From Chloroflexota bacterium (GTDB taxonomy: Bacteria > Chloroflexota > UBA6077 > SHYK01): 45,127 bases of DNA. The notes beneath the pieces were generated by a model. It had not been told where the DNA came from, searched no databases, and saw only the letters and a list, made by a program, of their open reading frames with translations. The DNA lies in assembly GCA_009377635.1 (NCBI GenBank), contig WHTR01000002.1:1-45127 (forward strand), read 5' to 3'. Of the stretch, positions 1 to 45,127 are shown one piece after another (the first letter of the stretch is position 1; the number at the start of each line of letters is the position of its first letter). The position numbers and the translations under genes were made by a program.

Positions 1-1
1 C

Positions 2-571
2 CGCGACGCCGGACACGTCGTGTACCTCACGATCAGCACGGGTGTCGGCAGCGGATTCGTTGTCGACGGGCGGCTGCTCATCGGTGCGCATGGCGCAGCC
101 GGCGAGGCGGGGCACATGGCCATCAGCTTGGACGGGCCCCTTTGCGCGTGCGGGAATCGCGGCTGCCTGGAAGCCTATGCCTCGGGAACTGGGCTGGTGA
201 ACCGCGCTCGGGAGGCTATCTCGGCCGGACGGACAACATCCCTCGCCGACCACAGAGGCGACCTGGAGGCTGTACACATCGCCGAGGCGGCGGAACGGGG
301 CGACCTGCTGGCCGAGGAGCTCATCGCACAGGCGGGCACGGCCCTGGGCATCGGTGTGCGCAACCTCCTCCACCTCTTCAACCCCTCGGTCGTGGTCATC
401 GGAGGAGGGGTGAGCCGCATCGGATCGCGACTGTGGGACCCCATGGTGCGCGTCATCAATACCGATGCCCTCACGCCGTACCGAAAGGACCTTCGCATCG
501 TCCCTGCCGAGCTCGGCGACGACTCGGGACTCATGGGCGCCGCCATTCTCGCGCACGAGACTACCCCATAG
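2..571 (+). CDS. ROK family sugar kinase/repressor, 3' part
   Basis: C-terminal part of a ROK (repressor, ORF, kinase) protein; the frame is open to the left edge, so the N-terminus with the ATP-binding start lies outside. ROK proteins phosphorylate hexoses such as glucose or N-acetyl sugars, or act as sugar-responsive repressors. Visible are the STGVGSG glycine loop, the GEAGH motif with the metal/sugar histidine, and the zinc-binding signature CACGNRGCLE, followed by the NPSVVVIGGG segment near the C-terminus. The GEAGH and zinc motifs are complete, which fits an active kinase. With no N-terminal part visible, a DNA-binding domain cannot be excluded. It ends 161 bases before the next gene. 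Confidence 0.88.
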   Translation, partial: RDAGHVVYLTISTGVGSGFVVDGRLLIGAHGAAGEAGHMAISLDGPLCACGNRGCLEAYASGTGLVNRAREAISAGRTTSLADHRGDLEAVHIAEAAERGDLLAEELIAQAGTALGIGVRNLLHLFNPSVVVIGGGVSRIGSRLWDPMVRVINTDALTPYRKDLRIVPAELGDDSGLMGAAILAHETTP

Positions 572-603
572 CGCGCCGTCGATGTCGGTCTGAGGCTGGC
601 TGC

Positions 604-609
604 TATACT
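604..609 (+). promoter_or_regulatory. candidate -10 box
   Basis: TATACT stands out in the GC-rich gap before the polyprenyl synthase gene. No convincing -35 box is seen at 16-18 bases upstream, so this is only a candidate. Confidence 0.3.
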
Positions 610-709
610 CCGGGCTGGATCCTTCCATCGGCACGTTATGTCGCGGTCAGGCGGCGCGAGATGCCGGCGAGGCCGAATGTCAGCCGCTCGGTGTGACCCC
701 CAGGGCACG

Positions 710-725
710 CCTCGCCGCGGCGAGG
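710..725. promoter_or_regulatory. 16-base perfect palindrome beside the start codon
   Basis: CCTCGCCGCGGCGAGG is a perfect palindrome ending seven bases before the ATG at 733. In mRNA it would form a 6-bp stem with a CGCG loop that covers the purine-rich ribosome binding region. It could limit translation or be an operator; no regulator is known. Confidence 0.35.
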
Positions 726-732
726 ACGGGAC

Positions 733-1758
733 ATGACTGACATCAGCGCACGCCCGGGCGAATTCACGGCTGCACTGGACCGGGAGGTCGCCCGGCTTCT
801 GTCTGCTGGCGCTTCCTACGCAGAACTCTACGACATGCTTCGCTATCACCTGGGCTGGCTTGACGATGCAGCCGTCCCGAATCCCGGCTCCACGGGGAAG
901 CGGCTCCGCCCCGTGTTGTGCCTCCTCGCTGCCGAGAGCGTTGGTGGAGACTGGTGCAGCGCCCTGCCGGCCGCTGTCGCGGTCGAGCTGGTCCACAAGT
1001 TCACGTTGGTCCACGACGATATCCAAGACGCGAGCCCACTTCGCTGGCACCGAGAGACCGTCTGGATGAAGTGGGGAACTGCCCAGGCAATCAACGTGGG
1101 GGACGCGCTCCTCATCGTCGCAGAGCAAGCACTCACCGAGACCCCGCCGACATTGTCTCCAGGCACCACCCTTGGCGCCCTCCGGATCCTGAACCGGGCG
1201 TGCCGCGCGGTCTGCGAGGGACAGTATCTCGACCTTCGATGGGAGCACAGGCCCGCCGTGTCTGTCGAGGATTACCTCCGGATGATCGATCGCAAGACGG
1301 CCCGGCTCTTTGCCTGCGCTGCCGAGCTCGGCGCCCTGTGCGCCGGCGCGAGCATCGAGGCACAGGAAGCGTGCCGCCGCTACGGATCCGCGCTCGGGAT
1401 GGCGTTCCAGGCCGTCGATGATGTCCTTGGCGCATGGGGCCTCGAGACTGAGACAGGGAAGTCTTCGGATCTGGATGTTTCGAGGCGGAAGAAGACACTC
1501 CCCGTCGTCCTCGGGCTCGCGGCGCCACCGTCTCCGCACGCCGACCGCCTCCGGGACCTTTTCGCCATGGATCGCGAGCTGACCGTCGACGAGACGGCCG
1601 AGGCGACGCGCATCCTCGAAGATCTGGGTGCACGCGAGCAGGCGGCGTCCATGGCTCGCCAATTCCGCGAGGAGGCCTTCTCCCATCTCGTCCACCCGTC
1701 CTTGCCTGCCGGCGCGCAGCTCCGAGCGTTCACGTCGCTGGTCCTGCCCGACATCTAA
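733..1758 (+). CDS. polyprenyl (trans-isoprenyl) diphosphate synthase
   Basis: Class I trans-prenyltransferase of 341 residues, the usual full length. Such enzymes condense isopentenyl diphosphate with allylic diphosphates to make geranylgeranyl or longer chains for quinones, carotenoids or lipids. The first aspartate-rich motif is DDIQD (about residues 96-100), followed by RWHRETVW and the INVGDAL segment. The second motif reads DDVLGAWG, a DDxxG form also seen in some bacterial GGPP synthases in place of DDxxD. The GKSSDLD and RRKKTLP segments follow. Chain length cannot be read from sequence alone. ispH and ispG, which make its substrates, lie 19 kb away. The ATG is preceded by GAGGACGGG. 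Confidence 0.9.
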   Translation: MTDISARPGEFTAALDREVARLLSAGASYAELYDMLRYHLGWLDDAAVPNPGSTGKRLRPVLCLLAAESVGGDWCSALPAAVAVELVHKFTLVHDDIQDASPLRWHRETVWMKWGTAQAINVGDALLIVAEQALTETPPTLSPGTTLGALRILNRACRAVCEGQYLDLRWEHRPAVSVEDYLRMIDRKTARLFACAAELGALCAGASIEAQEACRRYGSALGMAFQAVDDVLGAWGLETETGKSSDLDVSRRKKTLPVVLGLAAPPSPHADRLRDLFAMDRELTVDETAEATRILEDLGAREQAASMARQFREEAFSHLVHPSLPAGAQLRAFTSLVLPDI

Positions 1759-1828
1759 ACGGAATCCACGGTGAAACCCGCCCGATAGTGTGCCAGCGGA
1801 ATGCGGGTCTTACGGTGGAGTGAAAATA
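1759..1828. repeat. REP-like palindromic repeat, copy A
   Basis: Starts right after the stop codon of the prenyl synthase gene. Its 70 bases align without gaps to 43330-43399, with 53 identical positions by hand count. Both copies have imperfect inverted arms around a CCCGC...GCGGG core. In this copy the arms are TGAAACCCGC and GCGGGTCTTA, extended by CCAC/GTGG. It could act as a small dispersed REP element and as a terminator-like hairpin. Confidence 0.65.
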
Positions 1829-1900
1829 GGCCGACGCGAGTTGCCACTGACCGAAGGCTGCGGTACCATTCCCCGACAGACACAGCGGTCGAGGTGATGG

Positions 1901-2368
1901 ATGAGCGTACACGTGCGGTTCCAAGTGAACGGTGAGGTCCACGAGCTGGACGCCCCGGACTCCCGCCTTCTCATTGACACGATCCGCTACGATCTCGGCC
2001 TCACTGGCACAAAGCTCGGCTGTGGTGTTGGCGTCTGCGGCGCGTGCACGGTCCTCGCCGACGGCAAGATGGTTAGTTCGTGCCTCATGCTGACGGCGAT
2101 GGCGGACGGGAGCGAGATAACGACGATCGAGGGCCTGGCTCACGATGGCGAGCTGGCGCCCATCCAGAAGGGCTTCATCAAGTACGGTGGCTTCCAGTGC
2201 GGCATCTGCACGCCCGGGCAGATCCTGGCAGCGCATGCCCTGCTGCAGGACAACCCGCGACCCAGCGAAGACGAGATCAAAGAGTGGATGATGGGCAATC
2301 TGTGCCGGTGCACCGGCTACTACAAGATCATCGAATCCATCGACCGCACTGCCGCCGGCGAAGTCTGA
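1901..2368 (+). CDS. [2Fe-2S] small subunit of xanthine dehydrogenase/CO dehydrogenase family (CoxS-like)
   Basis: Iron-sulfur subunit of a molybdenum hydroxylase, 155 residues, the usual size. It passes electrons from the molybdenum cofactor subunit to the FAD subunit. The plant-ferredoxin-type N-terminal cluster is bound by CGVGVCGAC plus the later cysteine in VSSCLM. The C-terminal helical cluster domain shows CGICTPGQ and CRCTGY. All eight expected cysteines are present. It is followed by the FAD subunit gene after 90 bases, but no large subunit gene is present on either side. The substrate (CO, purine, aldehyde, nicotinate or other) cannot be assigned. GAGGTG lies just before the ATG. 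Confidence 0.93.
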   Translation: MSVHVRFQVNGEVHELDAPDSRLLIDTIRYDLGLTGTKLGCGVGVCGACTVLADGKMVSSCLMLTAMADGSEITTIEGLAHDGELAPIQKGFIKYGGFQCGICTPGQILAAHALLQDNPRPSEDEIKEWMMGNLCRCTGYYKIIESIDRTAAGEV

Positions 2369-2458
2369 CACAATGCGCCATGCCCTGCACGGCTACAGCC
2401 CCCTTGCCGCCCGCCTCGATCAGGTGCCTGTGGGTCGACCATACCGGAGGATAGAACC

Positions 2459-3310
2459 ATGATCCCATTCGAGCTCCATGTACCGACGAGTGTGGACGAA
2501 GCTCTCGATCTCCTGGAACGGTTCGGCGAGGATGCTCGCCCCATCGCGGGCGGGACGGCGCTCGTCCTCCTGATGCAGCAGCGGCTGGTCCGGCCCGAGC
2601 ACCTCGTGAGCCTCGGCCAGGTCCGAGAGCTGCAGGGCATTGAGGCGGGGAATGGAACGCTCCGGATTGGAGCGCTGTCCCCCCACCGCTCGATCGAGAC
2701 GAGCGGTGTTGTCCGCTCTGGCTGGCCGCTCCTCGCTGAGACCTACCGCCGAGTGGCCACAGTTCGGATCCGGAATGTAGCGACCATCGGCGGGGGCCTC
2801 GCCCATGCCGATCCGAACCAGGATCCCCCGGCCGCGCTCATCGCTCTCGACGCTCGCGTTGGGATCGCAGGCAAGCACGGGCGGCGCGAGCTGCCGGTGG
2901 AGGAGCTCTTCACAGGCTACTACGAGACGTGCCTCGAGCCGGGGGAGATTGTGACGCACGTCTCCATCTCGCGGCCGCCGCGTCCGATCCGTTACGCGTA
3001 CCTGAAGTTTCTGCCCCGGACGGCAGACGACTACGCCACCGTGGCGGTGGCGGTTGCGCTCGACGTCGACGACGGACGCTGCCGCGATGCCCGGATCGCG
3101 CTGAACGCGGCTGGGCCCACCCCCATCCGAGCACACGCAGCGGAGGATCTTCTCAAGGGACAGGCGCTCCAGCCGGAGCTCCTGCGCTCCGCAGCAGCGA
3201 CGGTGCCTGCGATCGTTGACCCGATCTCGGACAGCCGCGGGAGCGCGAACTACAAGCGGCGGATGGCCGAGGTCTTCACACGCCGCGCCCTCGAGCAGGC
3301 CCTGGCCTGA
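2459..3310 (+). CDS. FAD-binding medium subunit of xanthine dehydrogenase/CO dehydrogenase family (CoxM-like)
   Basis: FAD subunit of a molybdenum hydroxylase, 283 residues. It takes electrons from the iron-sulfur subunit and passes them to the final acceptor. FAD-binding motifs are PIAGGTALV (about residues 28-36, the AGGT pyrophosphate loop) and ATIGGGLAHADP (the TIGG motif, about 110-121). The C-terminal CO dehydrogenase flavoprotein domain follows. GGAGG sits eight bases before the ATG, supporting this start. It forms a two-gene unit with the CoxS-like gene; the next gene is the unrelated mutY, so the catalytic CoxL-type subunit must be encoded elsewhere if the complex is functional. Confidence 0.93.
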   Translation: MIPFELHVPTSVDEALDLLERFGEDARPIAGGTALVLLMQQRLVRPEHLVSLGQVRELQGIEAGNGTLRIGALSPHRSIETSGVVRSGWPLLAETYRRVATVRIRNVATIGGGLAHADPNQDPPAALIALDARVGIAGKHGRRELPVEELFTGYYETCLEPGEIVTHVSISRPPRPIRYAYLKFLPRTADDYATVAVAVALDVDDGRCRDARIALNAAGPTPIRAHAAEDLLKGQALQPELLRSAAATVPAIVDPISDSRGSANYKRRMAEVFTRRALEQALA

Positions 3311-3452
3311 GCTACCGCCCCCCCCTGCACCGGCGGCGCGTGAAGGCCGTACTGGCAACGCATCACTCGGTTAACGGCGAAGCGATGCGGTCATGGATTG
3401 GTTGAGCCGTCATCCTGAGGCTTCATCGGCCTCCGGCGCTGGGAAGACCGAG

Positions 3453-4334
3453 ATGTTCGACGCGCGACGCGCTCTGCTCGACTGGTACGCACAGTATGGG
3501 CGCGATCTGCCTTGGCGCCGTCATCCCACCCCCTATCGGGTGCTCCTCTCCGAGATCATGCTGCAGCAGACCCAGGTGGACCGGATCGTTCCCTACTTCG
3601 AGGCCTTCGTCGAACGGTTTCCCACCCTCGCGGATCTCGCCGCGGCAGAGACGCATGAGGTGATTCGGCTGTGGGGTGGCCTCGGATACAACCGACGCGC
3701 CGTGCAACTCCGGAACCTCGCGCGCATCGTGATGGAGCAATACGGTGGCGAGTTGCCGCAAGATCGACACGCGCTCCTGGCGCTCCCCGGCGTCGGTCCC
3801 TACACAGCGGGCGCACTTCTCAGCATCGCCTTCGCCCACGACGAGCCAGCGATGGACACGAACGTCCGTCGCGTCGTCGGCCGGTACGCCTTCGGAGAGT
3901 CGGTGTCTCCGTCCGAGCTCGAAAGGGCCGCGCGAGACTTTGTCCCGCCGGGACGGGCTGGTGAATGGAACCAGGCGCTCATGGATCTCGGCTCGTCGAT
4001 CTGTCTGAGTCGACAGCCCCACTGCCTCATCTGCCCGCTCCAGACGGGGTGCCGAGGCAAAGGTCGGGTTCTCGACGGCGAGACCGCACGAGGTGCCTCC
4101 CCGAAGACGCCATATCTCCGCTCGACGCGGTATTATCGGGGACGGCTGTTGGCACAGCTCCGCTTCCTCCCTGCGGACACCGTCGTGCCTCTATCGGTCG
4201 TCGCCGAACGGCTCGGCCAGTATGGCGTGGCCGAGCCCCCTGATGGGTGGGAGCGCGTGGGGAGTGACCTCGCGAGAGACGGCCTGGCACGGATCGAGAC
4301 CAGGGCTGACAGCGTGACGATCGGCCTGGCATAG
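3453..4334 (+). CDS. mutY: A/G-specific adenine glycosylase
   Basis: Base-excision repair glycosylase that removes adenine mispaired with 8-oxoguanine. The helix-hairpin-helix LPGVGPYTAGA, the catalytic glutamate in EIMLQQTQV and the catalytic aspartate in AMDTNVRRV are all present. The iron-sulfur loop has spacing C-x6-C-x2-C-x5-C around residue 210. The 293 residues are shorter than the usual 340-370; the C-terminal part (RYYRGR onward) is a compact domain unlike the full NUDIX-like 8-oxoG recognition domain. An upstream in-frame ATG at 3393 exists, but the 20 residues it would add look unlike the family. The ATG at 3453 is preceded by GGGAAGA and starts directly at the conserved core. Confidence 0.92.
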   Translation: MFDARRALLDWYAQYGRDLPWRRHPTPYRVLLSEIMLQQTQVDRIVPYFEAFVERFPTLADLAAAETHEVIRLWGGLGYNRRAVQLRNLARIVMEQYGGELPQDRHALLALPGVGPYTAGALLSIAFAHDEPAMDTNVRRVVGRYAFGESVSPSELERAARDFVPPGRAGEWNQALMDLGSSICLSRQPHCLICPLQTGCRGKGRVLDGETARGASPKTPYLRSTRYYRGRLLAQLRFLPADTVVPLSVVAERLGQYGVAEPPDGWERVGSDLARDGLARIETRADSVTIGLA

Positions 4335-4391
4335 GCGATAATGGCAGTGTAGAGATTGCGCTCGACCCATTGTCGGGAGCAGAATGAGATC

Positions 4392-5337
4392 ATGAAGGAC
4401 ATACAATTCAACGACCAGCCAAATTTGCGCCGTCCAGTCCTGATCATGGCATTCGCTGGCTGGAACGACGCCTCAGAAGTGGCCACAACCGCCCGATTCC
4501 TCGCGCTGGGAGGCCAAGAAGTTCGCGGACGTCGACCCGGAGGACTTCTACAACTTCGCACGGGTCCGCCCGCGCGTGCGCATCGAGCCGGATTTCACCC
4601 GCGCGATCACCTGGCCCGAGAACGCCTTCTACTTCCACGTCGACCCGATGCTGGACCGGGACTTCGTCCTCCTCATCGGCACGGAGCCGAACCTGAAGTG
4701 GCGCACGTTCACCGAAGAGATCGTGGACGTGAGCCAGAGGATCGAGGTCGCCAGCGTGCTTTCCCTCGGAGGGCTCGTGGCTGATGTGCCTCATACCCGT
4801 CCAGCCCGCGTCACGGCGTTCTCGACGGACCCGGATCTGACGTCGCGGTTCCCGGATCTGGCGATCCGACGGAGTCGCTACGAGGGTCCGACGGGGATCG
4901 TGGGAGTGCTATCTGACAGCTTCACGAAGGCGGGCATCCCTGTGGGCAGTATGTGGGGGAACGTGCCGCACTACATCTCCGCATCGCCCAATCCGAAAGT
5001 TGTTGACGCGCTTCTGTCGCGGCTCAGCACGCTCTACGGGCTGGGCCTGGAGCTCGAGGAGATGCAGCGTGCCGGCCGCCGCTTCGAGCGGCAGGTGAAC
5101 GAGGCGCTGTCCAACAACCCGGAGGTCGCCGCGTACGTGAGGCAGCTTGAAGCCCGCGAGGACCAGAACTCCCCAGAGGAGCAGGACTCCGGCCCACGAC
5201 AGGCGAGCTCGCCCGGTGAGCTGCCGCCGGGTGAAGAGGTGGTGCGCCATCTCGAAGAGTTTCTCCGGCTCCGCACCACCGAGCACAGCGACGAGGACGA
5301 TACGGAAGACGATTCCGACAACGGGGCGACGAGTTAA
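4392..5337 (+). pseudogene. PAC2 family protein, frameshifted near 4505
   Basis: Encodes a PAC2 (proteasome assembly chaperone 2-like) protein; in bacteria this family is widespread but its role is unclear. The N-terminal part (MKDIQFNDQ...AFAGWNDASEVATTARFL) is in one frame up to about 4505. The rest (WEAKKFADVDPEDFYNF onward, then WPENAFYFH, VADVPHTRP and the acidic C-terminus) is in the next frame. Reading across needs one extra base removed, or two bases restored, near the GCGCTGG at about 4505-4511. The downstream part has an internal GTG at 4576, but it lacks the conserved N-terminus. It may be a sequencing or assembly error, a real mutation or, less likely, programmed slippage. Apart from the shift, the protein would be about 315 residues. 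Confidence 0.85.
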
Positions 5338-5341
5338 GGAA

Positions 5342-5358
5342 GCACGCCAGAAGCGTGC
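5342..5358. terminator. short hairpin after PAC2 gene
   Basis: GCACGC-CAGAA-GCGTGC forms a perfect 6-bp stem five bases after the PAC2 stop codon. There is no T-run. It is the first of two hairpins in the convergent gap. Confidence 0.4.
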
Positions 5359-5372
5359 GCCTTGCGCCGGCC

Positions 5373-5406
5373 GCACGGGGCTCGGCCTCACGGACGAGCC
5401 CCGTGC
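5373..5406. terminator. strong hairpin between convergent genes
   Basis: GCACGGGGCTCG and CGAGCCCCGTGC form a perfect 12-bp stem with a 10-base loop. It lies between the ends of the PAC2 gene (plus strand) and the DUF4242 gene (minus strand), so it can serve both directions. No U-tract follows on either strand. Confidence 0.6.
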
Positions 5407-5469
5407 GTGGGAACCAGTTGTTCGACGGCGCCGACCGCTCGCTCTAGTTGCGGAGTTGCCTCACGCTCT

Positions 5470-5742
5470 TCACTCAGCGCTCGTCGGATCGTGGACGCTT
5501 TTCACCTCCGAGATCTGATTCGAAGGGAACCCGCTACGGCGACTATGCTCTCGGACCATCTCGACGTTCTGGGCGATGTACACACAATACGTCTTGTCAT
5601 CCGTCACGTAGGTCTGAACCCATTGAATCTGCGGGCCCAGGTCGTTGAGCACCGCGCGGGACTTCTGCCAGATGGCTTTCACCTCCTGAGGTGGAAGCTT
5701 CCCGGCACCAGGCACTTCTCTCTCAATGATGAACTTGGGCAT
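5470..5742 (-). CDS. DUF4242 family protein (SCO4226-like, possible nickel-binding)
   Basis: Small 90-residue protein of the DUF4242 family, a ferredoxin-like fold; one Streptomyces member (SCO4226) has been described as nickel-binding, which is family knowledge rather than something visible here. The sequence starts MPKFIIEREVPGAGKL, followed by IQWVQTYVTDDKTYCVYIA, and matches the family pattern over its whole length. AAGGAGG lies nine bases before the ATG, fixing the start. It is monocistronic, with the LuxR-type gene ending upstream on the same strand. Whether it binds metal is unknown; possible ligands include the conserved tyrosine/cysteine stretch and the histidines near the C-terminus. 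Confidence 0.88.
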   Translation of the reverse strand: MPKFIIEREVPGAGKLPPQEVKAIWQKSRAVLNDLGPQIQWVQTYVTDDKTYCVYIAQNVEMVREHSRRSGFPSNQISEVKSVHDPTSAE

Positions 5743-5923
5743 GGATGATTACCTCCTTCGGTTTGTCTTCTTGAGTTGACCGCTTCAGCGCCCTCTCACT
5801 GGTTCCGCGGTACAGTATCGGCATGGGGCAGAGACCTGACATCTCCAAGAAGGGATATTCCGGAGGTGCAGGTATGGATATCTATTGCGGACGGGGTGGA
5901 TATCCGGAGCTGGATCAGGGGTG

Positions 5924-8473
5924 TCAGTCGACCCGAGGTGCGCCTGACAGGGGGGCGACGTCATGCTGGACGGCCCATGCTGCCACCCGTGCCCTCGAGG
6001 CGAAACCGAGCTTGGCGAGTATGTGCTTCACGTGCAGGGCTGCCGTTCCCGCAGTGATGACCAGGCGCTCAGCGATCTCTCGGTTCGTAAGCCCCTGCGC
6101 CACCAGCGCCGCCACATCTCGCTCGCGAGCGGTCAATAGGAGCACCTCTGCACACAGTTGATCTGTCGGTGCCACTGCCAGCTGCTGGAGTGGGGGAGGG
6201 AGCAGATCGCTGTTTGCGAGGGCTATTGCCTCGACGACGGACATCGCCGCGCCCTGGGCCCACGCTCTGGCGAAGGCGGAGTCCTCCAGCTGGGAGCGGA
6301 CCGCCGCGAGGTTGCGCTCGTAGTCTGCTCGATTGGGTGGCCAGATGACGCCCTCGACTTCGTCGAGCAGTGTCTGCGCGGCGCCGAACAGACGTGCGGC
6401 CTGCTCCGATTGACCCAGAGAGCCGAACACGCCCGCCAGACCTATCAGGCACTCCGCATTGCCCCGCTGGTCGCTCTGCTGATGAAACAGGGCAAGGGCA
6501 TCACGAAAGAGCGACGCCGCGCCTCTGGCGTCGCCTCGCCGGAGGGTCACGTGGCCCAGGTTGTGAAGCCGGCTGGCAACACCAGCCGGCTCGCGCTCGC
6601 CGTGGAGCAGGTCCAGGGCTCCCTGATAGAGGGAACCTGCACGGATGTCGTCTCCCCGGTTTCGGGCGATGTCCCCCAGGTTGTCAAGCGTGTTCGCGAC
6701 GAAGTACGCGTCCCGCAGCTCCCGAAAGAGCGTCAAAGCTCGCTCTAAGTGGACACCCGCTTCGCTGTCGTCGCCGCGGAAGACGGCCCGGAGCCCGCCT
6801 GCATAGTTCGCCAGTGCGAGACCCCACGAGTCATCCACCTCCCGGAAGAGCGCTCTGGCCTCCTCGTCAAACGACGAGCTTCCAGACCCGTCCCCGAGGA
6901 GCGCCGCAACGTTGGCCAGCACTGTCAGTGTGTAGGGGAGACGTCGGCGGTCATCCAACCCCTGGAACAGCGTCGCGGACTCTTCGAGGCAGGCCTGTGC
7001 TGCCGCGTAGTCGTCCAGGAGCCAGGCGATCGTCCCTGATGTCGAGAGCGCTCTGGCGCGGGCCGCCGGCGAGGCGCCAGCGCCGATCAACAGGGCACGA
7101 TCGACCCAGCGGCGCCCCTCAGCCAGGTGGCCATGCAGGTGCCAGAACCACAGCAGCGCGCCAGACAGGCGCAGGCCGAGATCGGCAGCATCGCTATCGC
7201 CGTCCTCGGCCCGCCTCAGGGCCCAGGTGAGCGTGGCGCGCACGTTGGCGAGCTCATCCGCCAGGCGTGCCATGAAGGGGGGACGCCGGCCACTCATGAG
7301 TTGGGGCTCGGCCGCTTCCGCTAACTGGGCGTAATGGCGGGCGTAGCGCCTTCGGACCTCCTCAATCTCCTCGCCCGCAGCGAGCCGCTCGATGGCGTAC
7401 TGGCGCACCGGTTCCAGCAGCCGATAACGGGCTACCTGGCCAGTCAGATGAGGTATGACGAGAGATTTGTCCACGAGCGCGGCCAGCAGCGGGAGCACGT
7501 CGTCCCGGTCGACTGAATCGACTCCTTCCAGGGATCCTGCACAGACGGCCTCGACGGCCGAGAGGTCGAAGCTTCCGGAGAAAACGGCCAACCGCCTAAA
7601 CAGCACCTGCTCCGCTTCGCCTAACAGAGCATGACTCCAGTCGAACACTGCCCGCATCGTCTCCTGTCTCGGCGCCGCCCTCCGTCCGTCAGCGAGCAGG
7701 CGGAGCGCGTTGTCCAACCGAGCGCAGATCTGGTCGACCGTGAGCGCCGAGAGGCGGGCCGCTGCCAGCTCGATGGCGAGAGGGATGCCATCCAACCAGC
7801 GGCAGATCTCGGCCACCGCGGACGCATTCTCCGGCGTGAGAGCAAAGTCCGGCCGACGCGCCCGGGCCCGATCGATGAAGAGGGAGACGGCGGCCACCTG
7901 AACCAGGGCCTTCACCGGTAAGTGCCCACCCGACTCGGGAATGGCGAGGGACGGCACGCGCCAGACGATCTCCCCCTCGGCGCGAAGGGGCTCGCGGCTG
8001 GTCGCAAGGACCTGCCCATCAGAGCAGACTCGTAGCAGCGCCTCAGCCAGGTGGGCGCAGGCGTCGACCACATGCTCGCAATTGTCGAGGATGAGGAGAA
8101 ACCGCCCGGATGCCAGCCAAGCCACGAGCGTTTGCACCAACGGCCGCCCCGGTTCTTCGCGGACGTCCAGCACTGCCGCCACCGCGTGGGGCACCAAGTC
8201 AGGGCCAGCCACGCTCGCCAGGTCCACCTGCCAGATACCCGCCGGGAATTGGCCGAGAAGCTCCGACGCGGCCCGCACGGCGAGGCGAGTCTTTCCAATG
8301 CCACCTGGCCCGGTGAGTGTGAGGAGCCGCCTCGTGGTAAGCAGTTCCGTGACGGCGGCGATCTCCTGCTCTCGACCCACGAGGGTGGAGGCTTCGGCTG
8401 GCAGGTTGTTGGGGGATACGCTGGATCGGAGAGGGACCGCATGGCTCGCCGCAGTGTGCCTTACCGCTTGCAT
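5924..8473 (-). CDS. LuxR-family ATP-binding transcriptional regulator
   Basis: Large 849-residue regulator of the NB-ARC/LuxR type. A P-loop GPGGIGKT (about residues 55-62) and a Walker B strand FLLILDNCEH (about 125-134) mark the ATPase. A TPR-rich middle (about 350-720) probably senses a ligand or partner. A LuxR helix-turn-helix (LTARERDVAALVAQGLTNREIAERL, cut here by position: about 775-800) ends the protein, with HVKHILAKLGFASR as recognition and dimer helices. Such proteins switch on target promoters when ATP- and inducer-bound. The target is unknown; neighbours give no clear hint. The frame just upstream holds an NHL-repeat remnant that ends 12 bases before this ATG. Confidence 0.9.
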   Translation of the reverse strand: MQAVRHTAASHAVPLRSSVSPNNLPAEASTLVGREQEIAAVTELLTTRRLLTLTGPGGIGKTRLAVRAASELLGQFPAGIWQVDLASVAGPDLVPHAVAAVLDVREEPGRPLVQTLVAWLASGRFLLILDNCEHVVDACAHLAEALLRVCSDGQVLATSREPLRAEGEIVWRVPSLAIPESGGHLPVKALVQVAAVSLFIDRARARRPDFALTPENASAVAEICRWLDGIPLAIELAAARLSALTVDQICARLDNALRLLADGRRAAPRQETMRAVFDWSHALLGEAEQVLFRRLAVFSGSFDLSAVEAVCAGSLEGVDSVDRDDVLPLLAALVDKSLVIPHLTGQVARYRLLEPVRQYAIERLAAGEEIEEVRRRYARHYAQLAEAAEPQLMSGRRPPFMARLADELANVRATLTWALRRAEDGDSDAADLGLRLSGALLWFWHLHGHLAEGRRWVDRALLIGAGASPAARARALSTSGTIAWLLDDYAAAQACLEESATLFQGLDDRRRLPYTLTVLANVAALLGDGSGSSSFDEEARALFREVDDSWGLALANYAGGLRAVFRGDDSEAGVHLERALTLFRELRDAYFVANTLDNLGDIARNRGDDIRAGSLYQGALDLLHGEREPAGVASRLHNLGHVTLRRGDARGAASLFRDALALFHQQSDQRGNAECLIGLAGVFGSLGQSEQAARLFGAAQTLLDEVEGVIWPPNRADYERNLAAVRSQLEDSAFARAWAQGAAMSVVEAIALANSDLLPPPLQQLAVAPTDQLCAEVLLLTARERDVAALVAQGLTNREIAERLVITAGTAALHVKHILAKLGFASRARVAAWAVQHDVAPLSGAPRVD

Positions 8474-8485
8474 TTGGCCAGTCCC

Positions 8486-8734
8486 TCACAGCCCCTGCAC
8501 ACGCAGCGTTGAGACCTCGTCGGTCGCGAGATCGATAACGCGAACCGCGTGATTGTTCGTGTCGGCCACGTATATCCGCCCAAGCGCGGCAGACATCCCA
8601 CTCGGCTCGTTGAACGCCGCCGACTCCCGGGGGCCATCGGCATGCCCCGCAACCCCGGTACCAGACCAGGTCGTCACCGTTCGCATCGCCACGCCGCACC
8701 GTTTGATCTTGTGGTTATCGGAGCAGCTACTCAT
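8486..8734 (-). pseudogene. remnant of an NHL-repeat protein
   Basis: An 82-codon frame whose last 55 residues match NHL beta-propeller repeats: GTGVAGHADGP, FNEPSGMS, RIYVADTNNHAVRVIDLAT and then TLRVQGL before a TGA. NHL proteins have several such repeats, often after a thioredoxin-like domain, so this is a fragment of about one and a half blades. The first residues (MSSCSDNHK...) do not look like a natural N-terminus. It is in the same frame as the LuxR-type gene just downstream. It probably marks an old deletion; a short expressed peptide cannot be excluded. Confidence 0.65.
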
Positions 8735-8809
8735 GGGTTTCTGGCCCGCGTCGAGGAATGCACGGCGCCCCGCCGATCGCCTGAGACCGGCGAGCCTGAG
8801 GGCAAACAG

Positions 8810-8838
8810 AGCACGGCCGTTCAGGCCGCGGCTGTGCT
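8810..8838 (-). terminator. hairpin terminator after greA
   Basis: On the minus strand, AGCACAGCCG pairs with CGGCCGTGCT (one G:U pair) around a 9-base loop, starting eight bases past the greA stop codon. A short pyrimidine-rich stretch (CTGTTTG) follows on the minus strand, which fits intrinsic termination. Confidence 0.6.
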
Positions 8839-8845
8839 CACGCGA

Positions 8846-9316
8846 TCAGCGAACGTCCACGATCGTCAGGCGGCGCATCCCGGCGGGAGTCTCAACAGAT
8901 ACCTGGTCGCCAGTCCGGTGCCCCAGGACCGCCCGGCCGACGGGCGACGTCTGCGATAGTCGCCCAGCTCGCGGGTCGGCCTCAGCATGATCGACGATGA
9001 TGTATTCCTCTTGCTCTCCGTCGGCGTCGCGAATGACGACGCGGGCTCCAAAGGCGACCTCGGTATGGCGCTCCTTCCGCTCTGGGACAACCTCGACCTC
9101 AGACAGCGTGCGATCGAGCTCCCCGATGCGCTGCTCGAGGATGGCGAGCTCCGTCTTGGCGTCCTCGTAGGCGGTGCTGTCGCCCGAGTCTCCGTGCGAC
9201 TCTTCACGCGCCTGCCTGATGCGCTCGGCAAGCTCCTGGCGCCGAACCTGCCTCAGGTGATCCAGTTCGGCATGGAGCCGCTCAAGTCCTTCTCGGGTGA
9301 GGCGGATCTTCGCCAT
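8846..9316 (-). CDS. greA: GreA/GreB-family transcription elongation factor
   Basis: GreA-type factor of 156 residues, the normal length. It enters the RNA polymerase secondary channel and stimulates transcript cleavage in backtracked complexes. The N-terminal coiled coil (about residues 5-75) carries the acidic tip region around GDSGDSTAYEDAK, with the two acidic residues needed for cleavage. The C-terminal FKBP-like domain shows SPVGRAVLGHRTGDQV. An upstream extension of the frame to 9493 exists but is unlike the family. AGGAAAGG lies nine bases before the ATG at 9316, which sets the start at MAKIRL. A nearer ATG would sit directly on that site. Confidence 0.92.
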   Translation of the reverse strand: MAKIRLTREGLERLHAELDHLRQVRRQELAERIRQAREESHGDSGDSTAYEDAKTELAILEQRIGELDRTLSEVEVVPERKERHTEVAFGARVVIRDADGEQEEYIIVDHAEADPRAGRLSQTSPVGRAVLGHRTGDQVSVETPAGMRRLTIVDVR

Positions 9317-9558
9317 GGAGATCATCCTTTCCTGTCGCGCCGCGTCGGCGCCCCGGCCACTGGGGCGCCCTGACGCGCTGCCCCCAATGGATCCTGGTGT
9401 TTTAGTGAATTTGCAGCAACAGTGCAAACCAGCTTCTCTCTGCCTTCCCCTGGCGCAACGACCAGCCATGGCACGTGAAGCCTCGTCTGTCATTTGAAGG
9501 TAGTGTATAGCTTGCCCGCACGCCGCTGTCCAGCCCCCAGCGCTGCGTCAAACGGAGC

Positions 9559-10461
9559 TCAACCGCGCAGGCCGGCTACCTGTTCGTGTGCGTGGTAGGA
9601 GCTTCGCACGAGGGGGCCGGCCTCGACGTGCCGGAAGTCGAGCGCCAGAGCATCCTCTCGCAGAGAGCCGAACTCCTCCGGCGTGTAGTAGCGCGCGATG
9701 GGCAGGTGCCACGACGAGGGACGCAGGTACTGTCCGACGGTGAGCACGTCGACCCCGGCCCGACGGAGGTCGGCGAAGACGCTCAGGAGCTCGGCGCGGT
9801 TCTCTCCGAGCCCGACCATCACGCCGGACTTGGTGAGCGTTCCCGGATCCATCTCCTTGGCCCGGCGCAGCAGATCGAGCGATTTCGCATAAACCGCTTT
9901 GGGCCGGACCCACCCGTACAGGCGAGGCACCGTCTCGGTGTTGTGGTTCAGGATCTCCGGGCGCGCATCCATCACCGTCCGAAGAGCATTCCAGTCGCCC
10001 TGAAAGTCCGGGATCAGCACCTCCACGGCGCACCGCGGCGAGCGCTCCCGGATGCGCCGAATCGAGTCGGCGAAGATGCTGGCGCCGCCGTCTGGCAAGT
10101 CGTCCCGCGTCACCGACGTGAGGACTGCGTGCCGCAGTCCGAGCGACTCGACGGCGCGAGCCACCCGCCCGGGTTCGTCGAGGTCCAGCGTGTGGGGCCG
10201 TCCGGTCGCCACCGCGCAGAACCCGCACGCACGGGTGCAGACGTCGCCGAGGAGCATGAGCGTCGCCGTGCCGTGCTCCCAGCACTCACCAATGTTGGGG
10301 CAGCGCGCCTCCTCGCACACCGTGTGCAGGCGCTCCTCCCGGACGAGCTGCCGCAGCCTGATGGAGTTCTGCCCCCCTGGAAACCGCACTTTGAGCCAGG
10401 GTGGCTTCGCCCCGCCTTGGGCCGGGGCGCTCCTGCGCGGATACGTCGGTGGATGGTCCAC
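9559..10461 (-). CDS. lipA: lipoyl synthase (radical SAM)
   Basis: Radical SAM enzyme that inserts two sulfur atoms into octanoyl chains on E2 or H proteins to form the lipoyl cofactor. The auxiliary [4Fe-4S] cluster motif is [12 protein letters not shown] (C-x4-C-x5-C, about residues 49-60), and the radical SAM motif is CTRACGFC (C-x3-C-x2-C, about 75-82). The conserved C-terminal RSSYHA is present, including the serine that ligates the auxiliary cluster. The 300 residues are normal. Start is a GTG with GGAG upstream. It lies 119 bases downstream of the transketolase half-gene on the same strand and may share its transcript. No lipB is seen nearby. Confidence 0.96.
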
Positions 10462-10580
10462 GTGTGACTCCAGCGGCAGGGTGCTGGTGTGCCCGATCCG
10501 TCGCAGACTCGCTATCCTGACCCGAACGAGCCCGCTCGCTTCATCGGACCGGGCAGCTGCAGGGGCGGTGTCCAGGACGG

Positions 10581-11552
10581 CTAGCGGCGCCCCTTCCGGT
10601 CGAGGGCGCGCCTTGCGGCCGCGGCCACGTCGGCGGCCGTGAGATGGTACTGCGCGAGAAGCTCGTCTGCCTCGCCGGAGATGCCGTAGTCTCGCGCCGC
10701 GACGAACTCTATCGGAGCCGGAGCGGCTTCTGCCACCGTTCGCGCGACTGCTTCACCGGTCCCGCCGGCGAGAAAATGCTCCTCGGCAACCACCAGGGCA
10801 CCGGTTTCCGTCGTGGCTCGCACCACGGCGTCGCGATCGAGCGGAACAACGGTGTGCATGTCGAGCACGCGCGCCCGTACTCCCTCCACATCGAGCATCT
10901 CCGCAGCTTCGATAGCGGCCGCCACCATGACCCCGTTGGCGATGATCGTGACATCCTGCCCTTCCACAACCTCGACGGCGCGCCCGATCTCAAAGGTGTC
11001 GAAGGAGTCGTACACGCGCACGGCCTTGGCCCTGCCGAGCCGGATGTACACGGGCCCTACGTGCCGCGCGGCGGCATGGGTTGCCCAGAAGGCACAGGTC
11101 TCGTCGGCGGGCACCATGACGACGAAGCCGTGCAGCGCGCGCATGAGGGCGACGTCCTCGAGCGCCTGCGCCGACTTGCCGTCTGCTCCGGTGATGAGGC
11201 CCGCGTGGGAGGCCACCAGCTTGACATTCGCCTTCGGCTGCGCCACGACCACGCGGAGCTGATCGAAGCAGCGACCAGGCGCGAACACGGCGAAACTGCT
11301 CGCGAAGGCAATCTTGCCGCACGCCGCGAGGCCAGCCGCAATCCCGATGAGGTTCTGCTCGCACACGCCGACGTTGAAGAATCGGTCTGGGTACCGCCCC
11401 CCGAATCGAGCGGTCATCGTCGACACAGACAGGTCCGCGTCGAGAACGACGATTCGAGGATCCTCAGCACCGAGCGCGATGAGCGCGTTACCATACGCTT
11501 CCCGCGTTGCTGCGCCCGGGACGAGACGCCGAATACGTTCAGAAACAATCAC
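10581..11552 (-). CDS. transketolase C-terminal subunit (split type), divergent
   Basis: A 323-residue protein holding the pyrimidine-binding and C-terminal domains of transketolase, as in split transketolases or the beta subunit of related 2-oxoacid enzymes. The glutamate that activates thiamine diphosphate is in [12 protein letters not shown] (about residues 62-73). The usual GEDGxxHQ motif reads GADGKSAQ here, so the glutamate and the substrate-binding histidine are both replaced by alanine. The SHAG histidine just before it is kept. No N-terminal half lies next to it; only an intergenic stretch and a divergent gene are upstream. Activity as a true transketolase is therefore uncertain; another ThDP-dependent ligase or deviant subunit is possible. 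Start is a GTG. Confidence 0.85.
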
Positions 11553-11864
11553 GTGCGGATTCCCAGGGAGGCAAGCTGAGGACAGTCGTCGTGGCCACTC
11601 GCCAGGATTCTAGCATAACCTGCGAACAGGTCCCTGTTTACTCTTGACTTCGCGTCGACCCTAGACACGTACGGTGTTCAGTCGAACCGTCGTACGCACG
11701 AACTGGACTTGCCCGTCGATAGGCTCCGACCCCACACCGATCTCGATGAATGTCAGAGTCGTGAGCCAGGAACCGTTCGGCGGTATCGGGCATGATGCTA
11801 GCACGAGCTCCTCGTGCCCTGTGATATGCTGTGACCGAAGAAGCTTTATTGCGTAGAGGGCAGA
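11553..11864. other. 312-base gap between divergent genes
   Basis: Holds the start regions of the transketolase half-gene (minus) and the DJ-1/PfpI gene (plus). A 14-base palindrome AACAGGTCCCTGTT lies near 11625-11638. A hairpin GCACGAG-CTC-CTCGTGC lies at 11801-11817, followed by a -10-like TATGCT at 11825-11830, giving a candidate operator and promoter for the plus-strand gene. No coding potential is recognised. Confidence 0.4.
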
Positions 11865-12425
11865 GTGGAGCTAGACGGGGTTCGAATCGCAATTCTCGCG
11901 GAGTCGCTGTACGAGGACCTCGAGCTGTGGTACCCGTACCTTCGATTGCAAGAGGCCGGGGCTGAGGTCTTCGTCGTTGGCAGCGGGTCGGCGCAGACCT
12001 ACAACAGCAAGCACGGCTACCCGGTGACCGTTGACGCGGACGCCGACACGGTGGACGCACAGCAGTTCGACGGGATCGTGATCCCCGGCGGCTGGGCGCC
12101 AGACTACCTGCGGCGCCATGGGGCAGTCCTTCGGCTGGTCCGCGATGCGGCGGAGGGTGGCAAGCTCGTGGCTGCCATCTGCCACGCGGGATCCGTCCTG
12201 GTGTCGGCGCGGGTGCTGTCCGGCCGGACCGTCACGGGCTACTACTCTATTCGGGATGACATGACCAACGCGGGCGCCATCTACGTCGACGAGGAGGCCG
12301 TGCGCGACCGCAACTTTGTGACGTCGCGCCACCCCATGGATCTGCCGGCGTTCTGCCGCGAGATCATCGGCGCGCTCCAGGAGCTCCGAAAGGCGCCGAT
12401 CGCCGCGCGGCGCGCATCGAGCTAG
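11865..12425 (+). CDS. DJ-1/PfpI family protein
   Basis: A 186-residue member of the DJ-1/PfpI class I glutamine-amidotransferase-like superfamily; members are described as intracellular proteases, deglycases or stress chaperones. The nucleophile elbow is AICHAG (about residues 104-109) with the reactive cysteine followed by histidine as in PfpI/YhbO proteins. The acidic residue that tunes this cysteine is likely E18 in YEDLEL, and GGWAPDYLR resembles the PfpI GGxxPDxLR segment. The GTG start is preceded by AGAGGG. It lies 55 bases before the phosphofructokinase gene, so the two may be co-transcribed, though no functional link is evident. Confidence 0.9.
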   Translation: MELDGVRIAILAESLYEDLELWYPYLRLQEAGAEVFVVGSGSAQTYNSKHGYPVTVDADADTVDAQQFDGIVIPGGWAPDYLRRHGAVLRLVRDAAEGGKLVAAICHAGSVLVSARVLSGRTVTGYYSIRDDMTNAGAIYVDEEAVRDRNFVTSRHPMDLPAFCREIIGALQELRKAPIAARRASS

Positions 12426-12480
12426 TGCGCCCTCACCTGGCCGTTGGACGTTCGCGTGCCCCCGGTCGACGGGGCTAGCG

Positions 12481-13656
12481 GTGGGCACACTCGTCGTTGC
12501 CCAGTCGGGCGGTCCGACGGCGGTCATGAATGCCAGCCTGGTGGGGGCGATCGCTGGTGCCCGAGGAGATCGTCGAGTAGACCGCATCCTCGGCGCACGC
12601 TTCGGCATCGAAGGCATCCTCGCCGATGATTACGTCGATCTGACCGAGCTGCCGACGGAGGCGCTGGTGGCTCTCAAGGAGACGCCCGGCGCCGGGCTCG
12701 GGTCCTCACGGTACCGCGCATCTGACACGGAGATTCACCGCATCGTCTCGGCGCTCGTGGCCAGGGACGCATCGTGGCTCCTGACCATCGGCGGCAACGA
12801 TACGGCCGACACGCTGCACCGGATTCAGCTCGCCGCGCAGGACGCTGGCCTTCCCCTCAGCGTCGTGGGCATCCCGAAGACCATCGACAACGACCTGCCC
12901 GGGATGGACCATTGCCCGGGCTACGGGAGCGCTGCCCGTTATGTGGCGGTAGCCGTTCGCGAGGCGGGCATCGACACCTGCGCCATGCAGCGGACCGATC
13001 CGGTCAAGATCGTCGAGGTCATGGGACGGAACGCGGGATGGCTCGCGGCCGCGGCGCGACTCGGGCGCCACGAGCCGGACCAGGCGCCACAGCTGGTTTT
13101 CTTCCCCGAGCGTCCCCGGTCCGTCGAGCAGATGGTCGACGAGATCGCCGGCGCTTATCGGGCCCATGGTTGGGCCGTGGTCGTCGTGTCCGAGAATCAG
13201 ACGGACGAGGCCGGGCGCCCGCTCGCGGGCGATCAGCCGGTTCACATCGACCCTCACGGGCATCGCTACAACGAAAGTCCAGGCGCGCACCTTGCACGCC
13301 TGGTGCAGTCGACCTTCGGCGTTCGGGCGCGCTACGAGCGGCCGGGCAGCCTCCAGCGGACGTCGACCACGATCGTGTCCGAGACCGACGCCATCGAGGC
13401 ACGGCTTGCCGGTGTCGACGCCGTGAAGCGAGCTCTCCGGGGGGAGAGCGACGTGATGGTGGCGATCCAGCGGGAGCCGGGGCTCGCATACTCCGTGCGA
13501 TACGAGGCGACACCGCTGAGCGAGATCGCGGCCCGCGAGCGGCACCTGCCCGACGAGTTCATCGCCTCCTCGGGCACGGACGTGACAGACGCGTTTCTCG
13601 CCTACGTACGCCCCCTCATCGGCGGATCGCTCCCTCCGATCCTAAGTCTGGTCTGA
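12481..13656 (+). CDS. 6-phosphofructokinase, PPi-dependent type
   Basis: Phosphofructokinase-family enzyme of 391 residues that phosphorylates fructose 6-phosphate. Two positions separate PPi- from ATP-using enzymes. Here they read GGNDT (aspartate where ATP enzymes have glycine) and PKTIDND (lysine where ATP enzymes have glycine). Both point to pyrophosphate as phosphoryl donor, making the step reversible. The usual GGD aspartate is asparagine here, as in some PPi-type subgroups. The MGRNAGW sugar-phosphate motif and FFPERP follow. Start is a GTG. The short pyruvate kinase at 25016 is another glycolytic gene in this window. It is followed after 18 bases by the cobalamin cluster. Confidence 0.9.
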   Translation: MGTLVVAQSGGPTAVMNASLVGAIAGARGDRRVDRILGARFGIEGILADDYVDLTELPTEALVALKETPGAGLGSSRYRASDTEIHRIVSALVARDASWLLTIGGNDTADTLHRIQLAAQDAGLPLSVVGIPKTIDNDLPGMDHCPGYGSAARYVAVAVREAGIDTCAMQRTDPVKIVEVMGRNAGWLAAAARLGRHEPDQAPQLVFFPERPRSVEQMVDEIAGAYRAHGWAVVVVSENQTDEAGRPLAGDQPVHIDPHGHRYNESPGAHLARLVQSTFGVRARYERPGSLQRTSTTIVSETDAIEARLAGVDAVKRALRGESDVMVAIQREPGLAYSVRYEATPLSEIAARERHLPDEFIASSGTDVTDAFLAYVRPLIGGSLPPILSLV

Positions 13657-13674
13657 GCGGGTTCGGGAGGGCCC

Positions 13675-14601
13675 ATGCTCGGCGAAGCCGCTGCGGTGCT
13701 GGCGCTCGCTCTGGTGCTCGAGCTCATCGTGAGCGACCCACGAACGCGCTGGCATCCCGTCGCGCTATTCGGGAGCGCCGTGGGTATCTTCGTGCGGCTG
13801 GCCCCTCGGGAAGGGCGGGCGCGGCAGCTCGCCTACGGGGCGTTAATGGTTACTGCGGGAGCGGGCGGGGTGACACTCGGCTCGGTCATTGCGTTGCGAT
13901 GGGCCGGAGAGCTGAATGGCATGGCGGCGACGATCCTCGGAGCGGTGCTCTTGAAGTTCAGCTTTTCATATCGACAGCTGGAGCAGGAGGCACTGCTGGT
14001 CGCCAGCCAGGTAGAGCAGGACGCTCTGGGGACGGCCCGCGCATCTCTGCGAGCGCTTGTCGGGCGAGACACGCGCGATCTCTCGGCGAGCCTCGCCGCG
14101 TCGGCAGCGATCGAGTCCATTGCCGAGAACCTCAGCGACTCTTTCGTGGCCCCGTTGCTCTTCTATGCGCTCTTCGGCGTGCCGGGCGCGCTCGCGTACC
14201 GGGCAATCAACACCTTCGACGCGATGATCGGCTACCATGGCCCCTACGAATACCTAGGCCGGTTCAGCGCCAGAATCGACGACGTCGCCAATGTCGTGCC
14301 TGCGCGGCTCACGGCCCTGCTCCTCGTCGTCGCAGCGGCGGCGACGGGTGCTGACGGACGGTCCGCTTTCCGCACCGCGTTGCGCGACCACGCACGAACC
14401 GAGAGTCCCAATGCCGGCTGGCCCATGGCCGCGATGGCCGGCGCTCTCAATGTGGAGCTGGAGAAAACCGACTCGTACGTCCTCGGGGACCCACGCACCG
14501 AGCGGACCCCGGGGCGGGTGCGCGAGGCGGTACGGGTCGCTCGCTGGGCAGCGGTCCTGACGGCAGCGCTCACCCTTGCGGCGTCGGGGCCTGGGGGTTA
14601 G
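13675..14601 (+). CDS. cbiB: adenosylcobinamide-phosphate synthase
   Basis: Integral membrane enzyme of 308 residues that joins adenosylcobyric acid with aminopropanol phosphate (or its precursor) in cobalamin synthesis. It has the family hallmarks: SDPRTRWHPV near the N-terminus, ESIAENLSDSFVAPLLFY with the conserved AENLSD core (about residues 145-160), YRAINTFDAMIGY and ESPNAGWPMAAMAGAL. Several hydrophobic segments are visible (about 4-20, 55-80, 155-175, 205-225 and 285-300). GGGAGG is just before the ATG. It starts 18 bases after the phosphofructokinase gene and ends three bases before the next cobalamin gene, so it leads a cbiB-cobD-cobQ set. Confidence 0.94.
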   Translation: MLGEAAAVLALALVLELIVSDPRTRWHPVALFGSAVGIFVRLAPREGRARQLAYGALMVTAGAGGVTLGSVIALRWAGELNGMAATILGAVLLKFSFSYRQLEQEALLVASQVEQDALGTARASLRALVGRDTRDLSASLAASAAIESIAENLSDSFVAPLLFYALFGVPGALAYRAINTFDAMIGYHGPYEYLGRFSARIDDVANVVPARLTALLLVVAAAATGADGRSAFRTALRDHARTESPNAGWPMAAMAGALNVELEKTDSYVLGDPRTERTPGRVREAVRVARWAAVLTAALTLAASGPGG

Positions 14602-14604
14602 GGG

Positions 14605-15768
14605 ATGGAGATACGAGAGATGGCGGTCACACGGGCACCCGGCGCCCAACACCCTTCCCCCAATCCCTGGGTCGCGGCGCTGACCCCGGCCGTCCATGGG
14701 GCGCTCGATCGATCCGTCGCCGAGGAGAACGGAGTCTCCCCGGACCACGTGCTCGATTTCAGCGCGAACGGAAACGTCATCGGTCCGCCGGAGGCAGTGG
14801 GGCCCGCCATCGCTGGCGTCGACGTCACGCGCTATCCGGATCGGCGGGCGGCAATGCTCGCTCGCGCCCTGGAGGAGCGCCACGGCGTCACTCCCTCTGC
14901 GGTCGTTGTCGGCAACGGCTCGACTGAGATGATCTGGAGCGTCGCGCGCGCGTATCTGGCCCCCGGGGACGTCGCGCTCGTGGTCGGGCCAACGTACGGC
15001 GAGTACGCAGCCGCCTCGGCCGCGATGGGCGCGGAGGTGTGCGACTCCGCCGTGATGAACGACGTCGGAGGCGCGACGCCTCACGTGGCCGCGCGTGAAG
15101 ACGAGGTTGCAGCGTCAGTCCGTCGCCGCCTCGAGCACGTCCGGCCTCGCGTCGCGTGGATATGTCACCCGAACAACCCCACAGGAGCTCCATTTCCCGT
15201 CTGGGCGCTGCCGGAGTTCGCCGCGGCGTCGCCCGGAACGTTGTTCGTCGTCGACGAGGCCTATCTCCCCCTGTGCGACGCGCTCGCATCCGCGCTCCCC
15301 GCGGTCGCCGGAGGGCGGGTCGTCATGCTCCGATCGTTGACGAAGGACCTGGCGCTGGCAGGCCTGCGCGTCGGATATGCCGTCGCCGCCCCGGGCGTCG
15401 CGGACGCTCTTCGCCGTGTTACCCCTCCCTGGAGTGTGAGCAGCGTCGCCCAGGCAGCAGCGCTTGCGGCGCTAGCGGACGATGAGCACGCTCGACGCGC
15501 CAGGGCGGCCGTCACCGCGGCCCGCGCCCACCTCTCAGACGGACTTCAGCGCCTGGGACTCCACCCGCGCCCCAGCGTCGCCAACTTCGTCCTCGTCCGG
15601 GTGGGCGACGGTCCAGCCGTAGCGAGGCGGCTGCTCGAGCTGGGGTGCGCCGTTCGGGACTGCACCTCCTTCGGCCTGCCCGAATGCATCCGGATCGGCG
15701 TGCGGGCCATTCACGAACAGGAGCGGCTTCTCGCAGCCCTCGCGAGCGTTCTGCGGAATGAGGGCTGA
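14605..15768 (+). CDS. cobD: L-threonine-O-3-phosphate decarboxylase-like / histidinol-phosphate aminotransferase family
   Basis: Fold type I PLP enzyme of 387 residues. In a cobalamin cluster it is best read as the CobD/CobC protein that makes aminopropanol phosphate from threonine phosphate. The PLP lysine is in SLTKDLALAGLRVGY (about residues 245-259), the HPNNPTG phosphate-binding segment is at about 189-195, and VVDEAY carries the aspartate that pairs with the pyridine nitrogen. DFSANGN near residue 52 resembles the CobC/CobD N-terminal DFSxNxN. An ATG at 14620 preceded by GGAG is an alternative start; the first residues are linker-like. The histidinol-phosphate aminotransferase role is the main alternative. 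Confidence 0.88.
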   Translation: MEIREMAVTRAPGAQHPSPNPWVAALTPAVHGALDRSVAEENGVSPDHVLDFSANGNVIGPPEAVGPAIAGVDVTRYPDRRAAMLARALEERHGVTPSAVVVGNGSTEMIWSVARAYLAPGDVALVVGPTYGEYAAASAAMGAEVCDSAVMNDVGGATPHVAAREDEVAASVRRRLEHVRPRVAWICHPNNPTGAPFPVWALPEFAAASPGTLFVVDEAYLPLCDALASALPAVAGGRVVMLRSLTKDLALAGLRVGYAVAAPGVADALRRVTPPWSVSSVAQAAALAALADDEHARRARAAVTAARAHLSDGLQRLGLHPRPSVANFVLVRVGDGPAVARRLLELGCAVRDCTSFGLPECIRIGVRAIHEQERLLAALASVLRNEG

Positions 15769-15771
15769 GGG

Positions 15772-17376
15772 ATGAGCACTGGGGCGCGTCCGGGGGCTTC
15801 ACGGTACGGAATGCCCGACACGCATCGTTGCCTCATGGTGCAGGGAACTGCCTCGCACGTGGGCAAGAGCATCTTGGTGGCGGGTCTCTGCCGCCTGTTT
15901 CGGCAGGAGGGGCTGCGCGTCGCTCCCTTCAAGGCCCAGAATATGGCGCTCAACTCCTTCGCGACGCACGACGGGCACGAGATCGGCCGAGCCCAGGCCG
16001 CCCAGGCCGAGGCCGCCGGTATCGAGCCCACCCCTGATATGAACCCGATCCTCCTGAAGCCCGAGGGCAACGCGCGTTCGCAGGTCGTCGTGGGAGGGCG
16101 GGTGTACGCCACGATGGACGCCGCCGAGTACCACCGTCGGACAGAAGAGCTCTGGCCGGTTGTTGAGGCGAGCCTCCAGCGGCTCGTCGCAGGCTGTGAC
16201 ATCGTCATCATCGAGGGCGCTGGGAGCCCCGTCGAGATGAACCTTGCCGCCCACGACCTCGTGAACATGCGGGTGGCGCTAGCGATCTCTGCGCCGGTCT
16301 TACTCGTCGCCGACATCGACCGGGGCGGCGTGTTCGCGGCGTTGCTGGGCACCATGGCACTGCTGCGGCGAGCCGAGCGCGACCTCGTCGCGGGCTTCGT
16401 CATCAACAAGTTCCGGGGCGACCCGGACCTGTTCGCACCGGGGATCGCGTTCCTCGAGCGGCGCCTTCGAAGGCCCGTGCTCGGGGTCGTCCCGTGGATC
16501 GAGCAGATCGGCATCGCTGAGGAGGACTCGCAGGGCCTCCCGGCGGGATCGGGGGCCAAGGGTCGGGAGTCACGGGGGAGAGCCAATGCGTCGGACGGCC
16601 CCACCGCTGACACCTACGTCGCTCACCCCTCCCTGGACGTGTTGGTCGTCCGCCTGCCGCACATCGCCAACTTCGACGACTTCGACCCTCTGGCCGCACG
16701 ACGCGGCGTCGTCGTGCGGTATGTCGACGCGGCAGCGGACTTCGGCGAGCCCGATCTGGTGATCCTGCCCGGGACGAAGACGACGCGCGCTGACCTAGGC
16801 TTCCTCCGGGAGCGAGGGCTCGATCGCGCGATCGAGGCGCACGCGCACCGAGGTGGTGCTGTGATCGGGATCTGCGGCGGATACCAGATGCTGGGCGAGC
16901 GCGTCGAGGACCACGAGGGGATCGAGGGTCCGCCGGGAACGTCTCGCGGTCTGGGCCTCCTCCCCGCCGTAACGCGATACGAGTCCGAGAAGGCGACCGT
17001 CCAGGTCACTGGCCAGGTGATGACGGCGAGCGGAATGTTGGCTGACGTGCGAGGCGCCGCCATCTCCGCGTACGAGATCCACATGGGGCACACGACCGCC
17101 AGCGCGGCTCCCGCCTTCGTGATCGCTCGTGAGGACGGCGCGACTCGAGCCGAGGGCGCGATGTCCGCGGACGGCACCGTCGTGGGAACGTACCTCCACG
17201 GGCTGTTCCACAACCGCGCGCTCGTCGAGAGCGTAGTCGCATGGCTAGCGCAGCGGCGAGACGTCTCTCTGCCGGCAGCCACCCACCGCGAAGATCCCTA
17301 CGATCGCCTGGCTGACGTCCTGCGCCGCTCGTTGAACATGGATCGCCTGCGCGCCCTCGCCGGCATCTCCGGCTAG
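15772..17376 (+). CDS. cobQ: cobyric acid synthase
   Basis: Glutamine-dependent amidotransferase of 534 residues that amidates adenosylcobyrinic a,c-diamide at the b, d, e and g side chains. The N-terminal ATP-binding synthetase domain starts with MVQGTASHVGKSILVAGL (P-loop-like) and contains PFKAQNMALNS and VADIDRGGVFA. The C-terminal class I amidotransferase domain has the nucleophile cysteine in GICGGYQMLG (about residue 368) and the catalytic histidine in GTYLHGLF. A glycine/serine-rich insertion lies at about 258-280 (GSGAKGRESRGRAN) and is encoded by a G-run-rich tract at 16545-16580. The gene starts three bases after cobD; an ATG at 15811 is possible. Confidence 0.96.
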   Translation: MSTGARPGASRYGMPDTHRCLMVQGTASHVGKSILVAGLCRLFRQEGLRVAPFKAQNMALNSFATHDGHEIGRAQAAQAEAAGIEPTPDMNPILLKPEGNARSQVVVGGRVYATMDAAEYHRRTEELWPVVEASLQRLVAGCDIVIIEGAGSPVEMNLAAHDLVNMRVALAISAPVLLVADIDRGGVFAALLGTMALLRRAERDLVAGFVINKFRGDPDLFAPGIAFLERRLRRPVLGVVPWIEQIGIAEEDSQGLPAGSGAKGRESRGRANASDGPTADTYVAHPSLDVLVVRLPHIANFDDFDPLAARRGVVVRYVDAAADFGEPDLVILPGTKTTRADLGFLRERGLDRAIEAHAHRGGAVIGICGGYQMLGERVEDHEGIEGPPGTSRGLGLLPAVTRYESEKATVQVTGQVMTASGMLADVRGAAISAYEIHMGHTTASAAPAFVIAREDGATRAEGAMSADGTVVGTYLHGLFHNRALVESVVAWLAQRRDVSLPAATHREDPYDRLADVLRRSLNMDRLRALAGISG

Positions 17377-17551
17377 CTCCTGCGGAATTGAGGCGTCGTG
17401 CGATGACGAACCGATCTGCAGCAGCTCCTGCCACGGCGAGCGCAGCCATCAGCCCCAGCTCCCACCCGCTGCCATCCTGGGGCGGAGGGCTCCCGCCGGT
17501 GGCCGGCAGGGAAACCTGAACCGCTCGGCGGATTGTTTCAGCTCATGGGTC

Positions 17552-17851
17552 TCAGGCCCTGACGAGGTCAGTCAGCACGACAGGACCGGTCCCGATCACC
17601 TGCGAGGGCTCCGCCATCATTGGCTCCAGCAGGCGCTGCACTACGGGCACCAGCGCCGGAAGCGCGGCAGTCGCCTGCTCCTGGGTCTCCCACAGATTTA
17701 CCGTGAGCCAGCGCCCTCTGCCGGTGTCTACGATGATGGCGCCTCGATAGCCAGGCTGGCGGGAGTGAAGCTCCTGGAACTCCGCGAGCTGCTCGCGCCC
17801 CTGTGCGAGCTTGTCGGTATCGTACGTGTTGAATCTCGCGACGGCGTACAT
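17552..17851 (-). CDS. small ABM/dimeric alpha-beta barrel-like protein
   Basis: A 99-residue protein whose size and layout (MYAVARFNTYD, a helix ending in SRQPGYRGAI, then RWLTVNLWETQEQATAA) fit the antibiotic-biosynthesis-monooxygenase (ABM) type dimeric alpha/beta barrel. Function is unknown; this fold includes monooxygenases, heme-degrading enzymes and many uncharacterised proteins. GGAGGTG lies eight bases before the ATG at 17851, so the longer frame starting at 17911 is unlikely. It is convergent with cobQ and has no evident partner. Confidence 0.75.
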   Translation of the reverse strand: MYAVARFNTYDTDKLAQGREQLAEFQELHSRQPGYRGAIIVDTGRGRWLTVNLWETQEQATAALPALVPVVQRLLEPMMAEPSQVIGTGPVVLTDLVRA

Positions 17852-18010
17852 GGTGCTGCACCTCCGTACCAGGGTTTCATCGCGGCGTAATGAACCGTCG
17901 CTCTGTGGCATTTGGCCCCGCCAACCAACTCGGTCGCGATCGAGCCCATAGTCTGCTACATCGGTGGGGATCCGCGGAGCGCCGAGCAGGTGTATGCCCC
18001 GGGCCGCTCG

Positions 18011-18478
18011 TCACTGACGTGCCTGCGCGGGCAGCAGGACGGCGATGAGCCCGCCGGTGAACACGTGCAGGACGATCATCGTGATCCCGGTCGGAGTCGT
18101 CGCCGGGGGCAGGCCGGGCATCGCGCCGGCCATCGCCTGGAACGGCCCGGTCAACGAGAGCAGCGTGACCACGGCAGCCACCGCCACGAAGAGGGGCACG
18201 GCCAGTCGCGTGAGGCGCGCGAGCGCCGCCAGCCCAACGGCAGCGACGACGACTCCTCCAACCGAGGTCATGATGATCGAACCGGGGTTCAGTGCAGAGA
18301 ATCCACTGGGCACACCCCACAGTGCCGCGGCGACGACGTAGACGACGATGTCGGCCCCCGCGACCGCAGCCGCAGTCAGCGCCGCCGCGCGCAGGAGCCG
18401 ACCGAACGCGATCGGCGCGGCTGAGACCGATCGCCCGGCGGAGACGTGACCCGTTTGCCGTGAAAGATCCGTGTGCAT
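18011..18478 (-). CDS. DUF6069 family membrane protein
   Basis: A 155-residue protein with four hydrophobic segments (about residues 28-54, 68-86, 92-113 and 130-150), matching the DUF6069 family, whose function is unknown. It is divergent from the MarR-type gene, with 80 bases between the two starts. Two inverted repeats of the same design lie in that gap, so the pair is probably a regulator and its membrane target, as in many drug- or stress-responsive MarR loci. The ligand or transported compound is unknown. Confidence 0.8.
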   Translation of the reverse strand: MHTDLSRQTGHVSAGRSVSAAPIAFGRLLRAAALTAAAVAGADIVVYVVAAALWGVPSGFSALNPGSIIMTSVGGVVVAAVGLAALARLTRLAVPLFVAVAAVVTLLSLTGPFQAMAGAMPGLPPATTPTGITMIVLHVFTGGLIAVLLPAQARQ

Positions 18479-18493
18479 CGCGCTGTCCCTCCT

Positions 18494-18521
18494 CGATATA
18501 CTTGACTAGTCAAGTATATCG
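18494..18521. promoter_or_regulatory. operator 1, 28-base perfect palindrome
   Basis: A perfect 28-base palindrome centred between 18507 and 18508, with left half CGATATACTTGACT and right half AGTCAAGTATATCG. Its core is TACTTGA-CTAG-TCAAGTA. It begins 16 bases upstream of the DUF6069 start codon and is a probable binding site for the neighbouring MarR-type protein. Confidence 0.8.
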
Positions 18522-18526
18522 CAAAT

Positions 18527-18544
18527 TACTTGAGCTGTCAAGTA
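18527..18544. promoter_or_regulatory. operator 2, same core as operator 1
   Basis: TACTTGA-GCTG-TCAAGTA repeats the core of operator 1 with the same 4-base spacer. The two centres are 28 bp apart, a little under three helical turns. It ends just before the GGAGGT ribosome site of the MarR gene at 18559, so binding would block both genes. Confidence 0.8.
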
Positions 18545-18558
18545 CTCTCGGAGGTACC

Positions 18559-19113
18559 GTGGGCCGGCAACAGATCTGGGCGCCGAGAACGCACGCCGGC
18601 CACCCGGTTCCGCTCGCGTGGGTGCGGCTGCTCGTGGCCCACGCCGAGCTGACCCGGCACATGAACGCGAATCTCCTCGCCGGCCACTTCCTCACCATCA
18701 ACGACTACGAGGCGCTCCTGCATCTGTCGTGGGCCCCGGACGGTCGACTGCGGCGCGGCGAGCTCGCCCAGAGCGTGCACCTGACCCCGGGCGGGATCAC
18801 GCGCCTCCTGCACGGGCTCGAACAGATGGGGCTCGTCCGCAGCGTCAGGGACCCGGTAGATCGACGCGCCGTCAGCGCCGAGCTGACCGGGGCCGGGCAG
18901 GAGCGTCTCCGTCAAGCCGCCGAAACGCACGCGCGAAACGTCAACGAGCTGTTCACCGCGCGGTTCTCGCGTGATGAACTGACGACGCTCGCCGAGCTGC
19001 TGGGCACGCTCACCGACCCACTGGATGCAGGGGGTCCGAGTGGACACAGCGGAATCACCTCTCCCTTTGGGAGAGGTCGGCTGAGTCCGCTTGTGGCGGA
19101 CGAGGACGGGTGA
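18559..19113 (+). CDS. MarR family transcriptional regulator
   Basis: A winged-helix MarR-type regulator of 184 residues. The core runs from about residue 18 to 150: a dimerisation helix (RLLVAHAELTRHMN), the DNA-binding helix LTPGGITRLLHGLEQMGLV and the wing RDPVDRRAVSAELT. The GTG start is supported by GGAGGT six bases upstream; the frame stays open upstream to 18292, but that stretch crosses both operators and the DUF6069 gene. The last 25 or so residues (HSGITSPFGRGRLSPLVADEDG) are not family-like and are encoded by a repeat-like tract with two hairpins. It probably represses itself and the divergent DUF6069 gene. Confidence 0.88.
   Translation: MGRQQIWAPRTHAGHPVPLAWVRLLVAHAELTRHMNANLLAGHFLTINDYEALLHLSWAPDGRLRRGELAQSVHLTPGGITRLLHGLEQMGLVRSVRDPVDRRAVSAELTGAGQERLRQAAETHARNVNELFTARFSRDELTTLAELLGTLTDPLDAGGPSGHSGITSPFGRGRLSPLVADEDG
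19057..19101. repeat. two hairpins inside the MarR gene 3' end
   Basis: ACCTCTCCC-TTT-GGGAGAGGT (19057-19077) and GTCCGC-TTGTG-GCGGAC (19085-19101) are perfect stem-loops in tandem within the last codons of the MarR gene. They look like part of a small dispersed palindromic repeat that supplied a new stop codon; they could also terminate transcription. Confidence 0.5.
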
Positions 19114-19162
19114 GGGCGTGACTCAATGGCATCAAGAGATGTGTTATGCGGTACTAGCAGTA

Positions 19163-19465
19163 CGGCCGAAAAGGGCTCTGTCATCCTGAGAGGTTGTGAA
19201 TTTACTCCGGCTGTCCTATTCATAGATATGCAAGATGGTCCGTGTAACGTCATTTGGAAGTCATCTCGGGGGAAAGTTCACAGCCTCTGAGCGAAGCGAA
19301 GGATCCGTCGCTGGCAGGCACGGATTCTTCGGCCTTCGGCCTCAGAGGTTGTGAGCAAATCGATTGACCATCAGAGTTTCATTGTGTGAATGACGAGCAA
19401 TCATACATCTATAAAAGGGCGGTTTTCAAAAGTTCACAAACTCCCAGAATGACCCTTTGCGGCCG
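19163..19465. mobile_element. MITE-like element with terminal inverted repeats
   Basis: A 303-base AT-richer stretch bounded by inverted ends. The left end (19163-19200) begins CGGCCGAAAAGGG and continues TCATCCTGAGAGGTTGTGAA. The reverse complement of the right end (19433-19465) begins CGGCCGCAAAGGG and continues TCATTCTGGGAGTTTGTGAA. It has no coding capacity. A second, internal inverted repeat lies at 19277-19355 (TTCACAGCCTCTGAG against CTCAGAGGTTGTGAG, continuing inward). It fits a non-autonomous element. No clear target-site duplication was identified. Confidence 0.65.
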
Positions 19466-19524
19466 CGCTTCTAGCGCATCTACGCGCTGCGCACCTACCG
19501 CTCTTGGCCGCGACAGTTCCAGGG

Positions 19525-19530
19525 TACAAT
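19525..19530 (+). promoter_or_regulatory. candidate -10 box before ispH
   Basis: TACAAT lies 37 bases before the ispH start, with TTGGCC at 19504-19509 as a possible -35 box, 15 bases away. The spacing is short, so confidence is low. Confidence 0.35.
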
Positions 19531-19566
19531 CAACGAGCATCGACCAAGCGTTGCGAGGATCTATCG

Positions 19567-20538
19567 ATGAAGATTCATCGCGCCCCGCGGTTCAGCGGCT
19601 TCTGCGGTGGTGTGAAACGCGCGTGGAGCATCGCGATGCGCACGCGGGACAACACAGAAGGGCCGGTTTTCGTCTCGGGGGAGCTCATCAACAACGACCC
19701 CGCGATGCGCGCGCTCGAGGCAAAGGAGATCGGCATCCTGCGGGTCGGCGAGGATGAGAGCCCGACCCAACCAGGGACGCTCATCATGCGGGCCCATGGA
19801 GAGGGGCCGCGGTCCTTCGAGCGCGCCAAGGCCCTCGGCCTGAACGTCGTCGACGCGACCTGCGGCATCGTCAAGGTGGTTCAGCAGAAGGCGGTGAAGC
19901 TCGAAGACGACGGCTACCAGGTTATTCTCTACGGACACCGCAATCACCCGGAGGCGAGAGCCACCATCGCCTACACGAAGCGTGGGATGATCGTTGAGTC
20001 CGTCGAGGAGGCGGAGGCGCTGCCGCGCTTCGAGCGCGTGGCCGCGCTTGCCCAGACAACGGCGCTCCTGTCTGAGTACGAGCGCGTCTGCGAGGTGCTG
20101 AAGGCGAAGTCGGAGGTGTTCGAGAATCAGGGCCAGGTGTGCGCGTGGACGAAGATGGCGCAGGATGAGGCGGAGGAGGTGGCCGCCGGGTGCGACGTTA
20201 TGATCGTCGTCGGCGGGCGAAAGAGCGCCAACAGCCACCGCCTCGTGGAAGTCTGCGGCCAGCGGGTGCCCAGCTATCTCGTCGAGACGGTCGACGACCT
20301 CGAATCATGGTGGTTCACTGCGGACTCGGTGGTCGGAGTCACAGCCGGCGCGTCGACGCGGGAGCAAGACGTGCTCGACGTCATTGAGGCCATCACGGCC
20401 ATCGGCGCCCGGCACGGGGACGGCACCCACGGGTCAGGCGTCGCAGTCGGCGAGCGCGCGATGGCCGCGAGCAGGGGGCATCTCTCGATCGGGCCGCCCG
20501 GAATCCCACCGGACCGCCTCGAAGAGGAGGTGCGATGA
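19567..20538 (+). CDS. ispH: 4-hydroxy-3-methylbut-2-enyl diphosphate reductase, divergent
   Basis: IspH/LytB-type [4Fe-4S] enzyme, last step of the MEP pathway, converting HMBPP to IPP and DMAPP. The three cluster cysteines are seen in GFCGGVKRA, DATCGIV and GQVCAWT. HPE (GHRNHPEA) with the catalytic glutamate, the AHG histidine, AQTT and TAGAST are kept. Several active-site positions deviate: the usual HN in the ELIHN motif is NN here (ELINND), and the NSSN segment reads KSAN. The ATG at 19567 starts the conserved sequence; an upstream in-frame GTG/ATG region to 19504 is unlikely. It overlaps ispG by four bases (ATGA), a strong sign of coupled translation. The 323 residues are normal. Confidence 0.88.
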   Translation: MKIHRAPRFSGFCGGVKRAWSIAMRTRDNTEGPVFVSGELINNDPAMRALEAKEIGILRVGEDESPTQPGTLIMRAHGEGPRSFERAKALGLNVVDATCGIVKVVQQKAVKLEDDGYQVILYGHRNHPEARATIAYTKRGMIVESVEEAEALPRFERVAALAQTTALLSEYERVCEVLKAKSEVFENQGQVCAWTKMAQDEAEEVAAGCDVMIVVGGRKSANSHRLVEVCGQRVPSYLVETVDDLESWWFTADSVVGVTAGASTREQDVLDVIEAITAIGARHGDGTHGSGVAVGERAMAASRGHLSIGPPGIPPDRLEEEVR

Positions 20539-21647
20539 TCCAGCGTCGCTCCACGCGGCAGGTGATGGTGGGGAACGTCGCCGTCGGCGGTGACGCGCCC
20601 GTCGCCGTCCAGTCGATGTGCAGTACGGACACGCGCGATATCGACGCGACCGTCGCACAGATCCAGGCGCTCGAGGATGCCGGCTGCGAGATCGTTCGCA
20701 TCGCCGTCCCGACGAAAGAGGCCGCTGACGCGTTCGGCGAGATTCGCTTGCAGACGACCATTCCCCTGGTCGCAGACATCCACTTCGACTACCGGCCGGC
20801 CCTGCTGGCCATTGAGAAGGGGGCCGACAAGATCCGCATCAACCCAGGCAACATCATCAACGCCGACGGCATGCGCGCCGTCCGGCTGGCAGTTGACGCG
20901 GCGAAGGAGCGCGACATCCCCATCCGTGTCGGCGTCAACGCCGGTTCCATCGAGCAGAAGTTGCTGGACAAGTATGGCTATCCGACGCCGGAGGCGGCGT
21001 GCGAGTCGGCTGTAAACCACGTCCATCTGCTCGAGGACCTGGGCTTTGATGACATCGTGGTGTCGGTCAAGTTCAGCGACGTGCCCCGGATGGTGGATGC
21101 GTATCGGCTCCTGAGCGAGCGCATCGACTATCCCCTACACCTGGGAGTGACCGAGGCTGGGGCCGCAATGCCCGCCTACATCAAGTCGGCGCTCGGCATC
21201 GGTTCGCTGCTGGCGAACGGCATCGGCGACACGCTGCGGGTCTCGTTGACGACCGCCGACAAGACCGACGAGGTGGTCGCCGGCTTCGAGATCCTCAAGG
21301 CCCTCGAGATCCGGAGCAAGGGACCACTCCTCACCGCGTGCCCGTCCTGCGGCCGAGCGCAGGTCGACCTCCCCGCCCTCGGCCTCCAGGTGGCGGAGGC
21401 GCTGAAGCACGTCGACAAGCCCGTGAAAGTGGCCGTCATGGGCTGCGCGGTGAACGGGCCGGGCGAGGCGGCCGAGGCCGATATTGCCGTCGTGGGCGGC
21501 CGCGGCGTCGGGATGCTGTACATCAAGGGCAAGCCAAGCCGGCGGGTCCCTGAGCACGAGGTCATCCGAGCCCTGCTCGACGAGATCGCCGCGTGGGAGC
21601 CGTCGCCCGAAGCGGCCCAGTTTCCAAACGGCGCAACATCCCGCTAA
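20535..21647 (+). CDS. ispG: 4-hydroxy-3-methylbut-2-en-1-yl diphosphate synthase
   Basis: IspG/GcpE, 370 residues, converts MEcPP to HMBPP with a [4Fe-4S] cluster, one step before IspH. The N-terminal TIM barrel begins with VQSMCSTDTRD and contains DIHFDYRPAL and KIRINPGN. The C-terminal cluster domain shows TACPSCGR and MGCAVNGPGE, giving the three cluster cysteines and the glutamate ligand. Everything expected of a two-domain bacterial IspG is present. Translation is probably coupled to ispH through the ATGA overlap. Having consecutive pathway enzymes in one operon, in the order ispH-ispG, supports IspH being functional in spite of its odd residues. Confidence 0.96.
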   Translation: MIQRRSTRQVMVGNVAVGGDAPVAVQSMCSTDTRDIDATVAQIQALEDAGCEIVRIAVPTKEAADAFGEIRLQTTIPLVADIHFDYRPALLAIEKGADKIRINPGNIINADGMRAVRLAVDAAKERDIPIRVGVNAGSIEQKLLDKYGYPTPEAACESAVNHVHLLEDLGFDDIVVSVKFSDVPRMVDAYRLLSERIDYPLHLGVTEAGAAMPAYIKSALGIGSLLANGIGDTLRVSLTTADKTDEVVAGFEILKALEIRSKGPLLTACPSCGRAQVDLPALGLQVAEALKHVDKPVKVAVMGCAVNGPGEAAEADIAVVGGRGVGMLYIKGKPSRRVPEHEVIRALLDEIAAWEPSPEAAQFPNGATSR

Positions 21648-21679
21648 CGGTGTCTCAACTTTGACGACAAGATGATCGA

Positions 21680-22993
21680 ATGACATACGCCCCCGATCGA
21701 CGCACGCTGCGTCGATCCCTCGAGGGACTGGCCCTCTTTCGCGACGTCTTCGATGACGCCATCGGACGCGCCGCACGGGCCATCGTCGACGAGCCGTCGT
21801 ACATCCAGGCGGCGCGCCTGGTCAGCCTGCTCATCGAGGAGGCGGAGCTCTCCAGCGAGGAGCTGGTGGGAGACGCCTGGCAGAACCATCTGCTGGACCG
21901 AGTGCTCGCCGCGGAGAATGCCTTCAGTCGGAAGGCGGAGCGCGCGTGGGTCGAGGAGATGGGGGCGGGGCTCCTCCGCCAGGCACGGCGCGAGCTAGGG
22001 CTTCTCCAGCAGCTGTACTACGAAGGTGGCGACATCCTCGCCGCAGAGGCGTACGCGGCCCTCGGCGAAGTCGGCGCTCTGGGGTGGAGCAGCTACCGCC
22101 CCCTGGCGCGCGGCCCGCAGCTGCATGCGCCCGAGGCGCTGGCGCTGAAACACGCGCTGGCCGCCTCCCGCGACTGGCAATCCCTCACCGAGAAGCTGGC
22201 GGCCGTCTACGCTGCGGCCGGCGTCGGCATGTTCGGGCGGTTCCGGGCATTTCGCTGGGTCCATGCCGGCGAACGCGGACACCTCGAGGGCGTGCACCAC
22301 CCAGACCCGGTCCGGCTCGACGACCTCATCGGATACGAGCGTGAGCGGGAGGTCGCGGTCCAGAACGCGGAGCGCTTCGCCGCCGGCCTCCCCGCCAACA
22401 ATGTCCTCCTGTACGGGGAGCGCGGGACGGGCAAGTCGTCAACCGTGAAGGCCCTGCTCAACGAGCTGGGAGACCGGGGCCTCCGTCTGATCGAGGTGCC
22501 GAAAGAGCATTTGGAGGACTTCCCCGACCTGATCGCTGTACTGCGTGACCGCCGCGAGCGGTATCTGCTGTACATCGACGACCTTTCGTTTGAGGAGCAG
22601 GAAACGCACTACAAGGCACTGAAGGCCGCGCTGGAGGGCGGCATCGAGGCGCGGCCCGACAACGTGGTGCTCTATGCAACGTCCAATCGGCGCCACCTCG
22701 TGCGCGAGCGCTTCGGGGACCGGGCGAGCGACGAGGATGTCCACGCCTTCGATACCATGGAGGAGAAGCTCTCCCTGTCGGACCGGTTCGGAATCCGCGT
22801 CACGTTCGGAGCGCCGGACCAGGAGCGCTACCTGGCCATCGCTCTCGGACTTGCCGCTCGGGCCGGGATCATCCTCCCCGAAGACGAGGTCCGGCGCCGC
22901 GCTCTCGACTGGGCACAGCGACAGAACGGACGCTCCGGGAGGACGGCCCGGCAGTTCGTCAACGCCCTCGTCGGCGAGCTCGCCGTTCCGTAG
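21680..22993 (+). CDS. DUF815 family AAA-type ATPase
   Basis: A 437-residue ATP-binding protein of the DUF815 family. The first 200 residues are helical with no recognised domain; the AAA+ core follows, with the P-loop LLYGERGTGKSS (about residues 237-248), a Walker B-like LLYIDDLSFE (about 290-299) and the sensor-1-like ATSNRRHLV. The C-terminal helical lid contains GRTARQFVNAL. The role of DUF815 proteins is not established. It starts 32 bases after ispG, so it may be co-transcribed, but no link to isoprenoid synthesis is known. The ribosome site before the ATG is weak. Confidence 0.9.
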   Translation: MTYAPDRRTLRRSLEGLALFRDVFDDAIGRAARAIVDEPSYIQAARLVSLLIEEAELSSEELVGDAWQNHLLDRVLAAENAFSRKAERAWVEEMGAGLLRQARRELGLLQQLYYEGGDILAAEAYAALGEVGALGWSSYRPLARGPQLHAPEALALKHALAASRDWQSLTEKLAAVYAAAGVGMFGRFRAFRWVHAGERGHLEGVHHPDPVRLDDLIGYEREREVAVQNAERFAAGLPANNVLLYGERGTGKSSTVKALLNELGDRGLRLIEVPKEHLEDFPDLIAVLRDRRERYLLYIDDLSFEEQETHYKALKAALEGGIEARPDNVVLYATSNRRHLVRERFGDRASDEDVHAFDTMEEKLSLSDRFGIRVTFGAPDQERYLAIALGLAARAGIILPEDEVRRRALDWAQRQNGRSGRTARQFVNALVGELAVP

Positions 22994-23064
22994 CGCGGTT
23001 GTGCACGTCGTCGCTCACGATGACGGCCATGCCCAGCTGCATATTCGCTCCACTTGACGGGCGC

Positions 23065-24327
23065 CTACGTGCGAGCGCGGATGACGAGCCGATAGAGTCC
23101 ACCCGGACGAAGGCTGGTAACGAATAGCTCACCGTCCTGGTCCTCGCCGAACGAGCTTATGCTGAGGGATGACTCGATGAGCTCGGTCTGGCGCCACGTC
23201 CTATCGGCCTGCCGGTCGAGGGCCCAGACGCGTCCGCTGCAGTAGTCGGCGAAGAAATACACGCCTCGTGTAGACGGATAGGCCCGTCCCCGGTACACGA
23301 AGCCGCCCGTGATCGAGCATCCCAGGTCGTGTGAGTACTCGGTGATCGGGACCGGCAGCGCACTCCGATCACATGCCTGACCGCCAGGGTAGCACTGGCT
23401 CCCCTCGACGATCGGCCATCCGTAGTTCCGTCCGCCACCAGCGCCCGCGCCCTCAAGGTGGACCCATTCGAAACGATTCTGTCCGACATCGGCGATGTAG
23501 AGATCGTCGGTCGCCCGATCGAAGGAGAAGCGCCAGGGGTTGCGGAGCCCGTACGCCCAGATCTCCGTACGAGCGCCGTCCCTGGTGACGAACGGGTTGT
23601 CGGGCGGGATGGCATAGGGCACGCTTGCGTTGACGTCGATCCGCAGGAGCTTTCCGAGCAGCGACGAGAGGTTCTGGGCATTGCCGTATTGGTCCCCCGC
23701 ACCACCTCCGTCGCCCATGCCGATGTAGAGGTAGCCGTCCGGACCGAAGACGAGATTCCCGCCGTTGTGGTTCGCTGCCGGCTGAGGGATCTGCAGCACC
23801 GGGAGCGCGCTATTCGGGTCGACAACGTCCGGATCGCGGGAGACCGCGTACCGAACGATGGTCGTATCCCCGTTGGTGTTCGTGAAGTTGATGTACAGCC
23901 AGCCGTTCTCGGTGAACTGAGGGTGAAACGCGAGGCCGAGAAGTCCCTGCTCCGAACCACGCGCGCTGACCATCGGCTGAATGTCCAGGAACGGGTTGGG
24001 CAGGAGCCGGCCGTCGCGCACGATCAAAATGCGTCCGGCCCGCTCGAGGACGAACAGGCGTCCTGACCCATCCTTCGCGGATCCCACGTACGTTGGCTCT
24101 TGGAGCCCCGTCACGACGGGCTCGAGCGCGAGTTCCACGGCACCCGGATCGAACGGACGGGGCGAAATGGGCCCGGCCTGGATGGCGCCAGAGTCCGAAT
24201 CGAGCGATGGCGGCGTTGCCTCGGGCACGGCCGCCTGGCTTCCGAGCGTGCATCCCGCGGCCGATGCCATCGACACGACGACGATGCCCATCCAGAGTGC
24301 GACCACCCATTGCCGAGGCCCACGCAC
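23065..24327 (-). CDS. PQQ-dependent sugar dehydrogenase-like lipoprotein
   Basis: Glucose/sorbosone dehydrogenase family (six-bladed beta-propeller, Hhip/YliI-like), 420 residues. A signal peptide (about residues 8-25, hydrophobic) ends in SAAGC, a likely lipoprotein cleavage site, so the enzyme would be anchored outside the membrane. Motifs include EQGLLGLAFHPQF with the catalytic histidine, NHNGGNLVFGPDGYLYIGMGD (NHxGG, the PQQ/calcium region) and GLRNPWRFSFD. Cys pairs in the CYPGGQAC and DLGC regions may form disulfides. PQQ synthesis genes are not in the window. Start is a GTG with GAAGGTG upstream. The divergent gene is the OsmC-type selenoprotein candidate. Confidence 0.9.
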   Translation of the reverse strand: MRGPRQWVVALWMGIVVVSMASAAGCTLGSQAAVPEATPPSLDSDSGAIQAGPISPRPFDPGAVELALEPVVTGLQEPTYVGSAKDGSGRLFVLERAGRILIVRDGRLLPNPFLDIQPMVSARGSEQGLLGLAFHPQFTENGWLYINFTNTNGDTTIVRYAVSRDPDVVDPNSALPVLQIPQPAANHNGGNLVFGPDGYLYIGMGDGGGAGDQYGNAQNLSSLLGKLLRIDVNASVPYAIPPDNPFVTRDGARTEIWAYGLRNPWRFSFDRATDDLYIADVGQNRFEWVHLEGAGAGGGRNYGWPIVEGSQCYPGGQACDRSALPVPITEYSHDLGCSITGGFVYRGRAYPSTRGVYFFADYCSGRVWALDRQADRTWRQTELIESSLSISSFGEDQDGELFVTSLRPGGLYRLVIRART

Positions 24328-24405
24328 GGCGCACCTTCACCCGCTGTCGGATTTGCTTCATACTATCCCATCGCGAATGCCAGATGACGGGAAGGAGATT
24401 CGCCT

Positions 24406-24933
24406 GTGATCAAGGATCCGAACTACGTTCCACCGCCGCGCGACCCGGATCGGCCAGGGCCCCACATCGTCGCAGAGATTACTCCTCGGGAGGGGCAGCT
24501 CAAGGAGGGACGGGTCCAGGGCTTCACCGTCACGTGCGACGAGGCCATTCGGCCGGGCCCAACCGGCGGCGCCGACAAGGCTCCATCGCCCCTGGGGTAT
24601 TTCACCGTCGGCATCGGCTTCTGACTGGCGACCCAGCTTGTGCAGGTTGCACACACGCTCAAGATTGAGTATCGGAACGCACGCATCAAGGTCGACGGTA
24701 GATTCTTCCGGGAGGGATCGATCCTCGCGGGTACTGCGCGCGCCGTGTGCGACTCCGTCACGACGGAGGTGCACCTCGAGAGCGACGAGCCGCCGGTGCG
24801 GGTGGCGGAGCTTATCCGCATGGCTGAAGCGAGCTGCTACACGATCGCCGCGATCCGGAACGCGGCGCCGGTCAGCCTCGTCTCCACGCTGAACGGCGCA
24901 CCGCTCGAGGTCGATGCGCCCGCCGGCGCCTGA
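24406..24933 (+). CDS. OsmC-family peroxidase-like selenoprotein candidate (in-frame UGA = Sec73)
   Basis: Read as one gene, this encodes a 175-residue OsmC-family protein. The frame runs through a single TGA at 24622-24624 and continues with unbroken family similarity: GGADKAPSPLGYFTVGIGF, then UGA, then LATQLVQVAHTLKIEY. OsmC proteins reduce organic peroxides with two cysteines; the UGA sits exactly where the first (peroxidatic) cysteine of GFC is expected. The second is kept at about residue 144 (AEASCYTIAA). A hairpin like a bacterial SECIS element starts 10 bases after the UGA. The GTG start has GGAAGGAG eight bases upstream. A nonsense mutation or base error is the alternative; without recoding only a 72-residue peptide would be made. 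Confidence 0.82.
24635..24659 (+). promoter_or_regulatory. bacterial SECIS-like stem-loop
   Basis: After the UGA at 24622-24624, TGTGCA (24639-24644) pairs with TGCACA (24648-24653) around a GGT loop. AGC (24635-24637) pairs with GCT (24657-24659) below an internal loop. The GCAGGT core also occurs in the SECIS hairpin of E. coli fdhF, and the loop G lies 21 bases past the UGA, close to the fdhF spacing. It lies inside the coding sequence, as bacterial SECIS elements do. Confidence 0.7.
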
Positions 24934-25015
24934 GACGGACGCAACAAGCGCGTCGCGGACCAGCGTAGGGGAGCGCAACTCTGTTACGGGTGAACTCAGC
25001 CTTTTAGGCCAGATT

Positions 25016-26050
25016 CTAGGGTTTGTCGGCCTCCGGGTTCGGCACCGCGGCGCGCCAGGGGTAGTAGCTTGATGCCTCGACCGTGGCGATGATCTCCCGC
25101 ATCTCCGTCACAGCCTGGATCGGATAGGCGCCAATCGCCGTCTCCTCGGAGAGCATCAGCACGTGCGCACCGTCCAGCACCGCGGTCGCCACGTCGGCCA
25201 CCTCGGCGCGCGTCGGATGCGGGTGAAGGACCATCGAAAGCAGCATCTCAGTGGCGACGATGCACGTTGTTCCCCGGCGCCGGCACGCGAGCACGATGTC
25301 CTTCTGGACGAGCGGAACACGGGCGCGAGGGATGGAGACCCCGAGATCCCCGCGAGCGATCATGACGGCGTCCGCTGCCGCGATAATCGCCTCCAGGTCG
25401 TGGAGGGCGCCAGCCGTCTCGACCTTGGCGATGATGCGGGCGCCTGGCGCGAGGTGCGGTCGCAGCGCCTCGAGATCCAAGGCGCGCTGAACGAACGACA
25501 GCGCCACCCACTGGACGCCGATCTCACGGCCGATACGCGCATCGGCAATGTCCTTCGCCGTAAGGGGCGGGAGCGGGATCTGACTGGACGGAAAGACGAC
25601 GCCCTGATTTCCCTCCACCGTGCCGCCGATCACGACCCGGCACCGGACCCCGTCCTCCGTGCGCTCAAGGACTTCCAGGTCGATCATGCCGTCGTCGAGA
25701 TAGATGCGGTGGCCGGGTGCAACACCAGCGAGTGCCGCCGGCTCCGAGATGCGGAGCACGCCGGCCCCCTGCCCATCGCCGGACAGGACGATCTCCCCGC
25801 CCGGGCTGAGGAGTGTGTAGGGCGTGTTTACGGTGCGGATCTTCGGCCCCTGGAGGTCCTGGATGAGATCGACGGCGCACCCGACTTCGTCGGCGATGCG
25901 ACGCAGCCGTGCAGCCATCTCCTCGTGCTCCTCCGGCCTACCGTGCGAGAAGTTGAGCCGCGCGAAGGATATTCCGGCCCTCACCATCCCGCGAAGCACG
26001 GCGTCCGACCGGCTCGCCGGGCCGAGTGTACCGATGACCCGTGTCTGCAC
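25016..26050 (-). CDS. pyk: pyruvate kinase, short form without C-terminal domain
   Basis: Glycolytic enzyme converting phosphoenolpyruvate and ADP to pyruvate and ATP. The 344 residues cover the TIM barrel with the B-domain insertion but not the C-terminal allosteric domain of typical 470-residue enzymes. Present are NFSHG, DLQGPKIR, YLDDGMIDL, the catalytic lysine in IIAKVET, and ARGDLGV. Variations from the usual pattern are ATEMLLSM (glutamate for the glutamine of ATQM) and LSEETAIGAYP (for SGETAxGKYP). Such short, probably non-allosteric pyruvate kinases are known. Start is a GTG; its ribosome region overlaps the stop of the asparaginase remnant. Confidence 0.92.
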   Translation of the reverse strand: MQTRVIGTLGPASRSDAVLRGMVRAGISFARLNFSHGRPEEHEEMAARLRRIADEVGCAVDLIQDLQGPKIRTVNTPYTLLSPGGEIVLSGDGQGAGVLRISEPAALAGVAPGHRIYLDDGMIDLEVLERTEDGVRCRVVIGGTVEGNQGVVFPSSQIPLPPLTAKDIADARIGREIGVQWVALSFVQRALDLEALRPHLAPGARIIAKVETAGALHDLEAIIAAADAVMIARGDLGVSIPRARVPLVQKDIVLACRRRGTTCIVATEMLLSMVLHPHPTRAEVADVATAVLDGAHVLMLSEETAIGAYPIQAVTEMREIIATVEASSYYPWRAAVPNPEADKP

Positions 26051-26059
26051 GGCGTGTAC

Positions 26060-26248
26060 CTACGCCCGCGAGAGCTGAAACATCGGCCGGCCTTCCCCGA
26101 CGATCTCACCCCGGTAGTTTCGAACCAGCGGGCGTGCGTGGTCAGCGAGCGCTTCGGCCTGTGCGCCGGACAGGAGGCCAAGCTGTCGAAGGGTCTCGAC
26201 GACCACGGCTGGAGCTGCCCGTGCGCCGACATCCTCGATTTTGACTGC
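26060..26248 (-). pseudogene. C-terminal remnant of an L-asparaginase II-type protein
   Basis: Directly after the stop codon of the Asp-box gene (26249-26251), and in its frame, 62 codons on the minus strand read AVKIEDVGARAAPAVVVETL, then LRQLGLLSGAQAEALADHARP, ending in LVRNYRGEIVGEGRP and a TAG at 26060. The KIED, LRQLG and VRNYRGxxVGE segments match the C-terminus of the Rhizobium-type thermolabile asparaginase II family. There is no start codon or N-terminal part. It looks like the tail of a gene whose front was replaced by the Asp-box gene. Confidence 0.7.
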
Positions 26249-27349
26249 CTAGCGCGCTCCCACTGCCACCGGCGCATCGCCCCGCGGAATGTTGCGGTAG
26301 TGCCCACCCTTTGACACCGCCGGCAGCCCGCGCGCGATGGTCGCCCAGCTCTCGCCTTCGTCGTCGCTGCAGAAGATGTCACCATCGGTGGTACCGGCCA
26401 TCAGCGCGAAGCCGCCCGGCCAGTGGTTCAAGCTCATGGCCTCGACATTGCCCCGAATGTGCTCGGGCAGGCCGCCCTCCAGGTACTCCCAGGTCCGGCC
26501 CCCATCGCTGCTGCGGCCGATGCGCGCGTCAGCCGTCCCTCGCGTGCGCCACTCTCCCGGGCTGCAGATCGCGCCCGCCGTGAATACGAGATTCGGCCGC
26601 TCCGGATGGACGATGACAGCATCCGGGTAGGCGATGCGCGCCGATCGGTCGGTCAGAACAGCCCACGTGTCCCCGGCGTCGGCACTGTGGTAGAGACCCG
26701 CTCCGGTGGCCATGTACAGGTCATCCGGCCGCAACGGTGGAACAAAGACGCGGTGCACATCCTCGTAGAAGCCACTGAGCTCACGCCAGGTGCTCCCAGC
26801 GTCGACGCTCTTCAGCAGGCCACCCACCTCGATGCTCGCGTAGATCGTATCCGACGAGCGCACATCGAAGGTGATGTTCTTCACATGGGCCCAATGCGGG
26901 GGCCCCGGGAAGGTCCATGTGTCGACGCTGGGAACAGACCGCAACGAGGGCAGCTCGTCCCACGACTGACCCAGGTCCTTGCTGACGAACAGATGGGCGG
27001 GCTCGGTCCCAGCGTACAGGCGGAGCCCCTCCGGCGTCTCTACGCAGTTCATGGAGTAGAGGTTCGCGAACTCCACCCCCCGGTCCCGGCGCTGCCAGGT
27101 CCGACCGGAATCATCACTTGCATGGATCCCGTCACCGTGCGTGCCGGCGAAGATCGTCCCGCGTGTCGGCTCGATCAGCAGGGTGCTGACGTGCTTCCCC
27201 TCCAGCACGTGCCCGCTCTCCTGCCACTCGGCATTCGGTGCCGCCTTCTGTAGAAACACGATTCCATCCGTCGTCCCCACCAGGATCTCGTTCGACGGAC
27301 TGTCGGACCGAAAGACTGTTGGCCCACCAATCGAAACGCAGACACTCAT
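26249..27349 (-). CDS. Asp-box (BNR) repeat beta-propeller protein
   Basis: A 366-residue protein of the sialidase-like/VPS10-type beta-propeller superfamily. At least six Asp-box motifs are visible: ASDDSGRTW, VSKDLGQSW, KSVDAGSTW, HSADAGDTW, RSSDGGRTW and CSDDEGESW. No signal peptide and no clear catalytic set of a glycosidase are seen, so it may be a binding or scaffold protein rather than a sialidase. The frame extends upstream to 27571, but AGGAGGAGGT lies just before the ATG at 27349, which decides the start. It is divergent from a response regulator gene. Its 3' end abuts an asparaginase remnant. Confidence 0.85.
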   Translation of the reverse strand: MSVCVSIGGPTVFRSDSPSNEILVGTTDGIVFLQKAAPNAEWQESGHVLEGKHVSTLLIEPTRGTIFAGTHGDGIHASDDSGRTWQRRDRGVEFANLYSMNCVETPEGLRLYAGTEPAHLFVSKDLGQSWDELPSLRSVPSVDTWTFPGPPHWAHVKNITFDVRSSDTIYASIEVGGLLKSVDAGSTWRELSGFYEDVHRVFVPPLRPDDLYMATGAGLYHSADAGDTWAVLTDRSARIAYPDAVIVHPERPNLVFTAGAICSPGEWRTRGTADARIGRSSDGGRTWEYLEGGLPEHIRGNVEAMSLNHWPGGFALMAGTTDGDIFCSDDEGESWATIARGLPAVSKGGHYRNIPRGDAPVAVGAR

Positions 27350-27576
27350 GCCCCACCTCCTCCTCGGGATTACTCGACCGGTTCCAATGGGATTACTGTA
27401 CTGCGCATCTCCTGAAGACTCAAGCACAGAGATCGTGACCCACCGGAGGGAGGGCCCCCCGTCGATGCGCGCGGTCGATGCGCTCGGGTACCCTCTTTGA
27501 GTGACGTTGACGCAGAGGAGCGTCTCGAGATACGAGTGTACGCACATGTTGCGAGTCTCGAACCGAGGCAAGGCGA

Positions 27577-28311
27577 ATGAAGATCCTCGTGATTGACGAC
27601 GATCCCCAGGTCCTCGATGCGGTGTGCATCGGCTTCCAGCTGCAGTGGCAGGATGCGACCGTCATCAGCGCCGTCGATGGGGAGCAGGGCCTCCAACAAT
27701 TCTATGAGCACGATCCGGATGTCGTGGTCCTCGACATCACGCTCCCCGGCAGGAACGGCTTCGAGATCCTTCAGGAGATCCGCAAGGTCTCCGACGTGCC
27801 TGTCATTATCCTGACCGCTCGCACCGAGGAGATCGAGCAGGTGCGCGGGCTCGAGCTGGGCGCGGACGACTACGTCGTCAAGCCCTTCAGCCACCTCGCG
27901 CTGCTCGCCCGCGTGAAGGCGGTGCTGCGGCGAGCCGAGCTGCCACCACCGGTGCGGGCGGTGCCCGACTTCGTCGCCGGGGCGCTGACGATCAACTTCC
28001 AGAACAGCGAGGTCACCCTCCACGGGCAGCGGGTGAAGCTGACCCCGGTCGAGTACAAGCTGCTCTACCACCTGGTGCGCAACGCCGGTCGGCTCATGCC
28101 CCACCAGGCGCTCCTCGACCGAGTGTGGGGCGCGGACTACGGGGCCTCGCCGGACTACCTGAAGGTGTTCATCAGCCGGCTGCGGGCGAAGATCGAGCCG
28201 GACCCTGACGGCCCGCGATTCATCGAGAACGAGCGGGGGCTCGGGTATCGCTTCACGCGGCCGAAGGACGTCGCCCCGCCCGGCCCGAACGTCGAGGCCG
28301 CGTCCCAGTAG
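27577..28311 (+). CDS. OmpR/PhoB-type response regulator 1
   Basis: Response regulator of 244 residues. The receiver domain has the acidic pair in VIDDDPQ, the phosphorylated aspartate in VVVLDITLPG (about residue 52), a conserved ILTAR threonine and VVKPF lysine. The winged-helix domain (about 130-225) has LTPVEYKLLYHLV, the recognition helix region and the DPDGPRFIENERGLGYRF wing. It would bind promoter DNA when phosphorylated. No histidine kinase is adjacent. A close paralogue lies 250 bases downstream. The upstream gap is shared with the divergent Asp-box gene. Confidence 0.95.
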   Translation: MKILVIDDDPQVLDAVCIGFQLQWQDATVISAVDGEQGLQQFYEHDPDVVVLDITLPGRNGFEILQEIRKVSDVPVIILTARTEEIEQVRGLELGADDYVVKPFSHLALLARVKAVLRRAELPPPVRAVPDFVAGALTINFQNSEVTLHGQRVKLTPVEYKLLYHLVRNAGRLMPHQALLDRVWGADYGASPDYLKVFISRLRAKIEPDPDGPRFIENERGLGYRFTRPKDVAPPGPNVEAASQ

Positions 28312-28509
28312 CGCCCAAAAAAACATTCACGCTTCTGTAACCTTCAGCTACCGATCCGGCTCCTTCGCGTTCAGATACTGGTGCGAGCGTGTACCCGTGT
28401 CTAGATAACCGAGTACGGCTTTCCCCTAAAGCAGCCGCTGCGCCCGGCGAGCGACTCCGGCAGGATCTCTCGACATGCCGGTGATGGGAGCCTCCTCGCA
28501 AATCCCCCG

Positions 28510-28542
28510 ACGATAGTGCGCGATCCGTGCGCGTACTATCGT
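28510..28542. promoter_or_regulatory. inverted repeat upstream of response regulator 2
   Basis: ACGATAGTGCGCG and CGCGTACTATCGT form 13-base arms with one mismatch around a 7-base centre. The repeat ends 17 bases before the start codon at 28560. It may be an operator, possibly for autoregulation, and includes a -10-like TACTAT. Confidence 0.55.
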
Positions 28543-28559
28543 GTAGAGAAAGGAGCAGT

Positions 28560-29492
28560 ATGAGACTGCTGGTCATCGACGACGACCTCGCGATTCGAGA
28601 AGCGCTAAGCATCTGCCTCTCGTCGAGCTGGGAGGACTGTGAGGTGCTGCTCGCGGAGGACGGCGATGCCGGGCTACGAGCGTTCTTCGGAAGCCGCCCC
28701 GATCTCATTGTGCTCGATCTTGGATTGCCGGGCATGAGCGGGTACGACGTCCTTCAGCGCATTCGTGAGGTATCCGACTGCCCGGTGCTGGTCCTCTCCG
28801 CTCGGCACGGGGAGACGGACAAGGTTCGAGCCCTCGACATGGGCGCGGACGACTACGTGACGAAGCCCTGCGGCTACCTCGAGCTGCTGGCGCGCATTCA
28901 CGCGATCCGTCGGCGGGCGCAATCCTCCGGTGCCGTGGGCATGCACGACTACGTCGCGGACGGGCTCACGGTCCGCTTCCCTCGGCAAGAGGTGGAGGTG
29001 AACGGCCGATCGGTGCCGCTGACGAATACCGAGTGTCGGCTCCTGTACCAGCTGGTGAGCGAGGCCGGCTCGATCGTCCGGCATCGCGATCTGCTCCGCC
29101 GCGCGTGGGGTTCGGAGAGCTACGGTCCCGATGTCGTCCGCGTGTACATCAGTCGACTTCGGTCGAAGATCGAGCCGGACCCGACCCAGCCGCGTTACAT
29201 CACGACCAAGCCGGGCGTCGGGTACATGTTCACCGTGCAACCGCTGGATAGTGGCGTGGAGCCCGATGGGCACATGCCGACGGATACGCCTGACCAACCC
29301 GAAGCTGCCGGCCGCGCTGCGAGCGAGATGTCGGAGCGGCGCGCGGAAAGAGAAGAGACCCGGCGGGTGCGCCGGTCGGTATCGCGGCGCAGGGATTCCG
29401 TCCGACTCGACAAGGCGTCTTCGCGAGGGCCGCTCCCAAAGCGCTGGCATCCGCTGCAAATCCGGCCGAGGGGCTCGGCCTACAGGGCGTAG
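28560..29492 (+). CDS. OmpR/PhoB-type response regulator 2, with basic C-terminal tail
   Basis: A 310-residue paralogue of response regulator 1. The receiver shows VIDDDLAI, LIVLDLGLPGMSG with the phospho-aspartate (about residue 52), VLSAR and VTKPC with the lysine. The winged-helix domain ends in TTKPGVGYMFT at about residue 225. After that comes an 80-residue tail, rich in arginine (for instance ERRAEREETRRVRRSVSRRR), absent in paralogue 1. The last codons overlap a hairpin (29464-29480). GAAAGGAG lies just before the ATG, which favours it over an earlier in-frame start at 28527. No kinase gene is nearby. Confidence 0.93.
   Translation: MRLLVIDDDLAIREALSICLSSSWEDCEVLLAEDGDAGLRAFFGSRPDLIVLDLGLPGMSGYDVLQRIREVSDCPVLVLSARHGETDKVRALDMGADDYVTKPCGYLELLARIHAIRRRAQSSGAVGMHDYVADGLTVRFPRQEVEVNGRSVPLTNTECRLLYQLVSEAGSIVRHRDLLRRAWGSESYGPDVVRVYISRLRSKIEPDPTQPRYITTKPGVGYMFTVQPLDSGVEPDGHMPTDTPDQPEAAGRAASEMSERRAEREETRRVRRSVSRRRDSVRLDKASSRGPLPKRWHPLQIRPRGSAYRA
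29464..29480. terminator. hairpin at the end of response regulator 2
   Basis: GGCCGAG-GGG-CTCGGCC is a perfect 7-bp stem with a 3-base loop, overlapping the last codons of the gene. It shares GGGGCTCGGCCT with the stronger hairpin at 5373-5406. No T-run follows. Confidence 0.4.
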
Positions 29493-29730
29493 CCAAACAA
29501 TGGGACGGCCTAGCACGACTCCGTGAGGTGAGACGCGGGCCTCCTCGGCATCCCAAGCGGCTCATACATCTTCGTCGCTCTTCGCGGCATGGGAAGCGCC
29601 TCCCATCGAGGCCGGCACTCCGCGGCGATCGGGACGCCCGCCACGCAGGGCAAGCGGAATCCGACGGCCCACGTCGCACAGCCGGTACACTCAGTGCCAG
29701 CAGAACTCGAGCGAGCGGCAGGCCGACATC

Positions 29731-30576
29731 GTGACCGAGCTACACCTTGCCCGAACGCATCGGGGGCATCAAGTGGCCCAGACCCTCGTCTTCGGCGCTC
29801 TCGGCGTGGCGCTCGGGGTCGGGCTCATTGCCGCGCAGGGGACCCTCTACGGCCTGCAGGGCAGCGTCTCCGTACTCGCACGCTTGCTTCCCTTCGGTTA
29901 CGCGTATGGCGCCGGCATGCTGGCCGCGGTGAATCCGTGCGGCATCCTCCTCATGCCGTCCCTCGTCGCCTACTACCTGGGAGGGGAGGAGGCAGCGGCC
30001 ACACCTTGGTGGATGCGCGCGGGGCGAGCGATTCAGTTCGGCGCGATGGCCACCCTTGGCTTTGTCACGCTCTTCGCGCTCGTCGGGTTCATCTTCGCTG
30101 CCAGCGGCCGAGCCCTCAGCGCCTACTTCCCCATCGGCGGACTCGCCATCGGATTTCTGCTGGCGGGTCTCGGGGTGTGGATGCTCGTGTCGGGGCAGTC
30201 TTTCGGGCTGGCAATGGCGGGTCGCGCCATGGGCGCCGTGCAGGTCACCGGCAACCTTCCGTCGCTTTTCTTCTTCGGACTGGCATACGGCGTGGCGTCA
30301 CTTGCCTGCACATTGCCCGTATTTCTTGTCGTCGTGGGCACGACGCTGGCGCGGGGGGACTTTCTCGAGGCGCCTGGCCAGTTTGTGGGCTACGCCCTGG
30401 GTATGGGAACGATGCTCACCACGGTGATCGTCGCCGCCGCGTTCTTCCGGAGCGCTGTGACACGCTCCATTAAGGGGGCCGTTCCGTACCTGCACCGCCT
30501 TGCCGCCGCGCTTCTGCTGGGCGCGGGGATCTTCGTCATCTTCTATTGGCTCCAGCCCGGCGTCCTCCTCGGGTAG
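29731..30576 (+). CDS. CcdA/DsbD-like membrane protein
   Basis: A polytopic membrane protein of 281 residues resembling CcdA/DsbD transmembrane domains, which carry reducing power across the membrane for cytochrome c maturation or thiol repair. Two family signatures are seen: VNPCGILLMPSL (about residues 67-78) and SLACTLPVF (about 190-198), each with one cysteine, forming the redox pair expected in the two symmetrical halves. About seven hydrophobic segments are visible. Start is probably a GTG. No thioredoxin-like or cytochrome c partner is adjacent; the window does contain another likely redox protein, the OsmC-type candidate, but 5 kb away. Confidence 0.85.
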   Translation: MTELHLARTHRGHQVAQTLVFGALGVALGVGLIAAQGTLYGLQGSVSVLARLLPFGYAYGAGMLAAVNPCGILLMPSLVAYYLGGEEAAATPWWMRAGRAIQFGAMATLGFVTLFALVGFIFAASGRALSAYFPIGGLAIGFLLAGLGVWMLVSGQSFGLAMAGRAMGAVQVTGNLPSLFFFGLAYGVASLACTLPVFLVVVGTTLARGDFLEAPGQFVGYALGMGTMLTTVIVAAAFFRSAVTRSIKGAVPYLHRLAAALLLGAGIFVIFYWLQPGVLLG

Positions 30577-30603
30577 TCTCGACGCGAATGGTCCAACGCC
30601 TGG

Positions 30604-31746
30604 CTACGAGAGCAGCGTGCGATCGCGATGCGCGTCGGAGGCAATGAACGTTCGGTGCACCGCTGCAACCTGCTCGATCCGCTCCCGGGCCAGCCGGTCC
30701 GCGGCGACGCTCGGAGCGATGTCCTCCTGCCGCGCGCGGGCGAACAGCTGCCGCATTGTCTCGTAGACGCGGGCAGCCATAGTCTCCGCCCGAGCACGCG
30801 GCGCTTTCAGCAGCTCGCTCTCGCCGCTGATGATCCCTCCAGCGTTGACGACGTAGTCCGGAGCGTAGGCGACACCACGTTCGTGCAGCATCTCACCGTG
30901 GCGGTCCTCAGCGAGCTGATTGTTCGCGCCGCCGCACACGAGTCTGGCCCGGAGCTGCGGGATCGTCTCGTCGTTGAGCACCGCCCCCAGGGCGTTGGGT
31001 GAGAAGATATCGCACTCCACATCGTAGACGTCCTCCGGCGGCACGATGGCGGCATTGAACCGCTTCGCCGCGCTGGCGACGCTGTCGCCCTGGACGTCTG
31101 CCACCAGGAGGTGCGCGCCCTCCTGCTCCAGGAGCTCCATGAGGTGCCCTCCGACCTTCCCCGTGCCCTGCACGAGGACGCGCTTTCCAGCCAGGGACCC
31201 GCCGCCCCAGACGGCCTCGGCACCGGCCTTCATGCCGAGATAGACCGTCCGGCCCGTCAGCAGCGAGGTGTCACCTAGGCCGCCCCAGGCCTCCGGCAGC
31301 CCGATCACGTAAGGGGTCTCCGCGCGCACGTGCGTGAGGTCCTCCGACGTTGTTCCCACGTCGGTCGCCGCGATGTACCGGCCTCCGAGGGCTTGGATAT
31401 AGCGGCCCATCGCCCGAAAGAGCGCCTCGCTCTTATCTCGGCGGAGGTCACCAATGATGACAGACTTGCCCCCGCCCAGGTTAAGTCCGGCCATGGCTGC
31501 CTTGTAGGTCATCGCCCGCGCAAGACGAAGGACGTCCTCCAACGCGTCCCGCTCGGACGGATAGGGCTGCATGCGGATGCCACCAAGCGCGGGGCCCAGT
31601 GTCGTGTCGTGGATGGCGATGATGGCCCGAAGGCCACTACCTCGGTCGTGACAATAGAGCACCTGCTCGAAGGACTCGGCGCGCATAATGGGGAAGAGCT
31701 CGCGGTCGGGGGTGTCCGTCTGGACCGAGCGAGGCGTCATCGTCAC
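30604..31746 (-). CDS. leucine/glutamate dehydrogenase family enzyme
   Basis: NAD-dependent amino acid dehydrogenase of the Glu/Leu/Phe/Val family, about 380 residues, closest in size and pattern to leucine dehydrogenase. It would oxidatively deaminate branched-chain amino acids or run in reverse. Seen are LGGIRMQPY, the substrate lysine region MTYKAAMAGLNLGGGKSV, the catalytic lysine/aspartate region AATDVGTT, and the Rossmann motif VQGTGKVGGHL (glycine-rich loop). Then CGGANNQL and YVVNAGGII follow. The frame extends to 31836, but GAGGAGGT lies seven bases before the GTG at 31746, so this start is preferred; an ATG follows at 31740. Divergent from the next gene. Confidence 0.93.
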   Translation of the reverse strand: MTMTPRSVQTDTPDRELFPIMRAESFEQVLYCHDRGSGLRAIIAIHDTTLGPALGGIRMQPYPSERDALEDVLRLARAMTYKAAMAGLNLGGGKSVIIGDLRRDKSEALFRAMGRYIQALGGRYIAATDVGTTSEDLTHVRAETPYVIGLPEAWGGLGDTSLLTGRTVYLGMKAGAEAVWGGGSLAGKRVLVQGTGKVGGHLMELLEQEGAHLLVADVQGDSVASAAKRFNAAIVPPEDVYDVECDIFSPNALGAVLNDETIPQLRARLVCGGANNQLAEDRHGEMLHERGVAYAPDYVVNAGGIISGESELLKAPRARAETMAARVYETMRQLFARARQEDIAPSVAADRLARERIEQVAAVHRTFIASDAHRDRTLLS

Positions 31747-31885
31747 CGGCCGTACCTCCTCGTTGAGATTGGCCGTCCACAGCAGTCTAGCATTCCTACG
31801 TCGACGCTTGAGAAGATCTGAATGATATGATCGCACCCGGACAGCTCATCTGGCGGGCTCGTGACGACATGGGGGTGACGCGAGC

Positions 31886-32923
31886 ATGGAGGGACACCGA
31901 CGGGAGCGGGCGCACCGCGACATCCTGCTGCTGCGCGAGCACCATGTAGCGCAGCTCGTCGACAAGGATCCGGGTCTGCGCTCGGCGGTCGAGGCGCTCG
32001 AGCGCGGATTCCGCGACTACCACGCTGGCAACCTGGGGCTGCCGGAGCGCGACGAGCGGGTGCGGGTCGTGTACCCACCTGGCCACAAGGCGCGCCCCTA
32101 TCCAAGGGACATGCGGATTCTGCCCGCGATGGTCCCGGCCATCAACGCGGCCGGGCTGCGCCTCGGCTGTGTCTCTGAGGCGCGCGGCGGCGGCCTCAGC
32201 ATGACCCTCCTCCTCGACTTCGAGTCGCTGGGCCTCCTCGCCTTCATTGAGGACCATCTGCTGCACGGCATTCGTTCGGGAGGCCCGACGGGGATCGCGG
32301 TCAAGCATCTCGCGCGGCCGGACGCCAGGCGTGTGGGCATGATCGGCACCGGGCGCATCTCCGGCGTCCAGCTCACCGTGACCACGGGAGCCCGCGACAT
32401 CCGGAGCGTCAAGGCGTTCAGCCGCCAACCGGAGCCCCGGGAGTCTTTCGCTCACGAGTACAGCCAGAGACTCGGAGTCGACATCCAACCGGTTGCGTCA
32501 GCCGAGGAGGCGGTTCGCGACGTCGACATTCTGCTCGTCGCCACGAACTCGCACAACGCCCCCGTCCTGGACGGGGATCTCCTCGCGCCGGGAGCGCTGG
32601 TCTGCTCGGTGACCCCCGGCGAGCTGGACGAGGCGACATGTCTCCGGGGGCGGGTCGTCGTCACGTCGCGCGTTCGGATCACGCAGGACTACACTCTGTG
32701 GGAGCCGATGGCGCGCATCGTCCTCCGGGGCGAGCGCGATCTCGAGTCCGACGTGTCCGATCTCGGGGAGGTGCTCACCGGGGAGCGCCCCGGGCGGACC
32801 GGAAGCGACGAGATCATGACGTTTCTGAGCCCTGGGATCGGATTCTGCGACATCGCGGCAGCGCGATGGGTCTACGACCTCGCGGTCGCTAACGGTGTGG
32901 GCGAGGTTGCCTGGACGACGTAG
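31886..32923 (+). CDS. ornithine cyclodeaminase/mu-crystallin family protein
   Basis: A 345-residue member of the ornithine cyclodeaminase/mu-crystallin family. Relatives are ornithine cyclodeaminase, alanine dehydrogenase (archaeal type), ketimine reductase and amino-acid-derived metabolite synthases. The substrate half spans about residues 1-130 and the Rossmann motif is MIGTGRISGVQL (about 152-163). The end of the fold is seen at SPGIGFCDIAAARWVY. The usual lysine and arginine of ornithine cyclodeaminase cannot be aligned confidently, so the substrate is left open. GGGGGTGA lies upstream of the ATG. The divergent leucine-dehydrogenase-like gene raises the possibility of a shared role in amino acid turnover. 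Confidence 0.88.
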   Translation: MEGHRRERAHRDILLLREHHVAQLVDKDPGLRSAVEALERGFRDYHAGNLGLPERDERVRVVYPPGHKARPYPRDMRILPAMVPAINAAGLRLGCVSEARGGGLSMTLLLDFESLGLLAFIEDHLLHGIRSGGPTGIAVKHLARPDARRVGMIGTGRISGVQLTVTTGARDIRSVKAFSRQPEPRESFAHEYSQRLGVDIQPVASAEEAVRDVDILLVATNSHNAPVLDGDLLAPGALVCSVTPGELDEATCLRGRVVVTSRVRITQDYTLWEPMARIVLRGERDLESDVSDLGEVLTGERPGRTGSDEIMTFLSPGIGFCDIAAARWVYDLAVANGVGEVAWTT

Positions 32924-33095
32924 GACTGACTGACCGTGCGGGCCTTGGCGCCCGATCCCATGACCGGTGGCAGTCGCCGCCCCGATGGGCGGACCCACGA
33001 CGCGCGGCAAGGCTCGTCCAGCTGAGGCGGAGTGCACCAGCCATTGCGTGGTCGAGGATCAGGTGCTGGCTGCAGGGAGACACAGAGGAGACCCC

Positions 33096-34124
33096 GTGAG
33101 ACTCGCTCCGGGAACCACACTTCGGCGAATCGGCAGTTTCCTTCGAGATGGAACCTTCGGCGGCGCTACGGTCGTCTTCTATGTGCTCGCAATCGCGTTC
33201 GTCGTCGCCGTCTGGCTGGGCGGCCAGCAGGTGCGCCTCCCGTGGGCGCAGGCGGCATGGACCGTCCAGGCAACGCTCACCCACGTCGATGGGCGCCCGG
33301 TGAACGTCAACGATATCGCCTTCGTGAACTCACGGCTCGGCTGGGTGGTCACCGACCGAGGGTGGATCTTCCACACGCAGGACGGCGGTCAGACGTGGCT
33401 GCGGCAGGCCTCGGGAACGACCGAACGGCTGCGGGGAATTGATTTCATCGATGCGACCCGCGGTTGGGCGGTGGGATCGTGGAACACCGTGCTCGCCACA
33501 CACGATGGCGGGCGGCACTGGGAAGAGCTCACAGAGCGCCGAGCCATCTTCCCAGCCACGGTGAACTTCGTCGATTCCCAGCGCGGCTGGATGGCAGGAA
33601 GCGGGGGCGACCTTCTCCGAACGGAGGACGGCGGCCGGACCTGGACGCCCCAGCGGGGCATCGGCCGACCGGGCATCTCTGGGCTCGCCGTCCTCGACGC
33701 CGCGAGAGCGTGGGCGGTCGGGGCCCGCGCATCGCTCGCGTTCACCGAGGACGGCGGGGAGACCTGGCAGCGGCAGTTCGGCGAGATCGAGGGGATCGGC
33801 GCGGTCGCGTTCGTCGACCCCCAGACCGGCTGGTATGGCGGTGAGGAGGGGCGGATCTTCCGGACAGATGACGGTGGCCAGACCTGGCTCGAACAGCGCA
33901 CCCCGACATTCTCTGGTATCTCCGACATCGTGTTTCGCAACCGTGACGTCGGCTGGGCGGTCGGCGCGGCTGGGACGATCATCCATACAACCGACGGCGG
34001 AGGGACCTGGGTGAGCCAGGATGCCGGTGTCGCGAACAATCTCTACGCCCTCGCGGTCGTCGACGCCGAGAACGCCTGGGCGGGCGGCGACAACGGGGTG
34101 ATCCTCCGCTACGGGACACCATGA
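33096..34124 (+). CDS. Ycf48-like/Asp-box beta-propeller, membrane-anchored
   Basis: A 342-residue protein with an N-terminal membrane segment (about residues 24-42) followed by a seven-bladed Ycf48/photosystem II stability factor-like propeller. Six Asp-box motifs are visible: HTQDGGQTW, ATHDGGRHW, RTEDGGRTW, FTEDGGETW, RTDDGGQTW and HTTDGGGTW, with repeated GWAVG or GWMAG blades. In non-photosynthetic bacteria the role of this family is unknown; it is often an exported scaffold. GAGGAG lies five bases before the GTG at 33096, which is preferred over the longer frame at 32967. It is unlike the other Asp-box protein at 26249 in having an anchor. Confidence 0.88.
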   Translation: MRLAPGTTLRRIGSFLRDGTFGGATVVFYVLAIAFVVAVWLGGQQVRLPWAQAAWTVQATLTHVDGRPVNVNDIAFVNSRLGWVVTDRGWIFHTQDGGQTWLRQASGTTERLRGIDFIDATRGWAVGSWNTVLATHDGGRHWEELTERRAIFPATVNFVDSQRGWMAGSGGDLLRTEDGGRTWTPQRGIGRPGISGLAVLDAARAWAVGARASLAFTEDGGETWQRQFGEIEGIGAVAFVDPQTGWYGGEEGRIFRTDDGGQTWLEQRTPTFSGISDIVFRNRDVGWAVGAAGTIIHTTDGGGTWVSQDAGVANNLYALAVVDAENAWAGGDNGVILRYGTP

Positions 34125-34500
34125 CGACTCGCTGCGGCGAGGGGTGACCCGGCGATTGCGGGGAACCCTGCGTCGTGACCTCGTCAAGCCTCAAGGCGTC
34201 CTCATGTTCGCACCGCGAAACGCGGTACCCCTCTGCGCCCCCCTCCACATGCAGCACGTCATTCCTGATGTGAGCTGTATCGAACCTTCGATTACTCCCT
34301 GTTGCTCGTTGACGTGCCCTTAACACGGCCCGAGTACCATCACCTCGTCGTTACCGGGACATTCCACGTCGAACGAGGGGTAGCTGATGAATCAGGACGT
34401 GGTCCCTCGGTTTCTACGAACGGCTTGGTAGCGAGCAGACGCACGCCGGCTACTGCATGGCGTCGGCGATGCTGCACTCAACGGTGGAGGTGAACAACGA
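34125..34500. other. 376-base region upstream of the phn operon
   Basis: Probable promoter region of the phosphonate operon. A hairpin ACCGCG-AAA-CGCGGT lies at 34212-34226. TTGACG (34309-34314) and TTAACA (34320-34325) form a direct repeat with an 11-base period, like half-sites of PhoP-type regulators. The ribosome site is GGAGGT, nine bases before the phnD ATG. No gene is recognised here. Confidence 0.45.
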
Positions 34501-35436
34501 ATGATGGCACAGCTTCGCGTTCTCGCACTCGTCCTGGGTGGGCTCATCGTCTTCACCGCCTGCGCGCCCTCCTCCGCGGCGCCCACGTCGTCGGGTGCAT
34601 CGGCGCCGGCTTCCCATCAGGTGGGCACCTTTCGCATCGCGGCGGTACCCTCAGCCGACTCGCAGCAGCAGGTCCAAGGCTTCGGCCCGTTCCGCGATTA
34701 CCTCGCCAGCAAGCTCGACGTCGACGTGGAACAGTTCGTCGCAAGCGATTACACGTCCGTGATCGAGGCAATGCGCGCGAAACGAATCGACGCGGCCTGG
34801 TTTGGTCCCTTCTCCTACATTCTCGCGGCGCAGGAGGCGAACGCTCAGGCGGTCGTCGCCTATATCGGCGCGAACGATCTGACGACCTACCGGACCTGGT
34901 TCATCGTGCCGGCCAGCTCGCCCATCCAGACACTCGACGACCTCAAGGCACGCGCTGGAGAGATCACCTTCGCCTTTGTCGACCCGGCCTCGACCTCCGG
35001 CAATCTCTACCCCCGAAAGAAGCTGCAGGAGATGGGGCTCAACCCGGACACGGATTTCGCAGAGGCCATCTTCGCGGGCGGGCACGACGCCTCCCTGCTG
35101 GCCGTTGCGAACGGACGCGTGGGTGCGGGTGTCGTGTGTGACAACTGCGCCGAGGGGTTCCTCGCCCAGGGGATCGCTTCTCGTGACGCCTTCCGCATCA
35201 TCGGCGAGTCGGACCCGATCCCCAACGACCCGTGGGCCGTGCGCCGTGACCTCGAGCCGGCGTTCGTCGAACAGTTCAGGCAGGCAATGATCGAGGTCTC
35301 CTCCAACCCGGCGGCGATCAAGGCCCTCGCGGCCTACTCGACGCTGAAGGGCTATCAGGCGATCGACGACGCGAGGTACGACACCGTGCGCGACACAGCC
35401 CGTCTGCTCAATCTCGATCTGGCGAAAATGAAGTAA
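34501..35436 (+). CDS. phnD: phosphonate ABC transporter substrate-binding lipoprotein
   Basis: Periplasmic-type binding protein of 311 residues that captures phosphonates outside the membrane. The signal peptide ends in VFTAC, a lipobox cysteine at about residue 21, followed by an alanine/serine/proline linker. The PhnD fold then shows FRIAAVPSAD, YTSVIEAMRAKRIDAAWFGPFSY (cut: about residues 82-104), a STSGNLYPRK motif with serine/threonine residues that bind phosphonate oxygens, and GRVGAGVVCDN. The GGAGGT site precedes the ATG. It starts a ten-gene operon, and its stop codon overlaps the phnC start by one base. Confidence 0.95.
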   Translation: MMAQLRVLALVLGGLIVFTACAPSSAAPTSSGASAPASHQVGTFRIAAVPSADSQQQVQGFGPFRDYLASKLDVDVEQFVASDYTSVIEAMRAKRIDAAWFGPFSYILAAQEANAQAVVAYIGANDLTTYRTWFIVPASSPIQTLDDLKARAGEITFAFVDPASTSGNLYPRKKLQEMGLNPDTDFAEAIFAGGHDASLLAVANGRVGAGVVCDNCAEGFLAQGIASRDAFRIIGESDPIPNDPWAVRRDLEPAFVEQFRQAMIEVSSNPAAIKALAAYSTLKGYQAIDDARYDTVRDTARLLNLDLAKMK

Positions 35437-36245
35437 TGCTGCGTACCGAGGACCTGCGCAAGCGGTTTCCGGACGGGACCGAGGCGCTGTGCGGCGTCTC
35501 GCTTGTGCTCCGAGCGGGTGAGATGGCCTGCGTTCTCGGATCGAGTGGGTCGGGCAAGTCCACGCTGATGCGCTGTGTCGCCGGATTGATCGAACCGACC
35601 CACGGCGCGGTATGGATCAACGGGCGACCGATGACCAGCGCCGGCGAGCGGGAGCGGCGCCGACTCCGCGGCCACATGGGGTTCATCTTCCAGCAGTTCA
35701 ACCTCGTCGGTCGGCTCTCGGTCATGACCAACGTGCTCATCGGGCGTCTCGGGCGAGTGTCTCCTGCCTGGGCCATCCTCCACCAGTTCGGACGGAGCGA
35801 CCGCGCCTGCGCCTATCGAGCCCTTGAGAGCGTCGGCCTCGCGGAGAAAGCACGCCAGCGGGCAGATACGCTGTCCGGTGGTCAGCAGCAGCGCGTCGCC
35901 ATCGCGCGGGTGCTGGCCCAGGAGCCGTTCCTCGTCCTGGCTGACGAGCCGGTATCGAGCCTGGATCCACGCCTGGCAGATTCGGTGCTCGGGCATCTGC
36001 TCCGCATCAATCGCGAGGACGGCGTGACCACGCTGCTCAATCTGCACACCGTCGAGCTCGCGCGCCGCTATGCCGACCGCATCATCGGCCTCGGCCAAGG
36101 CCAGGTCGTCTTCGACGGACCGGTGCACGCGCTTGACCACGACGCACTCGAGCTGATCTACGGCCCGGCCGGGGAGACCGGGTCAGCCGATGAGGACGAG
36201 GAGGGCGCACGTGCGGGGACCGCTCGCGAGGTCGTCGCGGTCTGA
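35436..36245 (+). CDS. phnC: phosphonate ABC transporter ATP-binding protein
   Basis: ABC ATPase of 269 residues that powers phosphonate import through PhnE. It has the Walker A GSSGSGKST (about residues 36-44), the Q-loop FIFQQFN, the ABC signature LSGGQQQRVAIAR and the Walker B LVLADEPVSSLDP. The length fits PhnC. The C-terminal tail is acidic and its last 56 bases overlap the phnE frame in the longest reading. Start overlaps the phnD stop (TAATG), so translation is probably coupled. Confidence 0.96.
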   Translation: MLRTEDLRKRFPDGTEALCGVSLVLRAGEMACVLGSSGSGKSTLMRCVAGLIEPTHGAVWINGRPMTSAGERERRRLRGHMGFIFQQFNLVGRLSVMTNVLIGRLGRVSPAWAILHQFGRSDRACAYRALESVGLAEKARQRADTLSGGQQQRVAIARVLAQEPFLVLADEPVSSLDPRLADSVLGHLLRINREDGVTTLLNLHTVELARRYADRIIGLGQGQVVFDGPVHALDHDALELIYGPAGETGSADEDEEGARAGTAREVVAV

Positions 36246-37026
36246 CCCCTGGGAGGAGCCCCTGCAATGGCGGGCGGCCGGTCGCGTCGTCCTCATCGGA
36301 CTCGCGGTCATCGCCGTGTACGCCTGGAGTGTGCAGGGCACTCGCTTTAGCCTGGTGGAGCTGGTACGCGGATTGCCCGACCTGTGGAACCTGTTCACGC
36401 GCATGGTCCCACCGGACGCCCGCCGCTTCAGCGAGTATCTCGGCCCCGCGGCGCAGACGATTCAGATCGCCCTTCTGGGGACCTCCATGGGTGCTCTCGC
36501 AGCGGTGCCGCTCGGGCTGATCGCGGCACGCAATGTGAGCCCTCATCAGGTGATCTGTAGCGCGACACGCGTGACCCTGAACGCACTGAGAGCGATTCCG
36601 GAGCTGGTGTGGGCGTTGCTGTTCGTGGCAGCCGTGGGGCTGGGGGCATTCCCGGGCGTGATCGCCATTTTCATCCATGCGACCGGGGTACTCGGCAAGC
36701 TGTATTCGGAGAGCATCGAGAGCATCGACCCGCGCCCGGTCGAGGCTGTGCGCGCCGTCGGTGCAGACCGCACGCAGCTCATGCTGTTCTCGGTTCTGCC
36801 GCAGGCACTGCCCCTGATGCTCTCGTACGTCATTTACAGCTTCGAGGGGAACGTGCGCTCTGCCACAGTGCTCGGCCTCATTGGCGCTGGCGGCATTGGC
36901 TTCGAGATGCAGCAGGCGATGCGGCTGTTTAAGTACCAGGAGATGACAACCATCCTCCTCATCACGCTCGCCATGGTGACGCTCATTGACTATGTGAGCG
37001 GCCGAGTCCGTGCCCGCCTGGTGTGA
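36211..37026 (+). CDS. phnE: phosphonate ABC transporter permease
   Basis: Membrane permease of about 271 residues with five or six hydrophobic segments (about residues 22-40, 75-100, 115-140, 195-210 and 240-260). The EAA-like cytoplasmic loop is seen as EAVRAVGADRTQLMLFSVLP, which contacts PhnC. The GTG at 36211 has GAGGAGGG five bases upstream; an earlier ATG at 36190 would give 278 residues but has a less well placed site. Either start overlaps phnC. It follows PhnDC in the usual order and is followed by the lyase genes. Confidence 0.95.
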   Translation: MRGPLARSSRSDPWEEPLQWRAAGRVVLIGLAVIAVYAWSVQGTRFSLVELVRGLPDLWNLFTRMVPPDARRFSEYLGPAAQTIQIALLGTSMGALAAVPLGLIAARNVSPHQVICSATRVTLNALRAIPELVWALLFVAAVGLGAFPGVIAIFIHATGVLGKLYSESIESIDPRPVEAVRAVGADRTQLMLFSVLPQALPLMLSYVIYSFEGNVRSATVLGLIGAGGIGFEMQQAMRLFKYQEMTTILLITLAMVTLIDYVSGRVRARLV

Positions 37027-37055
37027 GCTGTGCAGAGTTGGCTGGGAGAGACGTG

Positions 37056-37484
37056 ATGGATCGCGAACGACGGTGCGAGATCCTCGCGGCGGCCGACGCC
37101 AAGCGCGTCGAAGTGCTCGCCGACGAGGTCCTGGCGGATCCGAATCTGGATCTCGACCTTGAGCTCGTGCGCACTCCAACAACGGGCCTCGTCATGGTGC
37201 GTGCGCGAGAGAGTGCGGCGGGACAGATCTTCAACCTGGGCGAGGCGCTCGTCACCACGGCTCACGTGCGGCTCGGACCGGCGTTCGGCTATGCCATGAT
37301 CCTCGGCCGCAATCAGCGTCATGCCCTGGCGGCAGCGGTTCTGGACGCTGCTCTCGAGGCCAGCGTGACCCAAAGTGAGGCCATCGAGTACATGCTGGCG
37401 GAGGCCGCGGCGGAGCAGAACCGGCGCGACGCAGCTCGGTGGGCCGCCGTCGAGACCACCGCCGTCCGCATTGAGGAGTTGTAA
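37056..37484 (+). CDS. phnG: C-P lyase core subunit PhnG
   Basis: Small subunit (142 residues) of the PhnGHIJ carbon-phosphorus lyase core; it contributes to the ribose-triphosphate phosphonate-forming step together with PhnI, PhnH and PhnL. Matching PhnG segments are FNLGEALVTTAHVRLG, GYAMILGRN and the C-terminal half AAALDAALE region (about residues 95-142). GGGAGAG lies before the ATG at 37056; an in-frame GTG three bases earlier and another at 37023 are less likely. The next gene starts three bases after the stop codon. Confidence 0.95.
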   Translation: MDRERRCEILAAADAKRVEVLADEVLADPNLDLDLELVRTPTTGLVMVRARESAAGQIFNLGEALVTTAHVRLGPAFGYAMILGRNQRHALAAAVLDAALEASVTQSEAIEYMLAEAAAEQNRRDAARWAAVETTAVRIEEL

Positions 37485-37487
37485 TCG

Positions 37488-38165
37488 ATGACTGCCAGTG
37501 TCGGCCCCTCCATAGAAATCGCGCGCAACCAGGTAACGTTCCGTCGGCTTCTGGATGCGATGGCCCAGCCTGGCATGCTGGTACGCCTGGGCCACGACGG
37601 TGCGGAGGCCTTGGCTTCGTCGCTGCACTGCGTGCTCGATCTTGAGGTCTCGGTGTCCGTCGTCGGAGTCGCCCCGGCATTCGGCGTGTGGGACGCCGCG
37701 TGCTACGCGGCCGAGCTGCGACGGAGATTGGACTCGCCACTTGATCCGCCGGATCGGGCTGAGTTCGTTGTGGTTGCCGATCTGGCGCAGCTGCCCGATA
37801 TCCTCACCGTGGTCAGGCGGGGAACGTTGCTCGCGCCTGAAGCCTCCGCGACGGTGATCGCCGCGGTTCCGCGGCTACTCGTGGCATCTGGACCCCCGCA
37901 TGACGGTCTGGCGGCAGCGACCAAGGTTCAGGCCGATGAGAAGACCCAGAAGGGGCCCAACGGCTGGTACTGGCTCGAGGGGCCGGGCACGCGACCCGAC
38001 CGTCTGTTGCGCCTCGGCGGTTTGACCACGGCGGCGATCGAATGCCGCGAGGAGGCCAACCGCGCCTATCCGATGGGCGTCGACATGCTCCTGATCGACC
38101 CGCTGGGGCAGGCGCTTGGACTTCCGCGCCGCGTGCGCATCTCCACGGTGGAGCGTAATGGCTGA
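37488..38165 (+). CDS. phnH: C-P lyase core subunit PhnH
   Basis: PhnH, 225 residues, a structural partner in the C-P lyase core that has a PLP-transferase-like fold without PLP. Family segments are RRLLDAMAQPG near the N-terminus (about residues 17-27), RRGTLLAPEASATVI, LEGPGTR and the end region CREEANRAYPMGVDMLLID. The length is slightly above the E. coli protein (194). A lysine/threonine-rich insert (TKVQADEKTQKGPNG) lies in the middle. Its stop overlaps the phnI start by one base (TGATG). Confidence 0.94.
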   Translation: MTASVGPSIEIARNQVTFRRLLDAMAQPGMLVRLGHDGAEALASSLHCVLDLEVSVSVVGVAPAFGVWDAACYAAELRRRLDSPLDPPDRAEFVVVADLAQLPDILTVVRRGTLLAPEASATVIAAVPRLLVASGPPHDGLAAATKVQADEKTQKGPNGWYWLEGPGTRPDRLLRLGGLTTAAIECREEANRAYPMGVDMLLIDPLGQALGLPRRVRISTVERNG

Positions 38166-39385
38166 TGGGCTACACAGCACTCAAGGGTGGTCTCGACGCC
38201 ATTCAGGCTGCTGAGCAGCTCGTCCGTGCGGCGACTCGTTCCGCGGGTGGGCCAGCACTCAGCACGTCCCAGATCATGACGGCGTTCCCGCTGGCCGTGG
38301 ACCGCGTCATGGCCGAGGGCTCTCTGTACGCTCCCGAGCTGGCGGCGCTCGCTTTGCGCCAGTCAGCAGGCGACCTCTTCGAGGCAGCGTTCTTGCTGCG
38401 CGCCTATCGATCCACGCTGAGTCGACTGGCGTACACAGAGCCCGTCAGCAGCACCGAGATGTATCCTGTGTGGCGCCGAATCTCACCGGCTTTCAAGGAC
38501 ATTCCGGGCGGCCAGATCCTCGGCCAGACCCTTGACTACACGCAGCGGCTCCTCGAGATCGAAGAGACTTCTGCACCCGCCAGCGAGGGAGATGGGGCTG
38601 CGTCCGGCCACGGAGAGGAGTCGTCTGGCGAGGCAGCGGGATCTACTCCACCGCGGCTTTCGAAAGTCGCCGACGTACTGCGGCGCGAAGGGTTGCTCGG
38701 CAACCGTCCTGACGCCGATCCCGCCGAGGCCCCTTTCGACGTCACTCGTGAGCCCCTCAGCTTCCCAGCGCCCCGCAGCGCGCGACTCCAAACTCTTGCG
38801 CGGGGAGACACTGGCGTCCTGACAGCGCTCGCCTATGCCGGCCTGCGCGGATACAGCGCGGCAGACCATCCCACGTTAGCCGAGCTCCGGGTCGGCGAGC
38901 TGCCCCTTCGCGTGATTCATCCATATACCGGTCGCACATTCACTGCCGGACGACTTCGGGTCACCGAGTGCGAGACCCTCACGTACGATCTCGACCCCGG
39001 CGATCCGAATCTCGGCACGCTGGCGGCGCGGCGGATCGGACGGGAGGAGCCAAGCGCGAAGGAGCGGTTCGTGCTCGGCTACGGTCTGGTCTTCGGCCAC
39101 AACGAGCGCATGGCCATCAGCATCTCGCAGCTCGATCGCGCGCTCGCTGGCGACGGGGACACGGCGGGAGCCGCGCGGAACGAGGAGTTCGTTCTTTCGC
39201 ACGTTGATGGACTGGAGGGCGCCGGATTCGTCGAGCACCTCAAGCTGCCCCACTACGTCACGTTCCAGGCCTACCTCGACCGCACCCGCCACCTCCGGGA
39301 ATCCGGGCGCGGAGCACATGCGGCAATGGACCCGGACGTCGGCGGCGCTCATCCGCACCCGCACCCGGCGCAGGTTGGCCCATGA
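38165..39385 (+). CDS. phnI: C-P lyase core subunit PhnI
   Basis: PhnI, 406 residues, forms the core with PhnG, PhnH and PhnJ and, in vitro in E. coli, has nucleosidase activity that yields ribose triphosphate phosphonates. Conserved parts are MGYTALKGGLDAI, LLRAYRSTLSRL, IIPA-type AFKDIPGGQILGQTLDYTQRLL and the GYGLVFGHNERMAIS core. It is longer than the E. coli protein (354). The extra length is mainly a serine/glutamate/glycine-rich linker (about residues 139-172) and a histidine-rich tail (AHPHPHP). The last four bases overlap the phnJ start. Confidence 0.95.
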   Translation: MGYTALKGGLDAIQAAEQLVRAATRSAGGPALSTSQIMTAFPLAVDRVMAEGSLYAPELAALALRQSAGDLFEAAFLLRAYRSTLSRLAYTEPVSSTEMYPVWRRISPAFKDIPGGQILGQTLDYTQRLLEIEETSAPASEGDGAASGHGEESSGEAAGSTPPRLSKVADVLRREGLLGNRPDADPAEAPFDVTREPLSFPAPRSARLQTLARGDTGVLTALAYAGLRGYSAADHPTLAELRVGELPLRVIHPYTGRTFTAGRLRVTECETLTYDLDPGDPNLGTLAARRIGREEPSAKERFVLGYGLVFGHNERMAISISQLDRALAGDGDTAGAARNEEFVLSHVDGLEGAGFVEHLKLPHYVTFQAYLDRTRHLRESGRGAHAAMDPDVGGAHPHPHPAQVGP

Positions 39386-40302
39386 CGCGTATCGCCGAGC
39401 TCGTCACGGCCAACAGCGCGGGGCACATGCATGGGTACAACTATGCCTACCTTGACGAGCTGACGAAGAAAGAGATCCGCCGGGGACTCCTCAAGGCAGT
39501 CGCCATCCCCGGCCATCAGGTGCCCTTTGGATCGAGAGAGATGCCGATCGCGCGCGGCTGGGGCACCGGCGGGCTGCAGATCACCCTGAGCCTGATCGGG
39601 TCCGGCGACGTCGTCAAGATCATTGACCAGGGAACCGACGCCGGAGTGAACGCCCTCAACATCAAGCGCCTCATCACGCGAACCACGGGATTGGAGACGA
39701 CCGAGGACACCGCTGAGGCAACGGTCATCCAGACGCGCCACCGCATCCCGGAAGAGCGACTGCACAAACACCAGATCCTGGTGCTTCAGGTTCCGCTGCC
39801 CGAGCCGCTTCGCCTGGTGGAGCCCAGCGAGGCGAAGACCCGCCAGCTCCACGCTGACCAGGACTACACCAAGGCGTGGGTGTACCTCTACGAGGACATC
39901 GTGCGCAATGGACAGCTCACGCACGCCGCCGGCTATCCGGTTTTGGTGGATGAGCGCTACGTCATGGCGACCAGCCCGGTCCCTCGCTGGGATGTCCCAC
40001 GCTTCCACCAAGCTGACTGCCTCTTTCTTTTCGGAGCCGGGCGCGAGAAGCGTATCTATGCCGTACCGCCTCGCACCGATGTGCGGCCCCTGGATTTCGC
40101 GGACTATCCGTTTGACGTGGAACGCTTCCCACAGGGCTGTGCCATCTGCGGAAGCACCACGACGTTCCTCGACGAGCACCCGGCGGCGGACGGCGTGGCG
40201 CGCACCTACACCTGCTCCGACACCGCGGCCTGCGAGAAGCGGGTAGCCGGCGGCGTGCTCGACCCGTGGCCCAGCTTCTCCAACTCAAGGAGCCGGGAGT
40301 GA
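39382..40302 (+). CDS. phnJ: C-P lyase radical SAM subunit PhnJ
   Basis: Catalytic subunit (306 residues) that breaks the carbon-phosphorus bond by radical SAM chemistry. The iron-sulfur cysteines are at the C-terminus in GCAICGSTTTFLDEH and TCSDTAACEK, as in E. coli PhnJ (CxxC plus later cysteines), not in a standard CxxxCxxC order. The N-terminal AGHMHGYNYAYLDE holds the conserved glycine proposed as radical site. The length is close to E. coli PhnJ (281), with a somewhat longer C-terminus. It overlaps phnI at its start and phnK at its end. Confidence 0.97.
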   Translation: MTRIAELVTANSAGHMHGYNYAYLDELTKKEIRRGLLKAVAIPGHQVPFGSREMPIARGWGTGGLQITLSLIGSGDVVKIIDQGTDAGVNALNIKRLITRTTGLETTEDTAEATVIQTRHRIPEERLHKHQILVLQVPLPEPLRLVEPSEAKTRQLHADQDYTKAWVYLYEDIVRNGQLTHAAGYPVLVDERYVMATSPVPRWDVPRFHQADCLFLFGAGREKRIYAVPPRTDVRPLDFADYPFDVERFPQGCAICGSTTTFLDEHPAADGVARTYTCSDTAACEKRVAGGVLDPWPSFSNSRSRE

Positions 40303-41132
40303 AAGAGCTGCTGCGCGTGGTGGGACTGGAGAAACGCTACGGGCCAGGATGTCCCACGTGTGTGGAGTCGACTGGTCCTGAGCGAGACACCAACATCTGC
40401 CCCTGGTGTGGGAGCGTCGTCGCACTGGCCGCCTTCGACCTGGAGGTGTTTCCTGGCGAGACCGTCGGAATCGTCGGCGAGAGTGGGTCGGGCAAGAGCA
40501 CGGCTCTGGCCTGCATCTACCAGGACCTGCCGCCGACGGCCGGTGCAGCCTATTTCGCACCGTTCGAGGGCGGCGCCCGCAGCACATTCGAAGCCAACTC
40601 ACAAGAACGACGTGCGCTGCAGATGCGCCACATGGGCATGGTCTATCAGAGCCCCGCTCTCGGCCTCAGCTTCCACAGCACCGCTGGCGCCAACATCGTC
40701 GAGCGGCTCCTCGCCGTGGACTGGCGCGAGGTTAGTGGCATGCGCGCGAAGGCCGGCGAGCTGCTATGGCGCACTGAAGTGCCGATGGATCGTCTGGATG
40801 CCTTTCCGGGCACGCTCAGCGGCGGCATGCAGCAACGGGTCCAGATCGCCCGCGCCCTGGCAAACGAGCCGCCGCTGCTGCTCCTCGACGAGCTGACGAC
40901 GGGACTCGACGTGTCCGTTCAGGCAGGGGTGATCGATCTGATCCGAGCGCTGCAGCAGGAGACGGGCGCGGCGATGGTGATGGTGTCGCACGACCTGGCT
41001 GTGATCCGCCTGCTGGCCCCCCGGAGCATCGTGATGCGCCTCGGCCACGTTGTCGAGCGCGGGCTGACCGACCAGATCCTCGAGGACCCGCAGCATCCCT
41101 ACACGCAGCTCCTCGTGAGCTCGACCGCCTAG
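40299..41132 (+). CDS. phnK: C-P lyase ABC-type subunit PhnK with Cys-rich insert
   Basis: ABC-type ATPase of 277 residues that binds the C-P lyase core. Walker A is GESGSGKST, the ABC signature is LSGGMQQRVQIAR and Walker B is LLLLDELTTGLD, with the HDLAVI H-loop. Near the N-terminus (about residues 16-37) a 22-residue insert has the pattern CPTC...CPWC (C-x2-C-x14-C-x2-C), which resembles a zinc ribbon and is absent in E. coli PhnK. The GTG at 40299 has AAGGAG six bases upstream and overlaps the phnJ stop; an in-frame GTG at 40266 is less likely. It follows phnJ and is followed by phnL after 13 bases. Confidence 0.94.
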   Translation: MKELLRVVGLEKRYGPGCPTCVESTGPERDTNICPWCGSVVALAAFDLEVFPGETVGIVGESGSGKSTALACIYQDLPPTAGAAYFAPFEGGARSTFEANSQERRALQMRHMGMVYQSPALGLSFHSTAGANIVERLLAVDWREVSGMRAKAGELLWRTEVPMDRLDAFPGTLSGGMQQRVQIARALANEPPLLLLDELTTGLDVSVQAGVIDLIRALQQETGAAMVMVSHDLAVIRLLAPRSIVMRLGHVVERGLTDQILEDPQHPYTQLLVSSTA

Positions 41133-41145
41133 ACGGAGGCCACCG

Positions 41146-41928
41146 ATGACCACCGCGCGACCACTCCTCGAGGTGCAGGGCCTGAGCAAATGCTTCACCC
41201 TGCACGTCCTTCACGGCAAGCGCGTGGCTGCACTCGAGGACGTGAGCTTTGCGTTGCAGGCGGGCACCATCACCGTTCTTCTCGGGCGCAGCGGGGTGGG
41301 CAAGTCCTCCGTGCTCAAGTGCATCTACCGAACGTATCTGCCTTCTGGCGGTCACATCATCTATCTCGACGCCACTGAGCGCCAGCATGACCTCGCGACG
41401 CTGGACGAGCGGGGCGTGCTGGGGATGCGCTCGCGGGACCTGGGCTACGTCTCTCAGTTCCTGCGTCCGGACCCGCGCGTCCCGACCCTCGAGCTCGTGG
41501 CACGGCGCGCGATCAGCCCCAGCGGCGCGTCGGGGACGGCCCGGTCGCGGGCGGCCGCGCTGCTGCGCCGCCTCAACATGCCGGCCAAGCTGGATGACGC
41601 ATACCCAACGCTGTTCAGCGGTGGCGAGCAGCAGCGCGTGAATCTTGCCCGCGCCCTGATTCAGCCAACGCGTCTGCTGCTGCTCGACGAGCCGACCTCG
41701 GCGCTCGACTCCGCCAACCAGCATGTGGTGGTCGATCTGCTCGAGGGGCTGCGCCGTGACGGCACGACCATCTTGGCGATCTTTCATGATCCCGATCTCG
41801 TAGAGCACCTCGCCGACAACATCGTGGTGCTCGAGTCGGGCCGCGTGAGCTATGCCGGCCCGCCACGACCGGACGTCTTCTCCGCACACGTCGATTCCCT
41901 CAAGTCAGCATGTCGGGAGGTGAAATGA
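41146..41928 (+). CDS. phnL: C-P lyase ABC-type subunit PhnL
   Basis: Second ABC-type subunit of the C-P lyase system, 260 residues. It shows the PhnL-type start LLEVQGLSKCFTLHVLHGKR, Walker A GRSGVGKSS, the ABC signature FSGGEQQRVNLAR and Walker B LLLDEPTSALD. It binds to PhnK and the core and takes part in the early step with PhnGHI. AGGCCACCG precedes the ATG. The 3' end overlaps the phnM start by four bases. Confidence 0.95.
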   Translation: MTTARPLLEVQGLSKCFTLHVLHGKRVAALEDVSFALQAGTITVLLGRSGVGKSSVLKCIYRTYLPSGGHIIYLDATERQHDLATLDERGVLGMRSRDLGYVSQFLRPDPRVPTLELVARRAISPSGASGTARSRAAALLRRLNMPAKLDDAYPTLFSGGEQQRVNLARALIQPTRLLLLDEPTSALDSANQHVVVDLLEGLRRDGTTILAIFHDPDLVEHLADNIVVLESGRVSYAGPPRPDVFSAHVDSLKSACREVK

Positions 41929-43163
41929 GCGACCGCGTGATCTTGACCAGCGACGCCGTGGTCGGGCCCGACCAGGTGTTCGCTGGACGAGTCGTCGTCG
42001 AGAATGGCTGCATCACCGAGGTCACGAAGGGCGGTCACGTTCGAGGTGACGACGGAGTGGAGCTGGGACCAGTCTGTCTTCTGCCCGGCCTCATCGATCT
42101 CCACAACGACGGCCTGGAGCAGCAGATCAACCCTCGCCCGGCCGCGCGCTTCGACCCCGCGGTGGCCCTGCTGCACTTCGATCGACAACTGCTTGCCGGA
42201 GGCGTCACGACCGAATTCCACGCTGTGTACTTCGCCGACGTCGCCCGCACCGATCGCAGCATGGCCGGCGCGGTGGCGACGGCCTCGGCCGTCCGCACCT
42301 TGGGACCTCGTGTCGGTTTCGTCGACCACCAAGTACTTCACCGCTGGGAGCTCCGCAACACGACCGGCCTAGAGCAGCTTTTTGCAGCGCTGGAGGCCGC
42401 GCAGGTGCGCTACCTCTCGCTCAACGACCACGTGCCAGGCGTGGGACAGTACCGGAACCTTCCTACGTACAGCGCCGTGCGCCGTGCGCTCGGCGGCGCG
42501 TCGGCAGTAAGCGAGGAGGTTGACGAGCAGCGGGCTGCGGAGCTTCACCGCATCGATCCCACCGCAGGTCTGTCGGACGTGCTCCGCATCGTGCAGGAGC
42601 TGGGAGTCGCGATCGCCTCGCATGACGACGACACCATCGAGCACGTCGAGCTGATGCACGCGCTCGGAGTGCGCATCGCGGAGTTCCCTGTGACCTTCGA
42701 GGCCGCACGACGGGCCCGAGAGCTGGGGATGCTCGTCGGCGGTGGAGCGCCGAATCTGGTACGCGGCGGCTCGCTGACCGGCAATCTCAACGTCGGCGAG
42801 CTGGCCGAGACCGCCCTGCTGGACTACCTCTGCTCTGACTATTACGTGCCCGCGCTGCTTGCGGCGGTCTTTCAGCTCGCCCCGCGCCACGGCCTGGCCG
42901 CTGCGACCCGCCTCGCCACGCTGGGACCGGCGGCAGCGATCGGCCTCGATGAGGATCGAGGCGCGATTGCGCCGGGGAAACGCGGCGATCTTATCGCCGT
43001 ACGAGCGGATTCAACACCACCCCATGTCACAGCCGTCTGGGTGAACGGGTGCCCAGTCTACCAGATCGGCGTGCCAACGACCTCTGGAGTCGTTCGTCTC
43101 GCTCCTCCGCGCGACAGTGAAAGGATGAACGGCCCGCGGATGCCACGACGCCGTCCAAGCTAG
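41925..43163 (+). CDS. phnM: alpha-D-ribose 1-methylphosphonate 5-triphosphate diphosphatase
   Basis: Metal-dependent amidohydrolase of 412 residues that removes pyrophosphate from the C-P lyase pathway intermediate. The metal site motif is LIDLHNDGLEQ (HxD/N type, about residues 58-68); further ligand regions are TTEFHAVYF, VDHQVLHRW, LNDHVPG, ASHDDD and NLVRGGSLTGN. GGGAGGTGA lies directly upstream of the ATG at 41925, which overlaps the phnL stop (ATGA); the earlier GTG at 41910 is less likely. It is the last gene of the operon. No phnN, phnO or phnP follows. Confidence 0.94.
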   Translation: MSDRVILTSDAVVGPDQVFAGRVVVENGCITEVTKGGHVRGDDGVELGPVCLLPGLIDLHNDGLEQQINPRPAARFDPAVALLHFDRQLLAGGVTTEFHAVYFADVARTDRSMAGAVATASAVRTLGPRVGFVDHQVLHRWELRNTTGLEQLFAALEAAQVRYLSLNDHVPGVGQYRNLPTYSAVRRALGGASAVSEEVDEQRAAELHRIDPTAGLSDVLRIVQELGVAIASHDDDTIEHVELMHALGVRIAEFPVTFEAARRARELGMLVGGGAPNLVRGGSLTGNLNVGELAETALLDYLCSDYYVPALLAAVFQLAPRHGLAAATRLATLGPAAAIGLDEDRGAIAPGKRGDLIAVRADSTPPHVTAVWVNGCPVYQIGVPTTSGVVRLAPPRDSERMNGPRMPRRRPS

Positions 43164-43329
43164 CCGACCTCAGTTGAGAGCATCGCCCTCTCGTGACAGA
43201 AATTCTCCTGCAATCTGTGTCACCGAGCCCACGGGCATCGGTTGCACTTTACAGTTGTCCTCAGGTCGAGTATTGTTGCGGGTACGAATCAGACAGAAAC
43301 GGTGCTGCCGAGCCGCCCGTCAATAGTAG

Positions 43330-43399
43330 ACGGAATCCATGATGAGACCCGCAAGACGTCGTGCCTACGAAATGCGGGTCTCACGCTGGAATGAGAAAA
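43330..43399. repeat. REP-like palindromic repeat, copy B
   Basis: Second copy of the repeat at 1759-1828, same orientation and length. Here the inner stem is perfect: TGAGACCCGCA (43343-43353) against TGCGGGTCTCA (43373-43383), with a 19-base loop. It lies downstream of phnM and could end the phn transcript; it also precedes the VWA gene. Confidence 0.65.
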
Positions 43400-43424
43400 G
43401 TCCTGGACACCTGAAGGGGGGTCG

Positions 43425-45127
43425 ATGCACTTTTACCGGTATTCGCGCTGGGACGGGACCCAGCAGATCGAGGCGTTCACTCCTGAAGACGTGATGGAGC
43501 ACATCGCAGACGAGATGCTCGACGATGGGACGCTCCGCGGTGCGCTCCGCCATTTGATGCAACACGGAGCTGATTTCTCGAGCGGGCGGCGCATGATGGG
43601 CCTTCAGGAGCTGCTCGAGCGCCTCCGCCAGGCGCGCGCCGGGAATCTCGACCGCTACAACCTGGGGTCGATCTTCGACGAGATCTCAGAACGGCTGGAT
43701 CGCCTGATCGACACGGAGCGCCAGGGCATCGCCCGCCGCGCCGGCCTGGAGGGCGAGTCCGACGCGGGCCGAGAGGCCAGCCCTGGGGCCAGGGGCGAAG
43801 AGCCAGAGGCCGGTGAAGTCGATGGCGAGACGCCTGCCCCCAATCCCCAACCCCCAGCCTCGGGGCCTGCGCCGGGCTCGACCGACCCGATGTTTCAGGA
43901 GATCTTCGAGCGCATGGCCCACAAGCGCCTGGAGCAGCTCGACCACCTCCCGCCGGACGTCAGCGGCCGGATCCGCGAGCTGCGCGAGTACGACTTCATG
44001 GAGCCGGAGGCGCGGCGTCAGTTCGACGAGCTGCTGCAGATGCTGCAGCAGCAGGTCATGCAGAGCTACTTCCGCGGTCTGCAGCAGGGCCTCCAGTCCC
44101 TCACGCCCGAGGCGATGCGCCAGCTCCAGCAGATGGTCCACGACCTGAACCAGCTCCTGGAGCGCCGCTCGCGAGGCGAGGACGTCGACGCCGACTTCGA
44201 GGACTTCATGAAGCAGTGGGGCCAGTTCTTCCCGGAGGGGATCGAGAACGCGGACCAGCTGGCCCAGCACCTCCAGCAGCAGATCGCGCAGATGCAGTCG
44301 CTTCTCAACTCGATGACGCCGGAGATGCGACGCCAGCTCGAGGAGATGGTGGACTCCCTCTTCCAGGACAGCCAGTTCCAGTGGGAGATGGCTCAGCTCG
44401 CGGCGAACCTCCAGCGGGTGGCACCCACGCGAGGCGAGCCGGGAGACTACCCCTTTGGAGGCGATGAGCCCCTGACGCTCCAAGAGGCGATGCGCCTCAT
44501 GGGTGACATGAACAGCTTCGACCAGATGGAACGCGAGGTCCTCCAGTCGATTCGGTCGAACGACGCGACCGGCATCGACGCCGACGAGGTGGGGCGGCTG
44601 CTCGGCGAGGAATCCCGCCGCCTGGCGGAGCAGATGCAGCAGGTCACCAAGATGCTCGAGGAGGCGGGCCTCATCCACCGGAAGGGGAACGAATGGGAGC
44701 TGACCCCGAAGGCCGTGCGGAAGATCGGGGAGCGGGCGCTGCAAGACATCTTTCATAAGCTGAAGTCGAGCAGCTTCGGCGAGCACGCCATCGAGCAGAG
44801 CGGGATCGGCGTCGAACGCGTCGACGAGACCAAGCCGTACGTCTACGGCGATCAGTTTCTCATCGACAGCAATCGGAGCGTCATGAACGCGATCAAGCGC
44901 GAGGGCCAGGGGACACCAGTTCGCATGCGGATGGACGACTTCGAGGTCTACCGGACGGAGTCGCTGACACAGTGCTCGACGGTCATCATGCTCGACATGA
45001 GCTACTCTATGATGATGGCGGGTCGCTTCCAGGCCGGCCGGCGCGTGGCTCTTGCCCTCGATAGCCTCATCCGCTCGCAGTTCCCGAAGGATAATCTCTA
45101 CGTCGTGGCCTTCTCCTACTTCGTCCT
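43425..45127 (+). CDS. VWA-domain protein, 3' end cut by the window
   Basis: First 567 residues of a large protein; the frame is open to the right edge. The N-terminal part contains glutamine/glutamate-rich helices with coiled-coil character (about residues 190-330) and a proline-rich linker (about 115-160) encoded by C-run repeats. A VWA domain begins near residue 525, with the MIDAS motif DMSYSM (D-x-S-x-S) and the TVIMLDMS strand. VWA proteins of this layout are found in bacteria and are sometimes linked to MoxR-type ATPases, but none is visible here. AAGGGGGG lies upstream of the ATG. No signal peptide is seen. Function unknown. Confidence 0.85.
   Translation, partial: MHFYRYSRWDGTQQIEAFTPEDVMEHIADEMLDDGTLRGALRHLMQHGADFSSGRRMMGLQELLERLRQARAGNLDRYNLGSIFDEISERLDRLIDTERQGIARRAGLEGESDAGREASPGARGEEPEAGEVDGETPAPNPQPPASGPAPGSTDPMFQEIFERMAHKRLEQLDHLPPDVSGRIRELREYDFMEPEARRQFDELLQMLQQQVMQSYFRGLQQGLQSLTPEAMRQLQQMVHDLNQLLERRSRGEDVDADFEDFMKQWGQFFPEGIENADQLAQHLQQQIAQMQSLLNSMTPEMRRQLEEMVDSLFQDSQFQWEMAQLAANLQRVAPTRGEPGDYPFGGDEPLTLQEAMRLMGDMNSFDQMEREVLQSIRSNDATGIDADEVGRLLGEESRRLAEQMQQVTKMLEEAGLIHRKGNEWELTPKAVRKIGERALQDIFHKLKSSSFGEHAIEQSGIGVERVDETKPYVYGDQFLIDSNRSVMNAIKREGQGTPVRMRMDDFEVYRTESLTQCSTVIMLDMSYSMMMAGRFQAGRRVALALDSLIRSQFPKDNLYVVAFSYFV

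Follow-up and report, generated by a model that had tools for sequence, protein, structure and literature searches.

The DNA analysed here (the window) is a stretch of 45,127 nucleotides from a Chloroflexota draft genome of 343 contigs that is 84% complete. On its forward strand it carries an osmC frame that is interrupted by a single TGA, at codon 73 (Table 1). This frame starts with GTG at 24406 and its terminal stop is another TGA (24931-24933). With TGA 73 read through, it covers 175 codons without any other break. The read-through protein matched the Pfam OsmC model PF02566 with 42.6 bits (cut-off 27.5) over residues 55-158, a match that spans the TGA, and the NCBIfam model NF041052 with 144.3 bits (cut-off 95) over residues 23-164. 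A UxxT redox motif on the PF02566 domain is present as U73-L-A-T76. A sequence-only reading of the window had described a single OsmC frame interrupted only by this TGA, and these results bore it out. The downstream piece does lie in the same frame, as had been stated. The stated 98 codons from 24640 need a small correction: the list of open reading frames gave 97 amino acids from a GTG at 24640, and the open frame itself begins right behind the TGA.

osmC lies between a divergent glucose/sorbosone dehydrogenase gene and a pyruvate kinase gene, and seems to be a stand-alone gene. Elsewhere in the window, lytB/ispH and gcpE/ispG, the genes for the two terminal reactions of the MEP pathway to isoprenoids, adjoin each other, and a gene for a DUF815 AAA-type ATPase of unknown function adjoins gcpE.

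Table 1. Position of the osmC gene, its elements and nearby genes in the window
Feature	Position	Strand	Basis
OsmC-related gene, very probably for a selenoprotein; 175 codons + stop, one in-frame TGA	24406..24933	+	frame, PF02566 and NF041052 match
Shine-Dalgarno-like GGAAGGAG, ending 8 bases 5' of the GTG start	24390..24397	+	direct sequence reading
UGA codon 73, very probably read as Sec; motif U-L-A-T (UxxT)	24622..24624	+	38 TGA loci; 8 Cys and 1 Ser homologues
Candidate bacterial SECIS-type hairpin, 6-bp stem UGUGCA/UGCACA, loop GGU (24645-24647), 20 nt from UGA to loop	24639..24653	+	stem scan; covariation in relatives; weak by energy
Cys144 codon, predicted second active-site cysteine	24835..24837	+	Cys in 36/36 aligned Sec proteins
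lytB/ispH and gcpE/ispG	19504..21647	+	
DUF815 AAA-type ATPase	21680..22993	+	
Glucose/sorbosone dehydrogenase	23065..24327	-	
Pyruvate kinase	25016..26050	-	

Conservation of the in-frame TGA

A protein search of 41 genomes, that of the window included, gave matches in 11 of them, with a TGA inside the match in four (again including its own). The three other TGA-bearing sequences, at 62, 44 and 26% identity, had it at the identical codon, in the context GF-U-L[AL]-T-Q. The nearest relative found, from genome G002 (62% identity), belongs to the same family and to another genus; two genomes, G008 and G009, belong to the order of the window. No relative was recovered from a contig database with the single protein, whereas a profile of the four TGA sequences found 15 loci there, 14 with TGA at the codon and one, from Amycolatopsis, with Cys. 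Records of the 14 TGA loci were from Chloroflexota/Chloroflexi, Dehalococcoidia, the SAR202 cluster, Deltaproteobacteria and Candidatus Tectomicrobia, and two of them (L035 and L045) appeared identical with contigs of G009 and G008, respectively. A 14-row profile searched against 400 Chloroflexota genomes (E ≤ 1e-20) matched in 29, of which 26 had TGA, two Cys (G292 and G026) and one Ser (G040). A class-level search of 29 genomes gave 21 with a match, and the four matches with a TGA inside were all known from the other searches. In the profile searches of the contig database and of the 400 genomes, the share of Sec among the matches is biased upwards, since the query profiles were built from Sec members.

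After removal of double counts, TGA was found at the position of osmC codon 73 in 38 distinct loci, window included. Its recurrence at this codon, at identities to the window protein down to 25-27%, excludes chance. The alignment of 45 homologues showed 36 TGA, eight Cys and one Ser in this column; Trp or Gly never occurred among the nine non-TGA members. Its 36 Sec members are the TGA loci other than L044 and L101, whose frames are broken or cut, and the reading of the column covers all matches apart from L029 and those weaker class-search matches that are in neither the tree nor this alignment. Four state changes are needed on the Sec/Cys tree, whose long branches are compatible with either direction of change. 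The placement of the UGA at the first active-site cysteine, as proposed from the sequence alone, is in line with the Cys found in eight of the nine non-TGA homologues. Either Cys or UGA was expected there among relatives and was found, with Ser as the one exception.

The second cysteine, which had been said to be kept at about residue 144, is indeed present as Cys144 in all 36 aligned Sec proteins, 71 residues after Sec73. At this position the Ser homologue has a gap and one Cys homologue (L028) has Ser. In the Ser homologue, locus L100 from G040, no Cys was thus aligned at 144 next to the Ser at the Sec position, and both redox residues seem, from the alignment, to have been lost together.

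These counts bear on three explanations that do without selenium. The call rests on a draft assembly, and a sequencing or assembly error could have turned a TGC or TGT into TGA; however, the same TGA in G002 and in 36 further loci, from other assemblies, makes a local error untenable, and this explanation can be set aside with hardly any reservation. A nonsense mutation in an ordinary, decaying Cys-type osmC gene would show just such an in-frame stop, and one relative (L044, 3253-3342) has further damage: its Sec-UGA and hairpin are kept and its frame is broken downstream, either as a decaying copy or through an assembly error. Nevertheless, 38 distinct loci share this TGA, all 36 alignable ones keep Cys144 and the hairpin behind the TGA covaries (see below), so that a pseudogene is very improbable. 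This agrees with the initial argument that a random nonsense mutation would hardly hit this very codon, and that decay would be expected to leave other damage. Lastly, UGA might be a sense codon, through a general code change (to Trp or Gly, for instance), or be read by nonsense suppression. No evidence supporting this was found, and several points speak against it. The osmC frame itself ends at TGA, as do four of the 11 window ORFs checked (ORFs whose ends had been set by taking TGA as a stop), eight of nine non-TGA homologues have Cys in the column and none has Trp or Gly, and the genome has a tRNA-Sec gene together with selA, selB and selD. A change of code or suppression is accordingly an extremely remote explanation.

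The hairpin and the selenocysteine genes

According to the accessible part of PMC13188914, bacterial SECIS elements have an apical loop of 3-9 nt, an upper stem of 4-16 bp, a G in the first two loop positions and 16-37 nt between UGA and loop, and are predicted up to a limit of MFE ≤ -7.5 kcal/mol. The hairpin of the window, with its 6-bp stem, GGU loop and spacing of 20 nt, falls within this geometry. Its 19-nt MFE was -6.2 kcal/mol, against the limit of -7.5, and was the weakest of 16 loci tested. Longer window segments gave -11.0 and, for 51 nt from the UGA, -15.3 kcal/mol, in another structure than the hairpin. The 51-nt fold pairs bases near the UGA and was equalled by 26 of 200 shuffles (z -1.23). 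The 24-nt window hairpin was not exceptional either (z -0.57, 51 of 200 shuffles as good), and an Rfam scan of positions 24300-25050 gave no match.

The first 16 loci all had an unbroken stem of 5-8 bp whose loop (GGU, GUN, GGUU or GGCU) came 19 or 20 nt downstream of the UGA. In all 38 TGA loci, the best stem had 5-9 bp and a loop with G in the first two bases, 16-37 nt from the UGA. At one of two registers lying one base apart, at least 5 bp were found in 34 of the 38; the other four (L088, L093, L096 and L099) had stems of 5-6 bp, one or two bases off or with a larger loop. As controls, 2.0% of 1070 window TGAs (both strands, the site itself included) and none of the nine Cys/Ser homologues had a stem of 5 bp or more in these two registers. 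At least 6 bp anywhere in the range occurred behind 14.2% of the 1070 TGAs and in two of the nine homologues.

Covariation was assessed on 11 distinct rows (12 given, of the 16 loci then in hand); the rows in the other register (L034, L036-L038) and 22 later loci were scored for stems only. In these 11 rows, 93.5% of the cells were paired, and none of 500 shuffles reached the pairing or the covariation score. Double changes occurred in five of seven pairs, a number that four of 500 shuffles equalled or exceeded. The count of further pair types was unexceptional, being reached in 115 of 500 shuffles. Sliding the stem partner made pairing fall to 51.9% or less. Among 2000 synonymous recodings of the window, one recreated the stem at its place (P 0.0005); for any place in the range, P was 0.0055. 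With one codon usage, that of the window ORFs, applied to all loci, the other 15 loci had P values of 0.006-0.023 at the fixed place, except L035 (0.35, no excess). For any place in the range, five of the 16 (L032, L034, L035, L039 and L045) were above 0.05. Bases adjoining a UGA in the A site should be covered by the ribosome. Since the competing fold draws on such bases, the covariation was considered to outweigh the energy result.

The sequence-only reading had named selA, selB, selD and a selC tRNA as genes to be sought, and all were present in the draft genome, each above its cut-off. A single tRNA-Sec match exceeded the gathering score of 47 (69.2 bits), and ARAGORN reported a tRNA-SeC with anticodon tca. 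SelA reached 561.3 bits (cut-off 267.9), SelD 364.9 bits (cut-off 125) and SelB 314.6 bits (cut-off 242.25). The open frame of selB has 598 amino acids, and its match takes in positions 2-345 of a model with 581. The selD gene (L016, a minus-strand frame on contig C111) also has an in-frame TGA, in AHCAG-U-ASKIG, which we take to be the usual Cys/Sec site of SelD; SelD of this genome thus appears to be a selenoprotein too.

Among the 26 Chloroflexota genomes with UGA-osmC, selA was found in 25 (E ≤ 1e-50; G341 being the one without it) as compared with 321 of 400 overall, a frequency that makes this co-occurrence weak as evidence. A tRNA-Sec was found in 20 of the 26 (E ≤ 1e-9), those without a match at this threshold being G134, G166, G176, G316, G341 and G385. 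In these draft genomes, with 100 tRNA candidates scored in each, the six tRNA-Sec absences and the single selA absence may be misses. A tRNA-Sec was also found in G292, with the Cys form, and in G040, with the Ser form, and not in G001. It is worth noting that G382 had three tRNA-Sec matches over the gathering score, on three contigs. SelA exceeded its cut-off in 320 of the 400 Chloroflexota genomes, and Sec use seems to be very common in this phylum; the word 'Chloroflex' was not found in the main text of the two reviews searched for it.

Taken together, the TGA in 38 loci, the covarying hairpin (34 of 38 TGA loci against none of nine Cys/Ser homologues) and the Sec machinery make a pseudogene, a sequencing error and a reassigned stop very unlikely. 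With high confidence, based on comparative sequence data, osmC of the window can be regarded as a functional gene for a selenoprotein, belonging to the family NF041052 ('OsmC-related (seleno)protein'), with Sec at codon 73. The hairpin 20 nt behind the UGA would bind SelB, SelA would make the Sec-tRNA with the selenophosphate supplied by SelD, and SelB would bring this tRNA to the ribosome, where UGA 73 would be read as Sec.

Redox residues, fold and possible function

The AlphaFold model of the window protein had a mean pLDDT of 83.4 and a pTM of 0.78. A structure search with this model returned 61 OsmC/Ohr chains at E ≤ 0.001, the best at 2.2e-7. Among the 50 matches listed, TM-scores normalised by the query were 0.40-0.56 and rmsd was high, which supports the fold only. 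While a phmmer search of the PDB with the single window protein gave no match, a profile search gave eight at E ≤ 0.01, the best being 3cje (E 8.1e-19). Aligned by profile, 3cje, 2onf and 1vla each have Cys in the Sec column.

The window protein is likely to be a thiol/selenol redox enzyme. A peroxidase function we infer only from analogy with Ohr/OsmC proteins. Under such a scheme, the substrate attacked by Sec73 would be an oxidised compound, most probably an organic hydroperoxide like that of Ohr/OsmC. A selenenyl-sulfide between Sec73 and Cys144 would follow, to be reduced by a cellular dithiol.

In Xylella Ohr, as described in the accessible text of PMC5962072, the catalytic Glu51 precedes the peroxidatic Cys61 by ten residues and Arg19 is catalytic as well. 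The counterpart of Glu51 by spacing, residue 63, is Leu in 35 and Met in one of the 36 Sec members, so that none of them has the Glu of canonical Ohr at this place. This residue aligned with Glu of 2onf and with Leu of 3cje and 1vla, the last having Glu one residue later. Leu was also found at this position in six of the nine Cys/Ser homologues, namely the Cys homologues L046, L081, L024, L025, L031 and L027. To call the window protein an Ohr would therefore claim too much, and the term 'Sec-Cys peroxidase' of the sequence-only reading likewise exceeds what these data support. As to Arg19, its putative counterpart, residue 33, is Lys in the window protein, in 21 of 36 members of one alignment and in 14 of 14 of another.

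The gene neighbourhoods of 31 loci and the window revealed no neighbour common to the family; the largest clusters were present in six loci, and some of them were ORFs overlapping osmC. Pfam analysis of ten shared-neighbour proteins identified no peroxide-stress genes. One cluster, found in six of the 32 neighbourhoods and not in that of the window, is a molybdenum hydroxylase and was not taken as evidence of function. In L043 (640-2868, + strand) and L111, a gene for a hydroxylase of this kind, of the xanthine dehydrogenase type, lies directly upstream of Sec-osmC on the same strand.

Another possible explanation is a Sec enzyme that uses the OsmC fold on some other oxidised or electrophilic substrate, for example in thiol-disulfide or sulfur-transfer chemistry, and is no hydroperoxide reductase. 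The Leu or Met at the Glu51 position would fit this, as would the Leu of 3cje, the closest solved relative by profile, deposited as an OsmC-like protein, and the lack of peroxide-stress genes among the ten shared-neighbour proteins. On the other hand, both redox positions are kept at a distance of 71 residues, and hydroperoxide-resistance proteins of the Ohr/OsmC type come up in the fold search. Furthermore, Leu at the Glu51 position is not peculiar to Sec members, and 1vla, which shares it, was deposited as hydroperoxide resistance protein OsmC. A substrate other than a hydroperoxide is thus conceivable, though on the unlikely side. It may tentatively be suggested, at less than even odds, that NF041052 is mainly a Sec family, as the 26 TGA genomes among the 29 matched by the profile of Sec members would have it, and that, with the catalytic Glu absent, its Sec carries out an undescribed reaction on this fold instead of ordinary hydroperoxide reduction of the Ohr kind. 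Loci of the NF041052 type come from Chloroflexota (SAR202 among them), 'Deltaproteobacteria' and Tectomicrobia.

Relation to known OsmC-like proteins

OsmC-like selenoproteins with a UxxT motif were already tabulated in 2005. In the parts of these sources that were available, PMC1088965 gives an OsmC-like UxxT selenoprotein with three sequences, COG1765 and a predicted SECIS, and PMC2398784 contains the table row 'pfam02566, UxxT, 5, 3, 161'. An OsmC-like selenoprotein is also listed in excerpts of the reviews PMC9312934 and PMC13188914, and PMC7435645 names OsmC once. The mention, in the sequence-only reading, of Sec-containing OsmC-like proteins from marine metagenomes is borne out by the available passages of PMC2398784 and PMC1088965. 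The 'different setting' claimed for the window goes too far: what is new is one genome of a family for which NCBI has the model NF041052.

In the accessible literature on OsmC selenoproteins, queried under that name and not as NF041052, no functional test of the family was found. Sec-OsmC is a fair target for learning what selenium gives to an OsmC-type enzyme. To a family first tabulated from few marine sequences, the window contributes a well-supported Sec-OsmC whose draft genome has the Sec genes and whose hairpin covaries among relatives. It would also lead to a corrected annotation, as a gene caller that takes every TGA as a stop would be expected to split or truncate osmC.

The likeness to the OsmC-like selenoprotein of the Sargasso Sea and Global Ocean Sampling data (COG1765/PF02566) consists, according to the available parts of these reports, of the OsmC domain, the UxxT motif and a predicted SECIS. 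Those sequences are marine, and their family (listed records AACY01145085, MBR72571.1 and MCS5647933.1) was compared by motif and domain. In the motif, Ser replaces Thr in eight of the 36 aligned members. With the Ohr/OsmC organic hydroperoxide reductases, the window protein has the fold and both redox positions (73 and 144) in common; it differs from them by Sec in place of the peroxidatic Cys and, like all 36 Sec members, by Leu or Met at the Glu position of Ohr. In PDB 3cje, the OsmC-like protein Jann_2040, the Cys of G-C-V-M-T-Q aligned with Sec73, and Cys also stands in the column of Cys144; it differs in being a Cys form, from Jannaschia. Finally, the NCBI model NF041052 (OsmC_like_Se, 'OsmC-related (seleno)protein') matched 14 of 14 alignment members at E ≤ 0.001, its 95-bit cut-off being compared for the window protein, which lies above it and in which nothing was found that sets it apart. 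The gene of the window is therefore very probably a true selenoprotein gene, added to a known, curated family and representing no new kind.
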